Below are positions 1 through 64,000 of a DNA stretch of 64,000 nucleotides, piece after piece. The notes under the pieces were generated by a model. The model was not told the DNA's origin. It made no database searches and worked only from the letters and a program-made list of their open reading frames with translations. Position 1 is the first letter of the stretch. Every line of letters begins with the position of its first letter. The position numbers were made by a program, and so were the translations under genes. Location: the NCBI RefSeq assembly GCF_017355785.1, contig NZ_JAFEWE010000003.1, positions 248,001 through 312,000 of the forward strand, given 5' to 3'. This DNA is from Desertivirga arenae (GTDB lineage Bacteria; Bacteroidota; Bacteroidia; Sphingobacteriales; Sphingobacteriaceae).

Positions 1-1
1 C

Positions 2-751
2 TTAACTGAAACTTCCCCGGTAATGGCGGTTACAGAATATCACCGGCAGGTCTATGGGACTGTAGGTCGAATTATTCCCGGTATTGAAGTAGGGATTCAG
101 GATGTAGAAACCAAAAAGATCATAACGGTACAAACACACAACTCCTTTGATCCTGAGCTTGATTGCGAAGAAGGAGAAATAATTACCAGAGGACATTGTG
201 TGATGAAAGGCTACTGGAATAAGCCGGAAGAAACAAGTCAAATCATTGATAATGAAGGCTGGCTCCATACGGGCGATATTGGAAGATTTCACAAAGGAAA
301 CCTTAAGATCACCGACCGTCTGAAAAATATGCTGGTAAATTCATTCGGTAAAAATGTTTACCCTACCCCTGTCGAAAACATTTACTTGAAAAGCCCTAAG
401 ATCGAGCAGATCTTCCTCATTGGCGACAAGCGGGAATACATTACAGCTATTATAATTCCGCCGAAAGATACCTTGATGGAAACCTTTGGTCTTAAGGAAG
501 ACTTTTTCGAAAAAGAAGAACGTTTTGTAGATGATCCCGAAATCATAAAGTGGATAGGAGAAGATATCAAAAGGCTATCCAACGAACTAGCCAAATTTGA
601 AAGGATAAAGAACTTCATTGTCAAACGAAATCCCTTCTCGTTAGAAGAAGGAGAAATGACTCCTTCGCTTAAGGCTAAACGTAAAGTAATTGAGAAGAAG
701 TACGCCGATGTAATAGATAAGATGTACCTGGATGAGGTTGAAGCGGGATAA
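2..751 (+). CDS. Long-chain acyl-CoA synthetase (AMP-forming), C-terminal part
   Basis: The reading frame is open to the left edge, so only about the last 250 residues are present. AMP-forming fatty acyl-CoA ligases activate fatty acids with ATP and CoA at the inner membrane. The visible start LTETSPV is the adenine-binding motif of this family. It is followed by the linker and hinge region GWLHTGDIG and KITDRLKNM, with the signature Asp and Arg, and a C-terminal swivel domain containing the Lys-rich end LKAKRKVIEKKY. The first Met that can be read, at 23, is internal and not a start. The stop is TAA-type at 749-751. The family assignment is firm; the chain-length preference cannot be judged from this part. 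Confidence 0.9.
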   Translation, partial: LTETSPVMAVTEYHRQVYGTVGRIIPGIEVGIQDVETKKIITVQTHNSFDPELDCEEGEIITRGHCVMKGYWNKPEETSQIIDNEGWLHTGDIGRFHKGNLKITDRLKNMLVNSFGKNVYPTPVENIYLKSPKIEQIFLIGDKREYITAIIIPPKDTLMETFGLKEDFFEKEERFVDDPEIIKWIGEDIKRLSNELAKFERIKNFIVKRNPFSLEEGEMTPSLKAKRKVIEKKYADVIDKMYLDEVEAG

Positions 752-801
752 GGACTTGACCACGCGGGAGAATTAATTATATTGCAGCGAAATTTTTACT
801 T

Positions 802-1401
802 ATGACCAAAAGCCGTTTGGAAGCCTTCAGTGATGGAGTGATCGCCATAATAATAACAATTATGGTTCTTGAACTTAGAGTGCCTCACGGAGGGGAAATA
901 GCCTCTCTCAGACCACTTTTCCCTGTACTGATAAGTTACATATTAAGTTTTATTTACGTAGCCATCTACTGGAACAATCATCATCATATGATGCAGGCTG
1001 TGCGTTCGGTGAACGGAAAGATCCTTTGGGCAAATACTCATCTTCTTTTCTGGCTATCGTTGGTACCATTTGCCACAGCCTGGATGGGAGAAAATCATTT
1101 CAGTAAATGGCCTTCAATAGTTTATGGCATTGTCTTATTAATGAATGCCGTAGCTTACACGCTGCTTGCCCGATGTCTTGTCTCTCACCACGGGAAAGAT
1201 TCTACCCTTGCATTGGCACTTGGAAGTGATGGTAAAGGAAAATTATCCCTTGTATTATATGGCTCGGCGATATTAATTGCCTTCTTTAATGCCTGGGTGA
1301 GTTTCGGCATATATATTCTTGTAGCTATAATTTGGCTGGTGCCGGATAAGCGGATCGAGAAGAGAATTGAGGAAGAGGAGGAAGTGGAAGAGCATAAATA
1401 G
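802..1401 (+). CDS. TMEM175-family (DUF1211) membrane protein, putative potassium channel
   Basis: The 199-residue protein opens with MTKSRLEAFSDGVIAIIITI, which contains the RxxxFSD motif that defines the first pore helix of bacterial TMEM175 channels. About six hydrophobic segments follow (roughly residues 10-25, 38-58, 75-95, 105-122, 148-166, 168-180). The tail is very acidic and Glu-rich (RIEEEEEVEEHK). Bacterial members are short single-domain proteins that tetramerise into potassium-permeable channels. It lies 50 bp after the acyl-CoA ligase and may be cotranscribed, although an AT-rich TATATTGC box at about 777-784 could be its own -7 element. Function is inferred from the family only. 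Confidence 0.85.
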   Translation: MTKSRLEAFSDGVIAIIITIMVLELRVPHGGEIASLRPLFPVLISYILSFIYVAIYWNNHHHMMQAVRSVNGKILWANTHLLFWLSLVPFATAWMGENHFSKWPSIVYGIVLLMNAVAYTLLARCLVSHHGKDSTLALALGSDGKGKLSLVLYGSAILIAFFNAWVSFGIYILVAIIWLVPDKRIEKRIEEEEEVEEHK

Positions 1402-1482
1402 ATTAAATTTCTAATGTCGCTCCCGTAACAAAATTTCAACCCTGGTTTCAAACAAATTACCAGGTATTGAATTTATGAGTAT

Positions 1483-2358
1483 ATGGGGATCGACACATCG
1501 GCATTTAAAATTGCAGAAAGGGCCGAAATTGACTTGGGAAGTTTTGACACCAAACAAGACGGTGGATTATCAAAAGAAACTGCAAGTGATACGCTTCGCG
1601 CACTTAAGGAGCAGTTATCCGAATTGCAAGACAAGCTTTATGCAGACAATAGCAAATCTTTACTGATTATTTTCCAGGCGATGGATGCGGCTGGTAAAGA
1701 CAGTGCTATAAAGCACGTGATGAGCGGCGTTAACCCTCAGGGTTGCCAGGTTTATAGCTTTAAGCAACCAACATCCGAAGAGCTGGACCATGATTTTTTA
1801 TGGCGTCATTACAAAGCTCTACCGGAACGAGGCCGTATAGGCATTCATAACCGTTCTCATTATGAAAACGTTCTTGTCTGTAAAGTGCACCCCAAGTTTG
1901 CCGCTAACGAAAGCAAGCTTCCCCTGATGTATATTAATGAGAAGTTTTGGAATAACAGGTACCGCAGTATCAGAAATTTCGAGGAGCATCTGACTGATAG
2001 TGGCACAACTGTAATAAAGTTCTTCCTTCATGTTTCTAAAGAAGAACAAAAAGAGCGTTTCTTGAAACGGATTGATGATCCCTCGAAGAATTGGAAATTC
2101 TCCGCCGCTGATATTGACGAACGGGAGATGTGGGATCATTATATGAAAGCCTATCAGGATGTTTTCAGGGAAACCAGTACTGAAGCCTGTCCCTGGCACA
2201 TCATTCCTTCAGACAGGAAATGGTTTGCACGAATATTAATCTGTCAAGTTATTGTAGACACGCTCAGATCAATGGATTTAAAATACCCTGTTCTGCCTGA
2301 AAGTGATTATCTCCGACTTGCCGAAAGTAAAAAGCGGCTACAGGAAGAAAAGGTTTAA
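1483..2358 (+). CDS. ppk2: Polyphosphate kinase 2 family protein
   Basis: PPK2 enzymes transfer phosphate from polyphosphate to nucleotides (AMP or ADP) in the cytoplasm. This 291-residue single-domain protein has the Walker A-like loop AMDAAGKDSAIKHV at residues 66-79, the second loop NRSHYENVL at 123-131 and the lid segment DRKWFARILI near residue 240. The length and the NRSHYE form of the second motif fit the one-domain, class III-like group often annotated as polyphosphate--nucleotide phosphotransferase. The class, and so the preferred acceptor, is not certain from sequence alone. The ATG at 1483 is chosen because the family N-terminus begins a few residues before the conserved core. It converges on the next gene across a shared terminator. 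Confidence 0.9.
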   Translation: MGIDTSAFKIAERAEIDLGSFDTKQDGGLSKETASDTLRALKEQLSELQDKLYADNSKSLLIIFQAMDAAGKDSAIKHVMSGVNPQGCQVYSFKQPTSEELDHDFLWRHYKALPERGRIGIHNRSHYENVLVCKVHPKFAANESKLPLMYINEKFWNNRYRSIRNFEEHLTDSGTTVIKFFLHVSKEEQKERFLKRIDDPSKNWKFSAADIDEREMWDHYMKAYQDVFRETSTEACPWHIIPSDRKWFARILICQVIVDTLRSMDLKYPVLPESDYLRLAESKKRLQEEKV

Positions 2359-2370
2359 TCTTAAATTTTT

Positions 2371-2420
2371 TATAAAATAAGAGAGCCCGCAGGTATACCT
2401 ACAGGCTCTCTTATTTTATA
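2371..2420. terminator. Bidirectional hairpin terminator
   Basis: A perfect 17-bp inverted repeat (arms 2371-2387 and 2404-2420, core AAGAGAGCC/GGCTCTCTT) is flanked by T-runs on both strands. It lies between the convergent PPK2 and deacetylase genes and can serve both. Confidence 0.9.
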
Positions 2421-2429
2421 AGAAGCATT

Positions 2430-3326
2430 TTAAAAACTGTTCTTCATGCTATTGTTGAGTGTTTTAGCACTCCAGTAGCCGCTTGCGATAATTCTTCTGA
2501 TCGTAAATAGCGGATCATTTTCATCCCTTTTTGTAGACAATATATAGGCAGCTTTAAATCCTCGCTTTTTCAATTCAGGTATTGCCTCTTTATTCCAAAG
2601 GCCAAACGGAAATGCAAAGTAATCCATTTTCTTGCCTGTGATCTCTTCTAAGCGTTTAGTTGGCTTCTCAATCTGTTGTACCCAATCTTCTGCCTGATAC
2701 TTCTTCACGTTCTTATGATCGTACGTATGACTTCCAATCGTATTTCCCTCATCTGAAAGCTGTTTGATCTGTTCACTATCCATGTATTTAAACCTTCCCC
2801 TGCGACCAATAGAAACAGTCATGATAAAATATACACCCTTGAATTTATACTTCTTAAGCTCCTCATTTCCAATTGTAAACTGGTCAAGATCTGTGTCATC
2901 AAAAGTGATCATAACGGGCTTGGAAGGAAGCGCGTCTCCGTAAACCAGGTAATTATATAGTTGCTCAGGTAATACTGTATGGTATCCACTATCGGCAAGC
3001 ATTTTCATATGCGACTTGAAGGTGGCAACAGGAGTTATATAGTCTTTTGCTGTTTGAGAATCAGAACTTCTCCAATCACGGATCTGGTGATAGCAAAGAA
3101 TAGGAACTTGTTTACGGGCAAGAATAGTTTTTGCATCCGCGGCAACCCTTTCCTTCGAAGCACCAGCTTGTTGTTGTTCTGAACCTGAGCCTTCTGTAGT
3201 AGCAGTTGCAGGGTTTTCAGTTGCAGCTGCGGTAGCCTGACTTGATTTTTTACTTTCGCCACAAGAAGCGATTAAAATAGTAGCAGGAAGAGCAAGGGAT
3301 AAAATACGTTTGGTCAATTGTTTCAT
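2430..3326 (-). CDS. Polysaccharide deacetylase family lipoprotein (NodB domain)
   Basis: This is an exported lipoprotein. After a charged start, a hydrophobic stretch ends in the lipobox LIAS-C with Cys22. A Ser/Thr/Ala/Gln-rich linker (about residues 25-60) precedes the catalytic NodB homology domain. Motif 1 is TFDD at 141-144, although the usual second Asp is followed by Thr rather than Gly, and motif 2 is SHTYDH at 199-204, carrying the two metal-binding His. A further motif (FAFPFG) lies near residue 235. The family removes acetyl groups from N-acetylated polysaccharides such as peptidoglycan or poly-N-acetylglucosamine. The substrate is unknown here. The low-complexity linker suggests the domain is held away from the membrane. 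Downstream it shares the hairpin at 2371-2420. Confidence 0.88.
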   Translation of the reverse strand: MKQLTKRILSLALPATILIASCGESKKSSQATAAATENPATATTEGSGSEQQQAGASKERVAADAKTILARKQVPILCYHQIRDWRSSDSQTAKDYITPVATFKSHMKMLADSGYHTVLPEQLYNYLVYGDALPSKPVMITFDDTDLDQFTIGNEELKKYKFKGVYFIMTVSIGRRGRFKYMDSEQIKQLSDEGNTIGSHTYDHKNVKKYQAEDWVQQIEKPTKRLEEITGKKMDYFAFPFGLWNKEAIPELKKRGFKAAYILSTKRDENDPLFTIRRIIASGYWSAKTLNNSMKNSF

Positions 3327-3386
3327 AAGTTCGAAATACGTTCGGAAATGATCTTTGTTCTATATTTAAATGTTCTGTCTAATTTG

Positions 3387-4217
3387 CTATAGGGGCAGAT
3401 GTTTTGAAAGCACTTTATGCCCTAGAAAGATTGCTGCCTTCTCATTGAAGCTCTCTGTCGACTCTGTGGTATAAAACTCGCTGTTCCCTCCTTTAGAACA
3501 CAGCGCTTCTATTTCAGGATGTCTTTGCAGATAGTCCTTTAAGCTTGCTGCCACTAACTCACCTTGTGAAATCACTTGAACGTGCTCAGGCAAAAACTGT
3601 TTTAGTTTCTGAATTAAAAGAGGATAATGGGTACAGGCCAAAATCAGCGCGTCAATATTAGGTGCCTTTCCCAAAACGCTTTTAAGGTTCTTTTGCAGGA
3701 AATAGTCTGCCCCTTCAGAATTAAATTCATTATTCTCTACCAGAGGTACCCACATAGGGCAAGCCTCCTGAACCACATGAATATCCGGAAAAAATTTACC
3801 GATTTCAAGTACATAAGAATCTGAGCTTACCGTTCCTTGAGTTGCCAGCACCCCTACATTGCGGGTTTTGGTCAATTCTCCAACGACTTCAGCTGTTGGC
3901 CGTATAACCCCAAGAACTCTTCTTAGATCGGGCAGATTAGGAATATCATTCTGTTGAATACTTCTTAATGCTTTGGCTGACGCCGTATTGCAAGCAAGTA
4001 TCACCAATCGGCAGCCCATTTGGAACAAGTGCTGGACACATTCCCAGGTATATTTATAAACGGTTTCAAAACTTCGGGTTCCATAGGGTACCCTTGCATT
4101 ATCGCCTAAGTATAAGTAATCATACTCGGGCAGCTCTTTCACTATTTCTTTAAAAACGGTTAAACCACCATAACCAGAATCAAATACACCAATGGGCCCT
4201 TTATTGTCAGACATCAT
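3387..4217 (-). CDS. murI: Glutamate racemase
   Basis: MurI interconverts L- and D-glutamate and supplies D-Glu for peptidoglycan in the cytoplasm. The 276-residue protein has DSGYGG at 13-18, the first catalytic cysteine in LACNTAS (Cys76) and the second in LACTHYPLL (Cys195), the two-cysteine racemase arrangement. Two ATGs start the frame (codons 1 and 2). Upstream on the minus strand lies TAATTTCG, one mismatch from the -7 consensus, three bases before the first ATG. It is followed downstream by the deacetylase lipoprotein at about 60 bp, without an obvious terminator between them. Confidence 0.96.
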   Translation of the reverse strand: MMSDNKGPIGVFDSGYGGLTVFKEIVKELPEYDYLYLGDNARVPYGTRSFETVYKYTWECVQHLFQMGCRLVILACNTASAKALRSIQQNDIPNLPDLRRVLGVIRPTAEVVGELTKTRNVGVLATQGTVSSDSYVLEIGKFFPDIHVVQEACPMWVPLVENNEFNSEGADYFLQKNLKSVLGKAPNIDALILACTHYPLLIQKLKQFLPEHVQVISQGELVAASLKDYLQRHPEIEALCSKGGNSEFYTTESTESFNEKAAIFLGHKVLSKHLPL

Positions 4218-4311
4218 GCGAAATTAGGAAATCTTTGGTAACAGTACTTAAACAGTTTGAGATAATGTAATTCATCACTATGAGCTTTATTTAACGAGCC
4301 AGTTACCAGAT

Positions 4312-4339
4312 AAAAAAGCGGCAAGGCTACCGCTTTTTT
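4312..4339 (-). terminator. Terminator of rtcB-prfH
   Basis: Inverted repeat AAAAAAGCGG (4312-4321) and CCGCTTTTTT (4330-4339) with an 8-nt loop. On the minus strand the hairpin ends in a T-run just after the prfH stop codon. Confidence 0.85.
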
Positions 4340-4343
4340 AAAA

Positions 4344-4964
4344 TCAAAGTTTCATTCGAATTACCTTTACTGGATTTCCGCGTTTCAAACAGTTATGTTC
4401 ATCCCACCTGCTTTTCTGCAATCGTATAAATTCATCCTCTTGCAGGCCTTTTATCTTCCGCTCTAATCGTTCCAAACAGAGCTTCTTATTCTGAAGCTGG
4501 GAATTGGTATCCATCGCCATCACCTGGATACCCGTGGGAATATGAATTCCTCGTACGGCAGTCTCTACCTTGTTTACATTCTGCCCTCCAGGCCCCGAAG
4601 ACCTTGCTGTTTCAAATTCTACTTCAGCAGGATCCCAGACAACTTGCTTCTGTTTATCGAAGACTTCTACTCCTACGAACCAGTTCTTTCGTTTATGGGT
4701 TGGCCGGTAGGGACTTTGAGCTATCCACTGAATAGTTCCTTTCCATTCCTCCGTTAATGCAGTTAAAGAATCTCCTCTTAGGAAGAAGGAAGCTGATAAT
4801 AAGGTTCCTCGTACGTTGCCCTGCTCCTGTTCTATAATCTCCACCTGCAGGCCTTTTTTCTTGGCCTGATCCAGCATAAATTCTAAAACCCTCGCAACTA
4901 CTCGGCAACATTCTACGGGCCCTCTTCCTGAGGTTATTTGAATAATCTTTTCTTCCATCACCAT
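4344..4964 (-). CDS. prfH: Peptide chain release factor homologue PrfH
   Basis: PrfH is a short release-factor homologue (206 residues, against about 360 for RF1/RF2) that has the peptidyl-tRNA hydrolysis domain but lacks the stop-codon recognition domains. The GPGGQ motif is at residues 124-128, inside [19 protein letters not shown], and the family signature RPTHKRKNW is at 87-95. In published work PrfH paired with RtcB2 acts on ribosomes cut in the decoding centre, releasing the nascent chain so that the 16S rRNA can be religated. The gene overlaps the rtcB stop by one base (TAATG). An AGGAG sequence in the end of rtcB precedes it, rare in this phylum. It suits the third codon (ATG at 4956-4958) better than the first, so the start may be two residues shorter. 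Confidence 0.92.
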
Positions 4965-6367
4965 TACTCCTTATTCATTCTTACAACAACAGGCCTGAAC
5001 TTACCCTCTACCTCAACCAGGTCCTTCTGTGCCATCATTACCTTTTCTATCTCTTTGTAGGCAGTAGGGTTCTCTTCAACGCTTCCTCCTACAAGCGTAA
5101 CTCCTGCCGCCGAAAGAACTTTTTTCATAGCAGATACCGTCATACTGTCTTTCGCCGCTTGCCTGCTCATTGCCCGACCGGCGCCATGTGCTGCAGAGAA
5201 CAAAGCACTTTCGTTGCCTTTGCCTCTAACAAGGAATGCCGGTGCAGTCATACTTCCCGGGATAATTCCATATTCACCTTCATGGGCAGGGGTGGCACCT
5301 TTTCGATGAATAATAACATCTCCATAGTCTTTCATCTGATCTCTCCATGCGAAATTGTGATGATTCTCTACCTTATAAAGGATCTCAAGTCCCAGCTCTT
5401 TTACCAGATTAGTATGAATTTGATCGTGGCAAGCCTTTGCATAATCACCTGCCAGGTTCATGCACCTCCAATACTCCTCGCCTGCCTCCGAATGCATATC
5501 CAGCCAGGCCAACTGTTGTGCCTGCCGTGGAAGCTTACAAGTATTCATAGCGATATTGGTATAATGCTTTGCGATATTTGCCCCTAGTCCACGACTTCCC
5601 GAATGAGAAAGGATTGCGGAGTATTTACCTGGAGTGAGACCTAAAGTATTATGCTCAAATAATTCTATCTCACCAAATTCCACAAAATGATTGCCACTGC
5701 CCGAAGAGCCCAATTGCCTTATTGCTTTTCCATGCAATTGCTTTAATAGTGGCATGGCTCTGAAAAGTGGGTTGTCTAAAACCTCATGCTCCTGCCTGAA
5801 GTCGAGCCCGCCCTCCATTCCAAAATGCGTGCACTTCTTCAGTGCTTCCTTTATCTGGAAACTATAGCGTTTTAAATAGCTTTCGCTAGCGTTAATGATA
5901 GAGAGCGACATTTTGCAGCCAATATCCATCCCTACAGCATAAGGGATCACAGCGTCTTTTGTAGCAAGTACTCCCCCAATTGGCAAGCCGTAACCCATAT
6001 GGGCATCCGGCATTAATGCGGCAGCTATGCTTACTGGTAAAGTTGCGGCCAGCTCTATCTGTCTCCTGGCCAGCGCTTCAATTTCTTTTCCGCCATATAT
6101 TTTAAGTGGAACAGAACTTTCCCGAAGTGCATGAACTGAAAATTGAACTTCCTTTGTCTTTCCCGTCAATACTTCTGCCAGTTTTCCTAATACATCATCT
6201 TCCAGGAAATCTTCCGGTCTATCCATCAGAGAGCTTAGCGTATGTAATTGCTCTGCTTTTGTATGGTACTTGAAATGCTTATTAAAAATGTTTATTGCAA
6301 GGCTTCTTGCCTTATCGTTAGTGTAACCTATTTTACTTAGATCTTTTGTTCTTAGTGAATTGCCCAT
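4964..6367 (-). CDS. rtcB: RNA ligase RtcB (3'-phosphate/5'-OH RNA ligase, RtcB2-type)
   Basis: RtcB joins RNA 2',3'-cyclic or 3'-phosphate ends to 5'-OH ends using GTP and Mn2+. The 467-residue protein keeps the metal and guanylylation residues: DIGCKM (Asp148, Cys151), GSGNHFVE (His227), SHSGSRG (His255), NHHNF (335-339) and the GMP-accepting histidine in AAHGAGR (His394). It is the first gene of a two-gene unit with prfH, with a stop-start overlap, so the pair is translationally coupled. This gene order marks the PrfH-associated RtcB2 group rather than the E. coli rtcAB archetype. No Ro/TROVE or rtcA gene is nearby. The 287 bp upstream contain two small hairpins described separately. Confidence 0.95.
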
Positions 6368-6389
6368 TTAGCATGTTCAGTTTTGCTGA

Positions 6390-6405
6390 TCCGGCTAATG
6401 CCGGA
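6390..6405. other. Hairpin upstream of rtcB
   Basis: A perfect 6-bp stem TCCGGC/GCCGGA around TAAT, 22 bp before the rtcB start. It could be a leader hairpin or a protein-binding palindrome. The core GGC-TAAT resembles the satD operator core GGCTAATTAGCC. A second short inverted repeat, GGGTA/TACCC, lies at 6451-6466. Confidence 0.45.
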
Positions 6406-6654
6406 CAGCGAATAAATTATTTCTGAAATTTGAAATAGGTGATTCGTCCCGGGTAGGGATATACCCTTTCGGCAATGCCTGGCACTACAAGATGTTTATA
6501 TGAAATTTAATAGAATACAGAGCACCGCTGTTAAGCGAACATCGAAAGGGGCGATATGTGAATATGCTCAGTCATGATTCCTGCTAGTTAATATGAAAGG
6601 AATTATTGCAAAAGTATAAAATTTTTAGAAAAATCCGCTCAGGATTAAAAATTA

Positions 6655-7377
6655 TTAGAGCAGCCCTACTATTAACTGAGCTACAACAATAGCAATACCG
6701 AAACTTAATAAGGTGCCTATAAGGATATACTCTGTAAATTTAAGATCGTTCCCCTCCTTCAAATCGCCAAAACGAAAGATTGACTTAGCAGCAATTAGAA
6801 AACCGACAGCTTCATAGTGTCCGGTGGTAATAAATAGAAAAGTAAGCAATCGCTCAAGGATACCTATATATTTCCCGGCACTTTCAAGTGATCCTATACC
6901 TGTTAAGTTACTGGCGGGTAAAGGTGCGTTAGGTGTCCATTTTGCAATTAGGGTTCTGATAATAATGGAAGTAGGATAGGTAAGGAAAAGCAGCGCAAGT
7001 GCAAGGATCCAGAAAGAATCAGACCTGAAATAGTTTAAATTAATTGTTGGAGCCTTGTAACTATACCAAACTAAAACAAGTGTAAGGATATGTAAGATTT
7101 GATCAGCAAAGAACCATCTCCTCTTTGTTTCGGGCTTTTGAAAGCTTAGCTTAATACCATCAACAATACCGTGAATGAACATGATCAGCAAAGCTGGCAC
7201 AAGGAAATCCAGGTCCCACACCAATAAAAGAGTAAGGATGCCGTGTATGAGAGTATGATAGTAAAGCTTTGGAGATCTCAACTTCCTGGCCTCCTTTTCA
7301 ATTACCCACCTGTCTGGCTGTAAAAAGAAGTCACCGATAAAATGAGCGATAAGGAGTTTAATCAGAAGCAGGTTCAT
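6655..7377 (-). CDS. DUF3307 family membrane protein
   Basis: A 240-residue integral membrane protein with about seven hydrophobic segments. It begins with the DUF3307 signature LLIAHFIGDFFLQPDRW and has the family histidine patch LYYHTLIHGILT near residues 39-50. The biochemical function of DUF3307 is unknown. The gene overlaps the end of satD by 20 nt, which implies one operon and coupled translation. The pairing of a SatD-type protein with a DUF3307 membrane protein suggests a cytosolic sensor/regulator and a membrane partner, but that is inference. No terminator is visible between this gene and rtcB. Confidence 0.82.
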   Translation of the reverse strand: MNLLLIKLLIAHFIGDFFLQPDRWVIEKEARKLRSPKLYYHTLIHGILTLLLVWDLDFLVPALLIMFIHGIVDGIKLSFQKPETKRRWFFADQILHILTLVLVWYSYKAPTINLNYFRSDSFWILALALLFLTYPTSIIIRTLIAKWTPNAPLPASNLTGIGSLESAGKYIGILERLLTFLFITTGHYEAVGFLIAAKSIFRFGDLKEGNDLKFTEYILIGTLLSFGIAIVVAQLIVGLL

Positions 7378-7981
7378 TGGCAGTGAATGTGTCTTTTATT
7401 TTTTTCTTGTATAAAGAATTCAGCTCCAATATCTCAAAAAAATTGGCGCGCGACAAGGCTTCACTAACAGATGATTGAGTTTTATTAATAAGTTCGGCTA
7501 ATTCTGATTGTGATGCACCTTGATTTTCCAGTGCCAGCTTAACCATTTCTGCTGCGGCCGGTGTCCATTTGTCTATTGCGATTAGCGCTAGCTTCAAAGC
7601 GATATTGAATTCATAGTCAAAATCAGCAAAAGCTGACTTAACGGAAAGACTTACTTTCTCTTTTTTTAACAACTCAAACTTCTCACCTGAAAAAATGAAA
7701 GCCTCCCCATTCGATTCACTTAGTTTTTCTGCAGTATATCCCTCCCTTCCAATGCCAATGGCTATACGTACATCAATATTTTTTAGGGTTTTAATACAGG
7801 CTTTGAGGTACACAGCTTTTAAAAATGCTTCCTCCACTTCTGTTTTTAACTGAAAGCTGTCTCCTCTGAATATTTCCCAATTTTCTTTACTTCCCAGTCC
7901 CTCTTTTAATACAGAAAGCCACTCCTCAGTTGAAGTGGCTTTCCTTGAATTTATAATATCACCAGTAAGTATAGCTACCAT
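7358..7981 (-). CDS. satD: SatD family protein with C-terminal helix-turn-helix
   Basis: The 207-residue protein starts with the SatD signature VAILTGDIINSRK. The N-terminal 130 residues contain FRGDSFQL (Asp41) and VRIAIGIG followed by SNGEAFIFSGEKFE. The order of these motifs (Asp8, Asp41, then a RIAIG strand and GEA helix) recalls a class III nucleotidyl-cyclase fold. That is my inference, not an established activity. Residues 155-180 (GASQSELAELINKTQSSVSE) form a helix-turn-helix, so DNA binding is likely. SatD was named from the acid-tolerance locus of Streptococcus mutans and has no settled function. The ATG sits 5 bp from the first of three tandem palindromes, so autoregulation is the simplest model. 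Confidence 0.82.
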   Translation of the reverse strand: MVAILTGDIINSRKATSTEEWLSVLKEGLGSKENWEIFRGDSFQLKTEVEEAFLKAVYLKACIKTLKNIDVRIAIGIGREGYTAEKLSESNGEAFIFSGEKFELLKKEKVSLSVKSAFADFDYEFNIALKLALIAIDKWTPAAAEMVKLALENQGASQSELAELINKTQSSVSEALSRANFFEILELNSLYKKKIKDTFTANEPASD

Positions 7982-7986
7982 TATAC

Positions 7987-8067
7987 AATTATCGGTAAAA
8001 CAACCGATAATTCAAATTATCGGCTAATTAACCGATATTTATAATTATCGGCTAATTAGCCGATAAT
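7987..8067. promoter_or_regulatory. Three tandem 28-bp-spaced palindromic operators upstream of satD
   Basis: Three copies of TATCGG-N8-CCGATA lie between the satD start and the guaB stop. Copy 1 (7987-8012) has perfect 10-bp arms AATTATCGGT/ACCGATAATT. Copy 2 (8018-8037) has the core GGCTAATTAACC. Copy 3 (8044-8067) is a perfect 24-bp palindrome with the core GGCTAATTAGCC. Centres fall at 7999.5, 8027.5 and 8055.5, exactly 28 bp apart. They occupy the place of the satD promoter. A dimeric helix-turn-helix regulator, possibly SatD itself, is the likely ligand. Confidence 0.85.
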
Positions 8068-8068
8068 A

Positions 8069-9594
<1,526 letters not shown>

Positions 9595-9732
9595 TATAGC
9601 TAACAGGAAAACATGCTAGATTGCAGAATAACAGATAATTTAATATTAAGATTACGTAGGGCAGACTTTATCATAACATCAAAATGAGAAAGAAAAAAAG
9701 GAAGGCAGTAAATACTACCCTCCATTATAAAT

Positions 9733-10212
9733 TTAGTTTTTACCGCAAAAAGCACGCAGCATCCATGTATTCTTTTCCTTAAACTGCATAAAACGGTTGA
9801 TCATATCATTTGTACCATCATCACCAGAATCAGCAGTAAGTTCCATGATCTCCCTTTCCATCTCGATAAGAGCTGAAAAATCATCAAGGATAGATGAAAC
9901 TAATTGTACATCTTCTACACCTTCAGTAGGGATTTCCTTAATCTTAGAAACAGCCAGATAATCCTGATAGGTGCTTAAAGGCGCTTTACCAAGAGTTAAA
10001 ATACGCTCAGCAAGCTCGTCTATAGTAGCAATTGCATTAGTATATAATTCTTCAAACTTTGCATGTAATGTAAAGAAACTCTTTCCTTTAACATTCCAAT
10101 GACAGCCTCTTAGCTTTTGATAATGAATATGATAATTAGCTAGTAAATCATTCAAATGATCTACGATAGGTTTAACTTTAACTTCTTCAAGTCCAATTTT
10201 TTCTGCGTCCAT
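9733..10212 (-). CDS. dps: Dps family DNA-binding ferritin-like protein
   Basis: Dps forms a 12-subunit shell that oxidises and stores iron and protects DNA during starvation and peroxide stress. The residues RGCHWNVKGKSFFTLHAKFEELY carry the His/Trp/Asp-Glu ferroxidase positions shared between neighbouring subunits, and the four-helix bundle continues to the end. I place the start at the ATG at 10210-10212 (MDAEKIGLEE), because the nine residues before it in the longer frame (MNCKKLHYF) do not look like family sequence and lie in the likely promoter. That gives 159 residues, a usual Dps length. It is flanked by nfeD-like and guaB genes on the same strand. Confidence 0.93.
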   Translation of the reverse strand: MDAEKIGLEEVKVKPIVDHLNDLLANYHIHYQKLRGCHWNVKGKSFFTLHAKFEELYTNAIATIDELAERILTLGKAPLSTYQDYLAVSKIKEIPTEGVEDVQLVSSILDDFSALIEMEREIMELTADSGDDGTNDMINRFMQFKEKNTWMLRAFCGKN

Positions 10213-10261
10213 AAAATAATGTAATTTTTTGCAATTCAAACCTGCAATATAAGTAAAGGTT

Positions 10262-11599
10262 TTAAGAGTTTATTTTTCTAACGAACACATTATAATTTTC
10301 CTGCTTTACCACCAAAACCTCACTTCCCTGATTAATAAAACCATCCAGCGAAACACCATCATACCATTTTCCATCAATTACTATTTTGCCTGAAGGTCGT
10401 AGATCTGTTTTAGCTACTCCGGTTTTATCGATCAATGCTCCCACCTGCCTTCCTGATACGTAGCCCTGCTGAGACCGTTGCTCGTCCTGAAGCACAAGCC
10501 TTTGAAATACGGGAGAACGCATGAGAGATTTACCAAAAATTACCGATACAATTATTGCTGCCACCATAGCACCGATAACGGTTAACACGGCAGTAGTTAG
10601 TTTCTCAGGTCCGGTAACAGTAAAGTCAAACCAGTCATTCAGCACCAAACTTAGAGCAAGTCCGGCAATCAAACAAACAATTCCCAGTATTCCAGCTACC
10701 CCAAATCCTGGTATCACAAAAACCTCCAGAAGTAATAAGATTATACCCAGCAAGAAAAGACCTATCTCCCAATGCTCTGCAAGACCTTCAAGATAAAGCG
10801 GAGCAAAGTAAAGCAATGAGGCAACAACGGAGACCAATAAAGCGAATCCGATACCTGGGGCCTGCATCTCGAAATAGATCCCTCCTATTATTAAAATGAT
10901 CAAAAGACCGCTGATTGCCGGACTGATCAAAAACGACAGAACTTTATCAAGAAGACTTACCTGATGATTAATAATGGTAGAGCCTCCTAAGTCCTCTGCT
11001 TTAATTACAGCATCAATACCTGCTACTTCTGCATCGCAATACCCAACCTTTAAGGCTTCTGTTGCGGTTAGTGTTAGCACCTTGCCTTTAGGTTTTAAGC
11101 CCGGTATTTCAACCTCCGGATCAACAAAACCTTCTGCTATCAATGGATTTCGTTTTGTAGCCTCTGCCGTAGCACGCATTCTTCCTCGCATGTACGACTG
11201 GTATTTTTCAGGCAACACCTCCCCTTTTTCATTCACTACACTGGCAGCTCCTATATTCGCGGAAGGCGACATATAAATTTTATCGCAAGCAATTGAAATA
11301 AGCGCCCCGGCGGAAGCTGCATTATTTTCAATAAAAACAATGGTTCTGATAGGGGAATTCAAAATTTTAGTTCGAATAGAGTCAGCATACTCTACCATTC
11401 CCCCATAGGTATTCATATCAATAATGATGGCCTCTGCGCCAGACTCCTTAGCCTTTGCAAATGCTTTCTGTGTTAGGCGCCAGGCAGCCGGCCCGATCTC
11501 ATCTTTCATCTCAAAAACATAAACAGTTTGTTTCTGAGCCAGTAAAGGCAGTGACAGCGACAGCAGGAAGATTAGTAATAATTGTTTTAGGTATTGCAT
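10262..11599 (-). CDS. NfeD-type membrane serine protease (ClpP-class with NfeD domain)
   Basis: The 445-residue protein has a signal peptide (about residues 1-21, ending LLAQ), then a ClpP/SppA-like protease domain. The catalytic serine lies in NNAASAGALISIA, preceded by the GG-type oxyanion region TYGGMVEY. Four hydrophobic segments (about 225-345) and a C-terminal OB-fold NfeD domain (GALIDKTGVAKTDLRPSGKIVIDG) follow. In archaea and bacteria such proteases cleave stomatin-like proteins and help membrane quality control. No stomatin gene is next to it here. The start codon overlaps that of the divergent gene at the CATG at 11597-11600. Confidence 0.93.
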   Translation of the reverse strand: MQYLKQLLLIFLLSLSLPLLAQKQTVYVFEMKDEIGPAAWRLTQKAFAKAKESGAEAIIIDMNTYGGMVEYADSIRTKILNSPIRTIVFIENNAASAGALISIACDKIYMSPSANIGAASVVNEKGEVLPEKYQSYMRGRMRATAEATKRNPLIAEGFVDPEVEIPGLKPKGKVLTLTATEALKVGYCDAEVAGIDAVIKAEDLGGSTIINHQVSLLDKVLSFLISPAISGLLIILIIGGIYFEMQAPGIGFALLVSVVASLLYFAPLYLEGLAEHWEIGLFLLGIILLLLEVFVIPGFGVAGILGIVCLIAGLALSLVLNDWFDFTVTGPEKLTTAVLTVIGAMVAAIIVSVIFGKSLMRSPVFQRLVLQDEQRSQQGYVSGRQVGALIDKTGVAKTDLRPSGKIVIDGKWYDGVSLDGFINQGSEVLVVKQENYNVFVRKINS

Positions 11600-11621
11600 G
11601 AGTATTTATTTTTCTTTGCGA

Positions 11622-12389
11622 ATGCTTTCTGATAGTAAATATATAAAACCATCTCTGAACGAAAAGTTCGAAGGAATTATTTGGAAGATTGAAATAGATG
11701 ATAAATTTCCAGTGGTCGCTATTGAAAGTAGACAGGCAGATAGGCATAACACCAGCTTCTCTGCCTTCAATTTCGAAACTGGAGAATGCCTTTTCAAGGA
11801 AATAACGGTAGAAGATAGCTGGAAATGGAGTCTGGACCGTGTTAGTAATAATCTAGTTTTCATTCATAGTTATCTTTCTGAAGAGACACCGGAACATCAG
11901 GGAATAATTGCACTGGATCAGAGAGGGACGATCAAGTGGCAGCAACATAATAAAGCCCTGCATACCATAGCCGAAGAAGGATTAATAATAACGGATCCTA
12001 AAGTTCAGGGAAAATGGTTTGACATTCTCAACGCTGAAAATGGAGTTCTATTAAAAAGCTTCGCCTCTAACTATACTCCTGTTCCTCGTGATATTATTGT
12101 ACCCGACTTTATTTACGACAAGGCATTACTTCCAATCCCTTTACCAGAAAATACCATTGGCGAAATAGCCTTTAAGGCACACAACAACAAAATCATTGCT
12201 TGTTATCATGTTGCTAATGGAAATTCCTTCACACAGAAACTACTTATCAGCCAAAAGGATGAACTGCTTTTGGAAGACAATCTTGCCCATAACATACTAA
12301 AAAGAAACCCTGAAGCGTTTTTCATCAGTCACAATCATTTGTTTTGCATTCGTGATGAGAAAAGGGAAATTGTTTCCTATTTAGTATAA
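11622..12389 (+). CDS. DUF4905-like protein
   Basis: A 255-residue soluble protein with repeated beta-strand and Trp-rich segments (FEGIIWKIEID, SWKWSLDRV, GTIKWQQHNK), suggesting a beta-propeller-like or all-beta fold. I associate it with the Bacteroidota family DUF4905, from memory and without a search. No enzyme motif or signal peptide is visible. The frame could start at 11598, but the Met at 11622 is preferred. The earlier one adds eight residues and would overlap the divergent nfeD-like start codon. It is followed 28 bp later by the LysM gene on the same strand, probably in one transcript with it and udk. Confidence 0.6.
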   Translation: MLSDSKYIKPSLNEKFEGIIWKIEIDDKFPVVAIESRQADRHNTSFSAFNFETGECLFKEITVEDSWKWSLDRVSNNLVFIHSYLSEETPEHQGIIALDQRGTIKWQQHNKALHTIAEEGLIITDPKVQGKWFDILNAENGVLLKSFASNYTPVPRDIIVPDFIYDKALLPIPLPENTIGEIAFKAHNNKIIACYHVANGNSFTQKLLISQKDELLLEDNLAHNILKRNPEAFFISHNHLFCIRDEKREIVSYLV

Positions 12390-12417
12390 TTGCAAATTCA
12401 AAAATGGAGATTTATAA

Positions 12418-13365
12418 ATGCGGTCTTTAATAGCAGCTCTTTGTACTTTTTTTTCAGTTCAGGCTTTTGCATCAACTGTAGATTCTATAGGAGTTGAAAA
12501 TAATAACGGACATCAGGTTATACTACATAAAGTAGCAGCAAAAGAAACTTATTATTCTATAGGCCGCTTGTATAATGTGCCACCGAAAGAGATTATAAGT
12601 TATAATAACAACATTAGCCTTGGGATCGGAACGATGTTGAAAGTACCTACTCAACGAGCTTATGGAACCCAAACTGCTAAAGCTACAAAACCACCAGAGA
12701 CGAAACAAGCAAAAGCAGAACCTGCCAAAAAAGAACCTGTTAAAAGTTCTCCTGTGGTAGAGCCTTCATCAGAAATCATTGAGTATAAAGTTGGTCCTAA
12801 AGAAACATTATTTGCTATTGCGAGAAAATTCGGGACTACTATAGGAGAAATCAAGCAATTAAATAACTTGTCGGGATATAGCCTTAGCGTAGGACAAGTA
12901 CTTAAAATAAAGCAGAGTAACAGCTCGGATCAGACGGTTACGACCACTGCAAACTCCGAAACCACATCCCCAGCCAAATCTTCAAATACTCCTGCAACGG
13001 AAGAAACAGAAAACGGAATGGAGGTACCAGAATCTACTGCAAAACCAGAAAAAACCAAGAGTAAAACTGGGCGATTGGGCGTAACAGAACGTAACGAGCG
13101 CGGTATTGCAGTGTGGTTCGAAGATGAATCTCTTGACAGCACCAAAATGCTTGCATTGCACCGTTCAGCTCCTATTGGCACCATCATCAAAATTACCAAT
13201 CCAATGACAGACCGGACTACTTTTGTTAAAGTAGTAGGAAAATTCACAGATAATGAAACCACAAGAGATGCAATTATCGTATTAACCAAAGCTACTGCAG
13301 ATTTACTTGGAGCTCTGGACAAACGTTTTTTAGTTAGCATTGATTATGGAATGCCGAATGAATAG
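12418..13365 (+). CDS. Exported protein with two LysM domains and a C-terminal RlpA-like domain
   Basis: A signal peptide (about residues 1-18, ending QAFA) is followed by two LysM domains that bind N-acetylglucosamine polymers such as peptidoglycan (about 33-78, HKVAAKETYYSIGRLY, and about 121-166, YKVGPKETLFAIARKF). Between and after them are Lys/Pro/Glu/Thr-rich linkers. The last 90 residues (GIAVWFEDE to FLVSIDYGMPNE) resemble a double-psi beta-barrel of the RlpA type (GTIIKITNPMTDRTTFVKVVG), although the catalytic Asp is not obvious. It probably acts at the cell wall. Its stop overlaps the start of udk by 8 nt, so the two are cotranscribed. Confidence 0.85.
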   Translation: MRSLIAALCTFFSVQAFASTVDSIGVENNNGHQVILHKVAAKETYYSIGRLYNVPPKEIISYNNNISLGIGTMLKVPTQRAYGTQTAKATKPPETKQAKAEPAKKEPVKSSPVVEPSSEIIEYKVGPKETLFAIARKFGTTIGEIKQLNNLSGYSLSVGQVLKIKQSNSSDQTVTTTANSETTSPAKSSNTPATEETENGMEVPESTAKPEKTKSKTGRLGVTERNERGIAVWFEDESLDSTKMLALHRSAPIGTIIKITNPMTDRTTFVKVVGKFTDNETTRDAIIVLTKATADLLGALDKRFLVSIDYGMPNE

Positions 13366-13996
13366 GCCTTATGTTATTGGTATCGCTGGAGGAAGTGGAT
13401 CTGGCAAAACTTTCTTTTTAAATTGCTTCTTAAACCACTTCAAAGACCACGAGATCACCCTTATATCTCAGGATGATTACTATAAACCAATGGAAGTTCA
13501 ACCATTGGATGAAAACGGTTGGATCAATTTTGATCTGCCGGTATGTATAGAAGAATCTCAGCTATTAACTGATCTAAAAACCCTTTTAGGCGGAGGCTCT
13601 GTTACAAAAAAAGAGTACACGTTTAATGTGGCTGAGGAACAAGCAAAGTTGCTTACCTTAAAATCTGCTCCGATCATTATAGTTGAGGGTCTGTTTGTAT
13701 TTCATTATAAAGAAATTGCAAGCTTATTTGATATGCGGATCTTCCTGGATGCGGAGGAAGAAATTACTCTTAACAGAAGGATAAAAAGGGATACTGCAGA
13801 ACGTGGATATACAAGAGATATGATCATGTACCAGTGGGAGAACCACGTTCTTCCAGCCTACAAAAACTATCTTCTTCCCTACAAAGATACAGCAGACAAG
13901 ATTATCACTAATAATTCTCATGTGGCTGATGATATTATAGCTGTTTCAAATGAATTATCTAAGCAATTAAGGGAAAAAGTCCTGCAGCTAGATTAG
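13358..13996 (+). CDS. udk: Uridine kinase
   Basis: Udk phosphorylates uridine and cytidine with ATP or GTP in pyrimidine salvage. The P-loop GIAGGSGSGKT stands at residues 7-17 and the nucleoside-binding region QDDYYKP follows, with the lid Arg residues in RRIKRDTAERG. I choose the ATG at 13358 (MNRPYVIGIAGG). The frame opens 18 bp earlier, but that extension lies inside the LysM gene and does not belong to the family. The eight-base overlap with the LysM stop implies translational coupling. The 212-residue length is normal. Confidence 0.94.
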   Translation: MNRPYVIGIAGGSGSGKTFFLNCFLNHFKDHEITLISQDDYYKPMEVQPLDENGWINFDLPVCIEESQLLTDLKTLLGGGSVTKKEYTFNVAEEQAKLLTLKSAPIIIVEGLFVFHYKEIASLFDMRIFLDAEEEITLNRRIKRDTAERGYTRDMIMYQWENHVLPAYKNYLLPYKDTADKIITNNSHVADDIIAVSNELSKQLREKVLQLD

Positions 13997-14045
13997 CGTC
14001 TCTATACTAATTTTTCTTTTTTTATTTAGATCTAGTCTTAATAGC

Positions 14046-14053
14046 TATCTTTG
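14046..14053 (+). promoter_or_regulatory. -7 element for the cysteine-rich miniprotein
   Basis: TATCTTTG, a full match to TAnnTTTG, 8 nt before the ATG at 14061. The predicted leader is only a few bases. Confidence 0.6.
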
Positions 14054-14060
14054 TGTTACT

Positions 14061-14225
14061 ATGGAAGATTTAGTGAAAGAGGTGCAACATGAACAGAGAG
14101 CGATTATTCCAACAGATCCTGAATTTTCGAAAGGTCTCGGTTGTATTTTCTCCTGCTGCGATTTTAAAAAGTGTTGCAAAAAATATAAGAAAGGAAAAAG
14201 ATGCAAGAAATGTCCCGATAGATAG
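14061..14225 (+). CDS. Cysteine-rich basic 54-residue miniprotein
   Basis: A short frame running from ATG at 14061 to TAG at 14223-14225. The N-terminal half is acidic with a Pro (EQRAIIPTDPEFSKGLG). The C-terminal half is packed with Cys and Lys: Cys28, 32, 33, 38, 39, 48 and 51, in the pattern C-x3-CC-x4-CC-x8-C-x2-C, with 11 Lys/Arg after residue 35. A strong -7 element stands directly upstream. The frame is separate from udk (65 bp gap) and converges on the AIM24 gene. The Cys spacing suggests metal binding or a membrane-peripheral patch. The function is unknown and I do not recognise a named family. Confidence 0.6.
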   Translation: MEDLVKEVQHEQRAIIPTDPEFSKGLGCIFSCCDFKKCCKKYKKGKRCKKCPDR

Positions 14226-14265
14226 AATGAAGAGGTTTGATTAGTCATCAAACCCCTGATAATAT

Positions 14266-15063
14266 TTATCTGTATCCGTCGCCGTCTAGTAAGTTGCCTA
14301 AACCTCCTAAAATGCTTCCCTCTTCTTTTCGGTTTCCTGGGGCTGCATAAGAAAGTACTCTGCTAGCTAAGCGGCTAATGGGCAATGTTTGTATCCAAAC
14401 CTTCCCTGGTCCTCTTAAAGTGGCAAAGAAAACTCCTTCTCCACCAAACAAGGTATTTTTAATTCCTCCTACAAATTGAATATCGTAGCTCACATTTTGA
14501 GTAAATCCAACAATACAACCAGTATCCACTTTTAATACTTCTCCGGCTTGTAGTACTTTCTCTGCAACGTGACCGCCAGCATGAACAAAGGCAAGACCAT
14601 CGCCCTCAAGCTTTTGCATTATAAATCCTTCTCCACCAAATAGCCCCGTTCCTAGTTTCTTCTGAAATTCTATACTTACGCTCACACCTTTGGCTGCGCA
14701 TAAAAAAGCATCCTTTTGACAGGTAACTCGTCCTCCAAGTTCGGCAAGATCAAGAGGAATTATTTTTCCAGGATAAGGAGAAGCAAAACTAACTCTTTTC
14801 TTGCCATAACTAACATTAGTATAGGCAGTCATAAACAAGCTCTCACCCGTAAGGAGCCTCTTACCTGCACTAAACAGTTTTCCCAATATTCCACTTTGCT
14901 GCTGACTTCCATCTCCAAAGATCGTATCCATCTGGATACCATCGTCCATCATCATAAAAGCTCCAGCCTCTGCAACAGCTGTCTCGTTCGGATCCAGCTC
15001 TACTTCTACATATTGCATTTCCTCACCGTGAATGCGATAGTCTATTTCGTGATTTCTGATCAT
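14266..15063 (-). CDS. AIM24 / TIGR00266 family protein
   Basis: A 265-residue all-beta protein of the TIGR00266 (AIM24, DUF124) family. It has the typical opening [23 protein letters not shown], Gly-rich turns ([25 protein letters not shown]) and the segment [30 protein letters not shown]. Members are bacterial homologues of a mitochondrial inner-membrane organisation protein. The bacterial function is not established. It is a single-gene unit, converging on the miniprotein gene and divergent from the small gene at 15297. Confidence 0.9.
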
Positions 15064-15296
15064 AGTTTATGTGTATAAGACCCAAGTTAAAATAATTTGT
15101 TACAAAATCTCAAAATTAGAAACTATTCTCTATCTATTTTACGTATACACCTTAGACTAACCACCTGAATAGTTCGTTTTCAAAACATTAAGTAGCGCTT
15201 AAATAATATCATTTTAAAATAGAGAAGATATTGGCAGCAAAATTGCTATTGGGACACTGATTGATTATTGGGCGGGCGGTGATTTAAAATAATATT

Positions 15297-15512
15297 ATGG
15301 AAAAGATTTTATCAGAGGCAGAGGCTCAGAGTGTAATAGAAAGTTTATCTGAAGTTGAAATAGAAGAAATAAAGCGCGATAAAGTAAGATTCGGAGAGTT
15401 TTTCGTTGGTCTTGAAAATAACAGATATTATAGAGTGAATCCTATAAATGTTATTTATGTAGACGGGAAATTTAAATCAATTACTCCTTTTTCTGCTTCC
15501 GCCGGTATATAA
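15297..15512 (+). CDS. Small hypothetical protein, 71 residues
   Basis: An acidic N-terminal helix (SEAEAQSVIESLSEVEIEEIKRDK) leads into a short beta-rich C-terminus (NRYYRVNPINVIYVDGKF). Neither transmembrane segment nor cofactor motif is visible, and the family is not recognised. It lies alone, 230 bp from the AIM24 start and 257 bp before the RRM gene. Codon use and charge pattern look coding, but the support is modest. Confidence 0.5.
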   Translation: MEKILSEAEAQSVIESLSEVEIEEIKRDKVRFGEFFVGLENNRYYRVNPINVIYVDGKFKSITPFSASAGI

Positions 15513-15711
15513 TTGCAACGCAATTTTTTTATTTTAGGCTGATTTCTTAATTGTTATGCGTAGCTTTGTAGAAGAAGCAGCTGTAATAGTTAAGTTCTTT
15601 CTTAATTCATTTAATCTTTATCTGGCCTTCATCTCCTTCGGCCGTTTTAATCATTCTTGAAAAAGAGAAATTTAACAGAACACTACGGGCTGTTGAATGC
15701 TTATGTATATG

Positions 15712-15727
15712 GTGATACACTTATCAC
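15712..15727 (+). other. Hairpin in the RRM gene leader
   Basis: Perfect stem GTGATA/TATCAC with a CACT loop, 43 nt before the ATG of the RNA-binding protein gene. It is a possible leader or autoregulatory element. Confidence 0.4.
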
Positions 15728-15769
15728 ATCTACTTATTGCTCACTTATAAATATTATACTATACAATAA

Positions 15770-16114
15770 ATGAAAATTTTTATTAAAGGATTACCCTTAC
15801 AAGTTGGGGAATCTGAATTAAGAGAAGTCTTTGGTGACTTTGGAAAAGTTAACTCTCTTAGAATTATAAAAGACAGAGAAACCGGAAAAAGCAGAGGTTT
15901 TGGTTTCGTAGAAATGCCCAATGAGCTTGAAGCTAAAGATGCGATCAAAAGCATGAACGGAGGAGATTACTACGGACACAAAATATTTGTTACCGAAGCG
16001 AAAGAAGACGGAGCTCCTCAAGGTGGCGGTGGCGGCGGCCGTGGAAACGGTGGCGGCGGTTTTAATCGTGGCGGCGGTTCCTATGGAAATAACAGAGGTT
16101 CTCATAGCAGATAA
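15770..16114 (+). CDS. RNA-binding protein with one RRM and a Gly-rich tail
   Basis: The 114-residue protein has a single RNA-recognition motif at about 1-80. RNP2 is IFIKGL (3-8) and RNP1 is KSRGFGFVEM (about 42-51), both intact with their aromatic residues. A Gly-rich, Arg- and Asn-containing tail (about 85-114, GGGGGGRGN...GGGSYGNNRG) follows. This is the layout of bacterial Rbp proteins, which bind single-stranded RNA and often respond to cold. The 257-bp upstream space holds a hairpin at 15712-15727, and autoregulation would fit the family. A shared terminator lies downstream. Confidence 0.95.
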   Translation: MKIFIKGLPLQVGESELREVFGDFGKVNSLRIIKDRETGKSRGFGFVEMPNELEAKDAIKSMNGGDYYGHKIFVTEAKEDGAPQGGGGGGRGNGGGGFNRGGGSYGNNRGSHSR

Positions 16115-16161
16115 TCTATATCGTCTGGCTTTTTTAAGCATTTAAGACTTATCAATAAACT

Positions 16162-16193
16162 AAAAGCCTGTCTTTTTTTAAGGACAGGCTTTT
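16162..16193. terminator. Bidirectional hairpin terminator
   Basis: AAAAGCCTGTC (16162-16172) pairs with GACAGGCTTTT (16183-16193), between the RRM gene and the convergent small gene. Confidence 0.88.
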
Positions 16194-16216
16194 GTTTATT
16201 AGCATAAATGGCAAAA

Positions 16217-16468
16217 TCAAGCTAATTTATCTTTACTATAGATGCTGTTTTCAGCATCTTGAATAGTTATAAAGGTGTAAGTATCTAATACTTCTTCAAA
16301 ATCATCATCGTCGTCCCATACAGACAGTATGTTTTTCAGATGATTAAGGGTTAAAAAAGCATTTATAGCTGGTACCTGACCTGTCTCTATCTGAGGAATC
16401 CCATTTACTGACCTTCCCGCTTTGACAGCAGTTTGAGTATCGTGTGATATGAAAAATAATTGCTTCAT
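16217..16468 (-). CDS. Small acidic hypothetical protein, 83 residues
   Basis: The frame reads MKQLFFISHDTQTAVKAG and carries a run of five Asp in VWDDDDDFEEVLDTYTF. It has neither signal peptide nor helix-turn-helix. The family is not recognised. It stands alone between two terminator- or promoter-bearing gaps. Its coding status rests on length and the proper position of a terminator behind it. Confidence 0.5.
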   Translation of the reverse strand: MKQLFFISHDTQTAVKAGRSVNGIPQIETGQVPAINAFLTLNHLKNILSVWDDDDDFEEVLDTYTFITIQDAENSIYSKDKLA

Positions 16469-16605
16469 TTACGTTCTAATAGTTTCTTACCTTCTATTAT
16501 ATCAATTGAAATGCCAACTCAGGTAATATTCAAATTGTATACTCCTGTACACTTTATTACTTAATAGGTGCATAACATTTTCTCATCTTGCTTGTTGTTA
16601 AATGC

Positions 16606-16785
16606 ATGAGAGAACAAAGCGTTTACACTACAGTACGATTTAAAGATAAAAACACAAACGAATTGATCCATCAATTAACACTAAGAAATCACTCAAAAAC
16701 AATAGAAAGCATTAAACGTACTTTACAAGAATTAACAGAAAAATTTTGTCTACCAGAACAAGATATTCTTATAGAGAATAATTAA
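16606..16785 (+). CDS. Small hypothetical protein, 59 residues
   Basis: I take the ATG at 16606 (MREQSVYTTVRFKDKNTNEL) rather than the alternative at 16588, whose extra residues look like non-coding sequence. The protein is a short alpha/beta chain without recognisable motifs. It lies 20 bp before the SRPBCC gene on the same strand and is probably cotranscribed with it. Confidence 0.5.
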   Translation: MREQSVYTTVRFKDKNTNELIHQLTLRNHSKTIESIKRTLQELTEKFCLPEQDILIENN

Positions 16786-16805
16786 TCACTTAAACTAAGA
16801 AAAAC

Positions 16806-17549
16806 ATGCTCGAAGAACTAACTAACAGGGTAAATAAATCAGTTAAAGGAACTGTTTTAGAACCCGGAGGAATAGAAAATGTAAATCCAACTGAACGCAT
16901 CATTTCTGCTGCAGCTGGAAGCTACATGTTATTTAAAGGAATTACTCAACTTTTCCGTAATCCTATTTTGGGACTCCAAGAGACTGCCTTAGGTGGGTAC
17001 CTGCTTTATCGTGGAGCTACTGGTTTTTGTCCTCTTTATGACAAATTAGGTAAGGACACTACAGATCTTCCAGCTATAAGGATTACTGAGACTTTTATTG
17101 TAAATAGTCCTCGAGAGGAAGTATTCCGTTTCTGGAGAAATTTGGAGAACCTTCCAAAGTTCATGAAGCACTTGAAGTCGGTAACAGAGATCGATCAGAC
17201 GTATTCACATTGGAAAGCTAACGTTCCTGGAGAATTGGTTACCATTGATTGGACTGCTCAGATTACTAAGGAAGAAGAAAACAGGTATATCGGATGGCAG
17301 TCTATTGAAGGCGCAAATGTAGATAACGCCGGGAAAGTAGAGTTTAAAGATGCAGTAAGCGGTGTTGGAACTGAACTAAACGTAGAGATTAACTACTTCC
17401 CTCCTGCTGGAGCAATCGGTCATGGCATTGCAAAGTTGATGAACGGAGTATTTGAAAACATGGTGAGAGAAGACATCAGGAATTTCAAACACTATGTGGA
17501 GGGAGACGAATATAAAACTTATACTTCCGGATCGTCTGTTAATGCTTAA
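16806..17549 (+). CDS. SRPBCC-fold protein with an N-terminal DUF2892-like membrane segment
   Basis: The 247-residue protein has an N-terminal region with two short hydrophobic helices (about 30-65, AAAGSYMLFKGITQLF and LGGYLLYRGATGFCPLY), a DUF2892-type module. A START/SRPBCC domain follows from about residue 90 (ITETFIVNSPREEVFRFWRNLENLPKFMKHL). This combination is commonly annotated as cyclase/dehydrase. The SRPBCC cavity binds hydrophobic ligands; the ligand here is unknown. Anchoring at the inner membrane is likely. A strong hairpin terminator follows it. Confidence 0.82.
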   Translation: MLEELTNRVNKSVKGTVLEPGGIENVNPTERIISAAAGSYMLFKGITQLFRNPILGLQETALGGYLLYRGATGFCPLYDKLGKDTTDLPAIRITETFIVNSPREEVFRFWRNLENLPKFMKHLKSVTEIDQTYSHWKANVPGELVTIDWTAQITKEEENRYIGWQSIEGANVDNAGKVEFKDAVSGVGTELNVEINYFPPAGAIGHGIAKLMNGVFENMVREDIRNFKHYVEGDEYKTYTSGSSVNA

Positions 17550-17593
17550 GTATAAAAATAACTAACACAACAGCACGGACGTTTGCTAAAAAC

Positions 17594-17622
17594 AAAAAAT
17601 CCCGCCAAGAGCGGGATTTTTT
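17594..17622. terminator. Bidirectional hairpin terminator
   Basis: AAAAAATCCCGC (17594-17605), loop CAAGA, GCGGGATTTTTT (17611-17622), between the SRPBCC gene and gltD. Confidence 0.92.
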
Positions 17623-17643
17623 ATTACCATATCTGATTATCAA

Positions 17644-19116
17644 TTAGAAAGCATACATGCTTTCAGCATCCTTACTTTCAAGAGCTGTACTACCCATCAA
17701 GAATAAGTCTACACGTCTTGCAGCTTCGCGGCCTTCTGATATAGCCCAAACAACCAAAGACTGACCTCTTCTCATATCACCGGCAGCAAAAACTTTATCA
17801 ACGCTGGTTTGGTATTGGCCTTCTTTAGCCTTTACGTTACCACGCTCGTCAAACTCTACTCCTAACTGCTCTAACAAGCCTTGCTTTTGTGGATGTAAGA
17901 ATCCCATAGCAAGATAAGCACGCTGTGCAGGTAATTCACGCTCAGAACCTTCAACTTCTTTAAATTTAACCGGACGGCCAAATACATCAGTTTCCCATTC
18001 TACGTCAACTACTTTTAAAGCTCTTAGCTCGCCATTAGCATCACCTAAGAATTCTTTAGTGTTTACACCCCACATACGAGTACAGCCTTCTTCATGAGAT
18101 GTTGTTGTTTTTAACAACATAGGGTAAGTTGGCCAAGGCATTGCTTCTGTACGATCTTTCGGAGGTTGAGGCATTAACTCAAACTGAGTGATAGATTTTG
18201 CTCTATGACGGTTTGAAGTGCCCACACAGTCAGAACCTGTATCACCACCACCGATCACGATGACGTCTTTATCAGTGGATAGGATGTCTTCCTCTGTATA
18301 AGGAATACCACTTACGCGTTTGTTATTCTGTTTTAAGAATTCCATCGCAAAGTAAACACCCTTAAGCTCACGACCAGGGATGTTCAAGTTACGCGGAATA
18401 GTAGAACCACCCGCTAATACCACTGCATCGAAAGATTTCATTAATTCATCAGCCAGGATATCTTTACCAACCTCTACGCCGGTTTTAATGATGATACCTG
18501 CTTCTTCCATTAATTTCACACGACGCTCAACCACCCATTTCTCTAATTTAAAATCAGGGATACCAAAGCGTAAAAGACCGCCGATCTTCTCATCTCTTTC
18601 AAAAAGAGTTACGGTATGTCCAGCTTTGTTTAATTGAGATGCAGCTGCCATACCAGCAGGACCACCGCCGATCACAGCTACAGTTTTACCTGTACGAATT
18701 AAAGGTGCCTTTTCTACAACCAAACCTTTCTTGTAAGCAATCTCGATGATATGTTTCTCTATCTCTTCAATGGCTACTGCTGGCTTGTTAATACCCAATA
18801 CACATGCAGACTCGCATGGTGCAGGGCAGATCCTCCCTGTAAACTCAGGGAAGTTGTTTGTTGAAGAGAGAATGCGGTAAGCATCCTCCCATTTTTCTTT
18901 ATATACTGCGTCGTTAAATTCAGGAATGATATTTCCCAGCGGACAACCGTTGTGGCAGAAAGGAACACCACAGTTCATACAACGAGCTGACTGCTGGTTT
19001 AATTTCTCCTCTGAATATAATCCTACAAATTCTTTATAATCATTAACACGCTCTTCAACTGGCCTTTTACCGGGCAGTTCTCTCGCGTATTCTTTAAATC
19101 CTGTTACTTTTCCCAT
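17644..19116 (-). CDS. gltD: Glutamate synthase, small subunit
   Basis: GltD is the NAD(P)H-oxidising FAD subunit that passes electrons to GltB through iron-sulfur clusters. Residues near 43-60 (CMNCGVPFCHNGCPLGN) and 96-105 (CPAPCESAC) supply the cluster cysteines. FAD and NAD(P)H sites follow as GGGPAGMAAA and GGGDTGSDCVG. The length of 490 residues is normal. The gene starts 6 bp after the end of gltB on the minus strand, the standard order B-D, so both subunits come from one transcript. Confidence 0.97.
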   Translation of the reverse strand: MGKVTGFKEYARELPGKRPVEERVNDYKEFVGLYSEEKLNQQSARCMNCGVPFCHNGCPLGNIIPEFNDAVYKEKWEDAYRILSSTNNFPEFTGRICPAPCESACVLGINKPAVAIEEIEKHIIEIAYKKGLVVEKAPLIRTGKTVAVIGGGPAGMAAASQLNKAGHTVTLFERDEKIGGLLRFGIPDFKLEKWVVERRVKLMEEAGIIIKTGVEVGKDILADELMKSFDAVVLAGGSTIPRNLNIPGRELKGVYFAMEFLKQNNKRVSGIPYTEEDILSTDKDVIVIGGGDTGSDCVGTSNRHRAKSITQFELMPQPPKDRTEAMPWPTYPMLLKTTTSHEEGCTRMWGVNTKEFLGDANGELRALKVVDVEWETDVFGRPVKFKEVEGSERELPAQRAYLAMGFLHPQKQGLLEQLGVEFDERGNVKAKEGQYQTSVDKVFAAGDMRRGQSLVVWAISEGREAARRVDLFLMGSTALESKDAESMYAF

Positions 19117-19122
19117 TGTTAA

Positions 19123-22100
19123 TTAGCTGGCTTGAAATTGTGCGCGTTGTAAAACTTTTTTGTACTCTTTAGGGAATACTTTGATAAACTTACCTGATTC
19201 CTGGTTCCAGTTGCTCAGTAAGAACAATGCTAAATGACTTTGTGTCAATTGCATGTGCTTGCGAAGCAATGCAGTGATCTGCTCTTCGTCTTCTCCTGTA
19301 AGCGGATCAAGATCCACCATTTCAGGATTGCAGTTTTCAGCAAAAGTACCATCTGCATCATAGATCCATGCGATACCACCGCTCATACCTGCAGCGAAGT
19401 TTCTACCGGTTTTACCAAGGATTAAAGCTCTACCACCAGTCATATACTCACAACCGTGATCACCCACTCCTTCTACAACCGCAGTTGCACCAGAGTTACG
19501 TACAGCAAAACGCTCACCTGCTTGTCCTCTTACATATAGCTCACCAGAAGTTGCACCGTAAAGGGCTACGTTACCGATGATGATGTTATCTTCAGGAACC
19601 AGGGAACTATCAGTTGAAGGATAAACCGCCAATCTTGCTCCTGATAAACCTTTACCTACGTAGTCATTTCCTTCTCCTTCCAGTTCAAAAGAAAGTCCTT
19701 TTGTAGCGAACGCTCCAAAGCTTTGTCCAGCAGAACCAACAAACTTATAGTTGATAGTATTGTCTGGTAAGCCAGCAGCCTTATAGATCTTGGTCACTTC
19801 GTTAGATAATACAGTACCAATTGTACGGTCGGTATTTTTAACGTTGAATGAACCAAATACTGGTGTTTTGCTTTCTAATGCCTGTTTAGCATGTTCTACC
19901 AATTGCCAGTCAAGGATATTAGACATTCCGTGATCCTGAGACTCGCTGTTATAAAGCGTTTGTGCTTTATTAGGGTTAGTTACAGGATAAAGTAATGCAG
20001 ATAGATCTAAAGTTCTTGTTTTCCAGTGTAAGTTGTTCTCTCTTACTTTCAGGAATTGAGCCTTACCAACCATCTCGTTAATTGTTCTGAAACCAAGGTC
20101 GGCCATGATCTCACGAAGTTCCTGTGCAAGGAAGTTGAACAGGTTAACGATATGCTCAGGTTTACCACTGAATAACTTACGTAACTCAGGATCCTGAGTA
20201 GCAACCCCTACCGGACAAGTATTTAAGTGGCACTTACGCATCATGATACAACCACCTGCAACAAGCGCTGCAGTTGCAACACCCCATTCTTCAGCACCTA
20301 ACAAAGTAGCGATAGCGATATCGCGACCAGTCTTCAACTGACCATCTGTTTGAAGGACAACACGGCTTCTTAGCTGGTTGCGTACTAATGTTTGATGCGC
20401 TTCAGCTAAACCAAGCTCCCATGGTAAACCAGCGTGCTTGATAGAACTTATTGGAGAGGCACCAGTACCACCATCGTAACCTGCAATCAGAATTACATCA
20501 GCGTGAGCCTTAGCAACACCGGCAGCAATGGTACCAACACCTGCTTTAGAAACCAACTTAACGTTGATACGTGCAGCGCGGTTAGCATTCTTCAAGTCGA
20601 AGATCAGCTGGGCTAAATCCTCAATTGAATAGATATCGTGGTGAGGAGGAGGAGAAATTAAACCTACTCCAGGAGTTGAGTGACGAACTTTTGCAATCCA
20701 TGGATCTACCTTATCACCCGGTAACTGACCACCCTCACCTGGTTTAGCACCCTGAGCCATCTTGATCTGAAGCTCGTCTGCATTGGTCAGGTAATAAGAA
20801 GTTACACCGAAACGGCCAGAAGCAACCTGTTTGATGGATGAACGCATGGAATCTCCGTTAGGAAGCAATTCATAACGCATCTCATCTTCACCACCTTCAC
20901 CTGTATTACTTCTACCACCAATACGGTTCATTGCGATAGCAAGTGTACTGTGAGCTTCGTGAGAGATAGAACCGAAAGACATTGCACCAGTAGCAAAACG
21001 CTTCATGATGTCAGAAGCAGGTTCTACTTCGTCAATTGATATCGGCTCGCGGTGATGAGCGAAATCAAATAAACCACGCAGGGTGTACTTTCTTTCATCT
21101 TGCTCATTGATTAAACGTGCGTAGCTCTTGTAAACATTATAATCTGCTGTTCTGGTTGCTTGTTGTAACAAGTGAACAGTTTGTGGATTGAATAAGTGAG
21201 CTTCTCCACGACGTTTCCATTGGTAAATACCACCTTCAGCAAGAAGCAAAGGAGCTTTACTAATAAAACCGTTTTTATGTTTGAATAACGTTTCTTTAGC
21301 AATTTCATCAAGGCCGAGACCTTCGATCCTGGTAACAGCACCAGTGAAGTACTTATCTACTACTGCCCTGTTAATACCCAGTATTTCAAATATTTGAGCA
21401 CCCTGGTATGATTGAAGAGTTGAAATACCCATTTTAGAGAATATCTTCAACAATCCATCACAAACAGATTTAACGTAGTTCTTAGAAAGGTATTTGAATT
21501 CTAAAGAAGTTTCAAGGTTTCCTTCTTCCTTCAATGCGTGAATAGTTTCAAGCGCAAGGTATGGGTTAATAGCAGTTGCGCCAAAACCTAACAGACAAGC
21601 GAAATGATGAACTTCCCAAACATCTCCAGCTTCAACCACAATACCCACTTGTCCACGGTAACCTTTTCTGATCAAGTGGTGGTGAACTGCCGATACAGCT
21701 AAAAGTGAAGGGATCGGAGCATGTTGAGAATCAACCGCCCTGTCTGATAAGATGATCACTTCAAAACCATCGTTAACCGCATCTTCAGCATAACGGCAAA
21801 GCCTGTCTAAGCCTTGCTGTAATGAGCCAGCCTGACCATCAGCCTTGAAGTAAGTTTGAAGGGTTTTAGCATTGAACATACCCGTATCAATACTTCTTAA
21901 TTTCTCTAGTTCAGTATTGCTAAGGATCGGCTGCTGCAACGCAACACAATGACAATGCATTTTATCTTCATCAAACAAGTTGCCATTGCTACCGATAAAC
22001 GTAGCAAGACTCATTACCATACGCTCACGGATCGGGTCGATCGGTGGATTGGTTACCTGAGCGAAGAATTGTTTAAAGTAACTTGAAAGATGCTGAGGAC

Positions 22101-23637
22101 GATCTGACAATACTGCCAAAGGAACGTCAGTACCCATAGATCCGATAGGCTCTTTACCATCAACCGCCATTGGCTTAATGATCGTTTCAATATCCTCGCG
22201 GGTGTATCCGAATACCTGGTGATACTTGTGAACTGCATCTTTTGAAAGATTCGTAAATGCAACCCTAGGCTCAGGTAATTCTTCAATCTTGATCTTATAA
22301 TTTTCAAGCCATTCAGCATAAGGCTGACTGCTTGCAATTTTAGTTTTGATTTCCTCGTCGGTGATGATCTTACCCTCAACAATGTCCATCAGCAACATTT
22401 TACCTGGCTGTAAACGACCTTTCTGAGTGATCAATTTCTCATCAACTGGAAGAGCTCCAGCTTCTGAGGCTACAATTACACGACCATCACTGGTAGTTGC
22501 GTAACGTAAGGGACGAAGACCATTTCTGTCTAATAAAGCACCGATTTGTTTACCGTCTGTAAAGGTAAGCGCAGCAGGACCATCCCACGGCTCCATCATT
22601 GTTGCATGGAATTCATAGAACGCTTTCTTCAACGGCTCCATATGCTCGTTACCATCCCAAGCTTCAGGAACTAGCATCATCATTACATGAGGTAACGAAC
22701 GACCAGTATGAACCAGAACTTCAACAACGTTATCCAGACAAGCGGAATCCGACTGGTTTTTATCAATCACAGGAAGAACGATCTCCAATTCTTCAGCTGA
22801 GAAATAAGAAGACGCGTATGATCTTAAACCAGCATAGAACCAGTTTAAGTTACCTGTTAACGTGTTAATCTCACCGTTATGCGCCATGAAACGGAACGGT
22901 TGAGCTAACTTCCATGAAGGGAAAGTATTGGTAGAAAAACGGCTGTGTACCATACCAAAAGCAGAAGTCAAACGCTCATCCTGAAGGTCAAGATAATATT
23001 GACGTAATTGGTACGTTGTAAGCTGTCCCTTATACCCCATAACACGGGCAGAAAGTGATGTAATATAAAAATCACTTCCGTTGGCTACGGTTTCATTAAC
23101 AGACTTGGTAATCAAGCGTCTTAACACATAAAGCTTTCTTTCGAAATCTTCAACGCTAACAATGTTGGCAGGACGGCCAATAAACACTTGCTCTACATCT
23201 GGCTCAACTGCTAGAGCTGTTGGGCCCACTACACTCGGGTTTACAGGAACTTTACGGAAGCCTAAAAAAGGAAGGCCAAGCTTTTCAGCAGAATTAATAA
23301 TTACTGATCTGCAAGCCTCTTTAGCAGTAATTTCTTTAGGGAAGAAAAAGTTACCTGCGCCATAATGGCCAGGTTCTGCAAGGTGGATATCCAGGGCAAT
23401 ACACTCTTCCATAAGGAATTCGTGAGGTAATTGCATCAGAATACCGGCACCATCTCCTGTCTCAGGATCACAGCCACACGCACCTCTATGCTCCATACTC
23501 TCCAGAATTGTTAAAGCATCTGAAACAGTTTGGTGTGATTTATGGCCATTAATGTTCGTAATAAAACCCACTCCACATGAGTCGTGTTCAAATTCAGGGC
23601 GATATAATCCCTGTTGGTCATTTCCGGTTTGCTTCAT
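19123..23637 (-). CDS. gltB: Glutamate synthase, large subunit
   Basis: GltB makes two glutamates from glutamine and 2-oxoglutarate. The order is: a short propeptide; an N-terminal nucleophile glutaminase domain beginning at the Cys of SCGVGFITN; a central domain; an FMN-binding synthase domain (GEGGEDEMRYE, KPGEGGQLPGDKV, GGTGASP); the 3Fe-4S cysteines CIMMRKCHLNTCPVGVATQDP; and a C-terminal GXGXG beta-helix domain. I set the start at the ATG 23635-23637 (MKQTGNDQQ), leaving about 20 residues before the catalytic Cys. The longer frame to 23688 adds a hydrophobic stretch unlike any GltB. The start faces a 1-kb gene-free region. Confidence 0.97.
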   Translation of the reverse strand: MKQTGNDQQGLYRPEFEHDSCGVGFITNINGHKSHQTVSDALTILESMEHRGACGCDPETGDGAGILMQLPHEFLMEECIALDIHLAEPGHYGAGNFFFPKEITAKEACRSVIINSAEKLGLPFLGFRKVPVNPSVVGPTALAVEPDVEQVFIGRPANIVSVEDFERKLYVLRRLITKSVNETVANGSDFYITSLSARVMGYKGQLTTYQLRQYYLDLQDERLTSAFGMVHSRFSTNTFPSWKLAQPFRFMAHNGEINTLTGNLNWFYAGLRSYASSYFSAEELEIVLPVIDKNQSDSACLDNVVEVLVHTGRSLPHVMMMLVPEAWDGNEHMEPLKKAFYEFHATMMEPWDGPAALTFTDGKQIGALLDRNGLRPLRYATTSDGRVIVASEAGALPVDEKLITQKGRLQPGKMLLMDIVEGKIITDEEIKTKIASSQPYAEWLENYKIKIEELPEPRVAFTNLSKDAVHKYHQVFGYTREDIETIIKPMAVDGKEPIGSMGTDVPLAVLSDRPQHLSSYFKQFFAQVTNPPIDPIRERMVMSLATFIGSNGNLFDEDKMHCHCVALQQPILSNTELEKLRSIDTGMFNAKTLQTYFKADGQAGSLQQGLDRLCRYAEDAVNDGFEVIILSDRAVDSQHAPIPSLLAVSAVHHHLIRKGYRGQVGIVVEAGDVWEVHHFACLLGFGATAINPYLALETIHALKEEGNLETSLEFKYLSKNYVKSVCDGLLKIFSKMGISTLQSYQGAQIFEILGINRAVVDKYFTGAVTRIEGLGLDEIAKETLFKHKNGFISKAPLLLAEGGIYQWKRRGEAHLFNPQTVHLLQQATRTADYNVYKSYARLINEQDERKYTLRGLFDFAHHREPISIDEVEPASDIMKRFATGAMSFGSISHEAHSTLAIAMNRIGGRSNTGEGGEDEMRYELLPNGDSMRSSIKQVASGRFGVTSYYLTNADELQIKMAQGAKPGEGGQLPGDKVDPWIAKVRHSTPGVGLISPPPHHDIYSIEDLAQLIFDLKNANRAARINVKLVSKAGVGTIAAGVAKAHADVILIAGYDGGTGASPISSIKHAGLPWELGLAEAHQTLVRNQLRSRVVLQTDGQLKTGRDIAIATLLGAEEWGVATAALVAGGCIMMRKCHLNTCPVGVATQDPELRKLFSGKPEHIVNLFNFLAQELREIMADLGFRTINEMVGKAQFLKVRENNLHWKTRTLDLSALLYPVTNPNKAQTLYNSESQDHGMSNILDWQLVEHAKQALESKTPVFGSFNVKNTDRTIGTVLSNEVTKIYKAAGLPDNTINYKFVGSAGQSFGAFATKGLSFELEGEGNDYVGKGLSGARLAVYPSTDSSLVPEDNIIIGNVALYGATSGELYVRGQAGERFAVRNSGATAVVEGVGDHGCEYMTGGRALILGKTGRNFAAGMSGGIAWIYDADGTFAENCNPEMVDLDPLTGEDEEQITALLRKHMQLTQSHLALFLLSNWNQESGKFIKVFPKEYKKVLQRAQFQAS

Positions 23638-23877
23638 CAGAATTATAATGGTAATCCACGAAAATACAGTTTTTGGCCGAAATTTCACTATCTGGCAATA
23701 ACTTTTGCGTTTTCTTTAAAACAAAAAGGAGGTTTTTACACTTAATTAACATTTCATCAAATTTAACGTTCATTTATTGAAATATTAACAATAGGACTTG
23801 TGAACATTTCGACAAAAGCGCATTTATTTAGCTTTTTTTGAAAACAATTTGATGACAATCGCACTTATTTACAGTTA

Positions 23878-23906
23878 TTTGTATTACCTGGATCATATTA
23901 TTTTTG
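23878..23906 (+). promoter_or_regulatory. Orphan promoter in the gltB-ffs gap
   Basis: TTTG (23878-23881), 17 nt, TATTTTTG (23899-23906): one of the two best -33/-7 matches in the window, with no annotated gene for 730 bp. The predicted transcript starts near 23911. Confidence 0.6.
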
Positions 23907-24098
23907 CAACCGTTCACACGGATTTCTGAAGAAAATGGCTAAAATGAAGAGTCAGGATTTAACGCTGTCTTAATATGGAAATCTTGCTTCTTGAAAAATC
24001 TAGCCTTGTTCAACAGTAGAACTATAATTCGCTAAATTTTCCTTTTAGATCTTAAACCATCAAAATAGCTGCTCACCTGCTCCATACCAGGTAGGGAC

Positions 24099-24120
24099 CA
24101 AGTTCGAGGCAAGTTCGGGA
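24099..24120. repeat. Tandem 11-bp direct repeat
   Basis: CAAGTTCGAGG (24099-24109) followed at once by CAAGTTCGGGA (24110-24120). It is preceded by TAGGGACCAAGT, which resembles TAGGGACTTAGT at 24327-24339. Confidence 0.6.
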
Positions 24121-24154
24121 AGCCCGGCCAAAATTTCGAACCAGCCACGAACAT

Positions 24155-24343
24155 GGTACACTAAGTGCCCGTGAAATAATAGCAAAAGTGCATTTTGGAG
24201 ATCTAAACAAAGAATGGGTCAAGCCTCTTGTTTCTGCCAGGAAACCGAAATCGTTTAATTTGACTTTTTGACCATTTAGGTTTTCTTCGGAAGGTGTTCG
24301 GAAATTTTTTCCAGAGTTGACTAAAATAGGGACTTAGTGTACC
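24155..24343. repeat. Dispersed inverted repeat pair
   Basis: GGTACACTAAGTGCCC (24155-24170) and GGGACTTAGTGTACC (24329-24343) are reverse complements apart from one inserted G. They are separated by 158 bp. Confidence 0.6.
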
Positions 24344-24628
24344 GAATAATCAGAAGGAAGGAAATTAGTTGAAAGCTTGAGGTAAGCGCAGCAGCCTATC
24401 CCCCAGATTAAAAATCTTTCTATATAGACTTTTGCAGGTAATGGATAACATATACTCAAGTTGCAACAGTTGAAATCGCTGCCAGTAGTGTAAAGATACA
24501 AAATAATTTAATATTTGAAGAACGGATAAGATGGTCTAAATCAGCTCAATCAAGGCGTAAAACCATTATAAAGGGGACTACAGGGCAGAAATATTTTCAA
24601 AAAAATTATAGAGATATCAAAAAGTTCT

Positions 24629-24636
24629 TACTTTTG
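24629..24636 (+). promoter_or_regulatory. -7 element of ffs
   Basis: TACTTTTG (match to TAnnTTTG) ends 5 nt before the first base of the paired 5' end of the 4.5S RNA at 24641. Confidence 0.7.
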
Positions 24637-24640
24637 CGGC

Positions 24641-24737
24641 GGGTTAGTCTTCTACGACCAGCTCCTCTTGAACTCCCCCAGGTTGGGAACAAAGCAAGGG
24701 TAGAGAGTCGTAGCGGTGCGATAGAAGGTGCTAGCCC
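24641..24737 (+). ncRNA. ffs: 4.5S RNA, small bacterial SRP RNA
   Basis: The RNA component of the signal recognition particle binds Ffh and targets membrane proteins. The ends pair (GGGTTAG at 24641-24647 with CTAGCCC at 24731-24737, one G-U). A second helix joins TTCTACGAC and GTCGTA...TAGAA. The apical hairpin holds the conserved Ffh-binding segment CAGGTTGGGAACAAAGCAAGGG at about 24679-24700, the counterpart of CAGG...GGAA...AGCAG in E. coli. A T-run (ACTTTTTTC) follows directly. The length of about 97 nt is typical of the small type without an Alu domain. Confidence 0.9.
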
Positions 24738-24821
24738 ACTTTTTTCTTCTTCCAATTAAAATCTAAATACACAGGATCACAAGACTTCACTGAATTTTAA
24801 TTTTTAACTTTTATTACCACC

Positions 24822-25481
24822 ATGAAATTTTTTATCGATACTGCGAATTTAGCTCAAATCAAAGAAGCACATGATTTAGGTGTTCTAGATGGCGTTACTA
24901 CTAACCCAAGCTTGATGGCTAAAGAAGGAATTACAGGTGAAGAGAATGTAATTAATCATTATAAAGCTATATGCGAAATAACTGATGGGGATGTAAGTGC
25001 TGAAGTCATTTCTACAACCTTTGAAGAGATGATCGCTGAAGGTGAAGCTTTGGCTAAACTTCACGAACGCATTGTGGTAAAAGTTCCAATGTTAAAAGAT
25101 GGGGTAAAAGCGATTAAGTATTTTACAGAAAAGGGTATTAAAACGAATTGTACGTTGATCTTCTCTGCTGGTCAGGCTCTTTTAGCTGCAAAAGCAGGTG
25201 CAACTTATGTTTCCCCTTTTATTGGTCGTTTAGATGATATTTCTACAGACGGACTAACATTGATCGAAGACATTCGCACAATATTCGATAATTACGGATA
25301 TACTACTCAAATTCTAGCAGCATCTGCCCGTCACCCAATGCATATTATTAATTGCGCTAAACTTGGTGCAGACGTAGTTACAGCTCCTTTAGCCCCAATA
25401 TTGGCTTTATTAAAGCATCCATTAACTGATAATGGCTTAGCTCAATTCTTAGCAGATCACGCGAAAGCGGCTGGTAAATAA
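24822..25481 (+). CDS. fsa: Transaldolase / fructose-6-phosphate aldolase family enzyme
   Basis: A single-domain 219-residue TIM-barrel aldolase of the small transaldolase family (type 3B or FSA). It opens with [16 protein letters not shown] and has the Schiff-base lysine in VVKVPM (Lys87), plus GVTTNPSL and [20 protein letters not shown]. Members act either as transaldolase in the pentose phosphate pathway or as fructose-6-phosphate aldolase, and the two cannot be told apart safely by eye. The Phe in TLIFS, as opposed to Tyr or Gln elsewhere in the family, is a residue to check. It follows the ffs gene and is closed by a hairpin terminator. Confidence 0.9.
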
Positions 25482-25499
25482 GAATCATGATACTATTTG

Positions 25500-25532
25500 A
25501 AGGCTGCTTTTTATAAAAGCGGCCTTTTTTTA
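25500..25532 (+). terminator. Terminator after fsa
   Basis: AAGGCTGCTTTT and AAAAGCGGCCTT pair around TAT with one G-T wobble, followed by seven T. Confidence 0.85.
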
Positions 25533-25563
25533 TTTTAAAAAAAAAACACTCATATTGCTACAA

Positions 25564-26550
25564 ATGCTTAGCAAAAACGTGACTTTAGATTTTGATCTAT
25601 TAATTATTGGGGGCGGACCAATTGGTCTCGCCTGTGCTATTGAAGCAAAAAAAGCAGGCTTATCCTACCTTATTCTCGAAAAGGGCACGTTAGTGAACTC
25701 TCTTTATAATTACCCAGTTAACATGACCTTCTTCTCTACCTCAGAGCGACTGGAAATTGGAGGTCTCCCCTTTCCTTCTATCAACCCCAAACCTACACGC
25801 GCAGAGGCTTTGGAGTATTATAGAAGAGCAGCACTTCAATACCAATTGAATATCAAGTTGTTCGAGCCGGTCGAGACGGTAAGCAAACAAGCTGAAACCT
25901 TTGTAGTAACAAGTACCAGGGCCAGTTATACTTCGCGTTATATTGTAGTTGCCACTGGTTTTTATGACGTTCCTAATTATATAGATGTACCGGGGGAAAA
26001 GCTCGAAAAGGTCTATCATTACTATAAAGATCCTCATTTCTTCACCATGCAGAAAGTTGCCGTAATTGGTGCAAGTAACTCCTCAGTAGATGTTGCTTTA
26101 GAGACATTCAGAAAGGGAGCTGAAGTAACTATGATTATACGGGGAGATACAATTGGCAAAAGTGTGAAATATTGGGTTAGGCCAGATATAGAAAATCGGA
26201 TAAAAGAAGGAAGTATAACAGCCTACTTCAATTCAGAAATAACAGAGATCAGGGAACGTGAAATAGATATTATAACACCTGAGGGACCCTTAACGATTGA
26301 AAACGATTTCGTGCTGGCAATGACCGGTTATCTTCCAAACTTTGATTTCCTTAATAACATAGGAATCGAATGTACCGTGGATGAAAACAGGATCCCTATC
26401 TATTCAAATAGTATGGAAACTAATATTAAGAACTTATATTTAGCGGGGGTAGTTTGCGGAGGCATGAATACACATACTCTTTTCATTGAGAATTCAAGAA
26501 TTCATGCGGTAAAGATCATTGAGGACATTATGTCTAAAGTTAAAAAATAG
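25564..26550 (+). CDS. ypdA: YpdA family FAD/NADPH disulfide reductase (putative bacillithiol disulfide reductase)
   Basis: A flavoprotein with the FAD fold GGGPIGLACAIEAKKAGL near the N-terminus, the signature YNYPVNMTFFSTSERLEIGG and a second nucleotide fold GASNSSVDVALE. It closes with LYLAGVVCGGMNTHTLFIEN. YpdA (Bdr) lacks the CxxC of thioredoxin reductases and reduces bacillithiol disulfide with NADPH. I use the ATG at 25564; a TTG at 25555 opens the same frame three codons earlier. Next on the same strand is a DinB protein of the bacillithiol S-transferase type, which supports the assignment. Confidence 0.87.
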   Translation: MLSKNVTLDFDLLIIGGGPIGLACAIEAKKAGLSYLILEKGTLVNSLYNYPVNMTFFSTSERLEIGGLPFPSINPKPTRAEALEYYRRAALQYQLNIKLFEPVETVSKQAETFVVTSTRASYTSRYIVVATGFYDVPNYIDVPGEKLEKVYHYYKDPHFFTMQKVAVIGASNSSVDVALETFRKGAEVTMIIRGDTIGKSVKYWVRPDIENRIKEGSITAYFNSEITEIREREIDIITPEGPLTIENDFVLAMTGYLPNFDFLNNIGIECTVDENRIPIYSNSMETNIKNLYLAGVVCGGMNTHTLFIENSRIHAVKIIEDIMSKVKK

Positions 26551-26592
26551 CAACAAAAGCTTAAGAACATAGAAAGCATATCAAAATAGTTA

Positions 26593-27135
26593 ATGATGGA
26601 AAATCTTGCCGGTATCGACAGCCTGAAATTTCCTATCGGGCCTTTTATAAAAAAGGAAAGTTATTCTTTAGAAGAAATAACCTTTCTCATTTCAGAGATT
26701 GAAAAATTACCTGCCCAATATAGAGGGATATTAGAGGTATTAACCGAGGATGACTTAAGTAAAACTTACCGCCCTGATGCATGGAACATCAGGCAATTAG
26801 TGCATCATGTGGCCGATATACAATTGCTGCATTTCTTCCGCATGAAGAAGGTTCTAACGGAAAAAGATTATTCAGATGTAACCCTCATAAACATGGATGG
26901 TTGGGCAAACACTCCGGATAGCTTAACGGAACCTGTTGAAGATTCTATTCTTGCATTGGAAGGTTTAACAAAGAGATACGTTTTCCTTATGCGATCGCTC
27001 ACTGAAAAGGACCTGGAACTAGAATACTTTCATCCAGTCAGGAAAGTGAAGTTCAACCAGGCACAGGCAATAGCCATTTCTAACTGGCACCTTAAGCATC
27101 ATCTTGAACATATTAAAATAGCCTTAGGATCTTAG
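26593..27135 (+). CDS. DinB-like YfiT/BstA family protein (putative bacillithiol S-transferase or hydrolase)
   Basis: A 180-residue four-helix DinB-superfamily protein. It matches the YfiT pattern: LKFPIGPF at the start, LPAQYRGILEVLTEDDLSKTYRPDAWNIRQLVHHVAD in the middle, and NWHLKHHLEHIKIAL at the end. The His of VHHVAD and the WHxxHHxxH segment are the metal ligands. In Firmicutes this family conjugates bacillithiol to electrophiles. It lies 43 bp after ypdA, so the two probably form an operon. The start could be either of the first two Met codons (26593 or 26596). Confidence 0.85.
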   Translation: MMENLAGIDSLKFPIGPFIKKESYSLEEITFLISEIEKLPAQYRGILEVLTEDDLSKTYRPDAWNIRQLVHHVADIQLLHFFRMKKVLTEKDYSDVTLINMDGWANTPDSLTEPVEDSILALEGLTKRYVFLMRSLTEKDLELEYFHPVRKVKFNQAQAIAISNWHLKHHLEHIKIALGS

Positions 27136-27175
27136 TAAAGATCCTAAGGAACAGAGTTAATTGCCGGCGGTTAGC

Positions 27176-27709
27176 TTAGTTATCTACTTTAGATAAGAGG
27201 TCGTAAAACACTTGAAACAACTGTCTTAGAAGTCTTACTTCGCTAATATAACCATTAACCTTTAACTCTAGAAATGGAACCTTACCTTCTTCATTTTCAG
27301 TAAGGTATTCAACAATTTCCAGGCAAAGTTCAGGTACTGATGTCAGTAGATCTCTTACCCTTTCATCAGCAAAAAGTAATTGCACTTTACTTTCTTGATT
27401 GGTTTTGATGATGAATTTATCATCAAACTCCTTATAGCCTAACACAACATCCTGCATTCCAAAAATTTTCCCAATTTCATCGATAACACCCTGAGGGTGG
27501 ATTGCAAAACGGAATTCGTTCTGGTTATAAATTATAGCGCTAAAGACCGTGCTCTGCTTATTTCCGTCTACATCGAGTAGGATCCTTCGTTGATCTTTCT
27601 CGAACTCAAAATGAGAAACAGCAAGGCCTTCGGTCGTTTTAAATGCTTGTTCAATTTTTAACCAAACTTCATTTTGGTTTTCGGTTGTAATAATTATCGG
27701 CTCTTCCAT
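27176..27709 (-). CDS. Hypothetical protein, 177 residues
   Basis: I start at the ATG 27707-27709 (MEEPIIITTENQNEVWLKIEQAF). The frame runs 28 residues further upstream, but that part is basic and unlike the rest. The protein is acidic, of alpha/beta type, with neither membrane segment nor signal, and I do not recognise a family. It converges on the YfiT-like gene with no clear terminator and is divergent from the DUF155 gene. Confidence 0.65.
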   Translation of the reverse strand: MEEPIIITTENQNEVWLKIEQAFKTTEGLAVSHFEFEKDQRRILLDVDGNKQSTVFSAIIYNQNEFRFAIHPQGVIDEIGKIFGMQDVVLGYKEFDDKFIIKTNQESKVQLLFADERVRDLLTSVPELCLEIVEYLTENEEGKVPFLELKVNGYISEVRLLRQLFQVFYDLLSKVDN

Positions 27710-27851
27710 AGTTGATATATGCAGATAAAACTTAAAGTGCTGCGTTTGGTTTTTGCCTTTCAAAGTTCGCAGCCTGGCGTCCTTCACAAACAAAATCGCT
27801 TCCTAAATCCTTTATTTATACACAGCTCTCTCTGGCAAACAAACTTTAAAA

Positions 27852-28631
27852 ATGGCTCAAAGGATTCTGTCTTATCAAATTGCAGATAGTATTGATATTA
27901 AACAATTCAGGGTTGACTTTAAGGGGGAACTATACTACGGTGATTCTGACGAACTTTTCTATAAAATGGATACAGAAGAGTTCATCTACATCTTCAAATA
28001 TGGCGTGGTCTGTTTTCTAAATTTCGACGCCATCAGGATATCCCAATTCCTCCGTTTAATAACCAATTATTGTAAAAATAGGTTCACTGAAGAACTCTCG
28101 GAAGAATTTGATATAGAAACCAATGCTACAGAAAATAAGATTGGCTACAATACAATAGCCATTAAAGGAATTGATACAGAGAAGATCCGTTTAGTTATGC
28201 TTAACGTTTCTCAATCCGTTGCACTGGATTACTATTACGAGCAGACCTCAACCCTTTTGGAAGAGACTAATCAGCACACGCAAATGCTTGAAAATAAAGG
28301 CAGACTTAGTATTTCAGGTACAAAACTTAAAAAATTCATCGGAAAAACTTTACTACTGAAGAATAGAATAGCCGAGAACCTTTACATATTCGACTCGCCA
28401 CCAGAAACATGGGAAGACGAACAATTGAATCAAATAGATACAGAGCTTAAGCGTACTTTCGATCTTCAGGAACGATTCAGAAACATTCAGGAGGGCTTAA
28501 CCATCATAAAGGACAATTTAGAGCTCTTCAGGGATCTTCTTCAATACCGCCATAGCAATATGCTCGAGTGGATTGTTATTATACTAATTTTGGTAGAAGT
28601 TATTAATCTCTTCATCGAAAAATTTGCTTAA
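27852..28631 (+). CDS. RMD1/YagE family (DUF155) protein
   Basis: A 259-residue protein of the DUF155 family, related to yeast Rmd1 and bacterial YagE. Typical features are the N-terminal LSYQIADSIDIKQF, the central FKYGVVCFLNFDA with nearby acidic residues, a long coiled-coil stretch, and a single C-terminal transmembrane helix (WIVIILILVEVINLFI). This is a tail-anchored membrane protein. The molecular function is not established. It stands alone on its transcript, 91 bp before mqnC. Confidence 0.87.
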   Translation: MAQRILSYQIADSIDIKQFRVDFKGELYYGDSDELFYKMDTEEFIYIFKYGVVCFLNFDAIRISQFLRLITNYCKNRFTEELSEEFDIETNATENKIGYNTIAIKGIDTEKIRLVMLNVSQSVALDYYYEQTSTLLEETNQHTQMLENKGRLSISGTKLKKFIGKTLLLKNRIAENLYIFDSPPETWEDEQLNQIDTELKRTFDLQERFRNIQEGLTIIKDNLELFRDLLQYRHSNMLEWIVIILILVEVINLFIEKFA

Positions 28632-28709
28632 CGCCGGTCTCTTATCATCTTTTTTAGAATATTGACCTCATTATTGCTTTTTTAGATTAGATCACTCAAG
28701 TGGACTACG

Positions 28710-28717
28710 TATCTTTG
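28710..28717 (+). promoter_or_regulatory. -7 element of mqnC
   Basis: TATCTTTG ends 6 nt before the A of the mqnC ATG, so transcription would start at or next to the start codon. Confidence 0.6.
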
Positions 28718-28722
28718 CAAAG

Positions 28723-29847
28723 ATGAATACGCAGGACTTATTGCAAAGGGCTCTAACATTTGACTTTCTATCGCAGGAAGAAGGGGTTTATCTATTTAAG
28801 AGTGCCAATACGGCCGACTTAATGTATGTAGCTAACGAACTGCGAAAGAAACAGGTACCTCATGGTAAAGTAACGTGGCAAATAGATCGCAACGTGAACA
28901 CCACAAATGTGTGCATTGCAAATTGCAAGTTCTGCAATTTTTTCAGAAGACCTGGCCATGCCGACAGCTATATTACGGATATAGAAACTTATAAAAAGAA
29001 GATAGAGGAAACCTTTCGTTTTGGCGGTGACCAACTTCTTTTACAGGGAGGGCATCACCCCGACCTTGGACTGTCCTTCTATGCAGATTTATTTAAACAA
29101 CTGAAGGAGCTCTACCCTACACTGAAACTGCATTCTTTAGGTCCTCCCGAAATCGCCCATATTTCCAAATTAGACGGACTCTCGCATTATGAAGTATTAA
29201 AGACCTTAAAGGAAGCTGGCCTAGATTCCTTACCTGGCGCGGGTGCAGAAATCCTGAATGATCGCGTTAGACGTCTAATTTCTAAAGGAAAATGTGGGGG
29301 ACAAGAATGGCTTGATGTCATGCGTGCAGCACATCAATTAAACCTTCCAACTTCGGCTACAATGATGTTCGGGCATGTGGAAACTTTGGAAGAACGTTTT
29401 GAGCATTTAGTCTGGATCAGACAAGTTCAAGCAGAAAAACCAGAAGGATCGTATGGTTTTACTGCGTTTATTCCCTGGCCTTTCCAGGATGACGGTACTT
29501 TATTGAAAAAAGTTCGTGGTATTAGTAATCAGGTAACGGCAGATGAGTATATACGAATGATTGCCTTAAGTCGCATAATGCTTCCAAACGTAAAAAATAT
29601 TCAGGCTTCCTGGTTAACGGTTGGAAAACAAGTAGCACAAATCTGTTTACATGCAGGAGCTAATGATTTCGGTTCAATTATGTTAGAGGAAAATGTGGTA
29701 AGTGCAGCAGGTGCCCCTCACCGTTTTACTTCAGATGCCATTCAAAATTCTATCCGCGAAGCCGGCTTTGAGCCACAGTTACGCAATCAGAAATATGAAT
29801 TCAGGGAGTTGCCGGAAAACATGGAGCAGCAGACAATTAACTATTAG
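28723..29847 (+). CDS. mqnC: Cyclic dehypoxanthinyl futalosine synthase (radical SAM)
   Basis: MqnC catalyses the radical cyclisation of dehypoxanthinyl futalosine in the futalosine route to menaquinone. The 374-residue protein has the radical SAM cysteines in CIANCKFC (Cys64, 68, 71) after DRNVNTTNV. The MqnC-specific blocks follow: LLQGGHHPDLGLSFY, LDSLPGAGAEILNDRVR, TSATMMFGHVETLEER and FIPWPFQDDGT. No other mqn gene is in the window, which is common because the pathway is scattered in this phylum. The presence of MqnC implies menaquinone-based respiration, consistent with nuoAB further on. Confidence 0.94.
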   Translation: MNTQDLLQRALTFDFLSQEEGVYLFKSANTADLMYVANELRKKQVPHGKVTWQIDRNVNTTNVCIANCKFCNFFRRPGHADSYITDIETYKKKIEETFRFGGDQLLLQGGHHPDLGLSFYADLFKQLKELYPTLKLHSLGPPEIAHISKLDGLSHYEVLKTLKEAGLDSLPGAGAEILNDRVRRLISKGKCGGQEWLDVMRAAHQLNLPTSATMMFGHVETLEERFEHLVWIRQVQAEKPEGSYGFTAFIPWPFQDDGTLLKKVRGISNQVTADEYIRMIALSRIMLPNVKNIQASWLTVGKQVAQICLHAGANDFGSIMLEENVVSAAGAPHRFTSDAIQNSIREAGFEPQLRNQKYEFRELPENMEQQTINY

Positions 29848-29906
29848 AAAGTTTTGCAGCCTCTTTTATCATAAAGGTTTTTCGGTAAATTGAACCCGAA
29901 TTACAG

Positions 29907-30668
29907 ATGGTACTGAACGCACTTATAGTTGATGATGAAGAATACAGCCGGAAATCGTTGTATTTCTTATTACAGGAAAACTGCCCGGAAGTTACAATTG
30001 GAGCTATCGCTAAATCAGTAGCAGAAGCCAGAAACCTTATTGAAGAACAACAATTTCAATTGGTATTCCTGGATATAGCAATGCCTAAGGAAAACGGCTT
30101 CGAGCTCCTTCCTACGCTACAGAAGAGGAATATTATGGTGATCTTTACTACAGCATACGATCAGTATGCCTTAAAGGCACTGAAGGCAGAGGCTGTTGAC
30201 TATTTACTAAAACCTATTGATATAGTTGAACTTAAAACGGCTGTTGCTAAAGCTGTAGATTGGGCAGAGCTAATTGCTCAAAAGGACAACGATCAGGTAC
30301 GGAACGAAGCTATCAGGAAAGAGGAGAAATCCAGTAGAAAACTGAGTATTCCAAGTACTCACGGGTTTAACGTACTCGAAACTGACGACATCATCTACCT
30401 CGAGGCCGACAGCAACTACACGAACTTTCATCTTAAAAATGGCGAAAAAGTAATTATTTCAAAACCTTTAAAGGAGTTTGAAGATAGCTTATCTAACGTT
30501 GACTTTATAAGGATACATAAGTCTGTAATGGTTAATTTCAAGTTCGTTCAGGGATATTCGAACAAAAATGGACTTCAGATTTTCCTTACAAATAATGTAA
30601 ATCTTCCTGTTTCCAGACGCCGTTCAAGCGACTTTCTTGACCGGGCAAAACAGTATTTTAACAGATAG
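29907..30668 (+). CDS. LytTR-type response regulator
   Basis: A 253-residue regulator with a receiver domain (phosphoacceptor Asp56 in LVFLDIAMP, acidic pair DD at 9-10, Lys in LKPIDIVEL) joined to a LytTR DNA-binding domain (about 145-250: ILETDDIIYLEADSNYTNFHLKNGEKVIISKPLKEFE, then FIRIHKSVMVN). Such regulators bind direct repeats upstream of their targets. The next gene, a LytS-type sensor with the 7TMR-free propeller input, starts 4 bp after the stop or overlaps it, so the two form a cognate pair. Targets are unknown. Confidence 0.94.
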   Translation: MVLNALIVDDEEYSRKSLYFLLQENCPEVTIGAIAKSVAEARNLIEEQQFQLVFLDIAMPKENGFELLPTLQKRNIMVIFTTAYDQYALKALKAEAVDYLLKPIDIVELKTAVAKAVDWAELIAQKDNDQVRNEAIRKEEKSSRKLSIPSTHGFNVLETDDIIYLEADSNYTNFHLKNGEKVIISKPLKEFEDSLSNVDFIRIHKSVMVNFKFVQGYSNKNGLQIFLTNNVNLPVSRRRSSDFLDRAKQYFNR

Positions 30669-30672
30669 AATT

Positions 30673-33561
30673 TTGCTAAGGAAACTCTTATATATATTCC
30701 TCCTACCCCTTTTCTCGACTGCAATAGGGCAAACATTGGTTTTCAAGAACTATTCTGTAAACCATGGTCTGGCTTCGTCTACAGTGTATTCTATCCTTCA
30801 GGATTCAAAAGGTTTTATTTGGTTTGCTACAGAAAACGGTGTGAATCGTTTTGACGGAAAAACCTTCGAATTATTTACCATAGATAATGGATTATCAGAT
30901 AATGAGGTTCTCCAAATTAGTGAAGATTCAAAAGGACGTATCTGGTTCCTAACCCTGAACGGGAAACTCTCCTACTATCTTAACAAACGCTTTTATAATA
31001 CCGTTACAGATCCGCTTTTAAAAAAGACTCTTAGTACGGCAAGTTTTACTTCCTTTTACGAAGATTCTAAGCATCGTCTCTGGTTCTCTACCAATCAAAA
31101 AAAAGTATTGCTGATCGACGGAGAGAACGCCAGGTTTTATTCTTCGGATCACTTGCTGTCGGGGATAACCTTATTCGAGGATACGGGGGGTACATTATTT
31201 GGAATTACCAAGGGAAGGTTTTTCAGGCTTTCAAATGAAAAATTTGTACAGGTCCCAATAACAGAGCTACCTGTATCAGCAAAAGCTATCTCCTATAACC
31301 CGAGTACCAAATCCCTTAAATACATTTCAGAAACGGGGCTGATCAGTTTAAAGAATAATTATACGAATGTTTTACGCTACTTTCCCGAACAAATAAATCC
31401 TGCTTCAATAGCCAGGTTCATAATTGATAACAGGAATAATTTGTGGCTTACCACTATGGGTGATGGCGTCTATCTCTTTAAGTCAGACGGAAGTTCGCCA
31501 AAGCACTACCTGAAGGATAATCTTCTTAGCGATATAAAACAGGATCAGCAGGGGAATATCTGGATCTCCACTATTGGAAATGGCGTTTACATGCTTCCTT
31601 TTTATTCTCAATTTTCTGCCAATTATACTACATCAGATGGCCTAAGCTCGAATTCAGTTCAAAGTGTACTGAAATTGGAGAACAAGATTGTGCTTGGATT
31701 AAGGTCTGGTAAGATTGATGTTATTTCGAATTCTTCAATAACTTCGTATCTGGATGAAAAAGAATACAATCCAATAAAAAGGCTATATCATGATAAGAAG
31801 AATAATTCGATATGGTTCGCCTCAGATAACGAGTTAGGAGAATTCTCCGCCAATTCTAAAAAGAGCTCCATCCTACAGGAGATCTGCGGAGGCTCCTATG
31901 CATTGAAAAGCTTTAGCATCAACAGCCAGAACAGGATTGCCCTGGCGCTTGCTTCTGGTGTTTATGAAATAAACAAGCAGAAGCCTTTGGTATTTAACTC
32001 AAAGAATGCTCTTGCTAACAATCCTCAATTCAGAACACGGTCTTTTACCGTCTACTACGACTCTTCCAACCGCTTATGGATTGCAAACATCAATGGCTTG
32101 TTCTGCTACTACAACAACAAAATACTTTACCAAAGTAAGGAAATCCGCAGTCAGCGAATTACAGATATTAAAGAATTGCCTGATAAGAGTATAGCCTGTA
32201 CCACCGTAGGCTTCGGTGTGCTAATAGTAAAGGATCTGAAGAAACAAAACACTATTACGAAAGCTGACGGATTACCGAGTAATATCTGCAAAAAGATCTT
32301 TATAAAGGACCGCGACTCCTGGGTTGTTACGGGTAAAGGTATTAGCCGGATTAATCTGGATAAAGGAGTTTCAATAAAAAATTACAGCACAGAAAACGGA
32401 TTAATTACGACCGAGATTAACGATCTGTACGTAGAGGACGACTCCATCTACGCGGCGACCAACAGTGGTCTGTCCATCATAAATGTGAACACCTTCCCCG
32501 ACGATAAAGACAGCCCTCCGTTATACCTAACTCAGTTCCTATCAAACAAGAAAGCACTTAATGTTAATAGGGACCTTACACTGCCTTATAAGGGCAATAA
32601 TATCACAGTTAACTATATTGCGCTTGACTTTGAGCATCCTCAATCTGTAAAATACAGCTATAGATTAAATCGGGAGCTTAAATGGATTGAGACAAGCGCA
32701 AACTCCCTCGAATTCGCCTCGCTGCAGCCTGGAAGTTATGAACTTCAAATAAGGTCTAAGTGCCTAAACAGCACCTGGAGTGAACCAATAGAAATACCCT
32801 TTAATATCAAGCCACCCTTCTGGCGCACCTGGTGGTTCATTGTACTACTGCTACTGGCTTTGGGGCTACTGCTGTTCTATGCAATCAGCAAATATTATAA
32901 ATTCAAAAGAGCTAAAGAAAATGAGCGTCTGATAACCCAAACCCGGATCATATCTCTTGAACAACAGGCACTGCAGGCTATGATGAATCCGCACTTCGTT
33001 TTTAATGTGATGAACTCTATTCAATACTTTATCAATACGAAGGATAATGCTATGGCCAATCAAGCTCTGACAGGATTCGCCCGGCTGTTGAGAAAAAACC
33101 TGGAAAACTGTAATAAGAGTTATATTACATTAGAAGAAGAAGTAAGTTATTTAACACTGTATCTCTCTCTGGAGAAAATGCGTTTTGGTGATAGAATGAA
33201 CTATAGGATAAGTGTAGGTCCGGATATCAATAAAGACAGTACCTTAATTCCATCAATGCTACTTCAGCCATATGTAGAAAATGCTATTTGGCATGGGTTG
33301 ATGCCGAAGGATGCAGACGGGAACCTATGGATAAACATTACCCTTATGGCTCCTTCCATACTTCAAATCGAAATAATAGATGACGGTGTAGGAATAGAGA
33401 ATTCGTTAAATGATAAGCCTGAAGGCCATATCAGCCGGGGAATGCAATTAACCAAAGAAAGAATCAATTTACTGAATAAATTTAAGAACCGGGGGATCCT
33501 TGTGGAGGTTAAACAAATAGCTCCAGAAGGCACTTGTGTAAGGCTCCAAATCCCCTTTTAA
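30673..33561 (+). CDS. Sensor histidine kinase with a two-component-regulator propeller domain
   Basis: A large sensor (about 962 residues from this start). A signal peptide (RKLLYIFLLPLFSTAIGQ) is followed by a periplasmic ligand domain of repeated SKGFIWFATENGVNRFDG-like blades (two-component regulator propellers) and a Y_Y_Y domain near 600-700. Then come one transmembrane helix (WWFIVLLLLALGLLLFYAI), a LytS-type His_kinase domain with the phosphorylated His in NPHFVFN (about residue 774) and an ATPase domain with the N and G boxes PYVENAIWHG and DDGVGI. The only starts near the end of the regulator are TTG codons at 30637 and 30673. I prefer 30673 because the signal peptide begins there and it spaces 4 bp from the stop. 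Confidence 0.9.
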   Translation: MLRKLLYIFLLPLFSTAIGQTLVFKNYSVNHGLASSTVYSILQDSKGFIWFATENGVNRFDGKTFELFTIDNGLSDNEVLQISEDSKGRIWFLTLNGKLSYYLNKRFYNTVTDPLLKKTLSTASFTSFYEDSKHRLWFSTNQKKVLLIDGENARFYSSDHLLSGITLFEDTGGTLFGITKGRFFRLSNEKFVQVPITELPVSAKAISYNPSTKSLKYISETGLISLKNNYTNVLRYFPEQINPASIARFIIDNRNNLWLTTMGDGVYLFKSDGSSPKHYLKDNLLSDIKQDQQGNIWISTIGNGVYMLPFYSQFSANYTTSDGLSSNSVQSVLKLENKIVLGLRSGKIDVISNSSITSYLDEKEYNPIKRLYHDKKNNSIWFASDNELGEFSANSKKSSILQEICGGSYALKSFSINSQNRIALALASGVYEINKQKPLVFNSKNALANNPQFRTRSFTVYYDSSNRLWIANINGLFCYYNNKILYQSKEIRSQRITDIKELPDKSIACTTVGFGVLIVKDLKKQNTITKADGLPSNICKKIFIKDRDSWVVTGKGISRINLDKGVSIKNYSTENGLITTEINDLYVEDDSIYAATNSGLSIINVNTFPDDKDSPPLYLTQFLSNKKALNVNRDLTLPYKGNNITVNYIALDFEHPQSVKYSYRLNRELKWIETSANSLEFASLQPGSYELQIRSKCLNSTWSEPIEIPFNIKPPFWRTWWFIVLLLLALGLLLFYAISKYYKFKRAKENERLITQTRIISLEQQALQAMMNPHFVFNVMNSIQYFINTKDNAMANQALTGFARLLRKNLENCNKSYITLEEEVSYLTLYLSLEKMRFGDRMNYRISVGPDINKDSTLIPSMLLQPYVENAIWHGLMPKDADGNLWINITLMAPSILQIEIIDDGVGIENSLNDKPEGHISRGMQLTKERINLLNKFKNRGILVEVKQIAPEGTCVRLQIPF

Positions 33562-33639
33562 CCGTTTACTCAATCAAAGATACCGCTTACTCATTACTAC
33601 ATAAAACATTTTTAGTTTCTTTCTATTATTGTATTAGAA

Positions 33640-33733
33640 AATCGACATTAAAAGTTCGAAAGAACTATTAAATATAATTTTATCTAAGTGTGTGTTTAGC
33701 GGCTGGAACTCCCCAAAGTTTCACCGCTTTTTT
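33640..33733 (+). terminator. Hairpin with GNRA loop, then a terminator-like hairpin
   Basis: AGTTC-GAAA-GAACT at 33653-33666 is a perfect stem with a GNRA tetraloop. A second, longer hairpin (33698-33727, AGCGG to CCGCT with an internal GGAACT/AGTTTC helix) ends in six T. The second is the probable terminator of the sensor transcript. The pair could also be a short RNA; see findings. Confidence 0.6.
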
Positions 33734-33787
33734 GTTTTATAGCGATTTTGTTTGCGCTACTTTAGTGTACTAAACCATCTTCTTTTT

Positions 33788-33795
33788 TAGATTTG
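33788..33795 (+). promoter_or_regulatory. -7 element of scpB
   Basis: TAGATTTG, a full match to TAnnTTTG, 16 nt before the TTG start codon. Confidence 0.55.
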
Positions 33796-33811
33796 CAAAA
33801 ATTATCAGATT

Positions 33812-34372
33812 TTGAATTCAACAACCTTAAATATTGAAGCTCTTATCTTCTCATCGGAACAAAGTGTAACTATGTTTGAAATAATGCAGGTATTGCAGGC
33901 GGCCGGAGAAGAAAATGTAACAGAAGATAGTGTGAAAGAACATATAGACGCTATCCAGCAAAAATACAATAATCCAGACTTTGCTATTGCCCTGGTTGAG
34001 ATCAATAAAGGATATCAGTTTCTAACGAAGAAAGATCATTACCAACTTGTTAATCAGTTGCAAATACAGAGATCTAAAAAACGCTTGAGTCAATCAGCTC
34101 TTGAGACCCTTGCTATCATTGCCTATAAACAACCCATAACAAAATTGGAGGTTGAACAAATAAGAGGTGTAAACTGCGATTATTCTATCCAGAAATTATT
34201 GGAAAAAGAGTTAATTACGATCGCTGGCAAGGCCGAAACAATCGGAAAACCACTCTTATATAGCACCAGCACTCTCTTTATGGATTATTTCGGAATTAGC
34301 AACAAATCACAATTACCTCAATTAAAAGACATTGCAGCAGAGCAAAATGAGATAGGAGAAAAACCAGAATAA
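33812..34372 (+). CDS. scpB: Segregation and condensation protein B
   Basis: ScpB is the winged-helix kleisin partner of the SMC-ScpA complex in chromosome segregation. The 186-residue protein starts with IEALIFSSEQSVTMFEIMQVL, the first winged helix, followed by the ETLAIIAYKQPITKLEVEQIRGV signature of the second. The start codon is a TTG at 33812; no ATG exists upstream within the frame, and the -7 element is just before. No scpA neighbour is present in this window. Confidence 0.94.
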   Translation: MNSTTLNIEALIFSSEQSVTMFEIMQVLQAAGEENVTEDSVKEHIDAIQQKYNNPDFAIALVEINKGYQFLTKKDHYQLVNQLQIQRSKKRLSQSALETLAIIAYKQPITKLEVEQIRGVNCDYSIQKLLEKELITIAGKAETIGKPLLYSTSTLFMDYFGISNKSQLPQLKDIAAEQNEIGEKPE

Positions 34373-34386
34373 TTCGTCGTGCAGGT

Positions 34387-34416
34387 TTTGCTGAAATCGT
34401 TTTTATTTTATTTTTG
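34387..34416 (+). promoter_or_regulatory. Promoter of the small acidic protein
   Basis: TTTG (34387-34390), 18 nt, TATTTTTG (34409-34416). The expected start near 34421 gives a leader of about 80 nt. Confidence 0.6.
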
Positions 34417-34499
34417 CCACATACAGAAATCAAGAAATTTCGATAAATTAGTACTTAGATAACAGTATTATTTGACAAAACGCTTACCCAATCATTAGT

Positions 34500-34688
34500 A
34501 TGAAAACGCCGAAAAACAATGTCACTATTAGTGGCAACACGACAAACGACGCCCTGAGGTCAAATACTAAGCTCGCTGAAACTAAAGCGACAAAAAAGTT
34601 TGACGATGATGAGGACGATGATTTTAACGACATCGACGATCTAGGTTTTGAAGAGCTTGGCACTTTCGACGATGATGATGATTATTAA
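34500..34688 (+). CDS. Small acidic protein, 62 residues
   Basis: The N-terminal half is Asn/Thr-rich (MKTPKNNVTISGNTTNDALRSNTK). The C-terminal half is almost entirely Asp/Glu with a DLGFEELG core (KKFDDDEDDDFNDIDDLGFEELGTFDDDDDY). This looks like a disordered protein-binding tail or a DNA mimic. It has its own promoter with both -33 and -7 boxes and a strong terminator behind it, which argues that it is a real monocistronic gene. I do not recognise a named family. Confidence 0.7.
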   Translation: MKTPKNNVTISGNTTNDALRSNTKLAETKATKKFDDDEDDDFNDIDDLGFEELGTFDDDDDY

Positions 34689-34711
34689 CGATATTTTTTA
34701 AGACACAAAGG

Positions 34712-34741
34712 AAGCATTCAGCACTCTGAATGCTTTTTTTA
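34712..34741 (+). terminator. Terminator after the small acidic gene
   Basis: AAGCATTCAG (34712-34721), loop CACT, CTGAATGCTT (34726-34735), then TTTTT. Confidence 0.92.
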
Positions 34742-34752
34742 TATATTGCTTT

Positions 34753-35871
34753 ATGATTATAACGGAAGTTCGGGATAGGAAAACACGGAAAGAGTTTTTG
34801 GATGTAGCACGAGTTCTATATAAAAATGATCCGGTATGGGTTTGTCCATTAGATGTTGATGTGGAAAAGGTTTTTGATCCTGCACAAAATAACTTTCATC
34901 AACATGGTACCATCACTCGTTGGATCGCTAAAAATGAAAGAGGTGAATTAATAGGACGTATTGCTGCCTTTATTAATTACAAGAAAGCACTTAACTATGA
35001 GCAGCCTACAGGCGGGGTTGGTTTTTTTGAATGTATAAATGATCAGACAGTAGCCAATCAACTTTTCGATACCGCCCGGAACTGGCTTATTCAAAAAGAA
35101 ATGAAAGCGATGGACGGGCCAATCAATTTTGGTGAAAATGATACATTCTGGGGGCTGCTGGTAGATGGCTTTACGCATCCCTCCTATGGAATGAATTATA
35201 ATCATCCGTACTACAAAAACCTTTTTGAAACGTACGGCTTTGAATCTTTATATGAGCAAATCACCAACCACTTAAGTGTTCACAAGCCCTTCCCTGAGCG
35301 CTTTACCAAAATTGCAGAGTGGGTAGCCAAAAAGCCGGGATATAGATTTGAACATCTTAAGGTCAAAGAAATTGACAGGTTCGCTTCAGACTTTATGGAG
35401 ATCTATAACGATGCATGGAAGGACTTCGAAAACTTTGTTCCGATCAACAAGGAAACCATTATTGAGAGTTTTCAAAAGATGAAGGCCATTATGGACGAGA
35501 ATTTAATATGGTTCTCCTATGTTAATGATGAACCGGCCTCCTTTATAATTATCCTTCCGGATGCGAACCAAATTATAAAACCTCTAAAGGGAAAACTAGG
35601 AATTCTGGAGAAGTTGAAATTTGCTTACTACCGCTGGAGAGGCGTTACCAGGATGCGCGCTGTGGTGATGGGAACTAAACAAGCGTATCAGAAACATGGA
35701 TTGGAATCCGCTATGTTCATTAAATTAAAAGAATATGTTCTGCCCCTTAATCAGTATGAGGAACTAGAATTATCGTGGGTGGGAGATTTTAATAATAAGA
35801 TGCTTGCTATTCACGAAGCTACGGGTGCTACATTCGGAAAGAGGCATTTAACTATGAGAAAAATATTTTAA
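34753..35871 (+). CDS. GNAT-fold acyltransferase-like protein, 372 residues
   Basis: A 372-residue soluble protein. Its N-terminal half shows a GNAT-like arrangement (RKEFLDVARVLYKNDPVWVCPLDVDVEKVFDP, then ELIGRIAAFINYKKA and GGVGFFECIND), and the C-terminal half has a second acyltransferase-like part (FSYVNDEPASFIIILPDANQII...LAIHEATGATFGKRHLTMRKI). Close relatives in Bacteroidota are annotated as N-acetyltransferases, some with misleading names. The substrate is unknown. The gene starts only 12 bp after a terminator, so its promoter must overlap that hairpin tail; TATATTGC at 34741-34748 is a weak -7 candidate. Confidence 0.75.
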   Translation: MIITEVRDRKTRKEFLDVARVLYKNDPVWVCPLDVDVEKVFDPAQNNFHQHGTITRWIAKNERGELIGRIAAFINYKKALNYEQPTGGVGFFECINDQTVANQLFDTARNWLIQKEMKAMDGPINFGENDTFWGLLVDGFTHPSYGMNYNHPYYKNLFETYGFESLYEQITNHLSVHKPFPERFTKIAEWVAKKPGYRFEHLKVKEIDRFASDFMEIYNDAWKDFENFVPINKETIIESFQKMKAIMDENLIWFSYVNDEPASFIIILPDANQIIKPLKGKLGILEKLKFAYYRWRGVTRMRAVVMGTKQAYQKHGLESAMFIKLKEYVLPLNQYEELELSWVGDFNNKMLAIHEATGATFGKRHLTMRKIF

Positions 35872-35876
35872 CAATG

Positions 35877-35904
35877 ATGCCCCGGAACTACCGGGGCATT
35901 TTTG
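35877..35904. terminator. Bidirectional hairpin terminator
   Basis: ATGCCCCGG (35877-35885), loop AACTA, CCGGGGCAT (35891-35899), then T-run. It lies between the GNAT gene and the convergent XRE regulator. Confidence 0.9.
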
Positions 35905-35914
35905 TTATGACTGG

Positions 35915-36256
35915 TTAAGCCAGTACTTTGTTTCTTCTTATTTCTTCAAATAAGTCGATAATCTTTTTTTGAAGTTCAATTACTTCTGTTTCTCTTTCCT
36001 GTAAACGTTTAGTAATAGTTTCTAGTTCAGACACATATTTCTCTTGCTGTTCGCTATCGTTGAATGTAAGTAATTGTACTACTGTCATATCAAATAACTT
36101 AGAAATCTGCTCTAAACGAGAAAGATTAATATCTGTAATACCAGTTTCGATTTTAGAGAATGCAGGAATTGAAATATCTAATCGCTTTGCAACATCCTCC
36201 TGGCTCCATCCCTTCTGGTGCCTAAGCAGCCTTATCTTTTTTCCTAATGTTTTCAT
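35915..36256 (-). CDS. XRE-family transcriptional regulator
   Basis: A 113-residue protein with an N-terminal Cro/C1 helix-turn-helix (about 5-60, LRHQKGWSQEDVAKRLDISIPAFSKIETG) and a C-terminal coiled coil (about 70-113, EQQEKYVSELETITKRLQERETEVIELQKKI), probably a dimerisation helix. It lacks a ligand domain. It is on the minus strand 13 bp after the end of mpl and may be cotranscribed with it. Its targets are unknown. Confidence 0.88.
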   Translation of the reverse strand: MKTLGKKIRLLRHQKGWSQEDVAKRLDISIPAFSKIETGITDINLSRLEQISKLFDMTVVQLLTFNDSEQQEKYVSELETITKRLQERETEVIELQKKIIDLFEEIRRNKVLA

Positions 36257-36269
36257 TTTCCTTTACAAT

Positions 36270-37640
36270 TTAATATATACTCTTGCTGATTAAAGCCTTA
36301 TCTGAAAGTAGGTTTAGGTCAGTTCCTCCAAAGTTTCCTGAACTCATGAGAAGCAAGTTTTTACCTTTATAATTAATAGAACTCAAAAATTCTACCATTA
36401 TTTCAGGATCATTGAAAAAAATTAACTTTCCGTTACCAAATGCTTGTTTTACTAAAACATCATCGTAAGGTTTCAACTTTTTTTGTTCAAAAGTCAATTT
36501 ATTAATGAATACCACGGGAACATCAGCTTTATCCATGCTACCATTGTATTCATTTAAAAAATCCTTATTTAAGCTACTGAAAGTGTGTAATTCTATCACT
36601 GCCACTAATTCACGTTCAGGATATTGTTCCTTTACAGCCTCAATAGTGGCGGTTAACTTTGAGGGTGAGTGAGCAAAATCTTTATATACGGCAGTAGAAA
36701 TATTTTTTCCGAGAAGCTCCAATCTTTTAGCTGCACCTTTAAACGTACTGATCGCTGAATAAAACTTATCATCACTTATCCCAATTTTAGTACAGGCATT
36801 ATGTGCCGCCTCAATATTTTGAAGATTGTGTCTTCCAAAGACCTCAAGTGGATAAATTTTTCCCTTCACCTTCAAATGCGTCACACCTTCCGCGGTATAA
36901 TTCTCCACCGTTTTGTAGCCTATTTTAGCCAATCCGATCCCCGATCCTTCAACCAGTTCTTTTACAACAGCGTCTTCGGCATTATAAATAATTGTTCCAT
37001 CAGGCTCAATGGTATCAAGAAAAAGTCTGAATTGTTCGAGGTAATTATCAAACGTAGGAAATACGTTGATATGATCCCAGGCAATTCCACTTATAATACC
37101 TACGTTAGCTTTATACAAATGAAATTTGGGTCTTCTGTCAATTGGAGAGGCCAGGTATTCATCTCCTTCAATAACAATGATAGGAGCATCACTCAACTGA
37201 ACCATTGTCTCAAAACCTTCTAACTGTGCTCCCACGAGGTAATCGAATTCCTTGCCACAGGTTTTAAGCACATGAAGGATCATGGAGGTTATAGTTGTTT
37301 TACCGTGACTTCCACCTATAACTACCCGTAACTTATCTTTGGATTGCTCATAAACATATTCTGGGTACGAATAAACTTTCAACCCTAACTCCTGTGCTTT
37401 TTTCAACTCGGGATTATCTTCACGGGCATGCATACCTAAAATAACTGCATCAATTTCCGGAGTAATATTCTCAGGGAACCAACCCATCTCGACGGGAAGT
37501 ATTCCATATTTCTCTAAACGAGAACGAGACGGTTCGTAAATTGCGTCATCCGATCCCGAAACCTGATGACCTTTTTTGGATAATGCTATGGCTAAATTAT
37601 GCATAGCAGCACCACCTACAGCAATTAAATGTATACGCAT
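36270..37640 (-). CDS. mpl: UDP-N-acetylmuramate:L-alanyl-gamma-D-glutamyl-meso-diaminopimelate ligase
   Basis: Mpl is a Mur ligase that attaches recycled tripeptide (L-Ala-gamma-D-Glu-meso-DAP) to UDP-MurNAc. The 456-residue protein has the N-terminal UMP-binding fold MRIHLIAVGGAAMHNLAIALSKKGHQVSGSD, the ATP loop VVIGGSHGKTTITSMI, the ligase motif HNLQNIEAAHNAC and the C-terminal DFAHSPSKLTATIEA. The opening differs from MurC, and with no MurC neighbours the recycling enzyme is the better call. It has its own -7 element. Confidence 0.9.
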   Translation of the reverse strand: MRIHLIAVGGAAMHNLAIALSKKGHQVSGSDDAIYEPSRSRLEKYGILPVEMGWFPENITPEIDAVILGMHAREDNPELKKAQELGLKVYSYPEYVYEQSKDKLRVVIGGSHGKTTITSMILHVLKTCGKEFDYLVGAQLEGFETMVQLSDAPIIVIEGDEYLASPIDRRPKFHLYKANVGIISGIAWDHINVFPTFDNYLEQFRLFLDTIEPDGTIIYNAEDAVVKELVEGSGIGLAKIGYKTVENYTAEGVTHLKVKGKIYPLEVFGRHNLQNIEAAHNACTKIGISDDKFYSAISTFKGAAKRLELLGKNISTAVYKDFAHSPSKLTATIEAVKEQYPERELVAVIELHTFSSLNKDFLNEYNGSMDKADVPVVFINKLTFEQKKLKPYDDVLVKQAFGNGKLIFFNDPEIMVEFLSSINYKGKNLLLMSSGNFGGTDLNLLSDKALISKSIY

Positions 37641-37670
37641 TAAGAATTAATTCTTCGGAGTTAACAAAGA

Positions 37671-37678
37671 CAAAGATA
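37671..37678 (-). promoter_or_regulatory. -7 element of mpl
   Basis: TATCTTTG on the minus strand (CAAAGATA on plus), 31 nt from the mpl start codon, in the gap behind prmA. Confidence 0.6.
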
Positions 37679-37686
37679 AAAAGAAG

Positions 37687-38532
37687 TTATTTTAATTTTT
37701 GTTTTACAAATTTTACAGACACCCAGTTATTCAGCGACTTAAAATTTACAAGGCTTAAATTGTGACGTTCGCACTCCTCAGAAATCATAGGAATATCCTC
37801 CTGATAAAATCCACTCATTAACAAAATCCCTCCCGGTATCAGTACTTCTGAATAACGATGTATCTGATCTAAAAGTATGTTCCGGTTAATATTTGCCAGA
37901 ATTATATTAAATTCTTTATCAGGTATAACCTCTTTAGAGCCACAGATTGCAGAAATGTTTGAGCAATGATTAAGCTTGGCGTTTTCTAACGTACTTTCGT
38001 AACAAACCGGATCGTAGTCGATGGCAACTAATTCTGCTGCGCCTTGCTTTTCCGCTAATATGGCAAGAATACCAGTTCCGCAGCCCATATCTAAGACAGG
38101 GAGACCTGTTATCTCCTCTTCTAAGATGTACTCCATCATCATTGTAGTAGTTTGATGGTGCCCGGTACCGAAGGCCATTTTAGGATCAATTACAATTTCC
38201 AGGGGGTATTCAGGATGAGCCGGATGGAAGGTTGCCCTGACATAACATTGGTCTTTTATAACCAATGGCTCAAAATTACTTTCCCAAACCTCATTCCAAT
38301 TCTTCTGGGGGATCAGCTCCTTCTCAAAAGAGAAATCGAACATATCAATGTAAGGACTTAAAACGCCGTCGAACACATCCTGATTGAATTCCTGAGCAGG
38401 AATATAGGCATTAAATCCATTAGGGGTTTCCTCAAAAGTATCAAAACCTGCTTCAGCCAAGGCGTTGATAAGCAGGTCTTGATAAAAATCTTCTTCTGTA
38501 TTAACAGAAAAACTGAATTCGTAGTAATTCAA
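37687..38532 (-). CDS. prmA: Ribosomal protein L11 methyltransferase
   Basis: PrmA methylates ribosomal protein L11 using S-adenosylmethionine. The 281-residue protein has an N-terminal L11-binding domain and the methyltransferase motif LDMGCGTGILAILAEKQGA. The substrate-loop motif NPPY-like is written NINRNIL here. The preceding segment IDPKMAFGTGHHQTTTMMM is the PrmA signature. It begins 2 bp after the tpiA stop and so belongs to the same transcript. Confidence 0.94.
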   Translation of the reverse strand: MNYYEFSFSVNTEEDFYQDLLINALAEAGFDTFEETPNGFNAYIPAQEFNQDVFDGVLSPYIDMFDFSFEKELIPQKNWNEVWESNFEPLVIKDQCYVRATFHPAHPEYPLEIVIDPKMAFGTGHHQTTTMMMEYILEEEITGLPVLDMGCGTGILAILAEKQGAAELVAIDYDPVCYESTLENAKLNHCSNISAICGSKEVIPDKEFNIILANINRNILLDQIHRYSEVLIPGGILLMSGFYQEDIPMISEECERHNLSLVNFKSLNNWVSVKFVKQKLK

Positions 38533-38534
38533 TG

Positions 38535-39302
38535 TTATTTATTAAATTTTGTAATGATGTCTGTAAAGTCTCTTGATTTAAGAGAAGCTCCACCTATTAA
38601 GCCACCATCGATATCTTTTTGTGCAAATAAATCCGCAGCATTTTTAGGATTACAACTTCCGCCATATAGAATTGTTGTATCCTCTGCAACCTCTTCTCCA
38701 TATTTAGCTGCAACTTCTTTACGAATAAATTCGTGAACTTCCTGCGCTTGCTCAGGGCTTGCTGTAACTCCGGTGCCAATAGCCCAAACAGGCTCGTATG
38801 CCAGAACAACTTTAGCAAATTCCTCAGCAGAGAGATGGAACACACCTTCTGCTAGTTGATCTTTTATTAACTGAAAATGGATATTCTGATTACGCTCTTC
38901 CAGAGTCTCACCGATACAAAAAATAGGTTTCAAACCATTTTTAAGAACTGCATCAGTTTTTTTTGCAAGAAGTTCATTAGTTTCTCCAAAATACTGGCGA
39001 CGCTCTGAATGGCCGAGGATTACGTACTGTGCCCCTACAGATTTGATTTGAGAAGCAGAAATTTCGCCGGTGAATGCGCCCGACTCAGCCTCGTGACAAT
39101 TTTGAGCTCCGACACTCACCTTTGGATTTCCTTTAGCAAGCTGTGCAACGCTGTAAACAAGTACTGCTGGAGGGCATACAATCACCTCCTGATCACCTCT
39201 GACTTCATCGTTAACCATATTTAATACTTCAGATATTAAACTCATTCCTGATGTATAATCAAGGTTCATTTTCCAGTTACCTGCAACAATCTTTTTTCTC
39301 AT
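38535..39302 (-). CDS. tpiA: Triosephosphate isomerase
   Basis: TpiA interconverts dihydroxyacetone phosphate and glyceraldehyde-3-phosphate. The 255-residue TIM barrel has the N-terminal catalytic Asn/Lys in RKKIVAGNWKMN, the histidine in ILGHSERRQYFGE, the catalytic glutamate in VLAYEPVWAIGTG and the phosphate loop YGGSCNPKNAADLFAQ. It lies between the glmU-like gene and prmA on the minus strand, with 13-bp and 2-bp gaps, so the three form an operon. Confidence 0.98.
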   Translation of the reverse strand: MRKKIVAGNWKMNLDYTSGMSLISEVLNMVNDEVRGDQEVIVCPPAVLVYSVAQLAKGNPKVSVGAQNCHEAESGAFTGEISASQIKSVGAQYVILGHSERRQYFGETNELLAKKTDAVLKNGLKPIFCIGETLEERNQNIHFQLIKDQLAEGVFHLSAEEFAKVVLAYEPVWAIGTGVTASPEQAQEVHEFIRKEVAAKYGEEVAEDTTILYGGSCNPKNAADLFAQKDIDGGLIGGASLKSRDFTDIITKFNK

Positions 39303-39315
39303 GATTTATTAAGAT

Positions 39316-40488
39316 TTAAAAATTTCTATACTGCTTAGTTAGTTCAAATACGTTTTGAAGAATTTCCTTTTCAACGGAATCGAAATTGGAGTCACGACGT
39401 TCATAAACCCGTTCGGCCGTCTCAAACACTTTATTTATGGCATACACCTCGTAGCCCTGGGCTCCTCCCCATGAAAAATCTGGAATGAAGTTTCGTGGAA
39501 AACCCGCACCGAAAATATTAGCACTTACCCCAACAACAGTTCCGGTGTTAAACATAGTATTTATTCCACACTTTGAGTGATCTCCCATAATAAGACCGCA
39601 GAATTGCAAGCCTGTTTTGCGGAAGCGCTCCTTGTTATAATCCCAAAGCTTTACCTCGGCATAGTTATTCTTTAAGTTGGAGTTGTTGCTATCCGCTCCA
39701 ATATTACACCATTCACCTAATACAGAATTGCCTAAATAACCATCATGTCCTTTACTGGAATTTTCGTATAATACTGCGTTATTGATCTCTCCTCCCACTT
39801 TGCAGTAAGGCCCCACAGTAGTTTTTCCATAGATCTTAGCGGCAAGCTTAACAAGCGCATGTTCACCCAAGGAAAAAGAGCCACGGATAACAGAACCTTC
39901 TAGAACTGTAGAATTTTTACCAAGATAAATAGGTCCGGTTGTTGTGTTAAAAATCGCACATTCTGCAGATACCCCCTCCTCCACGAAAATATTCTCACCC
40001 AGCACCGTGTTGGTACTGCTTAATTGAGCTGAAGTGCGCCCTTGAGTTAGGAGTTTAAAATCCAGTACTATTTCGGCATGATTGTAGGAAAATATGTGTT
40101 CAGGATAAACAATACGTGTAAAAGAGCCTGTGAATTCTTTCTGCTCTACATGCTGTTTCGAGGTGAAGAAATCTTTACCTACTCCCTTTACTGCAATTAA
40201 AACATCCTTCTGCACCAGAGCCTCCCCTTTTCCTAACTTGTCAATAGCCTCGAGCAGTAAAGGATTAGGACATACAGATCCATTAATGAAAATGCTATTG
40301 TCGGAAGGTTTGAAAGGAAATTTTACAGAAAGATAATCTGCTGTTAAATAAGAAGCTTCTGCGTTAAGGTATTTCTCCCATTTCTCGGCAATTGTTAATA
40401 TGCCTATTCGCAAGGAAGCTACAGGACGAGTGAAAGTTAAGGGTAAAAGACTTTCTCGCGTTGAATCATCAAAGAGAACGATATTCAT
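39316..40488 (-). CDS. GlmU-like sugar nucleotidyltransferase (alt_bact_glmU family)
   Basis: A 390-residue protein of the Bacteroidota-specific GlmU-like family. The N-terminal half is a truncated nucleotidyltransferase (MNIVLFDDSTRESLLPLTFTRPVASLRIG), missing the usual LxxGxGxRM loop. The C-terminal half is a left-handed beta-helix with hexapeptide repeats (TVLEGSVIRGSFSLGEHALVKLAAKIYGKTTVGPYCKVGGEI). It may provide UDP-GlcNAc or a related sugar nucleotide, but the activity of this group is inferred. It is the first gene of the glmU-like, tpiA, prmA operon. Confidence 0.87.
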   Translation of the reverse strand: MNIVLFDDSTRESLLPLTFTRPVASLRIGILTIAEKWEKYLNAEASYLTADYLSVKFPFKPSDNSIFINGSVCPNPLLLEAIDKLGKGEALVQKDVLIAVKGVGKDFFTSKQHVEQKEFTGSFTRIVYPEHIFSYNHAEIVLDFKLLTQGRTSAQLSSTNTVLGENIFVEEGVSAECAIFNTTTGPIYLGKNSTVLEGSVIRGSFSLGEHALVKLAAKIYGKTTVGPYCKVGGEINNAVLYENSSKGHDGYLGNSVLGEWCNIGADSNNSNLKNNYAEVKLWDYNKERFRKTGLQFCGLIMGDHSKCGINTMFNTGTVVGVSANIFGAGFPRNFIPDFSWGGAQGYEVYAINKVFETAERVYERRDSNFDSVEKEILQNVFELTKQYRNF

Positions 40489-40507
40489 ATCAGGGGCAAA
40501 AATAAAA

Positions 40508-40535
40508 AAAGTCCCGGCTGTTTAACCGGGACTTT
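40508..40535 (-). terminator. Terminator of rpmE2
   Basis: AAAGTCCCGG (40508-40517) and CCGGGACTTT (40526-40535) with an 8-nt loop. The T-run lies on the minus strand just after rpmE2, 20 bp before the glmU-like start. Confidence 0.88.
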
Positions 40536-40557
40536 AATATATTTTAAATAATATAAA

Positions 40558-40806
40558 TTATTTTTTAGCGTAGCGGCTACGGAACTTATCAATACGTCCT
40601 GCAGTGTCTACTAACTTCATTTTACCAGTATAAAACGGGTGAGAAGTATGAGAGATCTCTAATTTAATTAATGGGTATTCATTTCCGTCTTCCCATTTAA
40701 TTGATTCTTTAGTTTCGATACAAGACTGGGTTAAGAAAGCATAGTCGTTAGACATGTCTTTAAAAACTACCAATCTATAACTTTTTGGGTGCAAATCAGC
40801 CTTCAT
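40558..40806 (-). CDS. rpmE2: 50S ribosomal protein L31, type B
   Basis: L31 type B, without the zinc-binding CxxC pairs of type [20 protein letters not shown] is the family start, followed by [42 protein letters not shown]. The ATG at 40804-40806 is used; the longer frame to 40833 crosses the promoter. The length of 82 residues is usual. Confidence 0.97.
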
Positions 40807-40830
40807 TGTTTCAATCCTTTTTAAGAGGCG

Positions 40831-40838
40831 CAAATATA
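40831..40838 (-). promoter_or_regulatory. -7 element of rpmE2
   Basis: TATATTTG on the minus strand, 24 nt from the ATG, giving a leader of about 20 nt. The remaining 300 bp up to 41147 is AT-rich and shows nothing else I can support. Confidence 0.6.
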
Positions 40839-41147
40839 GTGATTAACTTCAAAAATAAAAACACAAGGAAATATTTTTTGAAATTTATCTAAAAAACGGC
40901 GACCAGGTTTAATCAATAGCAAAAGGAAAGAATTGAATAATATTTGTAAAAGCCAACATAAATTCATCATGAAATAGAGAAAAACAACCTTCCGCTTAAC
41001 AATATCGAACAATCGAGCGTATAAATATACATTTTTAACAAAATAAAGTCATTAAAATTAGATATATGGTTTAAAAAAGGTCCTTTTATTTAAAAAAAGA
41101 AAAAATATGCGCATCTTTCGAGTGGAATTAAACAGTTTCTCAAGAGA

Positions 41148-42494
41148 ATGGCGCATCTGGCAGTAAGAAGCAAAAGGGTTATAACACCTGAAGGAGTAAA
41201 AGAGGCTACAATATTTATCCATGGCTCTACGATAAAAGCAGTATTGCCTCATAATGCTGAAGTAGATTGTCCGGTAAATGATGTTGGAAATAGATTAGTT
41301 ATGCCGGGTGTTATTGATACTCATGTTCATATTAATGAACCTGGCAGAACTAGTTGGGAAGGATTTAATACTGCAACAAAAGCCGCTATTGCTGGTGGAA
41401 TAACTTCACTGGTGGATATGCCTTTAAATTCCTCACCTACGACGACCACAGTACAGGCATTACAAAAGAAGTTTGCCAAAGCGAGTCAACAGATACATGC
41501 TAATTGCGGTTTCTGGGGAGGGGTAATTCCTGGGAACATCGATGAAATTGAACCTTTAATACAGCAGGGAGTTCTTGGATTTAAAGCTTTTCTTTCACAC
41601 TCTGGTATAAAGGAATTCCCAAATGTAACAGAACGAGACTTACGAAAAGCGATGCCAATACTGGCAAAGTATAATTTGCCACTGCTAGTTAATTGCGAAT
41701 TAATAGATGAAGCGACAGGCCTTAAAAAGCAGAGACCGCAATCATACGCCGATTATTTACTTACACGTCCGCAGAAGTGGGAAGATGATGCGATCGCATT
41801 GGTTATCCGCCTTTGTGAAGAATTTAATTGCAGAACACATATTGTAACACTTTCTTCATCCAACTCTCTTGAACAAATAGCGCTAGCTAAAGGTAAAGGA
41901 ATACCCTTAAGTACAGAAACAGCTCAGCACTATTTATCATTTAATGCTGAGGACATTAAGGATGGGCAGACGCAGTTTAAGTGCACTCCTCCTATTCGTG
42001 GAAAAGAAAATAATGATCAGCTTTGGGATGCTCTTTCAACCGGGGCTATAGACTTTGTTGCTTCAGGCCATTCACCTGCTCCTCCCGAATTTAAAAGATT
42101 AGAAAGCGGTGATTTTATAAAAGCTTGGGCAGGTATTACATCTCTTCAATTTTCTCTTCCCGCTTTATGGACAGCAGCAAAAAAAAGATCCTTTAGTGTG
42201 TTGGATATTGCAAAATGGCTGTGTGAAAATCCTGCGAAATTAGCAGGACTTGAAAGTAAAAAAGGCAAGATATCGGCTGGTTTTGATGCAGATCTGGTGG
42301 TCTGGGATGAAAAAAAATCCTTTAAAGTTAGAGAAGCAATGATACATCACAAACACAAAACTACACCATACTTTTTAAGGGAACTATACGGGTTGGTGGA
42401 ACAAACTTATATAGGGGGTACAAAAACTTACGATAGTGGTACATTCATGAGACTTAATGAAGGAAAGTTAATTTTAATGGACACAGGCGATTAA
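41148..42494 (+). CDS. Allantoinase/dihydroorotase-like amidohydrolase with a degenerate metal site
   Basis: The 448-residue protein follows allantoinase (AllB) along its length: DTHVHINEPGRTSWEGF with the first ligands His59/His61, GFKAFLSHSG with the bridging Lys146, and GKISAGFDADLVVWD near the end. Three ligand positions differ from E. coli AllB: VHCEN is VNCEL (Asn182 for His186), VCHVSS is IVTLSS (Thr234 for His242) and SDHSP is SGHSP (Gly307 for Asp315). The protein is otherwise full length with no frameshift. A binuclear centre of the normal type therefore cannot form. Activity may be lost or changed. No purine-degradation gene is nearby, and the flanking genes are rpmE2 and a zinc-ribbon protein. 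Confidence 0.8.
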   Translation: MAHLAVRSKRVITPEGVKEATIFIHGSTIKAVLPHNAEVDCPVNDVGNRLVMPGVIDTHVHINEPGRTSWEGFNTATKAAIAGGITSLVDMPLNSSPTTTTVQALQKKFAKASQQIHANCGFWGGVIPGNIDEIEPLIQQGVLGFKAFLSHSGIKEFPNVTERDLRKAMPILAKYNLPLLVNCELIDEATGLKKQRPQSYADYLLTRPQKWEDDAIALVIRLCEEFNCRTHIVTLSSSNSLEQIALAKGKGIPLSTETAQHYLSFNAEDIKDGQTQFKCTPPIRGKENNDQLWDALSTGAIDFVASGHSPAPPEFKRLESGDFIKAWAGITSLQFSLPALWTAAKKRSFSVLDIAKWLCENPAKLAGLESKKGKISAGFDADLVVWDEKKSFKVREAMIHHKHKTTPYFLRELYGLVEQTYIGGTKTYDSGTFMRLNEGKLILMDTGD

Positions 42495-42676
42495 GCTACC
42501 CTGGAATCTAAACTCAGCTTAGATCTTACCGCAAACTTTTCCAAGATAATCCCGTTTCAATACAGGAAAGGGGTTTCGGATTATATTAGATGATCAGTGT
42601 GCCCCTCTTTGGATCGAGTTTTTCGAACGGATTAATATAAAGTTTTTAATTTTACAGCCACACTAACCCTAACTAG

Positions 42677-42868
42677 ATGTATTTAGAGGATTTACGGTGC
42701 AGAAAATGTCATACGATTTATCACTATCAAATCCACCGATGGAGCTGGTTTAAAAAGTTCCTGGGATTTATTCCTCTTAGAGTTTTCTTTTGTGCGAAAT
42801 GCTCAACTAAAAGATTCGTGTTAGTAAGTCCTAAACTAAGGAATAAACCTAAGTCTTCAGAACTATAA
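42677..42868 (+). CDS. Small zinc-ribbon-like protein, 63 residues
   Basis: Two Cys pairs, CRKC (8-11) and CAKC (about 39-42), flank an aromatic, basic middle (YHYQIHRWSWFKKFLGFIP), giving a CxxC-x27-CxxC zinc-ribbon pattern. The tail is basic. I do not recognise a family. It lies 182 bp after the allantoinase-like gene and converges on the GT9 gene, with no clear promoter of its own. Confidence 0.55.
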   Translation: MYLEDLRCRKCHTIYHYQIHRWSWFKKFLGFIPLRVFFCAKCSTKRFVLVSPKLRNKPKSSEL

Positions 42869-42881
42869 AGAACTAAAATTG

Positions 42882-44015
42882 CTAAGCTATGGATTGCGTA
42901 GCGTTTTTAAGAGCAGGAGGCATCTCTTCTATCGGTTTATTATTTCCCGCTATGATCTGCTGCACCTCCCCAATAATGTCCTGAGGAGAAACGATCCTTT
43001 CTTGTGCAGGAATGTAAAGATCATTCACATATCGGATAATCTCATTCTTGCTTCTTAAATCTTCAGCAATATCATATAGTAAAACAGCACCGGTCGAGTT
43101 CCAGGGGAAGTGCTGGGGATTTGAAAAGGCATATAACACGACTAAAGGAGTACTTGTAGCTGCTGCTATATGAATGGTGCCTGTGTTTACAGACACTACC
43201 ACCCGGGCATTATCTATCAAAAGAATGAATTCTTTCAGATTAACCTTTCCCGCAAGGGAAAATGCATTACTCCCGATACCTAACTTTATTTCTTCGGTAA
43301 GGTTTCTTTCTGAAGGTCCTCCCGTTATTAATAACTGATAATCCTGTGCTAACAATTTCCCGGTTTCTATCCATTTTTCCGGAGCATACTCTCTTTTCTT
43401 TTCACTCACTCCAGGATGCAGGATAAGGTAAGGCTTTTGGATATCTACCCCTTCTCCTTCCAGTTTACCTTGTAACTCAGAAGATACAGCTTGATCAACC
43501 TTCAATGATAGGGATAAGTTTCTTGTTGATGCCCCTACTAAAGCAACAAGATCAAGGTCTCTCCTCACCTGGTGTTTAATCAGCGTGAATGGCTCAGGAT
43601 CAGGAAACCAGTCCGTTAATAATCCGTAAGGATTCTCCCTACAGTACGCAAGACGCCTCGGAATTCCAGCTAAAAAGGCGAGCATAGCTGTTGGCAAGGG
43701 GTTTTGACTATACACTGTAAAAATTACGGCAGCATCAAAGGCTTTATCTTTAATAAGGGAAATGATCTCAGAAAAAGAGTCTTCAGTAACAAGGTTGTTT
43801 GACTTAACCCAAGGAACGTCATATACCAAAATCTCATCAATTTCCGGTATCATCTTAGCAATACCGGCAGCCATCGAAGAGGTAAGAACCGTAATGCTTG
43901 CATTAAAACTCTCCTTTAACGCCCTGATTGCTGGTGAAGACATCAGGAGGTCGCCCATGTTATCCGGGCGTATTACTAAAATATTCCTGCAAAGGCTCCA
44001 GTCACTTGTACTCAT
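42882..44015 (-). CDS. Glycosyltransferase family 9 (ADP-heptose:LPS heptosyltransferase-like)
   Basis: A 377-residue GT-B enzyme. It has the family opening ILVIRPDNMGDLLMSSPAIRALKE (donor-site Asp in DNMGD) and the C-terminal nucleotide-sugar site PYLILHPGVSEKKREYAPEKW, then VSVNTGTIHIAAATSTPLVVLYAFSNPQHFPW. GT9 enzymes transfer heptose from ADP-heptose to lipid A-core. The gene lies directly downstream of the HldE and GmhB genes that make ADP-heptose, which supports a heptose donor. The acceptor is unknown. Confidence 0.9.
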   Translation of the reverse strand: MSTSDWSLCRNILVIRPDNMGDLLMSSPAIRALKESFNASITVLTSSMAAGIAKMIPEIDEILVYDVPWVKSNNLVTEDSFSEIISLIKDKAFDAAVIFTVYSQNPLPTAMLAFLAGIPRRLAYCRENPYGLLTDWFPDPEPFTLIKHQVRRDLDLVALVGASTRNLSLSLKVDQAVSSELQGKLEGEGVDIQKPYLILHPGVSEKKREYAPEKWIETGKLLAQDYQLLITGGPSERNLTEEIKLGIGSNAFSLAGKVNLKEFILLIDNARVVVSVNTGTIHIAAATSTPLVVLYAFSNPQHFPWNSTGAVLLYDIAEDLRSKNEIIRYVNDLYIPAQERIVSPQDIIGEVQQIIAGNNKPIEEMPPALKNATQSIA

Positions 44016-44020
44016 AGGAT

Positions 44021-45505
44021 TTATGCTGGCTGCCTTAATTGTCCACCATTATTTATACGATGAATGATCCGGGTAGTAGAATGATCAGGAACAAAGGAAA
44101 CAAATTCGATCTTTCCTCCCAATTCTTCAACAAGGCTTGCTTCAGGAAGTGTCTCTTTTGTATAATCCCCTCCCTTTGCATAAATATCGGGTCGTGCCGC
44201 TTTAATCAGCTCTACGGGTGAATCCTCATTGTGATGTCCAAAAGAAATTACATGATCAATTGAGCTTAATCCTGATAAGACTTCAATACGGTCATCAAGA
44301 GGATTAATTGGGCGGTCAGGTCCTTTCAATCGTTGCACGCTCTCATCGCAGTTCAAGGCTACAATAAGTACATCTCCCAGCTCCTTGGATCTGTTCAGAT
44401 AACTCACGTGCCCGCTATGCAGAATGTCAAAGCAACCATTAGTAAACACAATCTTCTTTCCTTGAGAGCGATAAATATCTGCTATCTGCTTCAGTTCTTC
44501 AGTATCGGTAACCATTTTGCTATTTGAGGTAAAGAACGCCTTAAGCTCAGAATTATAGCATGGCGCGGTATCGTCCTTCTGAATAGCAACAGTTGCTGCT
44601 GCAATAGCTAGCTCAGTAGCAGAACCAATATCAGCGTTATTTAATAATGATAGAGTAAAAGCACTGATAAAGGTATCTCCTGCACCCACAACATTTGGAG
44701 CAGGAACATTATAAGCATCTGCGCGATAGGAAAGTTCACCCTCCTCAAAAATCAGTGCACCTTCGGCATCCAGGCTAAGTGCAATTATTTCAGCTCCGGT
44801 TTTTTCAAACAAAGCTTTCCCGGTAATTTCTGCCTGGCTTACCCTGGATGAGGACTGGTACTCCAATCCCGCGAGTTTCATTGCCTCAAAATAGTTAGGC
44901 TTTACTAAAGTTGGACGAAGATCTCTAAATGCAGTTAACTCCTTAGAATCTACAGATAGTAGCTTAGGGCTGCTCTGCTGCAGTTTCTGAAGTACCGAAA
45001 CTATGTATGGAGTTAGAATGCCCTGATAATAATCACCGATCACAACAGCCTCAAAGTCGTCAAATCGTTCCAGAAGAACCTTCTCAAGCTTTTTTTGCGT
45101 ATCAAGCTGTATAGCCTGTTGTGTCCCCTGATCAAATCTGGCAAGGATCTGGGCTTTTGCCATAACCCGGGTTTTAACAGTCGTCCGTCTTCCTTCTTCC
45201 TTAACGATAAAATCAGTACCAATACCCTTTTCTTTGAGTATGTCTATTGCCCGCTGTCCCTCTTCATCAGATCCTACTGCAGACAAGAAAGTAACTTCAG
45301 CCCCTAATGCACAAAGGTTAAGCGCAATATTAGCTGCTCCACCAACTGCCTCCTCTTTTGTTAAAACATTAACCACCGGAACAGGTGCTTCTGGAGACAG
45401 TCTTGTGCTATCGCCTTTTAGGTAGGAATCTAAAATTACATCGCCAATAACCAGTACCTTACTGCTATTGAATTTATTGATTATATGTTGATAGGAAGAT
45501 TTCAT
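44021..45505 (-). CDS. hldE: Bifunctional heptose-7-phosphate kinase / heptose-1-phosphate adenylyltransferase
   Basis: HldE carries two steps of ADP-glycero-manno-heptose synthesis. The N-terminal PfkB-type kinase (about 1-330) has GDVILDSYLKGDSTRLSPEAPVPVV and NVVGAGDTFISAF with its catalytic Asp. The C-terminal adenylyltransferase (about 355-494) has TNGCFDILHSGHVSYL and the GDYTKETLPEA loop. The start is the ATG at 45503-45505 (MKSSYQHIINKF). The longer frame to 45556 adds a basic stretch outside the family and would overlap gmhB. It lies 7 bp after gmhB. Confidence 0.95.
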   Translation of the reverse strand: MKSSYQHIINKFNSSKVLVIGDVILDSYLKGDSTRLSPEAPVPVVNVLTKEEAVGGAANIALNLCALGAEVTFLSAVGSDEEGQRAIDILKEKGIGTDFIVKEEGRRTTVKTRVMAKAQILARFDQGTQQAIQLDTQKKLEKVLLERFDDFEAVVIGDYYQGILTPYIVSVLQKLQQSSPKLLSVDSKELTAFRDLRPTLVKPNYFEAMKLAGLEYQSSSRVSQAEITGKALFEKTGAEIIALSLDAEGALIFEEGELSYRADAYNVPAPNVVGAGDTFISAFTLSLLNNADIGSATELAIAAATVAIQKDDTAPCYNSELKAFFTSNSKMVTDTEELKQIADIYRSQGKKIVFTNGCFDILHSGHVSYLNRSKELGDVLIVALNCDESVQRLKGPDRPINPLDDRIEVLSGLSSIDHVISFGHHNEDSPVELIKAARPDIYAKGGDYTKETLPEASLVEELGGKIEFVSFVPDHSTTRIIHRINNGGQLRQPA

Positions 45506-45512
45506 ATTTTTT

Positions 45513-46082
45513 TCAGGATAGATTTTTAGCAATATATAGAATGTGATTCGCGGCATCGTTTATATTATTGGCCATATAATCGGGCTTTCGAAATTCATTC
45601 ATATACCATTCCGTTTCATTACCGTTATCAATCAGGATGCTCTTACACCCTGCACTATTTCCAGCTTCTACATCATGAAGAATATCACCTATCATCCATG
45701 ATTTGCTTAAATCGATATCGAAATCTTTTGCTGCTTTAAGGAACATACCCGCCTTTGGTTTGCGACAGTTACAATCCATGGCATATTCTTTTACTGTACC
45801 GTCGGGGTGGTGCGGGCAGAAGTAGAAACCGTCCAGTTTAACTCCTTTCGACTGCAATAGTTGCCCAAGCTTTTCTTTTACTAAATCTAAAGCTTCTACT
45901 TTAAACAGGCCTCTGGCTACTCCGGCTTGATTGGAAATTATAATAAGCAAGTAGCCTTTTGCCTGTAATTTCTTAAGACCTTCAATTGTGTTGTCTTGTA
46001 AAACAATTAATTCCGGATCTACATTGTAGGGTACATCCGGAATTAAAGTACCGTCTTTATCTAAAAAAACCGCAGAGTTCAT
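45513..46082 (-). CDS. gmhB: D-glycero-D-manno-heptose-1,7-bisphosphate 7-phosphatase
   Basis: A HAD-superfamily phosphatase of 189 residues. The nucleophile motif is FLDKDGTLI (Asp8, Asp10), followed by IISNQAGVARGLF, a CPHHPDG...CNCRKPKAG zinc-binding loop and MIGDILHDVEAGNSAGC. The loop cysteines match GmhB rather than the histidinol phosphatase. It acts between the two HldE reactions. Spacing to hldE is 7 bp and to the SDR gene 8 bp, so all three are one operon. The first pathway gene, gmhA, is not in this window. Confidence 0.93.
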   Translation of the reverse strand: MNSAVFLDKDGTLIPDVPYNVDPELIVLQDNTIEGLKKLQAKGYLLIIISNQAGVARGLFKVEALDLVKEKLGQLLQSKGVKLDGFYFCPHHPDGTVKEYAMDCNCRKPKAGMFLKAAKDFDIDLSKSWMIGDILHDVEAGNSAGCKSILIDNGNETEWYMNEFRKPDYMANNINDAANHILYIAKNLS

Positions 46083-46090
46083 GTTAGATA

Positions 46091-46819
46091 TTATGGCCAG
46101 GATGTTTCCAAAGCAGGAATCACCATCAGCTCAGGTACTACACTGTCGGTGTTATTTTGCAATAACTGTTTAATTTGGATAGCCACGTTCTTTGGATCCT
46201 GAAGCACCTCAGGGTTAATATCCGGAAAACGATCCAATAAGAAAGGAGTGCGCATTCCACCTGCAATTAAACCGGTAACTCTAACCCCAACTTTACGAGC
46301 TTCTGTAAACAGCGCTTGTGTAAAGCCTCTTAGGCCCCATTTACTTGCGTGATAAACAGAAGCTTCTGTCCACGCTCTTAAAGCTGCTGTAGATATAATA
46401 TTAATAATATACCCACTTTTTTGTTCGCCCATTACGGCTAAACCAAACTTTGATGTTAAAAACGGACCTCGTAAGTTAACTTTCATTGCCGCGTCCCACT
46501 CGGATACTTCAAGTTCTGTAATTGCTTTTGTGAAATCGATCCCCGCATTATTGATCAATACATCAAAGGAGCCATATTCCTGTTTAATCTCGTTGATCAC
46601 CTGCTCGACACTTTTTTCGTCGCTTAGGTCTAAACGCTTAAACGCAACCTTTTGACCAGCTTTTGTAAGTTCAGCAGCCAGTGATTCTGCCTTTTCAGCC
46701 TGAATATCACCAATTACTACAGTCGCACCCGCTTCTGCCAGGGTTGTTGTTATTTCTTTTCCGAGGCCTTGTGCACCTCCGGTTACTAATACAGTTTTTC
46801 CTTCTAATGTGTTGTTCAT
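46091..46819 (-). CDS. Short-chain dehydrogenase/reductase
   Basis: A 242-residue classical SDR. It has the cofactor motif TGGAQGLGKEI near the N-terminus, the catalytic Ser in IISTAA and the YxxxK pair YHASK, with NNAGIDF. The ligand specificity is not predictable. It is the second gene family member in the heptose cluster, upstream of gmhB, and may modify the sugar or a lipid acceptor. It is not the extended-SDR epimerase HldD, which has a different motif set and length. Confidence 0.87.
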   Translation of the reverse strand: MNNTLEGKTVLVTGGAQGLGKEITTTLAEAGATVVIGDIQAEKAESLAAELTKAGQKVAFKRLDLSDEKSVEQVINEIKQEYGSFDVLINNAGIDFTKAITELEVSEWDAAMKVNLRGPFLTSKFGLAVMGEQKSGYIINIISTAALRAWTEASVYHASKWGLRGFTQALFTEARKVGVRVTGLIAGGMRTPFLLDRFPDINPEVLQDPKNVAIQIKQLLQNNTDSVVPELMVIPALETSWP

Positions 46820-46929
46820 AGTTTTTGCTAATTGCGAAAGCCTCCTGCTTACGCTTTTTTATTTTTTAAAGTATCGGGTTGTTAATATTAGTTGTTTTTG
46901 AATGAGTTCCAATTCAGATTCTAGGCAGA

Positions 46930-48234
46930 CTAGGCCGCCTGACTTTTCTTACTAATTTTGATCTTAGGTTGCAGATCGAGGCTGGATTGGTAGTTAGCCA
47001 TCAGTACGCGTTCGTAAAGGTTACCTGTCATCCTTGCAATGTTCTCCCAGGTGAACATTGAATTCACACGTTTCAGAGAATTAACCTTCATGCTTTGAAG
47101 CAATTCTCTGCTTGAAAGTATTTTCTCAGCTTTTTTCGCCAGCGAAGCAGGATCGTTGGGAGCCACAAGGAAGCCGGTTTTACCATCAACAACGCTGTAT
47201 TTAATACCACCAACTTCAGAACCGATTACAGGAGTTCCGCAGGCCATTGATTCTAACGGAGTAATTCCAAAAGGCTCATACCAGGGAGTGGTTATGAAAA
47301 TATCAGCTGCAGCATAAAAATACTTCAAAACATTCCTGTTCTTGCGGCCTACAAACGTTACGTTTGCAGCTACACCTTTTTTCTCAGCTAGAGCTTGCAA
47401 GCGAGCAATTTCAGGGCAAGCCAGGGGATCAGGCGCATCAGTTTCCCCTCCTACAATAACAAGCCTTACATTTTCTGTAGTACTACAAAGGTATTCCAGC
47501 GAGCTGATAACATTGTCTACGCCTTTTCTAGGCACCATTCTTCCTAACTGAAGAAGTATCTTCTCGTTAACATCGAGATTAAGGAACTTACGAGCTGCGA
47601 TCTTATCCACCGGATAGAATTCCTGCGGACTAAAACCACAAGGTATTACAGTGATCTTCTCGGCTAGTGCCCCGTAAAGGTTAATAAGGTCTTCTCTATC
47701 CTGAGGGCATTCAGCAATAATTTTGTCAGCTTTTTGAATGGCCTCTTCTTCAATGAAGAGACGTTCGATGGGGAATTTATCCTGATCTTTCTGATGGATC
47801 TTTCTAACTTGTCCAAGGGCATGAAAGGTTACTACAAATGGAATTTCAAGAATTTCTTTAAGCTCCATAGCAACCTTCGCCGACATGAAAAAATTAGCGT
47901 GGATGAGGTCGTAAGTGTTCCTCTCAGCGACCATAAATTCAAGCATGCTATTTCTGAATTCAGGCATGTACTGGAGTAGCTCCTCCTTTGCCACAAACGC
48001 AACAGGGCCAGCTTTAACATGGATCACCCTGATTCCAGGCAGCCAGTTTACTACTTCCGGTAACTCCGCATTATCCCAGCGGGTGAAAATATCAACGAGA
48101 TGATCTGTCTTTGCAAGGAATTTAGCTAATTCGGCCACATATACATTTTGTCCTCCACTATCTACTCCCCCCAGCGTCGCCAAAGGAGATGCATGCTCAC
48201 TAATAAAAGCAATTTTCTTCTTCATGTTTTTCAA
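46930..48234 (-). CDS. Glycosyltransferase family 4
   Basis: A 434-residue GT-B fold enzyme. KKIAFISEHASPLATLGGVDSGGQNVYVAELAKFL is the donor-domain start seen in MshA and sucrose-phosphate-synthase-like GT4 proteins. The E-x7-E motif is in EPFGITPLESMACGTPVIGSEVGG, with VPCGFSPQEFYP and GRMVPRKGVDNVISSL. It likely works in the cytoplasm on a nucleotide-sugar donor. Spacing of 25 bp to the upstream GT and 110 bp to the SDR gene suggests the cluster is transcribed leftward from about 49.3 kb. Confidence 0.9.
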   Translation of the reverse strand: MKNMKKKIAFISEHASPLATLGGVDSGGQNVYVAELAKFLAKTDHLVDIFTRWDNAELPEVVNWLPGIRVIHVKAGPVAFVAKEELLQYMPEFRNSMLEFMVAERNTYDLIHANFFMSAKVAMELKEILEIPFVVTFHALGQVRKIHQKDQDKFPIERLFIEEEAIQKADKIIAECPQDREDLINLYGALAEKITVIPCGFSPQEFYPVDKIAARKFLNLDVNEKILLQLGRMVPRKGVDNVISSLEYLCSTTENVRLVIVGGETDAPDPLACPEIARLQALAEKKGVAANVTFVGRKNRNVLKYFYAAADIFITTPWYEPFGITPLESMACGTPVIGSEVGGIKYSVVDGKTGFLVAPNDPASLAKKAEKILSSRELLQSMKVNSLKRVNSMFTWENIARMTGNLYERVLMANYQSSLDLQPKIKISKKSQAA

Positions 48235-48259
48235 TATTTAGATCAACACCTGAAATCCT

Positions 48260-49294
48260 CTAGGCTTCGGATTCGATGTATACAGGTCTTTTTTGTGAAG
48301 CTGTGCGGCTTATTACCTGATTAAAAGTTTCTTCCCAGTCGCGGGCAAACCGGCTTATATTAAATCGGTCTTGCGCAATCTTCTGTCCTTCCGCACCTAA
48401 TTGTTTTGCCAAACCCGGGTTTTTCAAAAGCTCATTCATTTTATCAGCCAAATAATTTATATCTGTATGAACATATCCTGAAACACCGTTTTGAATCACA
48501 GTTACCAATTCCGTTGTTGCCAACCCTACTACAGGTATACCCATGGTCATAGCTTCGCAAATTGAAAGTCCAAGACTTGTGTACCGTATCGGGTTAAAGA
48601 AAAAGCGGTATTGACTTATAAATTCCGGCAGTTGCTGATGTTTAACTTCTCCAAGGCCAAGTTCTTCAGCTCCCATCCCTACTAAATCAAGCGGAACTCT
48701 TTTCTTGAGCTCTAGAAAAACATCCAGACCCAAGCGGCGACCTCGTTTTTGTATATTGTTGATTACTACTATCCCTTTCTCCAACTCACCCGTATAAGTA
48801 GCTTTCGGAGCAACTACACCGTGGTCTATAACTCTCGTAGGTGTGCGATTGTTTTCCCACATTAAATTATTAAAGTGAGTTACGTGAACAATAAGCATAT
48901 TGGGATCATCAACAGGATGCTTAGTATCAGTCGGAACTTCACGTGGAGGATCATGCTCCAGGTATATTTTAGGTAGTTCTCTTTGCTCTGCAGTGAAAAT
49001 CTCGAACTGATCTTTAAGGTAGTTTTTGTGGGATTGAAATAGTATACAATCGAATTGAAGGTTTTTTACTTCCTCAACAGGAACTTCATGGACATTTTCC
49101 CCAAAAGGAAAAGTTGTTCCTTTGCCGTAATACCCTTCTGATTTATCTTCTTTAGTTGGAATATACAGATCGTAATTCCCTTGTGATAAGTAATATAAAT
49201 AGGTTCCGTGAATGTGCCAGGTGAATATCTTTGGACGTTTTTCTCTAGAATTATTGATCAGTGTGTTTTGCATAAGTATCTGTTGATAGTACAC
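48260..49294 (-). CDS. Glycosyltransferase family 4-like protein
   Basis: A 344-residue GT-B-like glycosyltransferase. The C-terminal nucleotide-sugar site is readable (FFFNPIRYTSLGLSICEAMTMGIPVVGLATTELVTVIQNGVSGYV), with the Glu of CEAM. The N-terminal half has HIHGTYLYYLSQGNYDLYIPT. It is the first gene of the leftward cluster. Frame starts at 49294 with MYYQQILMQN; a second Met (MQNTLINN at residue 8) is an alternative. Confidence 0.82.
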   Translation of the reverse strand: MYYQQILMQNTLINNSREKRPKIFTWHIHGTYLYYLSQGNYDLYIPTKEDKSEGYYGKGTTFPFGENVHEVPVEEVKNLQFDCILFQSHKNYLKDQFEIFTAEQRELPKIYLEHDPPREVPTDTKHPVDDPNMLIVHVTHFNNLMWENNRTPTRVIDHGVVAPKATYTGELEKGIVVINNIQKRGRRLGLDVFLELKKRVPLDLVGMGAEELGLGEVKHQQLPEFISQYRFFFNPIRYTSLGLSICEAMTMGIPVVGLATTELVTVIQNGVSGYVHTDINYLADKMNELLKNPGLAKQLGAEGQKIAQDRFNISRFARDWEETFNQVISRTASQKRPVYIESEA

Positions 49295-49452
49295 TCATAA
49301 CACTACTGTGGCTTTAAGAGTTTAAAAAATGAAGCAATTTTTCTTCACAATGCAAAATTTATGAACAAAAAAGAGTATAAATACTGGTTCGCATTACCTT
49401 AAAAAGACGTTTATAATTAAAAAAATAAAGGCTCTTGAAAGAAAAAGTCCTT

Positions 49453-51270
49453 CTAAATTTCTTCAAATTTAATTCCTAACTCTTTCAACAGAATTGAGGC
49501 ATTGAACGTTTTACACTCACCTTTCTTAATCTTATAATCGAAAAGCATTTCATTGTTCCTTACCTGAATATCGAAATAGAAATTTCTAATATAGCCCGGG
49601 TACTCATCTTCCAGTCTTGCAATCTGAAGGTCGTGGGTGGCCACTACACCCACAGCCTTTTCAGAAACCAGACGTTCTATTATGGCTTTTGATCCAAGAT
49701 ACTTGTCTACAGAATTTGTCCCTCTTAACATCTCATCTATCATAAAATAGACTTTGGAATTATTGCTGAGTGTTTCCAATAAAAGTCTCAGTCTATCTAA
49801 CTCCGCCTTAAAGGTCGAAGTACTTTCATTTAAGGAATCTTTAATTCTCATGTAGGTGAAGATTAACACATTACTCACTGTGACCTTCCTGGCACATACA
49901 GGTGCACCTGCTAAAGCTAATACACTATTTATACCGAGCGTTCTCAAAAAGGTGCTTTTCCCTGCCATATTTGACCCAGTGATTATATCTATCTTGAATT
50001 CATCATCCAATTGAAAATCATTTAAAACGCGTTTACTTTCCTCAAGCAAAGGATGTCCCAAGTCCTGTGCGCAATACGTATAACCATCGCCGTCGCTAAT
50101 AACAGGAAAACTCCAATCAGGATAATTCAGATGAAGGCCAGCAATTGAGACTAAGGCCTCTAACGTAGCAAGGTCATCAAAAACCTGTTCTACGCTTTCG
50201 CGATTATCACGCTTCCACTTTTCAATAGCTATAATTTGCCTTAGGTCCCAGGCAAAAAGAAAATTCAGTACCGGACCTACAAATATGTTAAAGCGATATT
50301 CCAGCTTCCCAGCTAACCCAGAAAGTTCTCTAAACCTTTTATGAAAAACTCTTTCCTTATTAGCCTTCAAACTTAAGGTTCTTATATATTCTGTATTAAA
50401 CGTCTCTTCCTCTACTCTTTCAAAAGCTTCAGCGTAATGGTACAATACCTTTCCTGCCTTCCCCACCAGTTGATCCGCACGATTTACCTTTGTCGCATTT
50501 AATAAAACTAACGTAATATTTATAAGTCCGGAAAGAATAGCGAGTGTTGTAAAAACAGGATGAAAATAAGCAGCAAGAATAAAAGTGGAAGTGGCCCACC
50601 CCGTAATTGCAATATAATTAATAATAAATGGTGAAATTGGTTCCAGGGGAGTATTAAGATAAACCAGCAACTTAGCAACCTCATTATCCTTATCCTCTCG
50701 GGCAAATATCAACTTCGCCTTAAACTCCTGCATCCACTCTTTCTTTGATGCAAGCTCCTTCAGTGCTTCTTGTCTTAAAAGTATTTCACTTGTTGAAGCC
50801 CTCTCCTTCAGCCAGTTGGAGAGCTTGCTATTTCCCGGGATGGTTGCACAACGATTTAAGAGATTATAAAGAGAGGCTTTTCCAAATATATCAAGGTCTG
50901 AAGTGTAAACGTGGAAATCATCAACAAAGGTCGCTCCGTCACTATAGATATTTTTTTGATTGATAACACACTCCACCTCATTCTGATTAACAATCTTCAA
51001 ATTCAAATAGAAAGCCTTCATCTTTTCGAACCTGGCCTGTCTGCTTACGAGAAATGCAAAAGCAATTATCCCTGACAGCAATGAAAGCTCGGTCAGAACT
51101 ACACTTTCGGCCTGGACAGATTCATATATTGCAGCAATGACCCCGGCAATGACAAAAAGCCGGAGAAATGAATAAGTATTAACCAATTTTGCAAAGTGTA
51201 GAGCACTCTTTTCTGCCTTATCTATTTGCTCCTTATAAAAATTAATAGAAGATGTTGAATTCATGTTCAC
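49453..51270 (-). CDS. Membrane-anchored MutS-family ATPase
   Basis: A 605-residue protein with a complete MutS-type ATPase at its C-terminus: Walker A GSNMAGKST (432-440), Walker B VYFMIDEMLRGTNS (507-520) and ATHDLQIARLE. The N-terminus differs from MutS and MutS2. Hydrophobic segments at about 33-78 (IAGVIAAIY, LSLLSGIIAFAFL) and 217-258 (IAITGWATSTFILAAYF, TLAILSGLINITLVLL) suggest membrane insertion. There is no mismatch-recognition domain and no Smr domain. The function is unknown. A Smr-containing protein is divergently encoded 126 bp away. Confidence 0.85.
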   Translation of the reverse strand: MNMNSTSSINFYKEQIDKAEKSALHFAKLVNTYSFLRLFVIAGVIAAIYESVQAESVVLTELSLLSGIIAFAFLVSRQARFEKMKAFYLNLKIVNQNEVECVINQKNIYSDGATFVDDFHVYTSDLDIFGKASLYNLLNRCATIPGNSKLSNWLKERASTSEILLRQEALKELASKKEWMQEFKAKLIFAREDKDNEVAKLLVYLNTPLEPISPFIINYIAITGWATSTFILAAYFHPVFTTLAILSGLINITLVLLNATKVNRADQLVGKAGKVLYHYAEAFERVEEETFNTEYIRTLSLKANKERVFHKRFRELSGLAGKLEYRFNIFVGPVLNFLFAWDLRQIIAIEKWKRDNRESVEQVFDDLATLEALVSIAGLHLNYPDWSFPVISDGDGYTYCAQDLGHPLLEESKRVLNDFQLDDEFKIDIITGSNMAGKSTFLRTLGINSVLALAGAPVCARKVTVSNVLIFTYMRIKDSLNESTSTFKAELDRLRLLLETLSNNSKVYFMIDEMLRGTNSVDKYLGSKAIIERLVSEKAVGVVATHDLQIARLEDEYPGYIRNFYFDIQVRNNEMLFDYKIKKGECKTFNASILLKELGIKFEEI

Positions 51271-51396
51271 GTATCAGGGATAGTGCCGCTACAAATGTCT
51301 AATTTATTACAGAAAATCTGCGCTGAATATTTTACTACTGTTTACCTTCGCTAAATATCGTCTCGTTTCGGCGGGCGTAATAGACGAAAGTAACAT

Positions 51397-52341
51397 ATGG
51401 AATATAGATTAGGAGAATTTGTACGGTTTGTTGAAGAAAAACGCGAGGGTTATATTACACGTATCATAAACGATGAAATGATAGGCGTAACCGGAGATGA
51501 TGATTTTGAAATTCCGGTTTTAGCGAGTAAAGTTACTCGTGTTTATGGACGGATGGAAGAAGGTGTGGAAAGCCAGGTGGTTGCAGAAAAACCCATCAAG
51601 CCTGAAGATTTCATAGCAAAAGGTATTCACCTCGCAGTGGTCACAGATCCTAATAAAGGCTCTGTAGTTCATTTCCATGTAATAAATGAAACCTCATATC
51701 AACTTCTTTTATCCTTTAGCACGGAGAAAGATGCAAAACAGAGGGGCTTCTACGCAGGTATTCTTCAAGGGTATTCAACTGTAAAGGTGTATACGGCAAG
51801 CTTACCGGAGCTCAGCAATTGGCCTGGCTTTCAGTTCCAGGTAAGTTACTATAGCACCCAGGAAACAACGCTTCCAAAGCCACTGGTAATTAAAGAAAAA
51901 TTTAATGCTAAAGACTTTTCAGGGAGCAAAAAGCAGGTACCTCTTATGAAACAACAAGGTTGGATGATAAGGCTTGACGAAGAGGAATTAATAGTAGATG
52001 CAGAAAAACTTAAAGAAAGTTTCTTTAAGCCATCGGTAGAAAAAAAGGAAATAGCCAAGCCTGCAAAAGAAGTTGATCTGCACATTGAAAAATTACGTGA
52101 AGATTATCAGTTTTTAAGTAATCGAGAAATGTTGAAAGTACAAATGGATCACTTTAAAAAAGCTTTAGACGCAGCTATTGTTCATAAACTTCCTTCTATA
52201 ATCTTTATTCATGGCGTTGGCAATGGCACTCTTCGGCATGAAATTCAGAAGGTGGTCAGTAAACATCAGCAGGTAAAAACGTTTATGGATGCACATAAGG
52301 AAAAGTTTGGGTATGGTGCCACAGAAGTTGTTTTGAAGTAG
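51397..52341 (+). CDS. DUF2027 protein with C-terminal Smr domain
   Basis: A 314-residue protein. An N-terminal DUF2027 part (about 1-200) opens with YRLGEFVRFVEEKREGYITRI, a KOW/Tudor-like barrel. The C-terminal Smr domain (about 225-314) has VDLHIEKLRED and IIFIHGVGNGTLRHEI, the DLHG-like and HGxGxG motifs of MutS2-type Smr nucleases. In MutS2, Smr is fused to a MutS core. Here the MutS-like ATPase is the divergent neighbour. A DNA or RNA nicking role is inferred from the domain. Confidence 0.87.
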   Translation: MEYRLGEFVRFVEEKREGYITRIINDEMIGVTGDDDFEIPVLASKVTRVYGRMEEGVESQVVAEKPIKPEDFIAKGIHLAVVTDPNKGSVVHFHVINETSYQLLLSFSTEKDAKQRGFYAGILQGYSTVKVYTASLPELSNWPGFQFQVSYYSTQETTLPKPLVIKEKFNAKDFSGSKKQVPLMKQQGWMIRLDEEELIVDAEKLKESFFKPSVEKKEIAKPAKEVDLHIEKLREDYQFLSNREMLKVQMDHFKKALDAAIVHKLPSIIFIHGVGNGTLRHEIQKVVSKHQQVKTFMDAHKEKFGYGATEVVLK

Positions 52342-52391
52342 ACCGCGTTATTAATAATTACAGTTTCACCATCTATAAATTTAATTAATCT

Positions 52392-53492
52392 GTGAAAATA
52401 TCCTCAGTAGAAATTTATCGCTTCAGCATACCTATGGTTCCATTTTCAATCGCTACGGGAACCATGGATTATGCTCAAAACATTTTTATTCGGGTACAAA
52501 CAGACAAAAACATTTATGGAGTTGGTGAGTGTTCTGCCTTCCCTATGATAGTTGGCGAAACACAGGATACCTGCCTTGCTATGGCTAAAGAGTTTTCAGG
52601 TCTATGGATAGGAAAAGACCCTTTAGACATTAAAGAGCGTCTACTAGAGTTAGATTTATTTACAGCAAAAAACTCGACTATAAAAAGTGCCTTTGATATG
52701 GCACTTTATGATTTGGCAGCCAAGGATGCAGGAAAGCCGCTTTATCAGTATTTAGGAGGAACTCCCAGAAAAGTAGAGACAGACATAACCATAGGTATAG
52801 ATACACCCGGGCATATGGCGAAACAGGCTTTGAATTTTGTATCGAATGGAGCCAGGATCCTAAAGGTGAAGCTAGGGAAGAATGCTGAGGAAGACATTTT
52901 AAGGATCAAAAGCATACGAGAAGCAATAGGTTCTGGAATAATGATCAGGATTGATGCGAACCAGGGATGGGAACCGGCAGAGGTAAAGCATATCTTACAG
53001 GAATTAGCAGTTTATAACATAGAATTTTGTGAACAACCACTGCGAAGCTGGTATGACGACCTTCTGCCCGAACTTGTAGCAACCTCTCCTATCGCTATAA
53101 TGGTTGATGAAAGCTGTTATAATCATCATGACGCAAGAAGACTAATGAAACAGAAAGCTTGTAATTCCATCAACATTAAATTTTCTAAATCAGGCGGCAT
53201 CTCTGAAGCAATGGAGATCTATAACCTTGCCACAGAAATGAGTGTACCTTGTATGATTGGAGGCATGCTCGAAAGCAGGATAGCCTTAAGTGCTAAACTC
53301 CATTTTGCTTATGCCTGTCCTCAAATTAACTATTTTGATCTGGATACCTGCTTACTCGGTCATTTGGAAGATCCTTGTATCGGAGGAGCTGTATATAGCA
53401 ATTACCACCTTAGTATTAATGACAATCCAGGAATAGGCGCAGATGCATCCGAAACCTTTTTGAAAAACTGTGAATTAGTTAAAATTTGCTAG
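52392..53492 (+). CDS. L-Ala-D/L-Glu (dipeptide) epimerase, enolase superfamily
   Basis: The 366-residue enolase-superfamily enzyme has the base Lys pair in KVKLG, the metal ligands in RIDANQGW, EQPL and MVDES, the second lysine in NIKFSKSGG and the C-terminal MIGGMLESRIA signature. That is the dipeptide epimerase form, which converts L-Ala-D-Glu to L-Ala-L-Glu in peptidoglycan recycling. Start is GTG at 52392, since no ATG lies upstream. It lies 50 bp after the Smr gene. Peptide specificity can differ within the family. Confidence 0.88.
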   Translation: MKISSVEIYRFSIPMVPFSIATGTMDYAQNIFIRVQTDKNIYGVGECSAFPMIVGETQDTCLAMAKEFSGLWIGKDPLDIKERLLELDLFTAKNSTIKSAFDMALYDLAAKDAGKPLYQYLGGTPRKVETDITIGIDTPGHMAKQALNFVSNGARILKVKLGKNAEEDILRIKSIREAIGSGIMIRIDANQGWEPAEVKHILQELAVYNIEFCEQPLRSWYDDLLPELVATSPIAIMVDESCYNHHDARRLMKQKACNSINIKFSKSGGISEAMEIYNLATEMSVPCMIGGMLESRIALSAKLHFAYACPQINYFDLDTCLLGHLEDPCIGGAVYSNYHLSINDNPGIGADASETFLKNCELVKIC

Positions 53493-53496
53493 AAAG

Positions 53497-53727
53497 CTAC
53501 GATGCAGAAGGATTTAAACGGGGAGAATGGCGAAGTACAGATCGGATCGAACGGACTTTCTCTGTGAGGAATGACGAGCCCTTCTCTTTAAAATCCCGCA
53601 CATCTTCTGCACTTAGCTTATAGGTAACTTCAGATAAAGATCCCTGTCCATTCACTATGAACAGATACAGTGAGCCTTTACGTTCATAAAGGATAAACTC
53701 CCAATTTTCTCTTAGAACTTCTACCAT
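53497..53727 (-). CDS. Small hypothetical protein, 76 residues
   Basis: A basic-ended 76-residue frame (MVEVLRENWEFILYERKGSLYLFIVNGQGSLSEVTYKLSAED) with a beta-rich first half and a basic tail (VRSIRSVLRHSPRLNPS). The family is not recognised. It converges on the epimerase gene with a 4-bp gap and follows the ddl terminator, so it would need its own promoter in 53728-53820. Support is weak to moderate. Confidence 0.45.
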   Translation of the reverse strand: MVEVLRENWEFILYERKGSLYLFIVNGQGSLSEVTYKLSAEDVRDFKEKGSSFLTEKVRSIRSVLRHSPRLNPSAS

Positions 53728-53820
53728 CTAGCGGAATAAAGAAATGTGTTAAGCGAGGATGACAAGCCAATCCATTAATACGATTAAAGGGAACATTTGT
53801 TACAAAACGGAGCTTTACAA

Positions 53821-53848
53821 AAAAGGCCCGAAATATTTCGAGCCTTAA
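53821..53848 (-). terminator. Terminator of ddl
   Basis: AAGGC (53823-53827) pairs with GCCTT (53842-53846) around an inner palindrome CGAAATATTTCG (53829-53840). The minus strand then reads a six-T run. Confidence 0.85.
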
Positions 53849-53878
53849 AAATTCATTTATAAACTGAGTATGAACAGC

Positions 53879-54862
53879 TTACCCCAAACTAACTTCAAGT
53901 AATTCTGAATAAAAATCTTTAATAGTTCTACCTATTGCCCTTACTTGTTGAGGAATAATACTATTCTCGGTTTGACCAGGAACCGTGTTCACCTCAATAA
54001 AATAAAAGTCATTTGTTCCTTCCTCTAGAATATAATCAATGCGTACTACTCCGTTGCAATTCAGCTTTTTGTAAGCTCCTTCAACAATCCGCTCTACTCG
54101 CGCCTTCTCGTCATCAGACATGCGTCCCGGTGTAATTTCTTCAGAAACCCCTGTAGTATATTTTGCTTCAAAGTCAAAGAACTCTTTAGAACTAATAATC
54201 TCTGTAGCAGGTAGCACCTTTATTCCATCTCTGCCTTTATAAATCCCGATAGTAAACTCTCTTCCTTTAATAAACTCTTCTACAAGCACTTGAGAATCTT
54301 CGGCAAAAGCTTTATTTAAGGCTTCAGGCAACTCCTCGGCTGTCTTAACCTTGCTCATACCAATACTACTACCACCATTATTAGGCTTTACAAATACAGG
54401 TAACTTTAGATTGGAAAGTACCTCCTCAGCCGCCTGTGGATTATTCCCGAAAAGCTGTACGGACTTCGCAATGTTTAATTCAGGTACACCATTTACAACC
54501 GCTTTGGTGTACCCTTTATTCATGGTTATGGCAGAAGTTAAGGCATCACAAGTATTATAAGGAATATTTAAAAGATCAAAATAGCCCTGGAGTTTTCCAT
54601 CCTCGCCCGGAGAACCATGAAGTCCAATAAATACCCCGTCAAATGTAGTTCTGCTTCCGTTTATATTGATTGAGAAATCATTTTTATCAACAAAAGTCCG
54701 ACCTGTTTCATCCTCATAATACCAGCCGTCTTTGTCAACTATAATTTTATAAACGTTAAATTTATCTCTATCTAAATTCTTATCAATAACAGCTGCACTT
54801 TTTAAAGAGATCACCGACTCGTTGGTAAGTCCGCCTGTTACAAGAGCTATTGTTTTCTTCAT
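53879..54862 (-). CDS. ddl: D-alanine--D-alanine ligase
   Basis: Ddl joins two D-Ala for the peptidoglycan pentapeptide. The 327-residue ATP-grasp enzyme shows the N-terminal GGLTNESVISLKSAAVI, LHGSPGEDGKLQG, the ATP-binding loop VKPNNGGSSIGMSKV, VEEFIKGREFTIGIY and the metal site FYFIEVNTVPGQTENSIIPQQ. The N-terminal glycine loop is slightly longer than in E. coli. Its -7 element ends 6 nt before the ATG. Confidence 0.95.
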   Translation of the reverse strand: MKKTIALVTGGLTNESVISLKSAAVIDKNLDRDKFNVYKIIVDKDGWYYEDETGRTFVDKNDFSININGSRTTFDGVFIGLHGSPGEDGKLQGYFDLLNIPYNTCDALTSAITMNKGYTKAVVNGVPELNIAKSVQLFGNNPQAAEEVLSNLKLPVFVKPNNGGSSIGMSKVKTAEELPEALNKAFAEDSQVLVEEFIKGREFTIGIYKGRDGIKVLPATEIISSKEFFDFEAKYTTGVSEEITPGRMSDDEKARVERIVEGAYKKLNCNGVVRIDYILEEGTNDFYFIEVNTVPGQTENSIIPQQVRAIGRTIKDFYSELLEVSLG

Positions 54863-54867
54863 AATGG

Positions 54868-54875
54868 CAAAGATA
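54868..54875 (-). promoter_or_regulatory. -7 element of ddl
   Basis: TATCTTTG on the minus strand. The last base (54868) lies 6 nt from the A of the ddl ATG (54862). Confidence 0.65.
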
Positions 54876-55002
54876 CTGGAATTTGTGACTTAAGAATTAT
54901 GATTTACGATTGCATCGAGCTGCCAACTTCCAGCTAAAATCCAAACAATATATTCTGACCTCCCAACAACAAGTCGAACACTACAACTCTAAACTTATTT
55001 AT

Positions 55003-55010
55003 TAATTTTG
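55003..55010 (+). promoter_or_regulatory. -7 element of nuoA
   Basis: TAATTTTG ends 5 nt before the A of the nuoA start codon. Confidence 0.65.
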
Positions 55011-55014
55011 CATT

Positions 55015-55602
55015 ATGGATCAAACGTCTCAGCTAACTGAGTTTGGTAAGATTTTTATCTTTTTATTAATTGGGATACTTCTGGTGTGCGGTACCCTCTT
55101 CTTGTCAAAGGTGCTTGCCCCAGACAAACCGACACCACTTAAACTTACGTCTTACGAATGTGGAGAAGAACCTACGGGTAACTCCTGGGTTCAGTTCAAC
55201 TCACGTTTCTATGTGATAGCGCTTATATTTCTTCTGTTCGATGTGGAGATGATATTCATTTTCCCATGGACAACCGTATTCGGGCAGAAATCATTGCTGG
55301 CTGCAGAGCCAATGTGGGGTTGGTTAACTCTAATTGAAATGTTCGTTTTTGTAGGAATCCTTATTATTGGATTGGTATATGTTTGGAAAAGAGGAGATCT
55401 GGACTGGATTAAACCCGAACAAAAAATTCCGCATGTTGATGTAGCAATACCGAGGTCGGTTTACGATCGTATTAATAACGAAAAATACCCAGTGAAAGCC
55501 TTTAGCCTGGAGGTCCCAAAAACAGAACCTGAAGAAGATACTTCAGCAGTAGCAACAACTAATCCGAAACCGGGTTTCAAACCAACTTTCAGAAAAGGAT
55601 AA
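55015..55602 (+). CDS. nuoA: NADH-quinone oxidoreductase subunit A, with C-terminal extension
   Basis: NuoA is a small membrane subunit of complex I. Three transmembrane helices are visible (about 11-32, 65-88, 96-121), with the invariant loop [21 protein letters not shown] and the [14 protein letters not shown] helix. At 195 residues it is longer than the usual 120-150. The extra C-terminal part after residue about 130 is charged and Pro/Thr-rich and ends FKPTFRKG. It stands 4 bp before nuoB. Confidence 0.95.
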
Positions 55603-55606
55603 GAAT

Positions 55607-56092
55607 ATGAGTCTCGACAATATGCAACAAGATGGCGGAGTGATCGTCACTAAGGTGGACGACCTGTTGAACTGGGCTCGTCTCTCTTCTCTTTGGCCTG
55701 TAAGTTTTGGTATTGCCTGTTGTGCTATCGAAATGATGGGCTCAATGGCATCGACCTACGACCTGGACCGCTTTGGTGTTTTTCCTCGTCCCTCTCCGCG
55801 TCAGTCTGACGTGATTATTATCGCCGGAACAGTTACATTCAAAATGGCCGAGAGGATTAAAAGATTATATGAGCAGATGCCGGAACCAAAGTATGTAATA
55901 TCAATGGGCTCCTGCTCTAATTGTGGTGGACCTTACTGGCAGCACGGATACCATGTGGTTAAAGGAGTTGACCGTATAATCCCGGTCGATGTGTATGTAC
56001 AGGGCTGCCCTCCGCGTCCTGAGGCCCTTATAGGGAGTATCCTGGAACTTCAAAAAAAGATTCAGGAAGAAAGCATTTTGACTTCCAAGTAA
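55607..56092 (+). CDS. nuoB: NADH-quinone oxidoreductase subunit B
   Basis: NuoB holds cluster N2, the last iron-sulfur cluster before quinone. The four ligands are Cys38 and Cys39 ([10 protein letters not shown]), Cys103 (GSCSNCGG) and Cys134 ([10 protein letters not shown]). The 161-residue length is normal. It starts 5 bp after nuoA. The next gene is purK, so the remaining nuo genes are elsewhere. Confidence 0.97.
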
Positions 56093-56136
56093 GTGTCCAT
56101 TATCTCATTCGATTCGTATTTTTCACAGATTTAGGC

Positions 56137-56144
56137 TAAACTTG
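56137..56144 (+). promoter_or_regulatory. -7-like element of purK
   Basis: TAAACTTG, one mismatch from TAnnTTTG, ends 6 nt before the purK ATG. Confidence 0.5.
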
Positions 56145-56149
56145 CAGCT

Positions 56150-57289
56150 ATGAAAGCTTTTTATGGCGACTTACGTGTAGGTGTTCTGGGTGGTGGTCAA
56201 CTTGGCCGGATGCTGATTCAGCAGGCTATCAACTACAATGTAAATATTCGCGTCTTGGATCCCGATCCTGAAGCTCCGTGCAAAAAGATGTGCGAGAAGT
56301 TTGTTCAGGGATCTTTAACTGATTTTGATACAGTTTATAATTTTGGTAAGCAATGTGACCTTATAACCATTGAGATTGAAAAGGTTAACGTTGATGCATT
56401 ACAAAAACTGGAAGATGAAGGTGTTATTGTTTACCCACAGCCTCGTATCCTTCGTTTAATTCAGGATAAAGGGTTGCAAAAAGAATTCTTCAAACAAAAC
56501 AATATCCCAACAGCTCCCTTCCAGCTAGTATCAAATAAAGAAGCACTTAAAAATGCTACTTTAAATTTCCCCTACATCCAGAAACTGCGTAAGGATGGTT
56601 ATGATGGAAAAGGTGTATTTAAAGTAAGATCAGAAGCAGATTTCGAAAACGCTTTTGAAGCTCCAAGCCTTATCGAAGAATGGGTTGACTTCGAAAAAGA
56701 AGTTTCGGTGATCGTGGCACGTAATGAAAAGGGCGATATAAAAACATTCCCGCTGGTGGAAATGGAGTTTAATCCTGAAGCAAATCTGGTCGAGTTCCTT
56801 ATTTCGCCATCTACTCTTCCTATTGAGATTCAGAAACAGGCCGAACAGCTTGCAATTCAAATAGCAGAGACTTTTAAAATATGCGGACTGCTAGCGGTTG
56901 AAATGTTCCTAACAAAGGATGGACAACTGTTAGTGAATGAACTGGCGCCGCGCCCACACAACAGCGGACATCAAACGATAGAGGGAAATCGGGTTTCTCA
57001 GTTTGAACAGCATATGAGGGCTGTATTCAACCTTCCTCTTGGTGATACTTCTCCAATTGGAAATGCAGTGATGATTAATCTGCTTGGAGAAAAAGGTTAC
57101 GAAGGCTTAGCTGATTATGAAGGCATGGGCGAAATCCTCAAGCATGAAGGTGTATATGTTCACCTCTATGGGAAGAAGTTCACTAAGCCATTCAGAAAAA
57201 TGGGACACGTAACAGTGGTAGCTGAAGATCGGGAGCAAGCTATTTCTAAAGCCCGATTTGTTCAGCAAACCTTAAAGGTTAAAGTATAG
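56150..57289 (+). CDS. purK: N5-carboxyaminoimidazole ribonucleotide synthase
   Basis: PurK makes N5-CAIR from AIR, ATP and bicarbonate in purine synthesis. The ATP-grasp protein of 379 residues has the N-terminal GVLGGGQLGRMLIQQA, the YDGKGVFKV ATP loop, EEWVDFEKEVSVIVAR and the C-terminal NELAPRPHNSGHQTIEGN. It is followed by purE at 18 bp, the standard pair. Confidence 0.97.
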   Translation: MKAFYGDLRVGVLGGGQLGRMLIQQAINYNVNIRVLDPDPEAPCKKMCEKFVQGSLTDFDTVYNFGKQCDLITIEIEKVNVDALQKLEDEGVIVYPQPRILRLIQDKGLQKEFFKQNNIPTAPFQLVSNKEALKNATLNFPYIQKLRKDGYDGKGVFKVRSEADFENAFEAPSLIEEWVDFEKEVSVIVARNEKGDIKTFPLVEMEFNPEANLVEFLISPSTLPIEIQKQAEQLAIQIAETFKICGLLAVEMFLTKDGQLLVNELAPRPHNSGHQTIEGNRVSQFEQHMRAVFNLPLGDTSPIGNAVMINLLGEKGYEGLADYEGMGEILKHEGVYVHLYGKKFTKPFRKMGHVTVVAEDREQAISKARFVQQTLKVKV

Positions 57290-57307
57290 CAGAAATTAAC
57301 AAGATAC

Positions 57308-57799
57308 ATGAAAGTAGGCATAATAATGGGCAGCAAATCAGATTTACCTGTAATGCAGGATGCTGCTGATGCATTAAAAGAATTAGGTGTTGATTACGAA
57401 ATAACAGTTGTTTCAGCTCATCGTACACCTGAAAGGATGTTTGAATATGCAAAGACAGCGGCAGACAGAGGGCTTAAGGTGATCATTGCAGGTGCCGGTG
57501 GCGCAGCTCATCTGCCTGGAATGGTAGCCTCTATTACTCATTTACCAGTAATTGGGGTTCCTGTCAAATCATCTAATTCAATCGATGGCTGGGATTCTAT
57601 TCTATCCATCCTACAAATGCCTAACGGTATACCTGTTGCTACCGTTGCTCTGAACGCAGCAAAAAATGCTGGTCTTTTAGCAGCGCAAATCCTTGGAACA
57701 TCCAATGAGGCTTTAGCTCAGCGATTGAAAGATTACAAGGAGTCTTTGAAGAAAAAGATTGAGGAAACAGCAAAAGAACTGGAAGCCCAGGCGAAATAG
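57308..57799 (+). CDS. purE: N5-carboxyaminoimidazole ribonucleotide mutase
   Basis: PurE converts N5-CAIR to CAIR. The class I signature [17 protein letters not shown] is at the N-terminus, followed by [16 protein letters not shown] with the active-site His, and [14 protein letters not shown]. The C-terminus carries an extra helical tail of about ten residues ([16 protein letters not shown]). The gene ends a two-gene purine operon with a terminator directly behind it. Confidence 0.97.
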
Positions 57800-57827
57800 A
57801 TTAAAAGGGCCAAACTGAAATAGAGAT

Positions 57828-57867
57828 AAGCCGGACAGAGACTATAGTGATCTTTGTCCGGCTTTTA
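57828..57867 (+). terminator. Terminator of purKE
   Basis: AAGCCGGACA (57828-57837) and TGTCCGGCTT (57855-57864), extended by CAGAG/CTTTG-type pairs, followed by TTATAATTTTT. Confidence 0.85.
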
Positions 57868-57953
57868 TAATTTTTATCACTCCTTACTTTTCCATGATTG
57901 TTATCTGACCAGAGCGTCTTACATTAACAACACTTATAATAGAATTAACAAGA

Positions 57954-58040
57954 ATGATCGTAGCAATAATTGGAGCAACCCGATTGGTAGGATCAGCTAT
58001 TGTTAAAATCTATAATGCGTACTATTTTTTGACAAAATAA
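57954..58040 (+). pseudogene. Remnant of an NAD(P)-binding oxidoreductase N-terminus
   Basis: A 28-codon frame reads MIVAIIGATRLVGSAIVKIY and stops soon after. The first 18 residues match the Rossmann opening of NmrA-type reductases (IAIIGATGFVGSAIVKEA), with Arg-Leu replacing Gly-Phe. Nothing homologous follows, so it is probably a 5' fragment of a lost gene. The match is short and could be chance. Confidence 0.4.
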
Positions 58041-58052
58041 ACTGAAATAGAC

Positions 58053-58745
58053 ATGAAGGTAGAAATATGGTCTGATGTAGTGTGTCCGTTCTGCTACATC
58101 GGTAAAAGAAAGTTTGAACAGGCACTTGACAATTTCGCTGGTAAAGATAACGTGGAGATCATTTGGAAAAGCTTTCAATTAGATCCTACTACTAAATCCG
58201 CTCCCGGCGTTTCTGTGATTGAGAACCTGGCTGAGAAAAAGGGGATCAGCTTTGAGCATTCAGAAAAGATGCACGAGAATGTAACACAATCTGCTGCTGA
58301 AGTCGGACTTGAGTATAACTTCGATAAGGCCATAATAGCGAATACGATAAAAGCACATCAACTTACTCATTTCGCCGCTAAATATTACTTACAAGATGCT
58401 GCAGAGGAAGCGCTCTTCAAAGCCTACTTCACTGAAGGAAAAGATATTGGTGATATTGAAACACTGGTAGCTTTAGCAGAGGAGCTTGGTCTGAACAAAG
58501 AGGAAGCGAGGAAAGCCCTGGATAATAATAATTATATCACTGATGTTAAGAAAGACCTGGAAGAAGCGCAACAATTAGGTGTAAGAGGAGTTCCTTTCTT
58601 TGTTTTTAACAGACAATTTGCTGTTTCAGGCGCACAACCCACCGAGGTATTTGCTGACGTTCTTGCAAAAGTAGCACAGGAAGAATCTCAGCTTAAAGAG
58701 GTAATAACCGGGGACAGCTGTGACGTTGACGGCAGCTGTGATTAA
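58053..58745 (+). CDS. FrnE-type DsbA family oxidoreductase
   Basis: A 230-residue thioredoxin-fold protein of the DsbA/FrnE family. MKVEIWSDVVCPFCYIGKRKFE carries the CPFC active site at Cys11-Cys14. The cis-Pro loop GVRGVPFFVFN and the helical insertion are in the expected order. No signal peptide is present, so it is cytoplasmic, as in FrnE. The tail GDSCDVDGSCD has two further Cys that could form a second redox pair or a metal site. It is a single-gene unit with its own terminator. Confidence 0.92.
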   Translation: MKVEIWSDVVCPFCYIGKRKFEQALDNFAGKDNVEIIWKSFQLDPTTKSAPGVSVIENLAEKKGISFEHSEKMHENVTQSAAEVGLEYNFDKAIIANTIKAHQLTHFAAKYYLQDAAEEALFKAYFTEGKDIGDIETLVALAEELGLNKEEARKALDNNNYITDVKKDLEEAQQLGVRGVPFFVFNRQFAVSGAQPTEVFADVLAKVAQEESQLKEVITGDSCDVDGSCD

Positions 58746-58759
58746 AAAATCAAATGGTC

Positions 58760-58803
58760 TTAACTAGCAGGGCTCAGTTTTCGAACTAAGCCCTGCTAGT
58801 TTA
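58760..58803. terminator. Bidirectional hairpin terminator
   Basis: AACTAGCAGGGCT (58762-58774) pairs with AGCCCTGCTAGTT (58789-58801) around an inner AGTT-TTCG-AACT hairpin. It lies between frnE and the convergent HTH gene. Confidence 0.9.
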
Positions 58804-58811
58804 TTAATAGT

Positions 58812-59279
58812 CTATCTACTATTGAAGTAATAGTAGAACAAAGCCTTCACAATTTGCGACATAGGCTTTATTCCATTTATCCATGCAGATATATCCGACT
58901 TATTAATCCCAGTATCAAAGGCTATTTGCTTTATCCTTACCTCTTTATCCAACATCTGCTGTTCAATCCATTGAGGTGTTACTTTAGCCGTAGGAGATTC
59001 AAAATATTCCTGCGCCTTAACATTAAGCTTTATTGAACCAGGAACTACCTTATCGAATACTTCATGGGCCCTCTTTATAAGAGTTCGCTGATTAGCGTAA
59101 TTTCCAGAAGAATTTTGCTCTTGCTCCACTAAAACCGCAAGCTCTCCTTCATCGGCTTGTTCAATCTCAAAGACGATGTTTGAGAATTTTTTATGCGTGT
59201 TTGCAGCTTTATTCAATTGTGATATTTCCTGGTCTGATATAATTCCTTGTAATCTTTCTATACCTTTAATTGCTGTCAT
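58812..59279 (-). CDS. Hypothetical protein with a C-terminal helix-turn-helix-like segment
   Basis: A 155-residue protein. The N-terminal two thirds are helical and charged. The C-terminal segment KEVRIKQIAFDTGINKSDISAWINGIKPMSQIVKALFYYYF resembles a Cro/C1-type DNA-binding helix-turn-helix. The gene is flanked by an intact terminator and a 216-bp gap. I do not recognise a named family. Confidence 0.6.
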   Translation of the reverse strand: MTAIKGIERLQGIISDQEISQLNKAANTHKKFSNIVFEIEQADEGELAVLVEQEQNSSGNYANQRTLIKRAHEVFDKVVPGSIKLNVKAQEYFESPTAKVTPQWIEQQMLDKEVRIKQIAFDTGINKSDISAWINGIKPMSQIVKALFYYYFNSR

Positions 59280-59495
59280 ACTTAATTTTTCGTTTAAAAG
59301 ATCTTACCAATAAGTGTCATAAAGGGTTTTTCAGTGAGTTTAATCATCCTTCCCTCTCAATTAATACCTGGCCGCACAAAATAGTTTGAAAATCCATCAA
59401 GATCATTTGTGTAACAATTTACAATTCCTTTACAGGACTAGAATTATATATCCGAAACACTATCTAAATTAGCCATTTAAAACTTACCCTCAGGA

Positions 59496-61934
59496 ATGAA
59501 AATCAAACACTCTTTATTTGCTCTGCTCCTTTTATCCTCATCCATAAATGCCCAAACTTCCATTCAGCTTTCTTCTTCTGAAATAAAGTTACAATTGGAA
59601 AAATTGAATGTGACTGGCAGCGTACTTTACATTGCTGCTCACCCAGACGATGAAAATACACGTCTCTTATCCTATCTATCATCGGAAAGAAAAGTAAGAA
59701 CTGGTTATTTATCTCTTACCAGGGGCGATGGCGGCCAGAACCTGATCGGATCAGAGCAGGCGGAACAACTAGGACTTATTCGCACCCAGGAACTTTTAGC
59801 AGCCAGGCGAATTGATGGCGCAGAACAGTTCTTTACAAGGGCAAATGATTTTGGATTTTCCAAAACATCAGAAGAAACGTTTAAGATCTGGAATAAAGAG
59901 CAAATACTGGCAGACGTAGTTTGGGTAATCAGAAAGTTTCAGCCAGACGTTATCATTACGAGGTTTCCGGGTGATGCAAGAGCGGGGCACGGGCATCATG
60001 CAGCGTCTTCTCTTTTAGCACAGGAGGCATTCCTGGCTGCAGCAGATCCTAAACGATTCCCTGAGCAATTGAAAAACGTTCAGCCCTGGAAAACAAAGAG
60101 GATCTACTGGAACACCTTCAATTTCGGCGGAAACAATACTACCGGCGAAGACCAGTTAAAGATTGATGTAGGCGGGTATAATGCCCTGTTGGGGAAATCG
60201 TATGGTGAAATTGCCTCCGAAAGTCGTTCCCAGCATAAATCTCAAGGTTTTGGTGTAGCTAAGCAAAGAGGTGAAGCTTATGAATATTTTTCATTATTAA
60301 ATGGACAATCTGCACAAAAAGATATTCTAGAAGACGTTGATCTAACATGGGGAAGAATTAAGAACGGCAGGGAGATTAGCGATCTGATAAATAAGATCAA
60401 TCAAAACTACAATATTCAAGCGCCCCAACAATCAGTCCCTGATTTGATAAAACTTCAGTCTTTGCTAACAACAATTAACGATACCAACTTAAAAGACAGA
60501 AAGCTAAAGGAGATCACTAATCTCATCCTTGCCGCAGCGGGTATTTGGGTGGAGGCCTACTCTGCACAGCCTTCTGTTTCTATTGGAGAAGATGTTCCGG
60601 TACGGGTTCAGGCTATTTCCCGGTTTGATTTAAATCCATCTTTGAGTGTCTCTTTCGATGGGAAAGCAGAGCAAAGTGTCAAACTTGCTGCTAACAAACA
60701 GGAAACTACAGAAGGTTTACTTAAGGCCCTGGAACTTAGTCAACCCTATTGGTTAGCCGAAAAACATCCTATCGGAGAATATGTTATTCGCGATAGAGAT
60801 CTGGTTGGAAATCCCGAGAATCCTAAACCTCTTACCTTAAGTTTTACTTTAAACATCCTAGGTAAAGAGCTTTCATTTCAACGCCCAGTGGTTTATAAGT
60901 TTACTGATCCTATTCGAGGTGAAATATATCGCAACTTAGAGGTAAGCCCTCCTGTGATATCAGAAATCCAAAATTCACAATACTTATTTTCTGATAATAA
61001 ATCCAGAGAGGTTGCTATAAAGTTAAGAGCCTTCAAAGACAATGTCGGGGGAACTCTAATGCCTTCTATTCCAAAAGGATGGGAAATTCAACCTTCCTCT
61101 GCTACCTTCAAGCTTGCCAATAAAGGTGATGAAGAAACATTTAGCTTTACTTTGAGTCCTGAAGCAAAGGCAGAATCAGGAAAATTAAGAGCAGAAGTTA
61201 AAATTGGCGAGAGCTCTTACAGTAAAACTCTTCATAGTATTCAATACAATCACATACCCACGATCACGTGGTTTCCAGAATCTGAAGCAAACCTAATTAA
61301 ACTTGACATTAAAACAGAAGGTAAAAACCTGGCTTATATTCCTGGTGCCGGTGATCTCGTTGCTGATGCCCTAAGGCAGATTGGATATACAGTTACTACC
61401 TTTACGGTTGCCCAGGCCGCAGCAGCAGACTTGAGCAATTTTGATGCAATTATAACCGGTGTTCGTCTTTATAACATCGAGCCTGAGATGAAACATCTGA
61501 ATGGTAAACTTTTGAAGTATGTAGAGAACGGCGGTATTTTACTTGTTCAGTATAACGTTAACCAGCCACTAGTAATGAACGCAATTGGCCCATACCCTTT
61601 TGCAATTTCAAGGGACAGGGTTACTGAGGAAAATGCTAAGGTGACTATGCTGGATCCTTCGAATAGAATTTTTAACTTTCCAAATAAGATTACGGAAGCA
61701 GACTTTCAAAACTGGATTCAGGAAAGGGGTATCTATTATACCACCAACGTTAATGAGAAATACCAATCTTTACTGTCGATGAAAGACACAGGAGAAAAAG
61801 AGACAACAGGATCATTAATTGTTACTGGATATGGAAAAGGCCGGTTTGTGTATACAGGTCTCGCCTTCTTCCGTCAACTACCAGCTGGAGTACCAGGGGC
61901 CTATCGCTTATTTGTAAACCTGATATCTAAATAA
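59496..61934 (+). CDS. Exported PIG-L family deacetylase, 812 residues
   Basis: A signal peptide (about 1-20, ending INAQ) leads to a PIG-L/LmbE deacetylase domain with the zinc motif AHPDDE (48-53) and the third ligand in GHGHHAAS (163-170). It acts on N-acetyl sugars outside the cytoplasmic membrane. The C-terminal 500 residues form beta-rich domains and a glutamine-amidotransferase-like end (KHLNGKLLKYVENGGILLVQYNV). The same layout occurs in many Bacteroidota next to a sodium:solute symporter. Substrate unknown. Stop is followed 1 bp later by the small membrane protein gene. Confidence 0.9.
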   Translation: MKIKHSLFALLLLSSSINAQTSIQLSSSEIKLQLEKLNVTGSVLYIAAHPDDENTRLLSYLSSERKVRTGYLSLTRGDGGQNLIGSEQAEQLGLIRTQELLAARRIDGAEQFFTRANDFGFSKTSEETFKIWNKEQILADVVWVIRKFQPDVIITRFPGDARAGHGHHAASSLLAQEAFLAAADPKRFPEQLKNVQPWKTKRIYWNTFNFGGNNTTGEDQLKIDVGGYNALLGKSYGEIASESRSQHKSQGFGVAKQRGEAYEYFSLLNGQSAQKDILEDVDLTWGRIKNGREISDLINKINQNYNIQAPQQSVPDLIKLQSLLTTINDTNLKDRKLKEITNLILAAAGIWVEAYSAQPSVSIGEDVPVRVQAISRFDLNPSLSVSFDGKAEQSVKLAANKQETTEGLLKALELSQPYWLAEKHPIGEYVIRDRDLVGNPENPKPLTLSFTLNILGKELSFQRPVVYKFTDPIRGEIYRNLEVSPPVISEIQNSQYLFSDNKSREVAIKLRAFKDNVGGTLMPSIPKGWEIQPSSATFKLANKGDEETFSFTLSPEAKAESGKLRAEVKIGESSYSKTLHSIQYNHIPTITWFPESEANLIKLDIKTEGKNLAYIPGAGDLVADALRQIGYTVTTFTVAQAAAADLSNFDAIITGVRLYNIEPEMKHLNGKLLKYVENGGILLVQYNVNQPLVMNAIGPYPFAISRDRVTEENAKVTMLDPSNRIFNFPNKITEADFQNWIQERGIYYTTNVNEKYQSLLSMKDTGEKETTGSLIVTGYGKGRFVYTGLAFFRQLPAGVPGAYRLFVNLISK

Positions 61935-61935
61935 A

Positions 61936-62058
61936 ATGGAAAATAAGGAGGGCTTACCATCATTCATAAGATCATGGAAGCATTTTTACTGGTTCATTAT
62001 CCTATGGTTGATATTCCTGATCTTTAGCTTTTCAGTGATAACAAAGATCTACTCATGA
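61936..62058 (+). CDS. 40-residue membrane miniprotein
   Basis: The frame runs from ATG at 61936 to TGA at 62056-62058. It is MENKEGLPSFIRSWKHFYWF followed by a single long hydrophobic helix (about 19-36, rich in Ile, Leu, Phe and Trp) and ends ITKIYS. It lies 1 bp after the deacetylase stop and its stop overlaps the symporter start as ATGA, so all three look cotranscribed and translationally coupled. The N-terminus is positively charged, suggesting it stays in the cytoplasm. It may be a small subunit or regulator of the symporter. Confidence 0.7.
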   Translation: MENKEGLPSFIRSWKHFYWFIILWLIFLIFSFSVITKIYS

Positions 62059-63725
62059 GTACACTTGACTGGCTTGTTTTAGGCGCCACACTTTTACTCA
62101 TTGTTATTTACGGTATCTATAAGAGTCGAGGCAGTAAGAACCTTGACTCTTACTTTCTGGGGGGCCAATCTCTTCCCTGGTATCATGTAGGCCTTTCTGT
62201 TATGGCTACCCAGGCAAGTGCCATTACTTTTCTTTCTGCACCTGGCCAGGCTTATTCAGACGGCATGCGATTCGTGCAGTTCTATTTTGGGCTCCCCCTG
62301 GCCATGATTGTGCTTTGTATTACGTTCGTGCCCATATTTCATAAGCTCCGAGTGTTCACTGCTTATGAATTCCTTGAGCAACGATTCGATTTAAAAACCC
62401 GCGTATTCACCGCTTTTTTGTTTTTGATACAAAGAGGCTTATCAACTGGAATCTCTATCTACGCTCCCGCACTGATCCTGTCCGAAATCCTGCATCTGAA
62501 CCCCACGTACACTACCCTTTTCATGGGTGGACTGGTTATCGTATATACTGTTTATGGAGGAACAAAAGCAGTTTCTTATACGCAATTGCTGCAAATGAGC
62601 GTCATCTTTAGCGGACTATTCATCGCTGGTGTAGTAGTAGTTTATTTGCTTCCAGATAGTGTTGGCTTGGGTAAGTCCCTGCACATCGCGGGTAGTATGG
62701 GGCGCATGAACGTGATCGATTGGAAGTTTGACTGGGAAAATCGCTATAATGTTTGGAGTGGGATCATTGGGGGCTTTTTCTTACAGCTCTCCTATTTCGG
62801 TACGGATCAGTCACAAGTTGGAAGGTACCTTACAGGAAGCTCAGTAAATCAAAGCCGACTGGGCTTGATTATGAATGCTCTCATCAAAATTCCTATGCAA
62901 TTCCTGATACTTTTGATTGGAGTTCTGGTATTTACATTCTACCAATACCATCGCCCTCCGATTTTTTTCAACAGTTACGAGGTAAACAGAATATATCAAT
63001 CTCCCTATTCCAAAGAATTTAAGGCTCTTGAAACTCAATATAAGGTTGCATTCGAACAAAGACGCAAATTGGTATCGGCCTTTGATAAAGATATTACCAA
63101 TACTTCACTTAATGCTCAGGTTAAAGTGGCTGATTTGCAAATGAAAGCTGTGAGAGATGAGGCTTTGAAGTTAATGGAGAAAAACAGCTCTTTAGCAAAT
63201 ACCAATGATACAAATTATGTTTTCCTAACCTTCGTTACACAATATCTTCCCAAAGGTCTTGTGGGGCTCCTGATTGCTATTATCTTTCTTGCCTCCATGG
63301 GTTCAATAGCCAGTGCTTTCAATTCGCTGGCCTCAACAACCTCAATAGATATTTATAAACGCCTTATTAATCCGAATGCTCATGAATTGCAGTACTATCG
63401 TTTTTCAAGAGCATGTACAGTACTTTGGGGACTCCTAAGTATCGCTATGGCTTTGTATGCCGGAAAAATGGGAAATTTGATTGAGGCCGTAAATATTCTT
63501 GGATCTCTCTTTTATGGAACAATCCTAGGAATATTTATCGTAGCGTTCTATTTCAAAAACATCAGAGGGAAGGCGGTTTTTTATGCAGCAATACTAACTG
63601 AAGTTTTGGTTTGTCTGGCTTACTATTTCGAAGTGATGGCTTATTTGTGGCTAAACGTGCTGGGTTGCGTCTTAGTGATTGTGATTGGTTGGATTTTGGA
63701 AAAACTACAAAAGCCGGGAACTTAA
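62055..63725 (+). CDS. Sodium:solute symporter (SSS family)
   Basis: A 556-residue transporter with about 13 transmembrane helices. The family blocks GGQSLPWYHVGLSVMATQASAITFLSAPGQAY, GGLVIVYTVYGGTKAVSYTQLLQMSVIF, FGTDQSQVGRYL and the late ASMGSIASAFNSLASTTSIDIYKR are in order. A long hydrophilic loop (about residues 305-390) with a coiled-coil-like region is inserted between helices. Sodium drives uptake; the substrate is unknown, but the neighbouring deacetylase suggests a sugar-derived product. Confidence 0.92.
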   Translation: MSTLDWLVLGATLLLIVIYGIYKSRGSKNLDSYFLGGQSLPWYHVGLSVMATQASAITFLSAPGQAYSDGMRFVQFYFGLPLAMIVLCITFVPIFHKLRVFTAYEFLEQRFDLKTRVFTAFLFLIQRGLSTGISIYAPALILSEILHLNPTYTTLFMGGLVIVYTVYGGTKAVSYTQLLQMSVIFSGLFIAGVVVVYLLPDSVGLGKSLHIAGSMGRMNVIDWKFDWENRYNVWSGIIGGFFLQLSYFGTDQSQVGRYLTGSSVNQSRLGLIMNALIKIPMQFLILLIGVLVFTFYQYHRPPIFFNSYEVNRIYQSPYSKEFKALETQYKVAFEQRRKLVSAFDKDITNTSLNAQVKVADLQMKAVRDEALKLMEKNSSLANTNDTNYVFLTFVTQYLPKGLVGLLIAIIFLASMGSIASAFNSLASTTSIDIYKRLINPNAHELQYYRFSRACTVLWGLLSIAMALYAGKMGNLIEAVNILGSLFYGTILGIFIVAFYFKNIRGKAVFYAAILTEVLVCLAYYFEVMAYLWLNVLGCVLVIVIGWILEKLQKPGT

Positions 63726-63736
63726 ATTCCCGGCTT
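63711..63736. terminator. Hairpin overlapping the symporter stop
   Basis: AAGCCGGGAA (63711-63720) and TTCCCGGCTT (63727-63736) around CTTAAA. The left arm lies within the last codons of the symporter gene. A T-rich tail is seen on the minus strand, so it also suits the convergent gene at 63754. Confidence 0.75.
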
Positions 63737-63753
63737 CACTATCTCATTGAAGA

Positions 63754-64000
63754 TTATCTGTTTGCTTCTGCTATAAGCTTTTTATTTAACGCTACATAGT
63801 CGGGATTTTTTTGTGCCTCAGCCTTTTTCATAGAGCTTTCTGCAGTTGCAATCGCCGCCTTTTTATCGCCTTTCTTCAAAAGGATCTTGGCTTTCAAATG
63901 TTCGATATAATATGCATCGGGTTGAGCTTTCACAGCTTCATTTACCCATGTTAGGGCTTTGTTTAAGTCTAAGCCTTTTTCGTAATAATAGCTTGCTGCC
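63754..64000 (-). CDS. C-terminal end of a DUF2911-like protein (partial)
   Basis: The minus strand is open from the right edge to TAA at 63754-63756, giving 81 residues. They read AASYYYEKGLDLNKALTWVNEAVK, then KAKILLKKGDKKAAIATAESSMKKAEAQKNPDYVALNKKLIAEANR, a tetratricopeptide-like helical repeat. This is the C-terminal pattern I associate with DUF2911 proteins of Bacteroidota. Most of the gene lies outside the window. Confidence 0.7.
   Translation of the reverse strand, partial: AASYYYEKGLDLNKALTWVNEAVKAQPDAYYIEHLKAKILLKKGDKKAAIATAESSMKKAEAQKNPDYVALNKKLIAEANR

Follow-up and report, generated by a model that had tools for sequence, protein, structure and literature searches.

Autorepressors that act on tandem operators are known, and some prophages are placed under the control of the LexA protein of their host. 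The name SatD goes back to Streptococcus mutans, where it stands for "secretion and acid tolerance". Panoptes couples the enzyme mCpol (OptS) with a 2TM-beta protein (OptE), and loss of the enzyme's product unleashes the toxic membrane partner, as given in the available parts of the two reports (PMC12657230; PMC12657218). On the same parts, the SatD-DUF3307 pair described here shares with Panoptes a palm-fold protein (in SatD a predicted fold), two catalytic-type aspartates and an operon with a membrane protein. The two differ in the partner, which is 2TM-beta in Panoptes and DUF3307 beside SatD; a helix-turn-helix (HTH) or an operator array is not described in the available parts of either report, and SatD is named in neither main text (PMC12657230; PMC12657218). 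When the partner was compared with the Panoptes effectors (2TM-beta/S-2TM-beta, CARF, SAVED), it matched DUF3307 only. Because the partner domain differs, SatD-DUF3307 is not assigned to Panoptes, which by analogy may serve as its nearest working model. With autorepressors on tandem operators the locus would share self-regulation through repeated dyads, and with LexA-controlled prophages the presence of phage genes under a host repressor. Unlike those systems, it combines a constant pitch of 28-29 bp with half-sites that drift across phyla, and it has phage-borne arrays that match a host palm-HTH protein. In PADLOC-DB 2.0.0, a release of 2023 that is older than the Panoptes papers and may lack a model of that system, only the HTH of SatD found matches (PDC-M64) and DUF3307 found none.

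The window, i.e. the whole stretch of 64,000 nucleotides from Desertivirga arenae that was analysed, carries on its minus strand, in this order, guaB (8069-9538, upstream of the array), the array, a satD-like gene of 207 aa (7358..7981), the gene of a DUF3307 membrane protein (6655..7377), which begins 20 nt before satD ends, and then, at a greater distance, rtcB. The satD-like product consists of a predicted cyclase-like palm domain at the N-terminus (residues ~1-119; 7625..7981, minus strand), where D8 and D41 are the putative metal-binding aspartates, and a C-terminal HTH whose recognition helix comprises residues 169-178 (7448..7477, minus strand). The sole Pfam match of the DUF3307 protein is PF11750 (E 1.3e-30); the structure model obtained for it (pLDDT 68.6) is of low confidence and too weak to be used in a fold search, and a profile search against solved structures gave a best E of only 0.12.

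Three dyads with an exact TATCGG-N8-CCGATA core, none assigned to a strand, occupy 7990..8009 (dyad 1, nearest satD), 8018..8037 (dyad 2) and 8046..8065 (dyad 3). Their centres at 7999.5, 8027.5 and 8055.5 bear out the original prediction of three palindromes at a 28-bp pitch, and its account of the single copies also stands: a perfect 24-bp palindrome (8044-8067) encloses dyad 3, dyad 1 has perfect 10-bp arms (7987-7996 and 8003-8012, by eye), and dyad 2 is slightly degenerate outside its core, with 2 mismatched pairs in 24 bp (by eye). The gap from the start of satD to the stop of guaB spans 7982-8068, so the array fills it, as had been claimed. A repeat search reported the three dyads as a 28-nt unit present three times. 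Half-sites alternate at 14-bp steps (6+8+6+8), and CCGATA-N8-TATCGG is therefore likewise a dyad; in a 29-bp array elsewhere (L014, by eye) the linker is 9 while the N8 within TATCGG-N8-CCGATA is retained, which makes TATCGG-N8-CCGATA the rigid unit. When as many as 3 mismatches are allowed, the window holds 24 matches against a shuffle mean of 14.8 and a largest value of 25, a weak enrichment. In the whole genome (6,187,183 bases, 43 contigs) the exact matches are these three dyads only. Allowing up to 1 mismatch brings the total to 14, the three exact ones counted, and the reversed pattern reaches 18; the genome thus gives no hint of additional sites. A regulon within the organism's own genome was rejected, there being no exact site beyond the array. 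We put at about 85% the probability that the array serves SatD as its operator, on which a lattice of dimers would repress satD and DUF3307 until a nucleotide cue at the palm domain released it.

Homologues of the window protein were found in 78/151 family genomes, and a profile built from 40 homologues had matches in 116/395 phylum genomes; some of these matches were fetched, as 30 loci and 80 more regions. A first set comprised 170 loci with an identified satD, the duplicates L101, L104 and L106 having been removed. Paired dyads were scored in the 250 nt upstream of satD with the pitch left free between 20 and 45 bp. The best of these 26 pitches was 28 or 29 bp in 147/170 loci, and 113/170 satD regions beat every one of 60 dinucleotide shuffles. 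As a control, 2502 other 250-nt windows were taken from the same loci, and there a pitch of 28 or 29 bp was best in 180. A score of at least 25 was reached by 123/170 satD regions against 12/2502 controls, and one of at least 27 by 85/170 against 2/2502. Adding 23 loci (193 in total) and dropping 28 at 85% identity gave a non-redundant set of 165, in which the best pitch was 28 or 29 bp in 140. Among the 124 arrays that passed a score of 24 at a pitch of 28 or 29 bp, three dyads are commonest (68/124); the number per array ranges from 2 to 7 and the last centre lies 12-105 nt from the ATG. Palindromes had been expected upstream of satD orthologues; they were looked for, and they were found before most of the satD-DUF3307 operons examined in Bacteroidota, as well as in several Proteobacteria. 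The array threshold of the co-variation test was missed by 40 of the 165 non-redundant loci, and at 37 loci DUF3307 is present with the array below threshold; none of nine satD loci of family f18 (L166, L167, L169, L171-L175, L177) beats its shuffles. Tandem TATCGG arrays occur in 30/151 genomes of the family, against 0 for the reversed control. When the 395 phylum genomes were scanned with the gap free from 1 to 30, TATCGG tandems with a gap of 8 or 9 were found in three, all of the window's family, and four other genomes had other gaps. Six very distant homologues accompanied by DUF3307 (L188, L195, L196, L201, L203, L204) also have 28-29 bp arrays, with half-sites of the GTTTCA or TTGCA type.

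The partner of satD is nearly constant. DUF3307 lies directly downstream in 160/165 non-redundant loci, a contig end accounting for two of the five exceptions, and the two genes form an operon. The gene on the other side of the array is not constant: guaB is upstream of satD in just 6/193 loci (the window, four close relatives and the distant L176), a count that rests on flanks with a median of 2020 nt and a minimum of 179. The array is linked to satD and not to guaB, whose neighbourhood is incidental, and an element linked to guaB was rejected on the same count. In L176 (G206), a distant satD with guaB upstream as in the window, the arrangement may be chance or an old association. The neighbourhood also bears on the reading that the palindromes are RNA hairpins, an attenuator or the terminator of guaB. 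They follow guaB directly and are foldable, and over all units G-T mismatches exceed A-C mismatches by 113 to 74. Leaving out the unit nearest the ATG, however, lowers this excess to 75 against 57, hairpins need no exact pitch, 187/193 loci have no guaB in the available flank, and the half-sites co-vary with a protein helix; hairpins are accordingly an extremely unlikely account.

Class III cyclases bear the Asn and the Arg of the transition state on helix 4. For the N-terminal half of SatD, a cyclase/GGDEF/Cas10 palm fold is predicted: fold modelling suggests the palm fold together with the two putative metal-binding aspartates of class III nucleotide cyclases, and both aspartates are 99% conserved. 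The likenesses extend to class III nucleotide cyclases (Ma1120, Rv1625c), GGDEF, Cas10 and GTP cyclohydrolase III, and Y-family polymerases score nearly as high as these palm-fold matches (8.4). At the Asn/Arg position of the class III enzymes the SatD helix reads GEAFxxSG (compared by eye with the class III motif), and in the 40-homologue alignment an Arg follows only in some clades (by eye). The SatD family profile PF16264 matches 29 of the 40 homologues at E up to 0.1 and at that limit does not match the window protein; it gave 0 matches in the D. arenae genome, as it did in 14 controls. The domain architecture would thus tie a predicted nucleotide-cyclase-like domain directly to DNA binding. 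The original prediction had known of no operator of this type described for a SatD protein, and no SatD operator was found in the literature searched, most subscription papers lying outside it; DUF3307 turned up there in a single paper; a passage on the HTH was looked for in PMC2447327 and none was found.

Which protein occupies the array was approached through co-variation across 125 arrays, those left once the 40 loci below threshold had been set aside. With N-terminal distance controlled, operator distance has a partial correlation of 0.26 with the recognition helix and of 0.19 with the whole HTH (partial Mantel, 0/500 permutations as high), and the N-terminal half retains a smaller one of 0.13-0.16. 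Helix and operator both track phylogeny, and the partial correlations are modest. The four columns of the whole protein that best account for operator differences once N-terminal distance is allowed for (172, 173, 174 and 177, i.e. Q169, S170, S171 and E174 in the window) all sit in the recognition helix. Among N-terminally unlike proteins, the nearest helix predicts the operator slightly better than does the nearest N-terminal half (out of 8, operator similarity at the first threshold averaged 5.55 for the helix and 5.31 for the N-terminal half; over four thresholds p was 0.0004-0.0053). A table of helix triplets against half-sites was drawn up for the 57/125 arrays with a clear TATC core. 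In it, TATCG goes with QSS (24/24), QST (6/6) and QNS (3/3), TATCTG with QGR (5/5) and QSN (2/2), and TATCA with QSQ (9/9), and two triplets go with more than one base, QSA (4 T, 1 G) and QGN (1 A, 1 T); the 68 arrays outside the table include 4 QSS, 7 QSQ, 6 QSA, 1 QSN and 1 QNS. Within the family, TATCTG arrays with a gap of 8 or 9 occur in four genomes only, always at satD and always with a QGR helix. A fifth genome with a QGR helix lacks an exact TATCTG array, and the three QSS genomes of the same genus carry exact TATCGG arrays. Five genomes yielded two fetched homologues each. Three have two arrays of the same architecture with different half-sites (L127/L187, L129/L188, L143/L189), the half-sites of L149/L157 are alike, and in the genome of L174/L190 neither homologue has an array.

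The site thus adjoins the gene of its putative regulator and co-varies with the residues of that protein predicted to contact DNA. Since the half-sites change with its recognition helix, it is very likely SatD itself that binds the array and regulates its own gene from there; the autoregulation proposed in the original prediction gains support from this co-variation and from the differing half-sites of paralogues. Another, more global regulator acting on the array would account for the one genome of the family (G102) in which a TATCGG array is present (L224, G102:C26:145500-151500) and satD was not detected, being perhaps lost or missed. The same co-variation and paralogue differences leave such a regulator no easy explanation, and against it stand also the arrays found at satD mostly without guaB and the lack of other exact sites in the window's own genome; it is very improbable. 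With SatD as the binder, the code is testable and concerns a widespread protein pair without assigned function.

We infer binding, dimers, cooperativity, repression and the nucleotide signal as follows. SatD dimers would occupy each TATCGG-N8-CCGATA dyad through the C-terminal HTH, and across two to about seven dyads spaced by 28-29 bp, neighbouring dimers would touch around the helix (28 bp are 2.67 turns, and three units of 84 bp make eight turns). The lattice would cover the satD promoter or abut it, repressing satD and the DUF3307 membrane gene, and the palm domain, in which both metal aspartates are kept, would sense or make a nucleotide that loosens it. The promoter bears on the sign of the regulation. 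The Bacteroidota -7 motif is TAnnTTTG, and an operator whose downstream arm covers this motif, or that abuts a start codon, has a position typical of repression. The motif occurs within 120 nt upstream in 55/125 loci, where shuffles give 14.1 and at most 23. By eye there is no exact TAnnTTTG in the window's own satD gap, where the promoter position is a candidate at most. It is improbable that SatD binds and activates the operon, or forms a nucleoprotein lattice with a non-repressive role. The wide spread of copy number (2-7 dyads) and of distance to the ATG (12-105 nt) would suit such a role, as would 7 phage-array hits in which the -7 motif lies 31-70 nt past the last dyad's centre. At satD loci, by contrast, 17/75 of the -7 motifs start 6-11 nt past the last dyad's centre, which places them on its downstream arm, and the array of the window abuts the start codon. 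SatD is therefore probably a repressor of its own operon.

The pair is also present outside Bacteroidota. A tblastn search of plasmids found satD-DUF3307 in Vibrio, Salinivibrio, Pseudoalteromonas, Agrobacterium, E. coli and Klebsiella, the E. coli and Klebsiella plasmids being 3.8-4.4 kb. Pitch 28 is best in 7/8 plasmid loci, which include near-duplicates (two Pseudoalteromonas, two Salinivibrio), and 6 beat all 200 mononucleotide shuffles; the E. coli array is weak, with 2/200 shuffles scoring as high, and the array scan found none at the Fusobacterium satD locus (L210). Half-sites outside the phylum differ strongly (TTAGCC, GTAACC, ACCCA) at the same pitch, so the geometry is retained as the sequence drifts, and this fixed spacing of 28-29 bp under a drifting sequence amounts to a natural experiment in protein-DNA co-evolution. 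The E. coli plasmid pEC34A (NC_019077.1, L211; 3770 bp) has five annotated genes, including the satD-like gene and DUF3307, and six Klebsiella plasmids of 3.8-4.4 kb carry an identical or near-identical satD-like gene; megablast of the pEC34A operon against 5,426 complete E. coli genomes found no match. On the Agrobacterium plasmid pAt (L212; NZ_CP011248.1 32419-37697), satD and a short DUF3307-like gene have DUF4365, antitoxin and nucleotidyltransferase/HEPN genes as neighbours, which are defence-like surroundings. For S. pyogenes, satD is reported to have been essential in every transposon screen so far but to be present in 178/249 genomes only (PMC11323703). A gene that is essential yet accessory fits one needed only beside a harmful partner, and the pattern might fit a need to restrain DUF3307.

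Arrays of the same kind are found among phage genes. The family scan returned eight TATCGG tandem arrays away from satD, in seven genomes, and five of the eight lie among phage genes (PHROG matches), the other three being those of L218, L219 and L224. In L222 the array precedes a terminase large-subunit gene by 23 nt, and a major head protein is encoded further on (the terminase scan was done on the viral contig L255, which has the same array and gene), and in L223 a phrog_421 ORF follows 2 nt further on. Others are near a phage ATPase (L221), a DnaC-like loader (L220), and a replication initiation gene with a terminase small subunit (L217). Six of the seven genomes with arrays away from satD have a QSS-type satD, and such arrays occur in 6/27 QSS genomes against 1/124 others (p 1.2e-4, uncorrected for kinship). 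In IMG/VR, TATCGG-N8-CCGATA-N8/9-TATCGG was found in 49 contigs (L225-L273, e.g. L255:5392-5439 and L242:3190-3223), a few of which look like chance hits by eye (e.g. the related L225, L232, L247 and L253), against 1 for the reversed control. Over gaps of 1-30 there were 81 contigs, 37 at gap 8, 12 at gap 9 and 0 to 4 at each other gap. Two of the contigs, L255 and L271, apparently represent the prophages L222 and L221, and to that extent the host and viral sets overlap. Distinct arrays lie outside an ORF of 100 aa in 32/37 cases, against 5/27 hits at other gaps (p 7e-8); for TATCTG in viral contigs (80 of 109 stretches) the figures are 6/8 and 5/37. Twenty genes near arrays were scanned, each 2-148 nt from its array, and those named are a DNA methyltransferase, HNH endonuclease, terminase, primase, RNA ligase, spanin-like protein, endolysin, PAPS reductase and cold shock protein. 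An integrase match was found in 12 of the 36 records searched (of 49), 8 over the cut-off. Near phage arrays the -7 motif shows hardly any enrichment: 33 arrays gave 7 hits, a rate of 0.21 per array against a background of 0.12, and these are too few to use. A whole-record search of the 49 viral records, some perhaps fragments, found no full SatD and one weak HTH-only match (E 7e-4), two queries of a phage collection for SatD gave no match, and viral contigs at large hold four distant SatD homologues.

By analogy with prophages under LexA, phages may use the host SatD as a ready-made switch, or may titrate it. A broader interpretation is offered tentatively, namely that SatD-DUF3307 is a Panoptes-like guard or a toxin-antitoxin operon, whose cyclase-fold HTH protein would read a nucleotide signal and restrain a harmful membrane protein through a 28-bp lattice, and that phages and prophages carry operators of the host SatD for control or titration; if so, their arrays would put phage genes under a host sensor or draw SatD away. 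Clues to such a phage-host conflict are the phage-borne operators, the essential but accessory satD of S. pyogenes and the five-gene plasmid with the pair. The predicted palm domain, the DUF3307 partner, the incidental guaB and the phage arrays all go beyond the earlier reading of this locus. In L218 and L219, two species of one genus, a two-dyad array at about position 3000 of each overlaps, by eye, the 3' end of a small minus-strand gene.
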